From the IMG/VR virus record IMGVR_UViG_3300032288_006024, positions 1 through 21,064 of that record: 21,064 nt of DNA; one strand, written 5' to 3'. This stretch comes from a virus. Of the stretch, positions 1-21,064 are shown in pieces (the first letter of the stretch is position 1; every line of letters begins with the position of its first letter). The notes below the pieces were generated by a model. That model made no database searches, was not told the origin of the DNA, and saw only the letters and a program-made list of their open reading frames with translations. The translations under genes and the position numbers were made by a program.

Positions 1-1
1 A

Positions 2-541
2 TGTAAACCCTGTCTAAATGATCTTGCTAAGATTAGACTTAATAATTTAAGTGATGAAGAAAAGAAAAGAAGAAAAATAATAAAAAATAAAATAAATAGA
101 AAATTCTGGGAGAATAATATAGAAGATCCAGAGTTTAAATTAAAACAGAAAATCAAAAGAAGAGAAAATCACCTAAAAAGAATGGAAGATCCATTGTATA
201 AGTTAAAAGTTTCATTTTCCAGAAGACTAAATAGATTTTTAAAAAGAGGTGTATGTAATAAATCAACTAATAAAGAATATTATTTGGATAAGTTAGGATG
301 TTCATTTGAAGAACTTAAAACTTATTTAGAATCAAAATTTGAAGATTGGATGACGTGGGAAAACTATGGTAAGTATAATGGTGAGTTAAACTATGGTTGG
401 GACTTAGATCATAAAATTCCATTATCATCTGCTACAACCGAAAATGAAATCTATAATCTATCACATTATAGTAATTTACAACCACTCTGTAGCAGGATCA
501 ATAGAGATATTAAAAAGAATAAAATAGAAAACCCACAATAA
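2..541 (+). CDS. HNH homing-type endonuclease, 5' end cut by window
   Basis: The frame is open from base 2 with no start, so the N-terminus lies outside the window. The visible part begins with CKPC, the second half of a Cys zinc site that usually precedes the HNH domain in free-standing phage endonucleases. A long Lys/Arg-rich helical stretch follows, then the HNH core: WDLDHKIPL (His-Asp metal and catalytic motif) and NLQPLCSRINRDIKKNK (the Asn and final metal-ligand helix). Such proteins nick or cut DNA and are mobile within phage genomes. The first ATG at 182 is internal and is not the likely start. Codons are far more AT-rich than in neighbouring genes, which fits recent acquisition. It ends at a strong hairpin shared with the convergent tmRNA gene. 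The family is clear; the target is unknown. Confidence 0.85.
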   Translation, partial: CKPCLNDLAKIRLNNLSDEEKKRRKIIKNKINRKFWENNIEDPEFKLKQKIKRRENHLKRMEDPLYKLKVSFSRRLNRFLKRGVCNKSTNKEYYLDKLGCSFEELKTYLESKFEDWMTWENYGKYNGELNYGWDLDHKIPLSSATTENEIYNLSHYSNLQPLCSRINRDIKKNKIENPQ

Positions 542-560
542 ATATTGTGGGTTTCTTTTT
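529..560. terminator. Bidirectional rho-independent terminator
   Basis: The 12-bp perfect arms AAACCCACAATA (529-540) and TATTGTGGGTTT (543-554) are followed on the plus strand by CTTTTT. On the minus strand a U-rich tract also follows. It lies between the convergent HNH gene and the tmRNA 3' end and overlaps the HNH stop codon. Confidence 0.85.
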
Positions 561-561
561 G

Positions 562-924
562 TGGAGATGATGCCGCACTGCCCGGCATGTACTACTCAGC
601 TAACAATAATCATTCTTTCACAGGCTTAGAAAGTTTTTCTAAACTTACAAAATATCTGGTTTTTTATCCTTAAACGTGCAAAAAGGTTTTCGCATTTGTC
701 CTGCGCGATACAGTCGGAGAATTTTTTTCGATTGGTTCTCTTATTAAACCAATTCCGGAGTTTTAGCTCCGATTGCTTTTAGGGCAGCTACTAAATCTTC
801 ACTGGTTCCTAATTCATTTGTTTTGCCATTTACGACGTTGCCTCTTAATTTATGAATCGGACATTAGACAACCCGATACCTGCATAACTACCGCTACTCT
901 GCTAGGCGATTCTATGACACCCCC
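562..924 (-). ncRNA. ssrA: Transfer-messenger RNA (tmRNA)
   Basis: This 363-nt RNA rescues stalled ribosomes by acting first as an alanyl-tRNA and then as a short mRNA. The 5' end GGGGGTG (924-918) pairs over 7 bp with the 3' CATCTCC (569-563), including G3-U, the alanyl-tRNA synthetase identity pair, followed by discriminator A at 562. Next comes AGAATCGCC, which resembles the conserved tmRNA GGATTCGAC. A long-range helix pairs TGCAGG (884-879) with CCTGTG (624-619). Pseudoknot PK1 has stem 1 ATCGG (877-873)/CCGAT (860-856) and a 7-bp stem 2 GTTGTCT (872-866)/AGGCAAC (843-837). The resume codon GGC (827) follows after 9 nt, with U and A at -5 and -4 as in E. coli. The stem ATTGGTT/AACCAAT (731-753) holds tandem TAATAA stops in its loop. 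Further hairpins at 570-588 and near 628-650 would be the T-arm and the 3' part. Oddities: the T-loop (GGCAGTG) is not the usual TTCRA, and CCA is not fully encoded (ACA). No smpB was seen in the window. Confidence 0.88.
744..827 (-). other. tmRNA tag-peptide reading frame, 27 codons
   Basis: The frame starts at resume codon GGC and runs 27 codons to TAA, directly followed by a second TAA. The encoded tag begins GKTNELG, contains LVAALKA and ends KTPELV. It has no ATG, which is expected because translation resumes from a stalled ribosome. Bacterial tags are usually about 10 residues and end in LAA, the ClpXP signal; this one is long and ends in ELV. An upstream ATG (864) is out of frame by one base and probably irrelevant. 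Confidence 0.75.
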
Positions 925-948
925 AAGTTGCTTTCGTTATTTCTTTAA

Positions 949-982
949 CAAAGATATATATAATATTCTAAATAACAAAAAA
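949..982 (-). promoter_or_regulatory. Bacteroidota-type promoter of the tmRNA gene
   Basis: On the minus strand TTTTTTG (982-976) is followed after exactly 19 nt by TATCTTTG (956-949). This matches the Bacteroidota primary-sigma consensus TTTG, 17-23 nt, TAnnTTTG. Transcription would start near 942, leaving a leader of about 18 nt for RNase P to remove before G1 at 924. A late-motif-like ATTATATATA (964-955) overlaps it, so the gene could be read both early and late. Confidence 0.65.
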
Positions 983-993
983 GTTTGCTTTTT
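978..993 (-). terminator. Weak AT hairpin after the acidic-protein gene
   Basis: AAAAAG/CTTTTT arms with a 4-nt loop and a T-run lie just past the stop of the minus-strand gene at 996. The stem is short and has only one G-C pair, so it is a weak candidate. It overlaps the -33 element of the tmRNA promoter. Confidence 0.35.
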
Positions 994-995
994 AT

Positions 996-1421
996 TTAGA
1001 AAGGCCCGCCGTCTTCGTCGTCGAATTCTTCAGGAGAATAGTAGTCGATGATCAGCAAAGGATCGCCTTTCTTCGTCTCCCAGATGTCGAATTCAGAATC
1101 GTAGTCGGCCATTATGTCGTTTGACAGCCTCTTCAGCGTGGCGAACGTCTTTATGAGGTCGCTGAGCCTTTCGCGCTTGTTCAGGACTATCTCTATCTTT
1201 ATGCTAGATCCGGCGTCTCTTACGCTAACGTTCTTGTTGCCGGCGTCTTTAAGATAGGTCCTGAGAAGATATAGCAGGTGCTCCATGTCTTCGTCTCCCG
1301 ATTCTTCTTCCTCTTCGTATTCTTCTTCGTAGCCGTCTCCGTCATACTCTCCATACTCGTCGAAGTATTCGTCTTCGTATTTGTCTTCTTTAAGATAGCT
1401 GTCGTATTTCTTTAGTTTCAT
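996..1421 (-). CDS. Small acidic protein of unknown function
   Basis: 141 aa. The start chosen is ATG at 1421, one base after the TGA of the upstream peptidase gene; a TTG nine bases further up would overlap that gene. Residues about 10-47 are almost entirely Asp, Glu, Gly and Tyr. A compact, more ordinary domain follows (about 48-130, HLLYLLRTYLKD onward, with an IKIEIVL strand and a helix), then a final acidic tail. No family is recognised. The domain's alternation of helix, strand and helix resembles the last part of the upstream peptidase-like protein (LDLEGSDIETIHDSLVSLSMILKK), hinting at a shared small fold, but this is only a visual impression. The tight spacing suggests translational coupling to the peptidase. 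Confidence 0.7.
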   Translation of the reverse strand: MKLKKYDSYLKEDKYEDEYFDEYGEYDGDGYEEEYEEEEESGDEDMEHLLYLLRTYLKDAGNKNVSVRDAGSSIKIEIVLNKRERLSDLIKTFATLKRLSNDIMADYDSEFDIWETKKGDPLLIIDYYSPEEFDDEDGGPF

Positions 1422-1422
1422 C

Positions 1423-2790
1423 TCATTCAAGTTCTATTTTTAGATATGTCTCGTCGAAGACTGCCTCTTGTTCTATTCCATGCTTTTTGAGTATCATCGA
1501 AAGCGATACGAGCGAGTCGTGTATCGTCTCTATGTCCGATCCTTCAAGGTCAAGGCACATATAGGTCTTGCCTCCGTCTACCGAGATCAGTCTGTCTAAG
1601 GAAACTATGGCGGACTTGACGTCTTCAAGCAGGTCTTTGTATTTGGATTTGGCCTCCAGAGACTTCTTTTTGTAGGAAATCTGCTCTTCCAAAGATCTCT
1701 TCGTAGGGAGAGACCTCCAGTCTATCTTGACGGATGCCTCGCAAAGCTTGGCCAAGAAGGTGATGTTCTGCCTTTCCTTTCCGGTATGTTCGTTGAAATA
1801 TCCTACGGACACGTTTGTGCATTCAGGAATGTCGTCTATGAAAGAAGCAGAATCTGTGTAGATTCCGGTATTGTCAGGCTTCATGTCCATGCCGTTTGCG
1901 TTGTAGGCCGTGCAAAGCGCGTCCGCGAACTCAGGAGAGCAGCAGTCTGTTCCCATCTGAGAAGTTATTATGGAATGGTAGTTTCTCCTGTCGAATGAAA
2001 CGCATCTCTTAACTCCTTTCAGATAGTCTACGCTGTCGTATACGTCAGCCAGCGCATGCGAGCCGATTCCGCCTCTTTCTTCTCCTATGAAGAAATAGTA
2101 TAGGCCTGGAACATTATGCGCCATCATGTAGAGCATGACCGTCGTTCCTGCCTTATCGTCGGCGCCAAGCACCGAGCTTCCGTCCGTGACGATGATCTCG
2201 TCATCTCCTTCTTTCTTGCTCAATAGGCTAGTAGTCATCTGAGTCCTGTCTGCCGTATCCAGATGGCATGTGAACATCGTTTCTGTGTGTCCTCCGACTA
2301 TGGTATAGTAGTTTCCTACGATATCCTTCTGCAGAGTAGGCAGGAACTGAAGAACTTCGTCTTCGTTTCCATGAGGGTAGGTCTTGGTGACGAGCGAAAG
2401 GAATGTCTTCTTCGGATTCTTAGGGCTATATTCGAACTTCTCCGCCTTGATAGGCTTTCCGTCTTCGTGTGGCTTTCCGCTTTTTAGGCTGTTGTAGCTC
2501 TTGGAGAACTTCTCGATCTCGTGTTCGTTTATGGAGTTCTGGAAATAGTATCTTATGAACTTTCCGATCTTCATGTCATGCTTCTTGCCATCTTCCATGG
2601 TCACGCTGAAGTTCCAATTGGCTTTGGAGACATCTGCTTTTTTTATCTTCAGTCCGTTAAAGTATTCCGCGTCTGGCTCTGCCATCCAAAGAAGCTCGAA
2701 AGCGACATAGCTTCCTTGCTTTTCGAGATTTTTCAGAATATCTATAAGCTCTTTGGAAAACTCCACTCTGGGTAATTTTTGTTCTGCCAT
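1423..2790 (-). CDS. M28/M20/M42-like zinc aminopeptidase, phage-encoded
   Basis: 455 aa. The central domain carries a full co-catalytic zinc-peptidase ligand set in the right order: HLD (176-178), GADDKAG (209-215), GEERGG (236-241, the general-base Glu pair), SFD (265-267) and NEHTGKE (333-339). The TDSASF segment (312-317) is also typical of this fold. Such enzymes remove N-terminal residues or cleave short peptides. The first 120 residues are a separate domain ending in a Lys/Glu-rich linker (WNFSVTMEDGKKHDMKIGKF region), and a coiled-coil-like C-terminal part follows residue 365. A late-promoter-like motif sits 18 bases before the ATG. Its place between the NFACT-R gene and an acidic-protein gene suggests late expression. 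The substrate is unknown; it could act on phage structural proteins or on host peptides. Confidence 0.75.
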   Translation of the reverse strand: MAEQKLPRVEFSKELIDILKNLEKQGSYVAFELLWMAEPDAEYFNGLKIKKADVSKANWNFSVTMEDGKKHDMKIGKFIRYYFQNSINEHEIEKFSKSYNSLKSGKPHEDGKPIKAEKFEYSPKNPKKTFLSLVTKTYPHGNEDEVLQFLPTLQKDIVGNYYTIVGGHTETMFTCHLDTADRTQMTTSLLSKKEGDDEIIVTDGSSVLGADDKAGTTVMLYMMAHNVPGLYYFFIGEERGGIGSHALADVYDSVDYLKGVKRCVSFDRRNYHSIITSQMGTDCCSPEFADALCTAYNANGMDMKPDNTGIYTDSASFIDDIPECTNVSVGYFNEHTGKERQNITFLAKLCEASVKIDWRSLPTKRSLEEQISYKKKSLEAKSKYKDLLEDVKSAIVSLDRLISVDGGKTYMCLDLEGSDIETIHDSLVSLSMILKKHGIEQEAVFDETYLKIELE

Positions 2791-2807
2791 ATCTTTCTTT
2801 ATTTTGT

Positions 2808-3206
2808 TTATATATTAATATCGTGTGCATTGACATAGTCGACCTTGACCTGTCCGTCGTTCATGCCGGGATCCTTCTTGACGAACTTCCTCTGGCAATA
2901 GACGACTGTGGCGGATTCGCTGTCTTTGGCACGGCTGTTCTTCTTAGCCAGCTCGGCTGCCTTCTTGATTACTTCTTCCGTAGGAAGATTCTCTCTTACT
3001 CTGATGACCACATGGCTTCCAGGAACGCCTTTTGCGTGCATCCATATATCTTCGTCGTTGGCGACATTGAAGGTTAGATGGTCGTTTGACTTGGCGTCTC
3101 TGCCCATAAAAACAACAAATCCATCTATCTCGGACGTTTTAATATCCGGAAACTTATCCTTTTTGCCTTCATATAGAAAGCTTTTGAATTTTTTCAGATT
3201 TCTCAT
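2808..3206 (-). CDS. Standalone NFACT-R (DUF814) domain protein
   Basis: 132 aa, almost entirely one NFACT-R domain. The signature DIWMHAKGVPGSHVVIR (53-69) is nearly the same as in RqcH/NEMF/Tae2 proteins, where this domain contacts tRNA and the 50S subunit during ribosome-associated quality control. Later conserved parts are also present: the helix KKAAELAKKNSRAK (about 71-84) and the final KFVKKDPGMNDGQVKVDY segment. The NFACT-N and coiled-coil parts of RqcH are absent, so it probably cannot bridge the subunits as RqcH does. The start at 3206 (MRNLKKFK) was chosen because the late motif TTAATATATA ends five bases before it; the longer frame would begin in the upstream terminator. It follows the capsid gene. 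Confidence 0.88.
   Translation of the reverse strand: MRNLKKFKSFLYEGKKDKFPDIKTSEIDGFVVFMGRDAKSNDHLTFNVANDEDIWMHAKGVPGSHVVIRVRENLPTEEVIKKAAELAKKNSRAKDSESATVVYCQRKFVKKDPGMNDGQVKVDYVNAHDINI
2809..2818 (-). promoter_or_regulatory. Late-promoter-like motif TTAATATATA (peptidase gene)
   Basis: Exact TTAATATATA on the minus strand, 18 bases upstream of the ATG at 2790. It overlaps the last codons and stop of the NFACT-R gene. Confidence 0.6.
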
Positions 3207-3211
3207 ATGTC

Positions 3212-3221
3212 TATATATTAA
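3212..3221 (-). promoter_or_regulatory. Late-promoter-like motif TTAATATATA (NFACT-R gene)
   Basis: Exact TTAATATATA on the minus strand, ending five bases before the ATG at 3206. A transcript starting about seven bases downstream would be essentially leaderless. Confidence 0.6.
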
Positions 3222-3241
3222 ATTGAAAATGCCAAAAAACA

Positions 3242-3270
3242 AGAAAGCCACTCATTAAGAGTGGCTTTCT
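3242..3270 (-). terminator. Terminator after the major capsid gene
   Basis: Perfect 12-bp stem AGAAAGCCACTC/GAGTGGCTTTCT with a 5-nt loop, followed on the minus strand by TGTTTTTT. The core AAAGCCACTC stem is identical to the terminator at 10152-10176. Confidence 0.85.
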
Positions 3271-3285
3271 TTCTATATCTAGATC

Positions 3286-5031
3286 TTAGTTCAAGAACTG
3301 ATCAGCGTCAGTTACAACTAAAGTCATAAATTGTTTTTGAGGGAACCAGCCCACTTCTGCAACTGCATATCTAGATCTTAGCAACATCCTTGGAGCGAAA
3401 GTCGCTTCAGAGATAACTGAGATAGATTGTGCCATTAAGTAAGGTACGAAGATGATACCTGGTTGGTCAGGATTGTTTTTCCTTCCTAAAACGATTCTGT
3501 TGTCGTTATACTTCATGTATGGGTCAACATAGATAGCGATGTCGCCGATTGAACCTACAGGGTATAATTGACCTTGTCCGTTTAATTTAGATTTAACTGG
3601 GTTGATAGTGTATCCAGCGATATCTTGTAGAGCCGCAGCTAAACCTCCGTTTGTTACAAGGTATTGAGCAGGACCAACACGACCTTCAGTCGCGATGTAG
3701 TTAGAAGCATGAGCAATTTTCGTGATCAATTTTCTTTGTACAGCGTGTGTAGTCTCACCACCGATACCACCAGATGCCTTAGCATAAGCAGTGTTCAAGT
3801 CGAAGATAGTAGATGCTACTGTATCAGAAACTGAAGCAAAACCATTTGCCAACGGTGCGTTAGCTCTGTTAAGTTTACCCATTTCGAAGATTTTAGCAAC
3901 GATTTGTTTAGAGATTGTTTGAGACAATTCGTTAACAAGGATAGATTCCATTTTTTGAACGATATCCATACCTGTGTTAGCTTTGATGTCTTCGATCTCA
4001 GTTCTTCTTAAAGCTGAAGATACTTCGATAGTACCAACCGCGATAGTTTTAGAAGAGATTTTTGGCCCGATAACTCCTGCGTAAGAATCATCGTCTTCTT
4101 TTCTTGACATTGGGTAAGAACCTTGTGCAGATCCAGAAGGAACGCCACCAAAGTTTGTAGAGAATCCTGGGATATGGTCTTCTAATGCAGAAACTAATTC
4201 GATTGCTTTAACAGAATCGTTAGTAACAGCAACACCAGCGATAGCGGTGATTTGAGAAACCATAGATGCTACAGGAGTAAATGTGTTTCTTGTTTGATCG
4301 AATGACCATGCAGTAGCGAACGTGTCAACTCCTGTGTGTGCAGTGTTTGCTTGTCTGAAAGCTCTGAACATTGGAAGTCCGTCGATCCTAGAGAATCCTA
4401 AGAATTCAACAACACCTTCGTATGTGCTAGCAGGCGCTACAGTAGAAACTGTACCTGTCAATCCACCTGATTGAGTACCGCTCGCGTTAACAGTGAAGAA
4501 GAATCTTCCGTTGTTTAAACCGCCTGTGTTTTGGCTGATAGTAGAACCGTTTCCAGTCAACATTGCAGCTTTGATATCAGCGATGTTAGTAGCGTTCAAT
4601 TTGAAAACTTGTGGTCTTTCGTCAGATGCACCTAATCTAGTGTCATCGTATTGGAAATCGATGTAAAGTAAGTCGATTTTCGGACCTGGAGTCGGCTTAA
4701 CAGCAACTAAGTCTAAACCGATTGTTTGAGCAGCGATTTTCATTGCTACTGGCAATAAGTTTTGACCTACATCTCCTGAACCAGTTAATGCACCAGCCGT
4801 GTTAGCGCCAGCCCAATTTCCAGTTTGTCCTGCATAAGCAGCTGGTTGTGCTGCTAATACGCCGCCCATACCTGCAACGTTAGATGCGTTAACGTATGCG
4901 TTTTCGTTGATTGAGTGGAACTCAGCGTATTCCGCCATCCATTCTACTCTATCACCCGTAACTCCCATGTTCTCAAGAACTGGAGCCCATTTCTTAGTAG
5001 CTTTCGCTTTGTCTATTCTAATGTGTGACAT
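3286..5031 (-). CDS. Major capsid protein, T4 gp23-like
   Basis: 581 aa. It forms the hexamers of the phage head. The N-terminal region KKWAPVLENMGV followed by LLPVAMKIAAQTIGLDLV matches T4 gp23 in order (KWKPLLEG... then VMGMVRRAIPNLIAFD). The central region RRTEIEDIKANTGMDIV matches the segment before the A-domain, and the C-terminal part (DIAIYVDPYMKYNDNRIVLG, then IIFVPYLMAQSISV and RSRYAVAEVGW) matches the gp23 VYIDQYAKQDYFTVGYKG and APYVALTPL regions. The start MSHIRIDKAK at 5031 was preferred to a longer frame because the upstream codons read through a poly-A tract. Codon use differs from most neighbours (Ile ATC/ATT, Gly GGT, Ala GCT), as expected for a very highly expressed gene. 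A late-like motif lies 36 bases upstream and a strong terminator follows. Confidence 0.93.
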   Translation of the reverse strand: MSHIRIDKAKATKKWAPVLENMGVTGDRVEWMAEYAEFHSINENAYVNASNVAGMGGVLAAQPAAYAGQTGNWAGANTAGALTGSGDVGQNLLPVAMKIAAQTIGLDLVAVKPTPGPKIDLLYIDFQYDDTRLGASDERPQVFKLNATNIADIKAAMLTGNGSTISQNTGGLNNGRFFFTVNASGTQSGGLTGTVSTVAPASTYEGVVEFLGFSRIDGLPMFRAFRQANTAHTGVDTFATAWSFDQTRNTFTPVASMVSQITAIAGVAVTNDSVKAIELVSALEDHIPGFSTNFGGVPSGSAQGSYPMSRKEDDDSYAGVIGPKISSKTIAVGTIEVSSALRRTEIEDIKANTGMDIVQKMESILVNELSQTISKQIVAKIFEMGKLNRANAPLANGFASVSDTVASTIFDLNTAYAKASGGIGGETTHAVQRKLITKIAHASNYIATEGRVGPAQYLVTNGGLAAALQDIAGYTINPVKSKLNGQGQLYPVGSIGDIAIYVDPYMKYNDNRIVLGRKNNPDQPGIIFVPYLMAQSISVISEATFAPRMLLRSRYAVAEVGWFPQKQFMTLVVTDADQFLN

Positions 5032-5066
5032 AATTTTTTTGTTTTTTTGTTTTTTTTTCAATAATC

Positions 5067-5076
5067 TATATATATC
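5067..5076 (-). promoter_or_regulatory. Late-promoter-like motif GATATATATA (capsid gene)
   Basis: The minus strand reads CGATATATATAG about 36 bases before the capsid ATG, a variant of TTAATATATA/TTTATATATA. An A-rich leader follows. Confidence 0.5.
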
Positions 5077-5117
5077 GCCCAAAAACCTTATTTTTACAGG
5101 TGTGGATTTTTTATAGA

Positions 5118-7214
5118 TTAGATGTTTCTGAATCTCTCCATAATTGCAGTTACGTCACTGTCAGACAGCCTATCTTCTTGGATAAGTGCTTCGTGAGAAA
5201 CAAGCTTTTTAGATACTGATTCATTTTTTTTGAGGTTTCTAGTCGCCCAGAAATGCTCGATTTGACCTTCAGTTTGAAGAACTTCAGCTGGGTATAATCT
5301 AGCTTGTGAAAGGATAGATTTCTTAGCGGATTCATTCAACTGATTCCAGATAGCCTTAGTGTTTTCAGGCATCATTCTGATTACTCTTTCTTCAAGAGTT
5401 TCGTTTTTAGTAGATAGCGCTTCAGAGATCAAAGACAATACTTCTTTTTGAGTGAAGTAGCTGCTTTCGTTTATGTGCAGTTTTACTGTCTCTTGTTCTT
5501 CGTTAGTCAAAGCATAGTAGCTATCAACTTGGGATTTAGATAAGAATTTCAAGAAATTCAAATCAGACGTCTCAGAAACTTTACGTTTTTTAGCTTCTTC
5601 GATCAATTTATCAATAGATTCAGACAATTCAGAATCAGAGTGTCCGTTTACCTCATGGCTATTTGGTCCACATTCTTCTTCTTCTTCTTCATCTTCATTA
5701 TCTTCGTGTGCGTGTGCATGGTCAGGCGCTATTTCAGCGATTCCATTTTCTTCTTCTTCTTCATGTCCGTGAGCTTCCTCTTCTTCCTCTTCTTCAAGAT
5801 TCTCGAAACCTGCAGCGTTCAATGATGGGAATGCTCCTTCTGATTCGTTTAATCTGCCACCATTCAATTTCTCAACGATCAAGCCTTGATAGTTGATAGA
5901 TTTGTCTAGGTTTTCAGCGATATATTCAGAGTAAGCGATGTTGTCATCTAAATGTTCAGCGATGTATTCAGAGTAAGCGATGTTGCCTTCAACGTGCTCA
6001 GCTAAGTATTCAGAGTAAGCAATAGAGTTATCAACGTGCTCAGCGATATACTCACCATAAGCGATAGACTTGTCTAGGTTTTCAGCGATATATTCAGAAT
6101 AGGCGATGTTCTTGTCTAAGTTTTCTGCCAAGTATTCAGAGTAAGCGATGTTCTTGTCTAAGTTTTCAGCAACATATTCTGTGTAAGAAATGTTTTTGTC
6201 AAGATTTTCGGCAACGTACTCAGAGTAAGCGATGTTCTTGTCTAGGTTTTCAGCAACGTACTCAGAGTAAGCGATGTTCTTGTCTAAGTTTTCTGCTAAG
6301 TATTCAGAATAGTTTACAGCTTTTTCAAGATTCTCGGCCAAATAGTCGTTATGCTTGATTAATTTTTCTGTAGTTTCTTTCAAAGACTTGTTTTCGTTTA
6401 CCATGATTTGAACTTTCTCAGCTAAATAGTCTAAATACTTAACCACTTGTGAGTTTGTATTGTTCAATTCATCATAATACTCAAGCAATTGCTCAAGCTT
6501 CTTAGGGCTCATATTGCCTTTAGTGATGGCGTTCTTAACTTCTTTCTTAGTCGACGCCAACTCTTTAACCAAATACTGTGAGTAGTCAGTCAGTTGTTGT
6601 TTAGTAACAAATTCGTTTTTGTTCATGTTAAATAACTCTTCGGTTTTTGACTCGTTGGATAGATCGTATATCCTAAAGTTAGATTGTGGATTTTTGTAAC
6701 CAAGTGACTCATTAAGAACCTTCACGCTCATTTTCGCCGATGCAAAACCTGGGTCAGCAACGATGTCATAAGTGAATAGCTTTTTTAATGATACAGTGCC
6801 ATCAGATTCGGTAATGCCCGCAGCTCTTGATGAAACGAAAATAGGACAGCCATCGTCAACCAACGACTTTGCCTCTTTTCCCCAATAAGTGCTCAATAAT
6901 CTGATTTCACCTTCAACCAAGTTTGATTCTTTTACGTAATTCGCTTTCGTGATCACGTGAGAAGCTCTTGAAAGAGATGTATCGAAGACGTCTGGGTGAT
7001 CGAATTCACCGTAGACAATACCTAGATTGTTCATCCTTTCATTCATCTCCTCTAAAGCAGGAAGGAATTTTGCAGCAGTGTAGATTCTCTCGTTTCGGTT
7101 TTTAACGCCAAATTCAGTGAATGTACCACCCAAAATATAGTCCTTCTTACCAGCGCCTGAACTTTCTCTTACAAGAGAGTTCGTTGAATTTTCTACAATT
7201 AGAACTGGTTTCAT
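5118..7214 (-). CDS. Prohead protease fused to scaffold (gp21-gp22 fusion)
   Basis: 698 aa. Residues about 25-170 match the T4 gp21 prohead protease (U9 family): NRNERIY, GEFDHPD with the catalytic His73, VEGEIRLL, and PIFVSSRAAG with the catalytic Ser at 128/129. From about 200 the protein becomes a long helical scaffold. It has about ten near-perfect copies of a 14-residue unit (YSEYVAENLDKNIA type, 288-448), a Glu/His-rich stretch (472-520) and a C-terminal helical domain. In T4 the protease and scaffold are separate adjacent genes; here they are one frame, as in herpesvirus UL26. An internal ATG at 6626 (MNKNEFVTKQ), preceded by GAGTTATTTAAC, could give scaffold alone. Codons resemble the capsid gene. 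The gene ends 87 bases before the capsid start. Confidence 0.88.
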   Translation of the reverse strand: MKPVLIVENSTNSLVRESSGAGKKDYILGGTFTEFGVKNRNERIYTAAKFLPALEEMNERMNNLGIVYGEFDHPDVFDTSLSRASHVITKANYVKESNLVEGEIRLLSTYWGKEAKSLVDDGCPIFVSSRAAGITESDGTVSLKKLFTYDIVADPGFASAKMSVKVLNESLGYKNPQSNFRIYDLSNESKTEELFNMNKNEFVTKQQLTDYSQYLVKELASTKKEVKNAITKGNMSPKKLEQLLEYYDELNNTNSQVVKYLDYLAEKVQIMVNENKSLKETTEKLIKHNDYLAENLEKAVNYSEYLAENLDKNIAYSEYVAENLDKNIAYSEYVAENLDKNISYTEYVAENLDKNIAYSEYLAENLDKNIAYSEYIAENLDKSIAYGEYIAEHVDNSIAYSEYLAEHVEGNIAYSEYIAEHLDDNIAYSEYIAENLDKSINYQGLIVEKLNGGRLNESEGAFPSLNAAGFENLEEEEEEEAHGHEEEEENGIAEIAPDHAHAHEDNEDEEEEEECGPNSHEVNGHSDSELSESIDKLIEEAKKRKVSETSDLNFLKFLSKSQVDSYYALTNEEQETVKLHINESSYFTQKEVLSLISEALSTKNETLEERVIRMMPENTKAIWNQLNESAKKSILSQARLYPAEVLQTEGQIEHFWATRNLKKNESVSKKLVSHEALIQEDRLSDSDVTAIMERFRNI
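5871..6353 (-). repeat. 42-bp tandem repeats encoding 14-residue scaffold units
   Basis: About twelve units (ten well conserved, one degenerate at each end) encode the pattern YSEYxAENLDKNIA. The unit length of two heptads and regular Tyr, Val/Ile/Leu, Leu and Ile positions point to a long helical rod. Silent differences between units show the array is not brand new. Confidence 0.85.
6626..6628 (-). promoter_or_regulatory. Possible internal start for scaffold-only product
   Basis: The ATG occupies 6626-6624; the coordinates here are nominal. It begins MNKNEFVTKQQL at residue 197, exactly where the protease part ends and the helical scaffold begins, after an A/T-rich stretch like other starts in the window. 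A 502-aa product would result. This is an inference from position only. Confidence 0.35.
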
Positions 7215-7250
7215 GAAATAGTTTGTTTTTTTTTTGTATAATTATTAGAG

Positions 7251-7260
7251 TATATATAAA
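7251..7260 (-). promoter_or_regulatory. Late-promoter-like motif TTTATATATA (protease-scaffold)
   Basis: The minus strand reads TTTATATATACTCTA 37 bases before the ATG at 7214. The downstream CTCTA is shared with the motif before the 427-aa gene (16965-16974). The rest of the 201-base divergent gap up to 7415 shows no gene. Confidence 0.6.
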
Positions 7261-7415
7261 CCATAAAAAACATAGAAATTACAAAGGCGGACTTTTTATG
7301 GACAAACGGGAAAGCCGGCATTTACAGAAAAAATAATTTGACATGATCCTAAACTAAACCATGTTTTATCATAAAATGATTAGGTGGATTTTTTATATCC
7401 AGAAACAAGCGAAAC

Positions 7416-7808
7416 ATGATACTTACCAGAGAGATTGAAATAAAGATAAACGAGTCTAACTATCAATATTATGAAGACTTGGGCTACGACATTTCGATCG
7501 GAGAGATGATAACCATACCGGTGGAGCTGCTACCGAACGGATCGCACTACAAAGTCAAATGCAAATGCGACGGATGCGGGATAGAAAAAGAAGTCATCTA
7601 CAAAAACTACCTGAAATACGACAACGAAAAATGGGGAGACTACTCCTGCAGGAAATGCTCAGAGGCGAAGAGGAAAGAGACGCTGAGGAAGAATTTCGGA
7701 GTGGACTATCCTATACAGAACAAAAAAGTATTGTCGAAGATGAAGAAAACTCTGATAGAGAAATACGGAGTCGACAATATCTCAAAAAAGAACAAATCAA
7801 ATGAATAG
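7416..7808 (+). CDS. Zinc-finger phage protein, probably truncated endonuclease-like
   Basis: 130 aa. A small zinc site is formed by CKCDGCG (Cys49, 51, 54) and CRKC (78, 81). A Lys-rich part then carries two copies of the repeat seen in many large phage endonuclease-like proteins, NFGVDYPIQNKKV and KYGVDNISKKNK. Those proteins normally continue with more repeats and a nuclease domain. Here the frame stops after the second repeat, and its last eight bases overlap the RNase R start (ATGAATAG). It therefore looks like an N-terminal remnant kept as the first gene of the operon, or a small nucleic-acid-binding partner. Function unknown. Confidence 0.65.
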   Translation: MILTREIEIKINESNYQYYEDLGYDISIGEMITIPVELLPNGSHYKVKCKCDGCGIEKEVIYKNYLKYDNEKWGDYSCRKCSEAKRKETLRKNFGVDYPIQNKKVLSKMKKTLIEKYGVDNISKKNKSNE

Positions 7809-9684
7809 AATCAAAGAAGGAGACACATTCGAAGCTCAAATAGAGTTCTCCACGTCAGGAAACGCCTGCATAAAAGTCGAAGGAAAAGAAATCTTCATAC
7901 ACAAGAAAAAGACAGCCAACTCGCTGCACATGGACACCGCGAGAGTAGAGATATTCAAAGGCCAGAAAAAGATGGAAGGAAAAGTATTGGAAGTCATATC
8001 CAGATTCAAGACGGAATTCGTAGGCACTGCACAGGTCAAAAACGACATGGTGTTCGTAATACCGGACAGCCCGAAGATGTCGGTAGACTTCTTCATAAAG
8101 GGAAAGTCGGATGTAGAAGACGGGCAGAAAGTGCTCGTAGAGATGATAGACTGGGAAATAGGAAGGAAATCCCCAAGAGCCAAGATAGTCAAAATACTCG
8201 GCTTCGTCGGAGAAAACAACGCAGAGATGAATTCCATAATGTACGAATATGGGCTGCCGGTAGACTTCCCGCAAGAAGTCATAAACGAATCGGAGCTGGT
8301 TCCTGAAATGATCACAGAAAAAGAGATAAAATCTAGGAAAGACATGAGGGGAGTGACGACCATAACTATCGATCCAGTAGACGCGAAAGACTTCGACGAC
8401 GCCATATCAATAGATATGAGAGATCCGAACAACGTGCAGGTAGGAGTTCATATAGCGGACGTCGCGCATTATGTCAAAATCGGAACCGAGCTAGACAAAG
8501 AAGCATTCAAAAGGGCCACTTCGGTATATCTGGTAGACAGATGCGTCCCTATGCTCCCAGAAAGGCTATCCAACGGCATATGCTCGCTGAAGCCAAACGT
8601 AGACAGGCTTGCGTTTTCGGTAGTATTCACGCTGGACAAAGACGGGAAGATCAAAGACGAATGGCATGGAAAGACCGTCATACACTCAGACCGGAGATTC
8701 GCGTATGAAGAAGCTCAAGAGATAATAGAAGGATTCGACGGAGACTACTTCAGAGAAATCAGGATGCTGGACTCTCTCGCAAAGAAGATAAGAAAGGCCC
8801 GTATAAAGAACGGATCCATAGAGATGGGCGGAATTGAAGTAAAGTTCAAGCTGGCAGACGACAACAAGAAGCCGATAGGCGTCTATTTCAAAGAGCAGAA
8901 AGACGCGAACAAGCTGATCGAGGAATACATGCTGCTGGCCAACAAATCCGTCGCGAGGCTTTTGGCGAAAGACCAATGGCACAACGTATATAGAGTGCAC
9001 GACAAGCCTAACGAAGAAAAGCTCGCCTCGCTTCAAAGCGTATGCACGAACTTCGGATATACATTAGAACTGGACGAAGAAGGCGATGCGCTGAAAGGAA
9101 ACCTGAACAAGCTCCTGAAGGAGATAAAAGGAACTCCCGAAGAGAACATGATCGAGACTCTGGTTACTAGATCGATGTCGAAGGCAGTCTATACGATAAA
9201 AAACATAGGACACTATGGGTTAGGATTCACTCACTATTCGCACTTCACTTCTCCGATCAGGAGATATCCTGACCTGATAACGCACAGGATACTGTTTGAC
9301 AGGCTCAATAGCGGAAAGCAAGGAAATCCTACGAAAATAGAAGAACAGGCAAAATGGTGCTCGAGCAGAGAGCTAATCGCTGCAAAAGCGCAGAGAGACT
9401 CTATAAAGTACAAGCAAGCAGAATATCTTCAGGACAGAATAGGCCAAGTCTTCGAAGGAATAGTCACAGGCGTGATGGACCGAGGAATATATGCGGAAAT
9501 ATCAGAAAACAAATGTGAAGGATTGATAAGATTGGAGACATTGAACGGAAAATGGTCTGCAGACGCAGACAAATACCTGGCATACAGCGATCTTGGAGAG
9601 CAGATAAGGCTAGGGGATCCGATAAAGGTAATCGTCAAGTCAGTAGACTTGGAGAAAAAGCAGATAAACTTCTTGAGATTCTAA
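7801..9684 (+). CDS. rnr: RNase R (RNB-family 3'-5' exoribonuclease)
   Basis: 627 aa; degrades structured RNA processively from the 3' end. Domain order: cold-shock-like N-terminal domains (about 5-135), the RNB catalytic domain (about 180-505) and a C-terminal S1 domain (about 545-627). The RNB motif ITIDPVDAKDFDDAISID holds the four metal-binding aspartates (191, 197, 199, 200), equivalent to 272, 278, 280 and 281 of E. coli RNase R. GVHIADVAHYV, LPERLSNGICSLKP, EYMLLANKSVA and FTHYSHFTSPIRRYPDL are all intact, so the enzyme should be active. It lacks the extra N-terminal helix-turn-helix and basic C-tail of the 813-aa E. coli enzyme. The start overlaps the upstream stop, and the next gene follows after one base. 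A full RNase R is rare in phages. Confidence 0.93.
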   Translation: MNRIKEGDTFEAQIEFSTSGNACIKVEGKEIFIHKKKTANSLHMDTARVEIFKGQKKMEGKVLEVISRFKTEFVGTAQVKNDMVFVIPDSPKMSVDFFIKGKSDVEDGQKVLVEMIDWEIGRKSPRAKIVKILGFVGENNAEMNSIMYEYGLPVDFPQEVINESELVPEMITEKEIKSRKDMRGVTTITIDPVDAKDFDDAISIDMRDPNNVQVGVHIADVAHYVKIGTELDKEAFKRATSVYLVDRCVPMLPERLSNGICSLKPNVDRLAFSVVFTLDKDGKIKDEWHGKTVIHSDRRFAYEEAQEIIEGFDGDYFREIRMLDSLAKKIRKARIKNGSIEMGGIEVKFKLADDNKKPIGVYFKEQKDANKLIEEYMLLANKSVARLLAKDQWHNVYRVHDKPNEEKLASLQSVCTNFGYTLELDEEGDALKGNLNKLLKEIKGTPEENMIETLVTRSMSKAVYTIKNIGHYGLGFTHYSHFTSPIRRYPDLITHRILFDRLNSGKQGNPTKIEEQAKWCSSRELIAAKAQRDSIKYKQAEYLQDRIGQVFEGIVTGVMDRGIYAEISENKCEGLIRLETLNGKWSADADKYLAYSDLGEQIRLGDPIKVIVKSVDLEKKQINFLRF

Positions 9685-9685
9685 A

Positions 9686-10150
9686 ATGGGCCAGCTACTA
9701 TATAAAGACGACCATGAAGGCCTGAAGCTGTTCGAATATGAGGTTCCTATCGGGAAAAGCAACAATTCGCTGGACCATTATGAAGACCTTATGTCTAAGT
9801 ACGGAGAATGGACCTCTTTCAAAAGAGAGGTTCGACTTTCCGGCCTTCTAGAATCCGGCAAAAGAGTTCAGTTCGACATAGAATCGATTTCCATAACCGT
9901 CCCTCTTGGAGAAGGCGACAGGATAGTTTCGGTTCAGTCAAGCGCGGTAAGCATAAAAAGCATGTCCTTCATACTGAAGGAAGACAAGATAGAAAAGCTG
10001 ACCATAAAATGCAAACCGCTAGCGACTCCTATGGGAAGGATAGTCCAGGAAATATTGGGCCAATTAGGAAGAATAGACATAAAGCCGCGGATCATAGACG
10101 GAAAAGTAGGATACTTCTATGTAGATGCACACGAAAGGCCAGCCGCATAA
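9686..10150 (+). CDS. Unknown protein, third gene of the RNase R operon
   Basis: 154 aa, starting one base after the RNase R stop. It looks like a soluble mixed strand/helix protein with a strand-rich middle (RVQFDIESISITVPLG, VSVQSSAVSIKSMSFIL). No signal peptide or membrane segment and no known motif is seen. SmpB was considered because of the tmRNA but none of its motifs are present. Position suggests co-expression with RNase R, so it may be a partner or adaptor. It ends in the strong terminator shared with the convergent portal gene. Confidence 0.7.
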   Translation: MGQLLYKDDHEGLKLFEYEVPIGKSNNSLDHYEDLMSKYGEWTSFKREVRLSGLLESGKRVQFDIESISITVPLGEGDRIVSVQSSAVSIKSMSFILKEDKIEKLTIKCKPLATPMGRIVQEILGQLGRIDIKPRIIDGKVGYFYVDAHERPAA

Positions 10151-10151
10151 A

Positions 10152-10176
10152 AAAGCCACTCGTTTTGAGTGGCTTT
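10152..10176. terminator. Bidirectional terminator, RNase R operon and portal gene
   Basis: 10-bp perfect stem AAAGCCACTC/GAGTGGCTTT with a GTTTT loop, T-runs on both sides (CTTTTTTTT on plus, TTTTTT on minus). It separates two convergent transcripts. Confidence 0.9.
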
Positions 10177-10192
10177 CTTTTTTTCATATATC

Positions 10193-11902
10193 CTAGAATT
10201 CGAATTCTGCCCCTCCTTCTGCTGGAGCTTCAGGCGCAGCTTGTGCCCCACCTTGTGCCGATGCCTCGGGTGCGGCTTGCGCTCCCGCCTGAGCACCTCC
10301 TTGTGCTGGCATTTCTCCGCCGGCTTCTCCGCCTTCTGCAGGAGCGCCTTCCGCTCCTGCACCAGCTGCGCCAGCACCAGCGGCGTCTTTTGCCCAGTAT
10401 TTCTGGTTTTCGGCCTTTTCTTCAGGAGTAAGCTTGAACACGTTGTCCATAATCCACTCGATATGGAAATATGGCTTATCGCCGTTCATTATTCCAGTAA
10501 GAGTGGTTATAGCCTCCGCCCTTTTTGCGAGGTTGTTTATCTTCTTCCATTCTTCGAATATCTGATTGGAATAGAAGACGATATCTATCTGGTTTAAAAG
10601 AATCTCGTCTTCCTTAAGCTCTGGAAACTCGATAAGCATCTGAAGCTTCATCGGCTTCACGATAAGCTCTTTGAAGTTTGCCCTAAGCCTGCTGATGAAG
10701 TTGTGGAACTTAACTTCGTCGTTAGTCAATCCGGCAGTATCCGCGACGAATGTTCCTCCTCCGCCTTCCGCCTCGAATCTCTGTATAGGAATCTTCGAAG
10801 CTCTCTTAAGCGCCTGGTGGAACCACTTAAGCATAGACTCTTCGTTCAAGTCATGCCCTGTAGGAGAAACAAGCTCCATGTTAGGAGTACCTGCGTCGCC
10901 TTCCGGAAACCATATCTGCTTGTTGTATGGCAAATGCTTCGCGCCGTTCAGCGTAAGCGTTCCCAGAGTGTCGTCCCATTCGACTTCTTCGGAGTAGTCG
11001 TGTATCAGCTGACCTATCTGCTCTTCAGCTCTTTGCCTAGAAAGGCCTTTGATCGGAATAGTGAATTTCTGATAGATTGTGGCGTTTATGACGTTGAACA
11101 TTATCCTTGTCTGTTCGAGAATCTTCAGCTGGTTGTATGGCTTTATGAGTCCTTCTACATAAGAAGTCTCGGAATAGTCATTCTGTGTGGAATACGAGAT
11201 GAACACTATCTGAGAATCCAAGAATATTCTTCTAAGCTGAGGATCTTCGGGAAACTGAATCCAAAGATGGCCTACGTTTGGCTCGTATGCAGGAACGAGA
11301 GTCTCTGGCCTAAGCCTGTTGAAAGCTATTATGTTCTTCTTCTTGTCGTCGTAGACTATCTCGACCGCGGCATATCCGTCGATCAAGAAGTCTTTCATCA
11401 TGTTCCATGCGGTTATGCTGTCGGAAAATCCGAACTTGTTGTATATCTTCTCGAAGTATTCTTGGTATTTGTCTTTGACCTCCTGCGAATAGTCGTTTGA
11501 AATCGGTCTTGGCGAGCAGAAGTCTCTGTCGTCGTTGTAGACGATACACTCGTCTGCGATCATGCTGACCATATCTCTTATCTCGTCTTTGATAGAGTAT
11601 TCTCTAAGTATCCTTCGCTTGTCGCCATATGCCTTGTCTAGGTAAGGAATAGACTTTCTGTTCAATACAGAAGCGACCGCTCTCTGAGAGAAGAAGTCGT
11701 ACATTGAATTTCCTTTGGCGGCATATGGATCCTCGTTGATGCCGATACCGACCTGGTTCCTGACGACCATGTCGTCATAGTTCATGCCATAGTTCGACAA
11801 TGTCCTCAATATCCGACTGAAGAGGCCTTTGTTCTCTACCGCGGAATTGACAAAGCCCATTCCCTGAGCTTCTTTGCTGTTATTGTAGTTATACGACGCC
11901 AT
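10193..11902 (-). CDS. Portal vertex protein, T4 gp20-like
   Basis: 569 aa. Twelve copies form the DNA entry ring of the head. The layout and motifs match gp20: the N-terminal helical part, SMIADECIVYNDD (about 110-125), the wing segment, the glycine-rich EAEGGGGTFVADTAGLTNDEVKFHNFISRLR stretch (corresponding to T4 GGGG followed by ISRDEVKF), and the helical region ILLNQIDIVFYSNQIFEEWKKIN. The last 63 residues (507-569) are an added low-complexity Ala/Gly/Gln/Glu tail ending in EFEF, which T4 gp20 lacks. The start MASYNYNN has the late motif TTTATATATA 24 bases upstream. The usual neighbours gp21/22/23 lie beyond the inserted RNase R operon. Confidence 0.9.
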   Translation of the reverse strand: MASYNYNNSKEAQGMGFVNSAVENKGLFSRILRTLSNYGMNYDDMVVRNQVGIGINEDPYAAKGNSMYDFFSQRAVASVLNRKSIPYLDKAYGDKRRILREYSIKDEIRDMVSMIADECIVYNDDRDFCSPRPISNDYSQEVKDKYQEYFEKIYNKFGFSDSITAWNMMKDFLIDGYAAVEIVYDDKKKNIIAFNRLRPETLVPAYEPNVGHLWIQFPEDPQLRRIFLDSQIVFISYSTQNDYSETSYVEGLIKPYNQLKILEQTRIMFNVINATIYQKFTIPIKGLSRQRAEEQIGQLIHDYSEEVEWDDTLGTLTLNGAKHLPYNKQIWFPEGDAGTPNMELVSPTGHDLNEESMLKWFHQALKRASKIPIQRFEAEGGGGTFVADTAGLTNDEVKFHNFISRLRANFKELIVKPMKLQMLIEFPELKEDEILLNQIDIVFYSNQIFEEWKKINNLAKRAEAITTLTGIMNGDKPYFHIEWIMDNVFKLTPEEKAENQKYWAKDAAGAGAAGAGAEGAPAEGGEAGGEMPAQGGAQAGAQAAPEASAQGGAQAAPEAPAEGGAEFEF

Positions 11903-11925
11903 TAAAATTATTTAAAATTTTAAGG

Positions 11926-11935
11926 TATATATAAA
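11926..11935 (-). promoter_or_regulatory. Late-promoter-like motif TTTATATATA (portal)
   Basis: The minus strand reads TTTTATATATACC, 24 bases before the portal ATG. A TTTAAAATT-rich leader follows. Confidence 0.6.
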
Positions 11936-11954
11936 ATAGCGAAGGCCTCTTCCG

Positions 11955-11975
11955 AGAAAAGGCCAACCATTGGCC
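11955..11975 (-). terminator. Terminator after the 233-aa gene
   Basis: GGCCAA/TTGGCC stem (11961-11975) with a 3-nt loop, followed on the minus strand by TTTTCTC. The stem begins in the stop codon. A second GGCC block at 11943 could form an alternative fold. Confidence 0.6.
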
Positions 11976-12676
11976 TATCCACCACCATACTTTTTGAGGC
12001 TTTTTTGTATCCGGTCTATGTGTCCTTTCATCACTTTGTACTTTTCGGATATATCCTTGTTTATGTCATAGAAATCGTCTATCATGGCTTTCATCATCTC
12101 CCGGTTTCGCTCGGATTTTGTCTCAAGCTTCTTCTGCCATATGTCCATCAGCTTCTTCGGATCGTATGTCGCCTTAGGATGCTGGGAAAAGAAGAATCTA
12201 GGTAGCATCTCCATATGTATCTTGTGAACCTTCTTTATCTGTATGGCGTTGTACTCCATTAGCGCATATTCGAATCCGAACTTGACAAGCTCTTTGTACA
12301 TTCCTGCATAGTCGACTTTGAGAAAGGAGTCCTTTTCGAAATGCTCTTCTATTATATAAGGGTCGAATATCAGCACGCGCACCTCCAAAGGTATGAAGTT
12401 CATGTTGACCGCAAAAATGACGATCTGATTGGCGAAGTTCTTCTGCTCTACTACGAATACAGGAGAATATCTCATCCAGTCAGAATCGTCTAGGTAATGG
12501 AAGAAATAGAATCCGCCTGCCTGTATATCCGTAGTGGATTTGGCAGTGACCATATCGTCGCTCTTGGAGTATTTTTCCGCGAAGAACATGGAATTGTTCC
12601 TGAAGTTTTCTTCGATTCCATTGCCATACACAAGCAAGCTAAGCCGCGCTCTATCTTCCAAAGGACTACTGCTCAT
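11975..12676 (-). CDS. Conserved-looking phage protein, unknown function
   Basis: 233 aa. The start MSSSPLED at 12676 was chosen because the palindromic late motif lies 17 bases upstream; the longer open frame would include that motif and hydrophobic nonsense. A central segment (GGFYFFHYLDDSDW then YSPVFVVEQ and FAVNMNFIPLEVRVLIF) recalls a family found beside structural genes of T4-like phages (pattern YFF-Y, then P and an N-F/Y-P motif). The C-terminal third is Lys/Met-rich helix, probably coiled-coil, ending KKYGGG. It sits just upstream of the portal in transcription order, suggesting a virion or packaging role, such as a head or DNA-end protein. This is not established. Confidence 0.65.
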   Translation of the reverse strand: MSSSPLEDRARLSLLVYGNGIEENFRNNSMFFAEKYSKSDDMVTAKSTTDIQAGGFYFFHYLDDSDWMRYSPVFVVEQKNFANQIVIFAVNMNFIPLEVRVLIFDPYIIEEHFEKDSFLKVDYAGMYKELVKFGFEYALMEYNAIQIKKVHKIHMEMLPRFFFSQHPKATYDPKKLMDIWQKKLETKSERNREMMKAMIDDFYDINKDISEKYKVMKGHIDRIQKSLKKYGGG

Positions 12677-12692
12677 AATGAAAAGTTTTTCT

Positions 12693-12704
12693 TTTATATA
12701 TAAA
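12693..12704. promoter_or_regulatory. Palindromic late-promoter-like motif, bidirectional
   Basis: TTTATATATAAA is its own reverse complement. It lies 17 bases from the minus start at 12676 and 19 bases from the plus start at 12723, so it can serve both divergent late genes. Confidence 0.55.
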
Positions 12705-12722
12705 CAAAACAAAGCATATAAT

Positions 12723-13250
12723 ATGTTAAACTCAAGGCCAAGCAACACTAAATACCACGGCGGAAACTTCATTCCGACGAACAAAGACAAAGTGATCAAG
12801 CTGAACTCGCAGGGCGGAGTCTATTATAGAAGCTCTTGGGAAAAGAAGATAATGGTGTGGCTTGACCTAAAGCCGGAAATATTCCAATGGGGAGCGGAAT
12901 GCCTCGAGATTCCTTATCAGATGACGCACTTCGAGAACGGAGACTCTAGGATAAAGGCACACAGATACTATCCAGACTTCTTCTACAGAATGAGAGGCAC
13001 AGATGGCGTCTTGAAAGAAGTGGTGGTCGAGGTAAAGCCGATGAAGGAATATAAGATGGTCATAGCGCTGACCGAAGGAAAGCTCGAAGTTCCTGAAAAG
13101 GGAATGAAGAAGCTGAAGAGCTTCGAATATGACCTGAAGATGGCCTACAAGAACAAGCAGAAATGGGAGACCATGATAAACTGGTGCAACAAGAAAGGCT
13201 TCGAGTTCATAATAATAACCGAAGAGAACCTGAAGAGGTTCAGCGTTTGA
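12723..13250 (+). CDS. Head-completion nuclease, T4 gp4-like
   Basis: 175 aa. T4 gp4 acts in head completion and belongs to the phage head-completion endonuclease family. The match to gp4 is direct: YRSSWEKKIMVWLD (T4 YRSNWEKFFFEWLD), PEIFQWGAE (T4 PEIIAWGSE), EIPY, YYPDFFYRM (T4 YFMDIWMKD) and VVEVKPMKE (T4 FIEIKPKKE). The PD-(D/E)XK-like catalytic residues Glu40, Asp85 and Glu103-x-Lys105 are visible. The start at 12723 (MLNSRPSNTK) follows the palindromic late motif; the longer open frame would read back through the divergent gene. Its last 11 bases overlap the end of the convergent membrane-protein gene. Confidence 0.9.
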   Translation: MLNSRPSNTKYHGGNFIPTNKDKVIKLNSQGGVYYRSSWEKKIMVWLDLKPEIFQWGAECLEIPYQMTHFENGDSRIKAHRYYPDFFYRMRGTDGVLKEVVVEVKPMKEYKMVIALTEGKLEVPEKGMKKLKSFEYDLKMAYKNKQKWETMINWCNKKGFEFIIITEENLKRFSV

Positions 13251-13584
13251 ACTTCAGCATCAATATGGTGATATACGCGACGATGTTCATGAATGGAAGA
13301 ACCTTTATATAAAATCTGTAAGTCGAATCACTCGCGTGATAAAATACGAACTTCAAAAGGTTGATGACCATTATCATCATGAATAGACCGCTGAAGCTTG
13401 AAAAAAGTCCTATCAGCGGCCATAATATAGACAGAAGCTTGGATAGGTAGAAAAGTATGTCTATCTTCTTTATAGACTCTACTTCCTTTTTCTTGAATAT
13501 CAGATCGAGCCTATTTCTGTTGAAAACATGATATATCTCCGTGAATATGAACGCGAATATCATCGCGTAGAATCCTGAAATCAT
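13240..13584 (-). CDS. Small integral membrane protein
   Basis: 114 aa with about four hydrophobic segments (residues about 3-17, 42-62, 64-80, 93-110) and short basic loops (RNRNRLD, KKKEVESIKK). No signal peptidase site or family motif is recognised. Its ATG overlaps the upstream stop by four bases (ATGA), so it is translationally coupled. Possibilities include an inner-membrane protein acting in lysis or superinfection exclusion, but nothing in the sequence decides this. Confidence 0.65.
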   Translation of the reverse strand: MISGFYAMIFAFIFTEIYHVFNRNRLDLIFKKKEVESIKKIDILFYLSKLLSILWPLIGLFSSFSGLFMMIMVINLLKFVFYHASDSTYRFYIKVLPFMNIVAYITILMLKFKR

Positions 13585-13883
13585 ATGTCTTTTATCGTTA
13601 TTTCTTCCATACCCATCAGGTTGTTCATCTGATATTGAGTAAGCCTTATGGATCCGTCTTTGAGGACGATGTCGAAAAGCGAGTCTTCTATATATGCCTC
13701 GATTCCCTCTCCGACTATCCGATCATACTCATTCGGTATGGATTCATCAGGCTTCCTGCTATCGTAGATAGCCTGTATGTATCTTTCTCTCTCTTTTAAA
13801 TCTATGTGCATGGAACATCCGTCTGGCCTTGTTCCCCAGCCTCTCTCCGATTCTTCCCAAATCTGCAAAATAACCTTGTTCAT
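13581..13883 (-). CDS. Conserved-looking small protein (WGTRPDGCS motif)
   Basis: 100 aa. The start MNKVILQIWEES at 13883 was chosen because the longer frame runs through an AT-rich promoter region and a hairpin. The N-terminal IWEESERGWGTRPDGCSMHI followed by VGEGIEAYIEDS looks like a conserved motif block, and I have the impression of seeing this pattern in other phage or Bacteroidota proteins of unknown function, but cannot name the family. It is the first gene of a two-gene operon with the membrane protein. A TATATTTG (13921-13914) upstream fits the Bacteroidota -7 element, without a clear -33. Confidence 0.65.
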   Translation of the reverse strand: MNKVILQIWEESERGWGTRPDGCSMHIDLKERERYIQAIYDSRKPDESIPNEYDRIVGEGIEAYIEDSLFDIVLKDGSIRLTQYQMNNLMGMEEITIKDI

Positions 13884-13913
13884 AACATCTAAAATAGTTA
13901 TAGATTCTATTAT

Positions 13914-13921
13914 CAAATATA
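13914..13921 (-). promoter_or_regulatory. Possible Bacteroidota -7 element (TATATTTG)
   Basis: TATATTTG on the minus strand fits TAnnTTTG, 31 bases before the ATG at 13883. No TTTG is found at the expected -33 spacing, so this is a weak call. Confidence 0.3.
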
Positions 13922-13952
13922 TGAAAAGTTTATTATAATAAAAAATTGAAAT

Positions 13953-13993
13953 TTTTCGACATGGCCCCCTGTTTTTTAGGGCCATGTCGGAAA
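13953..13993. other. Long hairpin in a divergent intergenic region
   Basis: Perfect 11-bp stem CGACATGGCCC (13957-13967)/GGGCCATGTCG (13979-13989), extended by a G-U and three A-T pairs, with an 11-nt loop CCTGTTTTTTA. It lies between divergent genes, where terminators are not expected, and no U-run follows directly on either strand. It could be an operator, an insulating terminator, or a processed-RNA element. Confidence 0.55.
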
Positions 13994-14038
13994 CAAAGAC
14001 GCTTTTTTTAATAAATAATAAAAAAAAATAAACACATC

Positions 14039-15112
14039 ATGCAAAAATTAGAGTATATTTGGCTGGATGGCGCAAAACCGCAGCAGATCCGAACAAAGAC
14101 GAAGATAGTAAATCTCAAGCACGTCGAAGGAGAAACAAGCATTTTAGAATCATATAGAAACGGAAAGAGGAAAGCCCCGATATGGAACTTCGACGGATCT
14201 TCCACATATCAAGCAGAGACTTCGAAGTCAGAGCTTATTTTGGTTCCAAAAAACTACTTCATGAATCCATTCGCGTCGAATTCCATCTTGGTGCTTTGCG
14301 AGGTATACAACACGGACGGAACGCCTCATTCAACCAACACCAGGGCAAATATGATAGAATCTCTGGAAAGATACGACGACGAGACGATGTATGGATGGGA
14401 GCAAGAATATTTCATCTTCGACAACAAGACGAATAAGCCATTAGGGTGGCCAGCAGAAGGCGAGCCGAGAGCGCAAGGCGAATACTACTGCGCAGTAGGA
14501 GCAAACAACGTCGCGGGAAGGGATTTCGTAGAAGCACATGCCGACCTCTGCATCAAGGCTGGAATCTCCATCTCCGGAACGAACGCGGAAGTGGCGCTCG
14601 GACAATGGGAATATCAAGTAGGCACCGTCACCGCAGAAGAAGGAGCTGACCAGCTCTGGATATCGAGATACATACTGCACAGGCTGAGCGAAGAGTTTGG
14701 ATACAGGATAGAGCTAGACCCTAAGCCTTTCAAAGGAAACGACTGGAACGGATCCGGAATGCACGTCAACTTCTCTACTAAGACAATCAGAGAAGACAAG
14801 GCGAACAAGAAGGAAATCGCGATAGAAATGTGCAAGAAGCTCGAAAAGACTCATGCCGAACACATAGCTGTATACGGAGAAAACAACGAGGCTAGGCTGA
14901 CAGGGGCCAACGAGACGTCATCCATCAAAGACTTTGGATGGGGAATCGGAGACAGGACAAAGTCCATCAGGATTCCTTCTACGATAAACGATCCTCACGC
15001 GATCGGGTATATCGAGGACAGGAGGCCAGCATCGAACGGCGATCCTTATCTGATCGTAGACAGGATGGTAAGGACAATACTTCAAGACGAAGAGGTATTC
15101 GAAGAAAGATAA
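14039..15112 (+). CDS. glnII: Glutamine synthetase, class II (GSII)
   Basis: 357 aa, full length for the eukaryote-type class. It makes glutamine from glutamate, ammonia and ATP. All the class signatures are intact: the beta-grasp motif NFDGSSTYQA (50-59), GWEQEYFIF with metal ligands Glu121 and Glu123, QGEYYCAVGANNVAGRD (146-162), NAEVALGQWEYQVG with Glu184 and Glu191, DPKPFKGNDWNGSGMHVNFSTK with His242, the Arg306 region IGDRTKSIRIP, and YIEDRRPASNGDPYL with Glu326. It should be active. No late motif precedes it; an AT-rich TTAATAAATAATAAA stretch does. It is followed by a strong terminator. In a phage this is an auxiliary metabolic gene, probably feeding purine, CTP and amino-sugar synthesis. 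Its origin is probably a Bacteroidota host. Confidence 0.95.
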   Translation: MQKLEYIWLDGAKPQQIRTKTKIVNLKHVEGETSILESYRNGKRKAPIWNFDGSSTYQAETSKSELILVPKNYFMNPFASNSILVLCEVYNTDGTPHSTNTRANMIESLERYDDETMYGWEQEYFIFDNKTNKPLGWPAEGEPRAQGEYYCAVGANNVAGRDFVEAHADLCIKAGISISGTNAEVALGQWEYQVGTVTAEEGADQLWISRYILHRLSEEFGYRIELDPKPFKGNDWNGSGMHVNFSTKTIREDKANKKEIAIEMCKKLEKTHAEHIAVYGENNEARLTGANETSSIKDFGWGIGDRTKSIRIPSTINDPHAIGYIEDRRPASNGDPYLIVDRMVRTILQDEEVFEER

Positions 15113-15115
15113 TCA

Positions 15116-15142
15116 AAAAACCCGCTCATTGAGCGGGTTTTT
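15116..15142. terminator. Bidirectional terminator, glutamine synthetase / sigma
   Basis: Perfect stem AAAAACCCGCTC/GAGCGGGTTTTT with an ATT loop, T-runs both ways, between convergent genes. Confidence 0.92.
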
Positions 15143-15158
15143 CATATTAGTCGATTTG

Positions 15159-15524
15159 CTACAATGAGTGAAGTCCCATTCCGTCGTTTGATCCTTCGAT
15201 AGAGATAAGCCTTATCTGATGTTCGTTATCGCCTTTCTTCTTATATAGGTCGTTATATCCTTTGGCGATTCCTCTCTTGAAGATCTCGGTGAAGTAAGCG
15301 AAGGCGTTTACCGACTTTTCTTCGTTGAAGTTGTACCAGTTCTGAAATACATAAAGGAGCCCGCTTTGGTAGCAGTCCATCTTGTCGTCGTTCGACCAGT
15401 ATCTCATTTTCTTGATTGTTTTCTTTGCCAGAAGCTCTAGCATCTTTTGCGCGGGCCTTGTAAGTCTTCCCTGTGCCTTGCTGACTACTAATTCGATATA
15501 AAGTTCTCTATTGTTTAAATACAT
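15159..15524 (-). CDS. Late-transcription sigma factor, T4 gp55-like
   Basis: 121 aa. gp55 of T4 is a minimal sigma factor that joins host RNA polymerase and recognises only the -10-like late promoter. The visible match is YLNNRELYIELVV near the start (T4 YVNNKELLQAII), the helix DDKMDCYQSGLLYVFQNWYNF (T4 KQEMIADGIEASIKGLHNF), and EKSVNAFAYFTEIFKRGIAKGY (T4 [22 protein letters not shown]), the region-2 core. It is shorter than the 185-aa T4 protein. The last residues GMGLHSL could be a clamp-binding tail like the hydrophobic C-terminus of gp55, though this is uncertain. ATG 15524 was preferred to the TTG just upstream. No late motif precedes it, which fits a middle gene that turns on late ones. 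Confidence 0.82.
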   Translation of the reverse strand: MYLNNRELYIELVVSKAQGRLTRPAQKMLELLAKKTIKKMRYWSNDDKMDCYQSGLLYVFQNWYNFNEEKSVNAFAYFTEIFKRGIAKGYNDLYKKKGDNEHQIRLISIEGSNDGMGLHSL

Positions 15525-15608
15525 CAATAAGCATTTATTTTTTTAATCCATTCGGATTTTTAATGCTTTCATGTTATAGGATTGCCTCATGAAAAAGTTT
15601 AAAAACAA

Positions 15609-15634
15609 AAAAATCCCCAATGAAGGGGATTTTT
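15609..15634 (-). terminator. Terminator after the 427-aa gene
   Basis: AAAAATCCCC/GGGGATTTTT stem with a 6-nt loop, followed on the minus strand by TTTTTTTGTTTTT. The remaining bases up to the sigma start hold no gene. Confidence 0.85.
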
Positions 15635-15650
15635 AAAAATATCGATAGAA

Positions 15651-16934
15651 TTATAGCTTCATTCTTTCTTTATATTGCAATTCTTTAACTCCGCTAAGTT
15701 CCGCGTCTAAAACAGTCTTTCTTTTCTCTAGGTTTTTAAGAGCCGTTGTCAATACTTCAGATTCTCCGATCATCTTCATAGATCCTTTAAGCTTTTCGAT
15801 GTTGAAATTAACGTCTTCCAATTTAAGGGTCACTTCTCTTTCTTTGTCTTCCAATTTTCTCTTAACGACCAATTCTTTTCCTAATTTGTTTTCGAAGAAG
15901 TAAGTCAAGTCATAGTTAAGCTCGTTTCTTACCTCGTTTACCAATTCCAAAGCAGATTCGTATTTGAAGAATGAGTTACCATATCTCTCGTCGCATCTGT
16001 ATAGGAAAGTTGCTTTCTTGTAGTTGAACGCGAAGCATTCTAAATATGGGTTGATCAAGTTGTTTACTCTTTTAACCACATCCAATTCTACGAATTTGTC
16101 AAGGTTCTTAGAGACCTCCAATAAGATTGGGTAGAAGTTCTTGTTAACGATAGGAACGATAGGAGAGTTGAAAAGGCTTTCCAATGTAGTCTCTGCGTTC
16201 ATCTCATCGTCGTTGATATACACTTTTCCTTTTTTGGCTACAGAAAGGCCGATAGTAAGATATTCAGATATTCTGAAGTTCACTCTGTCTTCTGTGACAG
16301 AAGCATATTTCATTGCGGTCTCAAGCATTCTCAAAGACCTCAAAGACTCTTCGTCCTTTACGTGGTTCTCGACCAATGTCTTTTCGACTACGTTTTCGCT
16401 TAAAAGAAACCAAGAATCTCTGACTAAAGCGATGTGGCCATCTTCTACGGATTCCACGATAGTGAAGATAGACTCTCCTTTTCCTCCGCTAAGAAGGTTT
16501 GTTCTTTGCTCAGGCGATTTCGTAAGGTTGTGTACGAACAATTTGATTTCAGGAACCCAGTCGTATACAGCAAGCTCGTTAAGAACTTTAGACATCCTGT
16601 CTTGATCTGTCTCGAGGTTGATAGTCTGCAAAAGCACGTTGATAGGCTGCCTATAAAGCTCGCCGCCATTCTTAGTGTTAAGAACGTTGTATAGGTTCTT
16701 AAGCTCATACAGAAGCTCATGCTTCTTCATGTCGTCATTCAAACCCTCCAAAAGGCCCTTTACGCTTTTATCATACGTATATGGCTTTAGCCTTTCGTTC
16801 AATGATTTAACGATGGCCTTCTCAGAAGCTTCGTTGCAAGCGTTCATATGTCCCTCAACTATTACAGAAATCTCTTCTTGATCGAGAGCGAGATTCTTTT
16901 TAAAGTTGAACAATTCAAGTTTAAGATTCTTCAT
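15651..16934 (-). CDS. Unknown 427-aa protein, probably abundant
   Basis: 427 aa, soluble, mostly helical with a mixed middle. The C-terminal 90 residues (ELVVKRKLEDKEREVTLKLEDVNFNIEKL onward) are charged and heptad-like, probably a coiled coil. No recognised motif. Codon use (Ile ATC, Val GTT, Leu TTG/CTT, few ATA) matches the capsid and scaffold genes and differs from nearby genes such as the gp15-like one, so strong expression is likely. The late motif TTAATATATA lies 31 bases upstream and a strong terminator follows, so it is a single-gene late transcript. A structural or internal head protein is a reasonable guess. Confidence 0.75.
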   Translation of the reverse strand: MKNLKLELFNFKKNLALDQEEISVIVEGHMNACNEASEKAIVKSLNERLKPYTYDKSVKGLLEGLNDDMKKHELLYELKNLYNVLNTKNGGELYRQPINVLLQTINLETDQDRMSKVLNELAVYDWVPEIKLFVHNLTKSPEQRTNLLSGGKGESIFTIVESVEDGHIALVRDSWFLLSENVVEKTLVENHVKDEESLRSLRMLETAMKYASVTEDRVNFRISEYLTIGLSVAKKGKVYINDDEMNAETTLESLFNSPIVPIVNKNFYPILLEVSKNLDKFVELDVVKRVNNLINPYLECFAFNYKKATFLYRCDERYGNSFFKYESALELVNEVRNELNYDLTYFFENKLGKELVVKRKLEDKEREVTLKLEDVNFNIEKLKGSMKMIGESEVLTTALKNLEKRKTVLDAELSGVKELQYKERMKL

Positions 16935-16964
16935 ATTTTTGATAATTTTTTTTATGTTATAGAG

Positions 16965-16974
16965 TATATATTAA
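16965..16974 (-). promoter_or_regulatory. Late-promoter-like motif TTAATATATA (427-aa gene)
   Basis: Exact TTAATATATA on the minus strand followed by CTCTATAAC, 31 bases before the ATG at 16934. Confidence 0.6.
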
Positions 16975-17000
16975 CTACAAAAAGCCGTTTTTTTCTATTT

Positions 17001-18044
17001 TCACTGACCTGGTGGCCTTGGATTTAGGTTCTGCTGCGCAACGACCGGATCGGTGGAGCTTCCCCCAGCCCTCTCTCTTGCCCTAAGTATGTTGTTGAAC
17101 CATCTAGTCCTTTTCGGCGCGATAGAGTATTTGTCGTCCGCGAAGGTCCCCTGTAAATCGGACGCGTTGGCGTTTGACCCAGTATTGTAGAACTTTCCTT
17201 TCTGGCCATATCCTGGAAGAGGGTTCTTCGGATTGAAAGGACCGCTTATCCAAGGCGGATTTCCGGCCGCGCCCGGAGACCTTGCTCCCCCGTCAAAGAT
17301 GGCCCCGCCTGCCGACTCTTGGAAATAATCAGAAATTCCGCCGGTAAGAACGAATCCGTTTCCGTCTTTCATCCCAGAGCCATAGTCTCTTTCGTATCCT
17401 GCGGCGACTGCCCTGTCCCTCCTGAAGGCAGGATAGTATGTCTCGACAGTGAAGGAGCATTTCAGCTTGATGTTGTTGTCGCTGGTAAGGTTCTTTTCCC
17501 TGCTCATCTCTATGCTGTTCGAATCAGGCATGAGCATGATCGCGTCTATGTTCATGAAGTTGTGCTCGAAATACATGAACTTGTAGATCCAGAGCGTGTC
17601 CAATATGGCCTGGCTGCATTTGAAAGTATCTATCTCGCTAGAAAGCGTTATTTCCAAATCATAATTTACCGTGATCGGAACCGCCCTTACCTTAGAAAGA
17701 ATCTTTCTTATCTCAATCTCGTTCTCCACCACCATCCTAAGCCAGACGTTAGGATTGGCGAATTCGTCAGACTTGATGTTGAAGCCAGTCATGGTCAGAT
17801 GCCCTCTCGGTATTATATCGGTATTGAGCTCTATGAACCTGTTCTCGGAAACGATGTCGTCAGAGAAAGAGTCCAGCAGGAACCTCTCGTCGCCGGTAAG
17901 CGAGTAGTATATGGGAACCTGCACGAACACGTCGCCTGACGTGAATCGGTTGGTCCACTTTATCTGTCCTTCGAGAGTATCCAGAACGCATACGGTCAGG
18001 TCCCTGAAAAAGACGTCTTCGAAATTAAACTTGTCTCCAATCAT
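17001..18044 (-). CDS. Tail sheath stabiliser/completion protein, gp15-like
   Basis: 347 aa. The order of features resembles T4 gp15: the early FTSGDVFVQVPIYYSLTGDERFLL (T4 LESGDKFIRVPITYASKEHFMM), IIPRGHLTMTGF (T4 ILPRINLHLVDF), VPITVNYDLEITLSSEIDTFKCSQAILDTLW (T4 SPIKMIYELSIFTRYEDDMFQIVEQIL) and FTVETYYP before the tail. gp15 caps the contractile sheath end at the neck. The last about 110 residues are glycine, proline and asparagine rich, ending PRPPGQ, as gp15 also ends in a proline-rich tail. The late motif stops only five bases before the ATG. Similarity is distant, so the neck/tail-terminator role is likely but the exact gene assignment is less sure. Confidence 0.68.
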   Translation of the reverse strand: MIGDKFNFEDVFFRDLTVCVLDTLEGQIKWTNRFTSGDVFVQVPIYYSLTGDERFLLDSFSDDIVSENRFIELNTDIIPRGHLTMTGFNIKSDEFANPNVWLRMVVENEIEIRKILSKVRAVPITVNYDLEITLSSEIDTFKCSQAILDTLWIYKFMYFEHNFMNIDAIMLMPDSNSIEMSREKNLTSDNNIKLKCSFTVETYYPAFRRDRAVAAGYERDYGSGMKDGNGFVLTGGISDYFQESAGGAIFDGGARSPGAAGNPPWISGPFNPKNPLPGYGQKGKFYNTGSNANASDLQGTFADDKYSIAPKRTRWFNNILRARERAGGSSTDPVVAQQNLNPRPPGQ

Positions 18045-18049
18045 ACCGT

Positions 18050-18059
18050 TATATATTAA
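18050..18059 (-). promoter_or_regulatory. Late-promoter-like motif TTAATATATA (gp15-like gene)
   Basis: Exact TTAATATATA on the minus strand, ending five bases before the ATG at 18044, as for the NFACT-R gene. Confidence 0.55.
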
Positions 18060-18089
18060 ATAAACTTTCTTTCTGCTAGCGCATATATC

Positions 18090-19064
18090 ATGTGTAAACT
18101 AATAGATATGTCAGCAAACAAATTGTTGCTTTGGGAAAAGTGGAGACCAAAGAAAATAGAAGATATAATACTTCCGCCGAGAATAAAGAGGCAATTCGAG
18201 AACGGCATAAACCAGCACTACATATTCTACGGCCACTACGGAACCGGAAAGACTAGCCTGGCCAGGATACTGATAGGAAAATACAGCAAAGAGACGCCTT
18301 TTTTAGAGCTGAACTGCTCGATGGATACGTCGATAGACGTGCTTAGAGAAGAGATACAGAACTTCTGCAAGTTCACGCCGATGTTCGAATCTTCTTCCGA
18401 TATAAAATACGTGTTCCTCGACGAATTCGAAAGAGTATCCGCGCAGTTCCAGGACGCGTTCAAGGCATTTATAGAGAAATACAACAGCAGCGTGAGGTTC
18501 ATAATAACGACGAACCACATCAACAAGATATCAGACGGCCTGAAGTCGAGGATAAAGACCGTGAACTTCGACTGCGTCGACGCGGAAGAGGAGAAGCACC
18601 TGAAAGTAGAGCTCTACAGACGCATACAGAACGTCATTCTTCCGAAAGAAGAAAGAGAGATATCGAAAGACGTGCTGGCATCCATAATAAACAAGAAGTT
18701 TCCTGATTTCAGGAACATACTCGTCGAAGTACAGGACTTCCTGGAAACAGGAGAGACCGGCGGAGCGAGCAACGTTTCTGGCAAAGTAAAGGCCGACCTA
18801 TACGCCTTTCTATATGAAAGGAGCGACTATGAGAGCACATATCATTTCCTTATGTCGAACTTCGGCGCAGAAAAGATAGACTCGATGATAAAGCTATTGG
18901 GAAAGCCTTTCATAGACTGGTCTATAGAAAACGGGAAAAGCGTGGAAAGGCTCTTCGAATGCAACTACGTCATAGCGGAATACGCGAGCAAGCTAGAGAC
19001 CAATACAGATCCGATAGTTCTCGGAATGGCCATAATAGGAAAGTTCAGAGACATATTGAAATAA
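18090..19064 (+). CDS. Clamp-loader large subunit, T4 gp44-like AAA+ ATPase
   Basis: 324 aa. It opens and loads the sliding clamp for phage DNA replication, and the clamp also activates late transcription. KWRPKKIEDIILP (18-30) matches the T4 gp44 KYRPSTIDECILP. Walker A is GHYGTGKTS (48-56), Walker B is VFLDEFER (108-115), sensor 1 is IITTNHI and the arginine-finger motif is LKSRIK (Arg154). NKKFPDFRNILVEVQDF matches the T4 KKNFPDFRKTIGELDS segment. A second ATG at 18108 (MSANKLLLW) gives 318 aa, close to the 319 aa of T4 gp44, and may be the real start. No late motif in its direction is seen. The small subunit gp62 is not in this window. Confidence 0.9.
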   Translation: MCKLIDMSANKLLLWEKWRPKKIEDIILPPRIKRQFENGINQHYIFYGHYGTGKTSLARILIGKYSKETPFLELNCSMDTSIDVLREEIQNFCKFTPMFESSSDIKYVFLDEFERVSAQFQDAFKAFIEKYNSSVRFIITTNHINKISDGLKSRIKTVNFDCVDAEEEKHLKVELYRRIQNVILPKEEREISKDVLASIINKKFPDFRNILVEVQDFLETGETGGASNVSGKVKADLYAFLYERSDYESTYHFLMSNFGAEKIDSMIKLLGKPFIDWSIENGKSVERLFECNYVIAEYASKLETNTDPIVLGMAIIGKFRDILK

Positions 19065-19078
19065 AGGATATGTCAAAG

Positions 19079-19088
19079 TTAATATATA
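19079..19088 (+). promoter_or_regulatory. Late-promoter-like motif TTAATATATA (gp25)
   Basis: Exact TTAATATATA on the plus strand, ending four bases before the gp25 ATG and following the clamp-loader stop by 14 bases. It would let gp25 be expressed late, separately from the replication gene upstream. Confidence 0.55.
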
Positions 19089-19092
19089 GCAT

Positions 19093-19470
19093 ATGGCAAA
19101 CTTCAACTTCGCGGACTTCTATCTGGGATATCCAGGACACCCTAGATTCAGGGACAAGACTATCATCGAAGACGACGCGATAAGAGTTATCGTGCAAAAA
19201 TGGGAAATGATACTCTTCACGAACAAAGGAGAGCTTTTCTTCGATCCTGACTTCGGAGGAGACCTGACATACTATCTGCACCAGACCAGGCTTTCGGAAA
19301 AATCCATAGAAGACGAGCTAAGAACGCAGATAAGCAAGCATATACCTGAGCTAAACAATGTGCCCTATACGCTGTCTGTTTCTTTCTTCGAAGATCCGGA
19401 AAGATATCAGGAATATATGGAAGTTTTCTTCCAGATAAGAGATCTAGACGTATATCTAGTCGTTGCTTGA
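19093..19470 (+). CDS. Baseplate wedge protein, gp25/GPW-like
   Basis: 125 aa, close to the 132 aa of T4 gp25, a conserved part of the contractile-tail baseplate where sheath assembly starts. The family pattern is visible: the early DDAIRVIVQKWEMILFTNKGELFFDPDFGGDLTYYL (segment with the conserved G-E-x-x-x-x-P-x-F-G-x-x-L turn, here 54-68) and the following helix SEKSIEDELRTQISKHIPEL with the P-containing strand after it. The last 15 bases overlap the end of the convergent small gene. Late motif immediately upstream. Confidence 0.85.
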   Translation: MANFNFADFYLGYPGHPRFRDKTIIEDDAIRVIVQKWEMILFTNKGELFFDPDFGGDLTYYLHQTRLSEKSIEDELRTQISKHIPELNNVPYTLSVSFFEDPERYQEYMEVFFQIRDLDVYLVVA

Positions 19471-19668
19471 TCCATAGACTTCGCTGATGAAATCCAAATA
19501 GCTATAGATATTGCACTCCTTTATCTTTTTAGGAAGGTCTTTGAAGCCGACATCTGTCCATTCTTTGTTGAAAACCCACTTCATGTTCTTAGGTGCATTC
19601 TTCTTAGAACCGTATTTTCGGCGTATCGCATGTATGTATCTGAACTGCTGCTTTGATTTTGCAGGCAT
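19456..19668 (-). CDS. Small basic phage protein (MPAKSK type)
   Basis: 70 aa. It begins MPAKSKQQFRYIHAIRRKYGSKKNAP, resembling the small basic phage proteins that start MPAKSKAQQR (DUF3008-like). The C-terminal half (VGFKDLPKKIKECN...) has the DLPKKIK element also seen there. Function unknown; such proteins are commonly encoded near structural genes. The upstream gene ends 10 bases before its ATG, so the three minus genes from 20719 likely form one operon. Confidence 0.65.
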   Translation of the reverse strand: MPAKSKQQFRYIHAIRRKYGSKKNAPKNMKWVFNKEWTDVGFKDLPKKIKECNIYSYLDFISEVYGSSND

Positions 19669-19678
19669 GGCTATGTGT

Positions 19679-20059
19679 CTATTTTTTGATCCATTTGAAC
19701 TGAGGATATTTCGAGATCATCCTGTCCCAGAATCCTTGGCTGACGTCTTGGTCGACCACTATTGTATATCCGGGCCCAATCGTATTCGATAGCGCGTCCA
19801 TAACTCTCTTTGAGAAATCCGGCTCTCCTGAAGAATTGACAAGAGACTTTATGACTATATGGTCTCCTCCAAACTGAATCATCAATGCGATAAGAGGCTG
19901 CCTTGAATCTATCCTTGTTATAGGATTTCCTCCTTTGTCAAGTATCGAAGAAGCATAAAGCACGTTTCCTTTCATCTTTACATGAGAGAATATTTTAGAA
20001 ATCTCAGATATGACGTCTTCTATTATCCTGTATTTGTCGAATTCCAATATAAGCCTCAT
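19679..20059 (-). CDS. Unknown 126-aa protein
   Basis: Soluble alpha/beta protein. The N-terminal MRLILEFDKYRIIEDVISEISKIF looks like a strand-helix start. The C-terminal IVVDQDVSQGFWDRMISKYPQFKWIKK recalls the last helix and strand of GNAT acetyltransferases (the 'FW..M' element), but no acetyl-CoA loop is visible, so this is only a weak hint. The upstream isochorismatase-like gene ends nine bases before its start; it is probably translated from the same message. Confidence 0.6.
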   Translation of the reverse strand: MRLILEFDKYRIIEDVISEISKIFSHVKMKGNVLYASSILDKGGNPITRIDSRQPLIALMIQFGGDHIVIKSLVNSSGEPDFSKRVMDALSNTIGPGYTIVVDQDVSQGFWDRMISKYPQFKWIKK

Positions 20060-20068
20060 TTTCTTTTT

Positions 20069-20719
20069 CTATTTTATAGGACAATGGATTGCGGAATAGA
20101 TATATCTATGATTGAGCCTTAGCCTGACTCCCATAGACCTGGCGGCAGTCTCGACATCCGTAAGGCATTCGCCATCGGCGCCGCCCACCAGAATCACGTC
20201 TCTGACTTCTTCAATGCCTTCATTGACACCCTGTGCCTGAGCGACTTCGGTAAAAAGCTCGTGAAGCTTCTTAGGCATGTGATACCATCTATGGTTGTTG
20301 CCGACATATACTATAAGAGTGCCTTCTTTGGTAGGGAATACGTCTCCTTTTTGCAGCTCGTCCGAATCTTCTTTGGATTTTACCTCTTCATATGTATCCG
20401 GATCTAAAACGTTTTTATAGAAATCGGCGTCTACGTCGTAGTTGTATCTCTTCTCGATCAAGTCCGCCTGATTGGGAAAATGATAGAGGTCTTTGTGCAC
20501 CGGAATCTCAGGATCTTCATCGTAAAGATAGTCTTTGTCGACGTTCTTGCCGTCTACGTGGTTGTCCCAAATCTGATAAACCTTGCTAAACTCATTGCAG
20601 TACTTCTTCAGCTCGTTGAGATAGATTTCATTGAAGAACTTCTTGAATGACTTCTGAACATCGACGACGATAAGAATGTCTTTGCTGCTGTGGCTTTCGA
20701 ACGTTTTTAGGTATCTCAT
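20069..20719 (-). CDS. Isochorismatase/nicotinamidase-like hydrolase
   Basis: 216 aa. The cysteine-hydrolase fold is indicated by DILIVVDVQKSF with Asp20, QIWDNHVDG (49-57, a possible metal-binding Asp/His pair as in nicotinamidases), LIEKRYNYD with Lys90, and VGGADGECLTDVETAARSMG with Cys185, giving the Asp-Lys-Cys triad. A polar insertion (about 91-130) is unusual for the family. Nicotinamidase activity would feed NAD recycling; isochorismatase or other amide hydrolysis is possible. It is first in a three-gene minus operon with two late-like motifs upstream. Confidence 0.7.
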   Translation of the reverse strand: MRYLKTFESHSSKDILIVVDVQKSFKKFFNEIYLNELKKYCNEFSKVYQIWDNHVDGKNVDKDYLYDEDPEIPVHKDLYHFPNQADLIEKRYNYDVDADFYKNVLDPDTYEEVKSKEDSDELQKGDVFPTKEGTLIVYVGNNHRWYHMPKKLHELFTEVAQAQGVNEGIEEVRDVILVGGADGECLTDVETAARSMGVRLRLNHRYIYSAIHCPIK

Positions 20720-20723
20720 CTAC

Positions 20724-20733
20724 TATATATTAT
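20724..20733 (-). promoter_or_regulatory. Late-promoter-like motif ATAATATATA (proximal)
   Basis: One mismatch to TTAATATATA, ending four bases before the ATG at 20719. Confidence 0.4.
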
Positions 20734-20748
20734 TTCAGATTTATAGAT

Positions 20749-20758
20749 TATATATTAA
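20749..20758 (-). promoter_or_regulatory. Late-promoter-like motif TTAATATATA (distal)
   Basis: Exact TTAATATATA on the minus strand, 29 bases before the ATG at 20719 and just past the terminator of the upstream gene. Confidence 0.6.
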
Positions 20759-20761
20759 ATA

Positions 20762-20788
20762 AAAAACCCATCATTCTGATGGGTTTTT
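20762..20788 (-). terminator. Terminator of the right-edge gene
   Basis: Perfect 12-bp stem AAAAACCCATCA/TGATGGGTTTTT with a TTC loop and a T-run on the minus strand. Confidence 0.9.
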
Positions 20789-20806
20789 AAAATTCCAATA
20801 TTTTTA

Positions 20807-21064
20807 TTAAGCCGGAAGTTCTTCTTCGCCCTCTTCTTTCTCTTCTTGTCCTTCTTCCTCTTCTTGTCCCTGACCTTGTCCTTGAGCTTGTCCTTGAGCT
20901 TGTCCTTGAGCTTGTCCTTGAGCTTGTCCTTGAGCTTGTCCTTGAGCTTGAGCTTGTCCTTGAGCTTGAGCTTGTCCTTGAGCTTGAGCTTGTCCTTGAG
21001 CTTGTGGCTCTTCAAATTCTCCCTCTTGTGCCTGACCTTGTCCTTGTGCCTGACCTTGTCCTTG
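20807..21064 (-). CDS. C-terminal part of a protein with a QAQG-repeat tail
   Basis: 85 visible codons in the frame that stays open to the window edge; the start is beyond it. The tail is built of Gln-Ala-Gln-Gly units, interrupted by EGEFEEP, and ends in a Glu/Gln-rich stretch closing with EELPA. This frame was preferred to the Lys/Leu/Asp-rich one because it runs open off the edge, ends just before a strong terminator, and has the same Ala/Gly/Gln/Glu character as the portal tail. The folded part of the protein is not in view, so its identity is unknown; a structural protein is a guess. Confidence 0.65.
   Translation of the reverse strand, partial: QGQGQAQGQGQAQEGEFEEPQAQGQAQAQGQAQAQGQAQAQGQAQGQAQGQAQGQAQGQAQGQGQGQEEEEGQEEKEEGEEELPA
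20876..21005. repeat. Short tandem repeats encoding Gln-Ala-Gln-Gly
   Basis: A 12-base unit (TTGTCCTTGAGC on plus) and an 18-base variant with an extra TTGAGC repeat about nine times in a row. Near-perfect identity suggests recent slippage and length variation between relatives. Confidence 0.85.

Follow-up and report, generated by a model that had tools for sequence, protein, structure and literature searches.

A predicted tmRNA with a long conserved tag and an apparently rebuilt tRNA-like elbow in a divergent lineage of huge phages

The window analyzed here, a stretch of 21,064 nucleotides from a viral record, raises the question of whether a locus at which the common search tools report no tmRNA can still encode one and thereby form part of a phage-borne trans-translation system. 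An initial annotation had proposed a phage tmRNA with a long tag, an odd T-loop and a tag end unlike ALAA. The strand had been left unnamed; the element reads on the minus strand, from G1 at 924 to A73-C at 562-561. The covariance-model search and the ARAGORN run suggested as checks gave no match in the window, and an empty covariance search had been named in the annotation as grounds for rejection. Two homologues from related loci, L076 and L080, passed both. In the window, ARAGORN found no tmRNA and Rfam none at the gathering threshold, and a permissive Rfam scan of positions 450-1000 with E ≤ 10 did not yield one either. The low-scoring Rfam matches in the window are mostly leader and sRNA models that fall on the terminator hairpin. 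The single-sequence folding energy of the element is not unusual (z -1.1). On one sequence alone the case for a tmRNA would be weak, and it is the comparative evidence that is decisive. Judged from this comparison, the negative outcome in the window is a matter of detection failure and not of an absent tmRNA; it reflects divergence, since RF00023 does match those sequences of the alignment that have diverged less. We estimate at roughly 87% the probability that the locus represents a working trans-translation system with a one-piece ssrA RNA of a divergent lineage, located in a huge phage with Bacteroidota-type signals, and consider it very likely that the element itself is a functional tmRNA. 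The RNA comprises the following parts:

561-924, minus strand: tmRNA gene (ssrA), identified through homologues, covariation and the RF00023 matches in L076 and L080
918-924, minus strand: 5' strand of the acceptor stem, GGGGGUG, with its third base in the G·U alanine identity pair
912-913, minus strand: A18-G19 of the D-loop (G18-G19 in canonical tmRNA)
837-877, minus strand: pseudoknot PK1 with stem 1 AUCGG/CCGAU and stem 2 GUUGUCU/AGGCAAC
747-827, minus strand: tag reading frame of 27 codons, GKTNELGTSEDLVAALKAIGAKTPELV, with the resume codon GGC at 827-825
741-746, minus strand: tandem stop codons TAA TAA in a hairpin loop
691-713, minus strand: small pseudoknot PK2, CUG/CAG with crossing CGC/GCG
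570-588, minus strand: T-arm of 19 nt, AUGCCG/CGGCAU (6 bp) with the 7-nt loop GGCAGUG
563-569, minus strand: 3' strand of the acceptor stem, CAUCUCC, followed by A73 at 562

Via the neighboring peptidase gene, 80 related viral contigs were gathered. The tmRNA element is present in 73 of these loci, and in six of the seven contigs without it the contig end lies no more than about 1.5 kb from that gene. A search with a tag pattern matched 62 viral contigs, and a similar pattern gave no match in about 85,000 cellular genomes; this negative pattern search is the only basis for the proposed divergence of the tag from host copies. Plasmids searched for the RNA or the tag returned nothing relevant. 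The RNA also matches the published huge-phage genomes LR745206 (634,780 bp) and LR756502 (642,428 bp). In the study that describes these phages, genomes above 634 kb have been placed in the 'Mahaphage' clade, for which replication in Bacteroidetes was predicted (PMC7162821), and the relatives of the window phage are 'Mahaphage' huge phages.

The loci together yielded 60 distinct full-length sequences, on which the counts out of 60 given below are based. The most canonical of these, L076 and L080 (the latter with G18G19 and the T-loop UUCGAGU), score 57.4 and 50.4 bits, respectively, against RF00023 (gathering cut 47) and are also called by ARAGORN. ARAGORN reported no tmRNA in 53 of 54 distinct homologue regions tested. 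As L076 and L080 share the peptidase-side locus and the tag body with the remaining sequences, the latter are tmRNAs by homology. The negative single-sequence searches could be read as a sign that a structured untranslated RNA or a small protein gene resembles a tmRNA by chance, a reading that is refuted by these syntenic homologues above the RF00023 gathering score and by the conservation of tmRNA-specific elements, and to which we assign a negligible probability. The window RNA is not of the permuted two-piece form (RF04321), in which the 3' tRNA half precedes the tag half and an intervening segment separates them; its order is linear, from 5' acceptor strand via tag and T-arm to 3' acceptor strand.

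RNAalifold, applied to 36 sequences and given no tmRNA prior, recovered the acceptor stem, the long P2 helix, stem 1 of PK1 and the T-arm. Over 52 tested pairs, pseudoknots included, 93.4% of cells are paired, a percentage that favors the proposed structure because the latter was partly derived from the same alignment; pairing falls to 36-45% when the partners are slid by 1-3 columns. The stronger measure is provided by two-sided, compensatory changes, which occur in 34 of the 52 pairs, a number reached in none of 500 shuffles. They are found in the acceptor stem (2/7 pairs), P2 (14/21), both stems of PK1 (2/5 and 5/7), both stems of PK2 (2/3 and 3/3) and the T-stem (6/6), and in the crossing stem of PK2 all three pairs are affected as CGC/GCG becomes CAC/GUG in relatives. 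The acceptor stem of seven base pairs with G3·U70 and the PK1 with crossing stems of 5 and 7 bp, as initially described, are indeed present in the window; all 60 sequences have G·U as their third acceptor pair. The annotation had named PK1 and acceptor pairs without compensating changes as grounds for rejection, which is contradicted by the two-sided changes in the acceptor stem and in each of the two PK1 stems. A degenerating, non-functional relic of a host-derived tmRNA might also lie below the detection limits of ARAGORN and Rfam and show a changed elbow. Such a relic is highly improbable in the light of helices that are kept by compensatory changes, of positions 18 and 55 that change together (see below) and of a frame, a promoter and a terminator that are retained across divergent phages.

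With regard to the mRNA-like part, both features that had been noted in the window are present: the resume codon, GGC, lies 9 nt past PK1 and is preceded by U at position -5 and A at position -4, and two consecutive stops are placed in the loop of a hairpin. A stop ends the frame in all homologues. The tag frame is open in 60 of 60 sequences, while stops occur in both other frames in every one of them. The tag of 27 codons that had been read from the window recurs with 27 to 30 codons across the sequences (27 codons, n = 12; 28, n = 1; 29, n = 42; 30, n = 5), and the changes in length are in-frame. A pN/pS value of 0.60 is mildly below 1 and third positions are the most variable, with RNA pairing constraints blurring this signal. 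There are 43 distinct tags; 58 of 60 begin with G and all contain DLV or DIV. The conserved body reads G-x-x-N-E-V-G-T-x-E-D-L-V-A-A-L, and its middle (EDLVAALQNN) is the most conserved segment, conservation of the body exceeding that of the C-terminus. A tblastn comparison of the tag with phages gave matches limited to two known huge-phage tmRNAs, so that no other phage protein of the collection searched is a likely source of the tag. The last residue is V in 36 and A in 24 sequences, with endings such as LV, VA and TV; none of the lineage's tags ends with AA.

Comparison with more distant relatives and with tags from other sources puts these endings into perspective. The cousin LR756504, the RNA of which scores 65 bits against RF00023, has a tag of 24 codons, DNVNSFEQSILNELFAPVEMAVAA, ending with AVAA, while the tag of the cousin LR756501, GDYKMNAEDMMSIPTSLTGKVATESFVEDLVLA, comprises 33 codons and ends with LVLA, and that of LR756500 reads GNNAEMRMAA. 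The tmRNA of LR756501 has an apparently canonical acceptor and T-loop and is interrupted by a group I intron. In this 735-kb genome the gene lies at about 718.2-718.8 kb (positions 660-1270, minus strand, of L100), and the intron is located in the T-loop (RF00028, 96 bits); the exons, joined by eye, yield the acceptor GGGCUCG/CGGGUCC and a canonical T-loop. Intron-containing tmRNAs are a known type (PMC11915505). The usual tags end with LAA, the variants LVA and AAV serve as ClpXP-directed tags, with AAV acting more slowly, and Mollicute tags end with NYAFA and are read mainly by Lon (PMC9382460); furthermore, some tmRNAs have no tag (PMC11915505). Given the Mollicute tags and the tag-less tmRNAs, an LAA-type ending is common but not a strict requirement for a tmRNA.

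The departure of the T-loop from TTCRA that had been pointed out for the window was confirmed and, like the long tag and its end unlike ALAA, holds for the lineage as a whole, for which the typical loop is GGCAGUN, with more canonical members such as L080 as exceptions. Most sequences have a T-arm of 19 nt, and 16-17 nt are found in a more canonical group. The arm can alternatively be read as 5 bp with a 9-nt loop, the canonical form being 5 bp with UUCRANY, and formation of the sixth T-stem pair is uncertain, as it varies little and is absent from four sequences. If it forms, the stack of acceptor and T-stem amounts to 7 + 6 = 13 bp instead of 12, a situation comparable to that in selenocysteine tRNA. 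Positions 18 and 55 are A18 and G55 in 49 of 60 sequences and G18 and U55 in five, while six carry U18; the combinations A18-U55 and G18-G55 were never seen among the 60 sequences, and G19 and C56 are kept. In a tree built without the columns in question, the G18/U55 pair L106/L128 falls inside a starred, otherwise A18/G55 clade that includes the window. Two to four independent coupled switches can be placed on this tree and no uncoupled change from A/G to G/U; the switches are too few for the coupling to reach statistical significance. On the basis of the alignment, the tRNA-like elbow appears rebuilt, with a T-arm longer by 2 nt and A18-G55 in place of G18-U55. The non-canonical T-loop and position 18 could weaken the binding of EF-Tu, AlaRS or SmpB.

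An altered elbow could also point to an inhibitor or decoy, i.e., an RNA that sequesters SmpB or ribosomes and blocks trans-translation of the host, and a tmRNA derivative of mycobacteriophage DS6A, which has been proposed as a tmRNA inhibitor, provides a precedent (PMC4131195). The DS6A RNA consists of the tRNA-like domain only, without an mRNA-like part (PMC4131195), whereas the RNA described here is complete and conserved. A decoy would have no need of the resume site, PK1, tag frame and stops that are conserved and covary over 60 sequences, and the large genomes of the lineage encode SmpB of their own. With its mRNA-like part conserved, the RNA is very unlikely to be a decoy.

The functional tmRNA that we favor is accompanied by its own gene signals and by a recurrent set of neighboring genes:

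949-979, minus strand: promoter of Bacteroidota type, TTTG-N19-TATCTTTG, ending 24 nt upstream of the tmRNA
528-553, minus strand: intrinsic terminator, a hairpin with a T-rich run after it
996-1430, minus strand: small acidic open reading frame between peptidase and tmRNA, no PHROG or Pfam match
1423-2790, minus strand: peptidase (phrog_4191; its M28 and peptidase T-like matches are weak), upstream of the tmRNA
2808-3209, minus strand: stand-alone NFACT-R domain protein (PF05670, E = 5e-17)
7801-9684, plus strand: RNase R with RNB, cold shock and S1 domains (TIGR02063, 636 bits, above cut-off)

The full promoter pattern, which resembles that of Bacteroidota, precedes 33 of 59 homologues and occurs in about 0.1% of shuffles, and TAnnTTTG is found upstream of 43 of 59. 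A hairpin with a T run follows 55 of 59. The encoded 3' end is ACAA in 35 of 60 sequences and the full ACCA is present in just five, so that CCA has to be added in most cases. In 70 loci the tmRNA follows the peptidase gene in the same orientation. Near the tmRNA, between the capsid and peptidase genes, NFACT-R (the RNA-binding domain of RqcH/NEMF) is encoded in 77 of 80 loci and possibly constitutes a second ribosome quality-control function; no match was found in LR756504 and LR756501. RNase R is encoded in 57 of 80 loci.

Genes that follow the tmRNA vary between relatives. In the window an endonuclease VII-like protein (phrog_1035) is encoded at 2-541 on the plus strand, while L064, L055 and L029 have an open reading frame downstream of the tmRNA with the apparent start M-I-T-K-F-D-G-R-Y-G-F-L, which in our view resembles NADAR/YbiA proteins. 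The window furthermore contains genes for a phage glutamine synthetase (14039-15112, plus strand; PF00120, PF03951) and for a prohead protease (5118-7214, minus strand), the C-terminal half of which contains acidic stretches and, repeated in tandem over a long segment, the unit YSEYxAENLDKNIA. A low-complexity repeat of the type KDKLKLKDKL on the minus strand occupies 20755-21064, where the assembly probably stopped.

The window record of 21 kb contains neither SmpB nor ClpP, and their presence in the window phage itself is proposed by analogy with its relatives. SmpB is encoded in all four large records, i.e., LR745206, LR756502, G001 and G002, with all matches above cut-off, and SmpB from LR756502 shows a C-terminal tail of the type GKKLWDKRETIKKR when set against solved SmpB structures. 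In these four records no other tmRNA was detected, RF00023 matches staying below 30 bits, and the loci of the best of these matches hold tRNA genes. Two to three copies of ClpP each are encoded in LR745206, LR756502 and G001, and none was found in the 385 kb of G002 searched. All four also encode an AAA protein of ClpC type that carries a GVGF loop, with a UVR motif in both of the two scanned. The GVGF loop may be a ClpP-docking loop, as it resembles the IGF/LGF loops known from ClpX and ClpC. LR756501 yielded no ClpP match, and its corresponding AAA protein is devoid of the GVGF loop. A shortened ClpP-like gene is situated about 2-3 kb from smpB in LR756502 (364599-368013) and in G001 (79293-81875). 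RNase R is above cut-off in three large records; two RNase R matches in relatives run across in-frame stops. Lon was considered as a phage protease and none was found in six records. A search for EF-Tu gave a single match per genome in four published genomes; the frames concerned are 665-726 aa long, as would be expected of EF-G.

From the fold, frame, promoter, terminator and synteny apparent in the alignment and from the SmpB, ClpC, ClpP and RNase R genes seen in relatives, we infer a course of events that includes aminoacylation, ribosome rescue with the phage SmpB and tag-directed proteolysis. The RNA would be made from its own promoter, trimmed, provided with CCA and charged with alanine via G3·U70. 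Together with phage SmpB it would enter ribosomes stalled on broken messages and become the message itself at the GGC codon past PK1, whereby a tag of 27-30 residues would be appended; the in-frame stop would then end tagging and free the ribosome. The broken mRNA would probably be removed by RNase R, and the tag would most likely act as a degradation signal for phage ClpC/ClpP or, less efficiently, for host Clp proteases. We give even odds to the proposal that the main role of the tag is that of a degron read by the Clp protease of the phage itself.

The tag had initially been described as lacking a degradation signal. The absence of an LAA or AA end stands, while a loss of the signal goes too far: V or A is the last residue in 60 of 60 sequences, the long tag of the cousin LR756504 ends with AVAA, LVA- and AAV-type ends are still ClpXP-directed (PMC9382460), and most large genomes of the lineage encode ClpP as well as a ClpC-type unfoldase with a ClpP-docking-like loop. 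The same observations speak against rescue without disposal, i.e., a functional tmRNA the tag of which is no degron, so that tagged products are stable or gain a localization or binding function. That no tag of the lineage ends with AA, that the middle and not the C-terminus is most conserved, and that no ClpP was matched in the 735-kb cousin, which encodes SmpB and a long tag, render this alternative possible, yet we regard it as unlikely. The use of another protease, also raised at the outset, could be accounted for by the phage's own ClpCP. A more far-reaching version of the preferred degron reading, in which tmRNA and SmpB have co-evolved around a rebuilt elbow (acceptor/T stack of 13 bp, contact between A18 and G55) and the tag is recognized only by phage ClpC-ClpP, is doubtful at present; if true, ribosome rescue and the clearance of the phage's broken products could proceed without the ssrA/ClpXP system of the host or compete with it.

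In comparison with established systems, the RNA resembles one-piece tmRNA (RF00023) in the order of acceptor, D-loop, P2, PK1, tag, further pseudoknot and T-arm, in G3·U70, in U-5 and A-4 before the resume codon, in the hairpin stop and in the SmpB gene of relatives. It differs from RF00023 in that most members tested fall below the gathering cut, the T-arm has 19 nt instead of 17 with the T-loop GGCAGUN, A18/G55 replaces G18/U55 and the tag ends with V or A and never with AA. The most frequent length of tmRNA tags is 10 aa (PMC11915505), as opposed to 27-30 aa here. The occurrence of tmRNA and SmpB in huge phages was already reported in 2020, with tmRNAs assigned by ARAGORN (PMC7162821). Phage group and general capacity are the same as in that work by Al-Shayeb et al. 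(2020), while lineage, tag and elbow are absent from its main text (PMC7162821). Other phage tmRNAs stem from Bacillus phage G, mycobacteriophages Bxz1, Catera and Wildcat and methylophage Melnitz (PMC4131195, PMC9004378); these phages have other hosts, and the Melnitz form is of the permuted two-piece type. The literature searched, which included few subscription journals and excluded the tmRNA website, holds no account of the lineage, the long conserved tag or the elbow. Accordingly, tmRNA and SmpB in huge phages are known, and what is new is a divergent lineage with a long tag and, as predicted from the alignment, a rebuilt elbow.

A tmRNA database from 2025 lists 97,179 sequences, 79 of them from phages, and was compiled mainly with ARAGORN and BLASTN, RefSeq viruses having been screened (PMC11915505). 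As ARAGORN and the Rfam model in its current form largely miss a lineage of 60 distinct sequences, the extent of trans-translation among viruses has probably been underestimated, and the alignment obtained here suffices to build a better covariance model. The lineage constitutes a natural experiment on the tolerance of the tRNA elbow and on the requirements placed on a tmRNA tag. It brings together tmRNA, SmpB, RNase R, an NFACT-R protein and a Clp protease within a single group of viruses, so that the reasons for which phages encode ribosome rescue can be put to the test.
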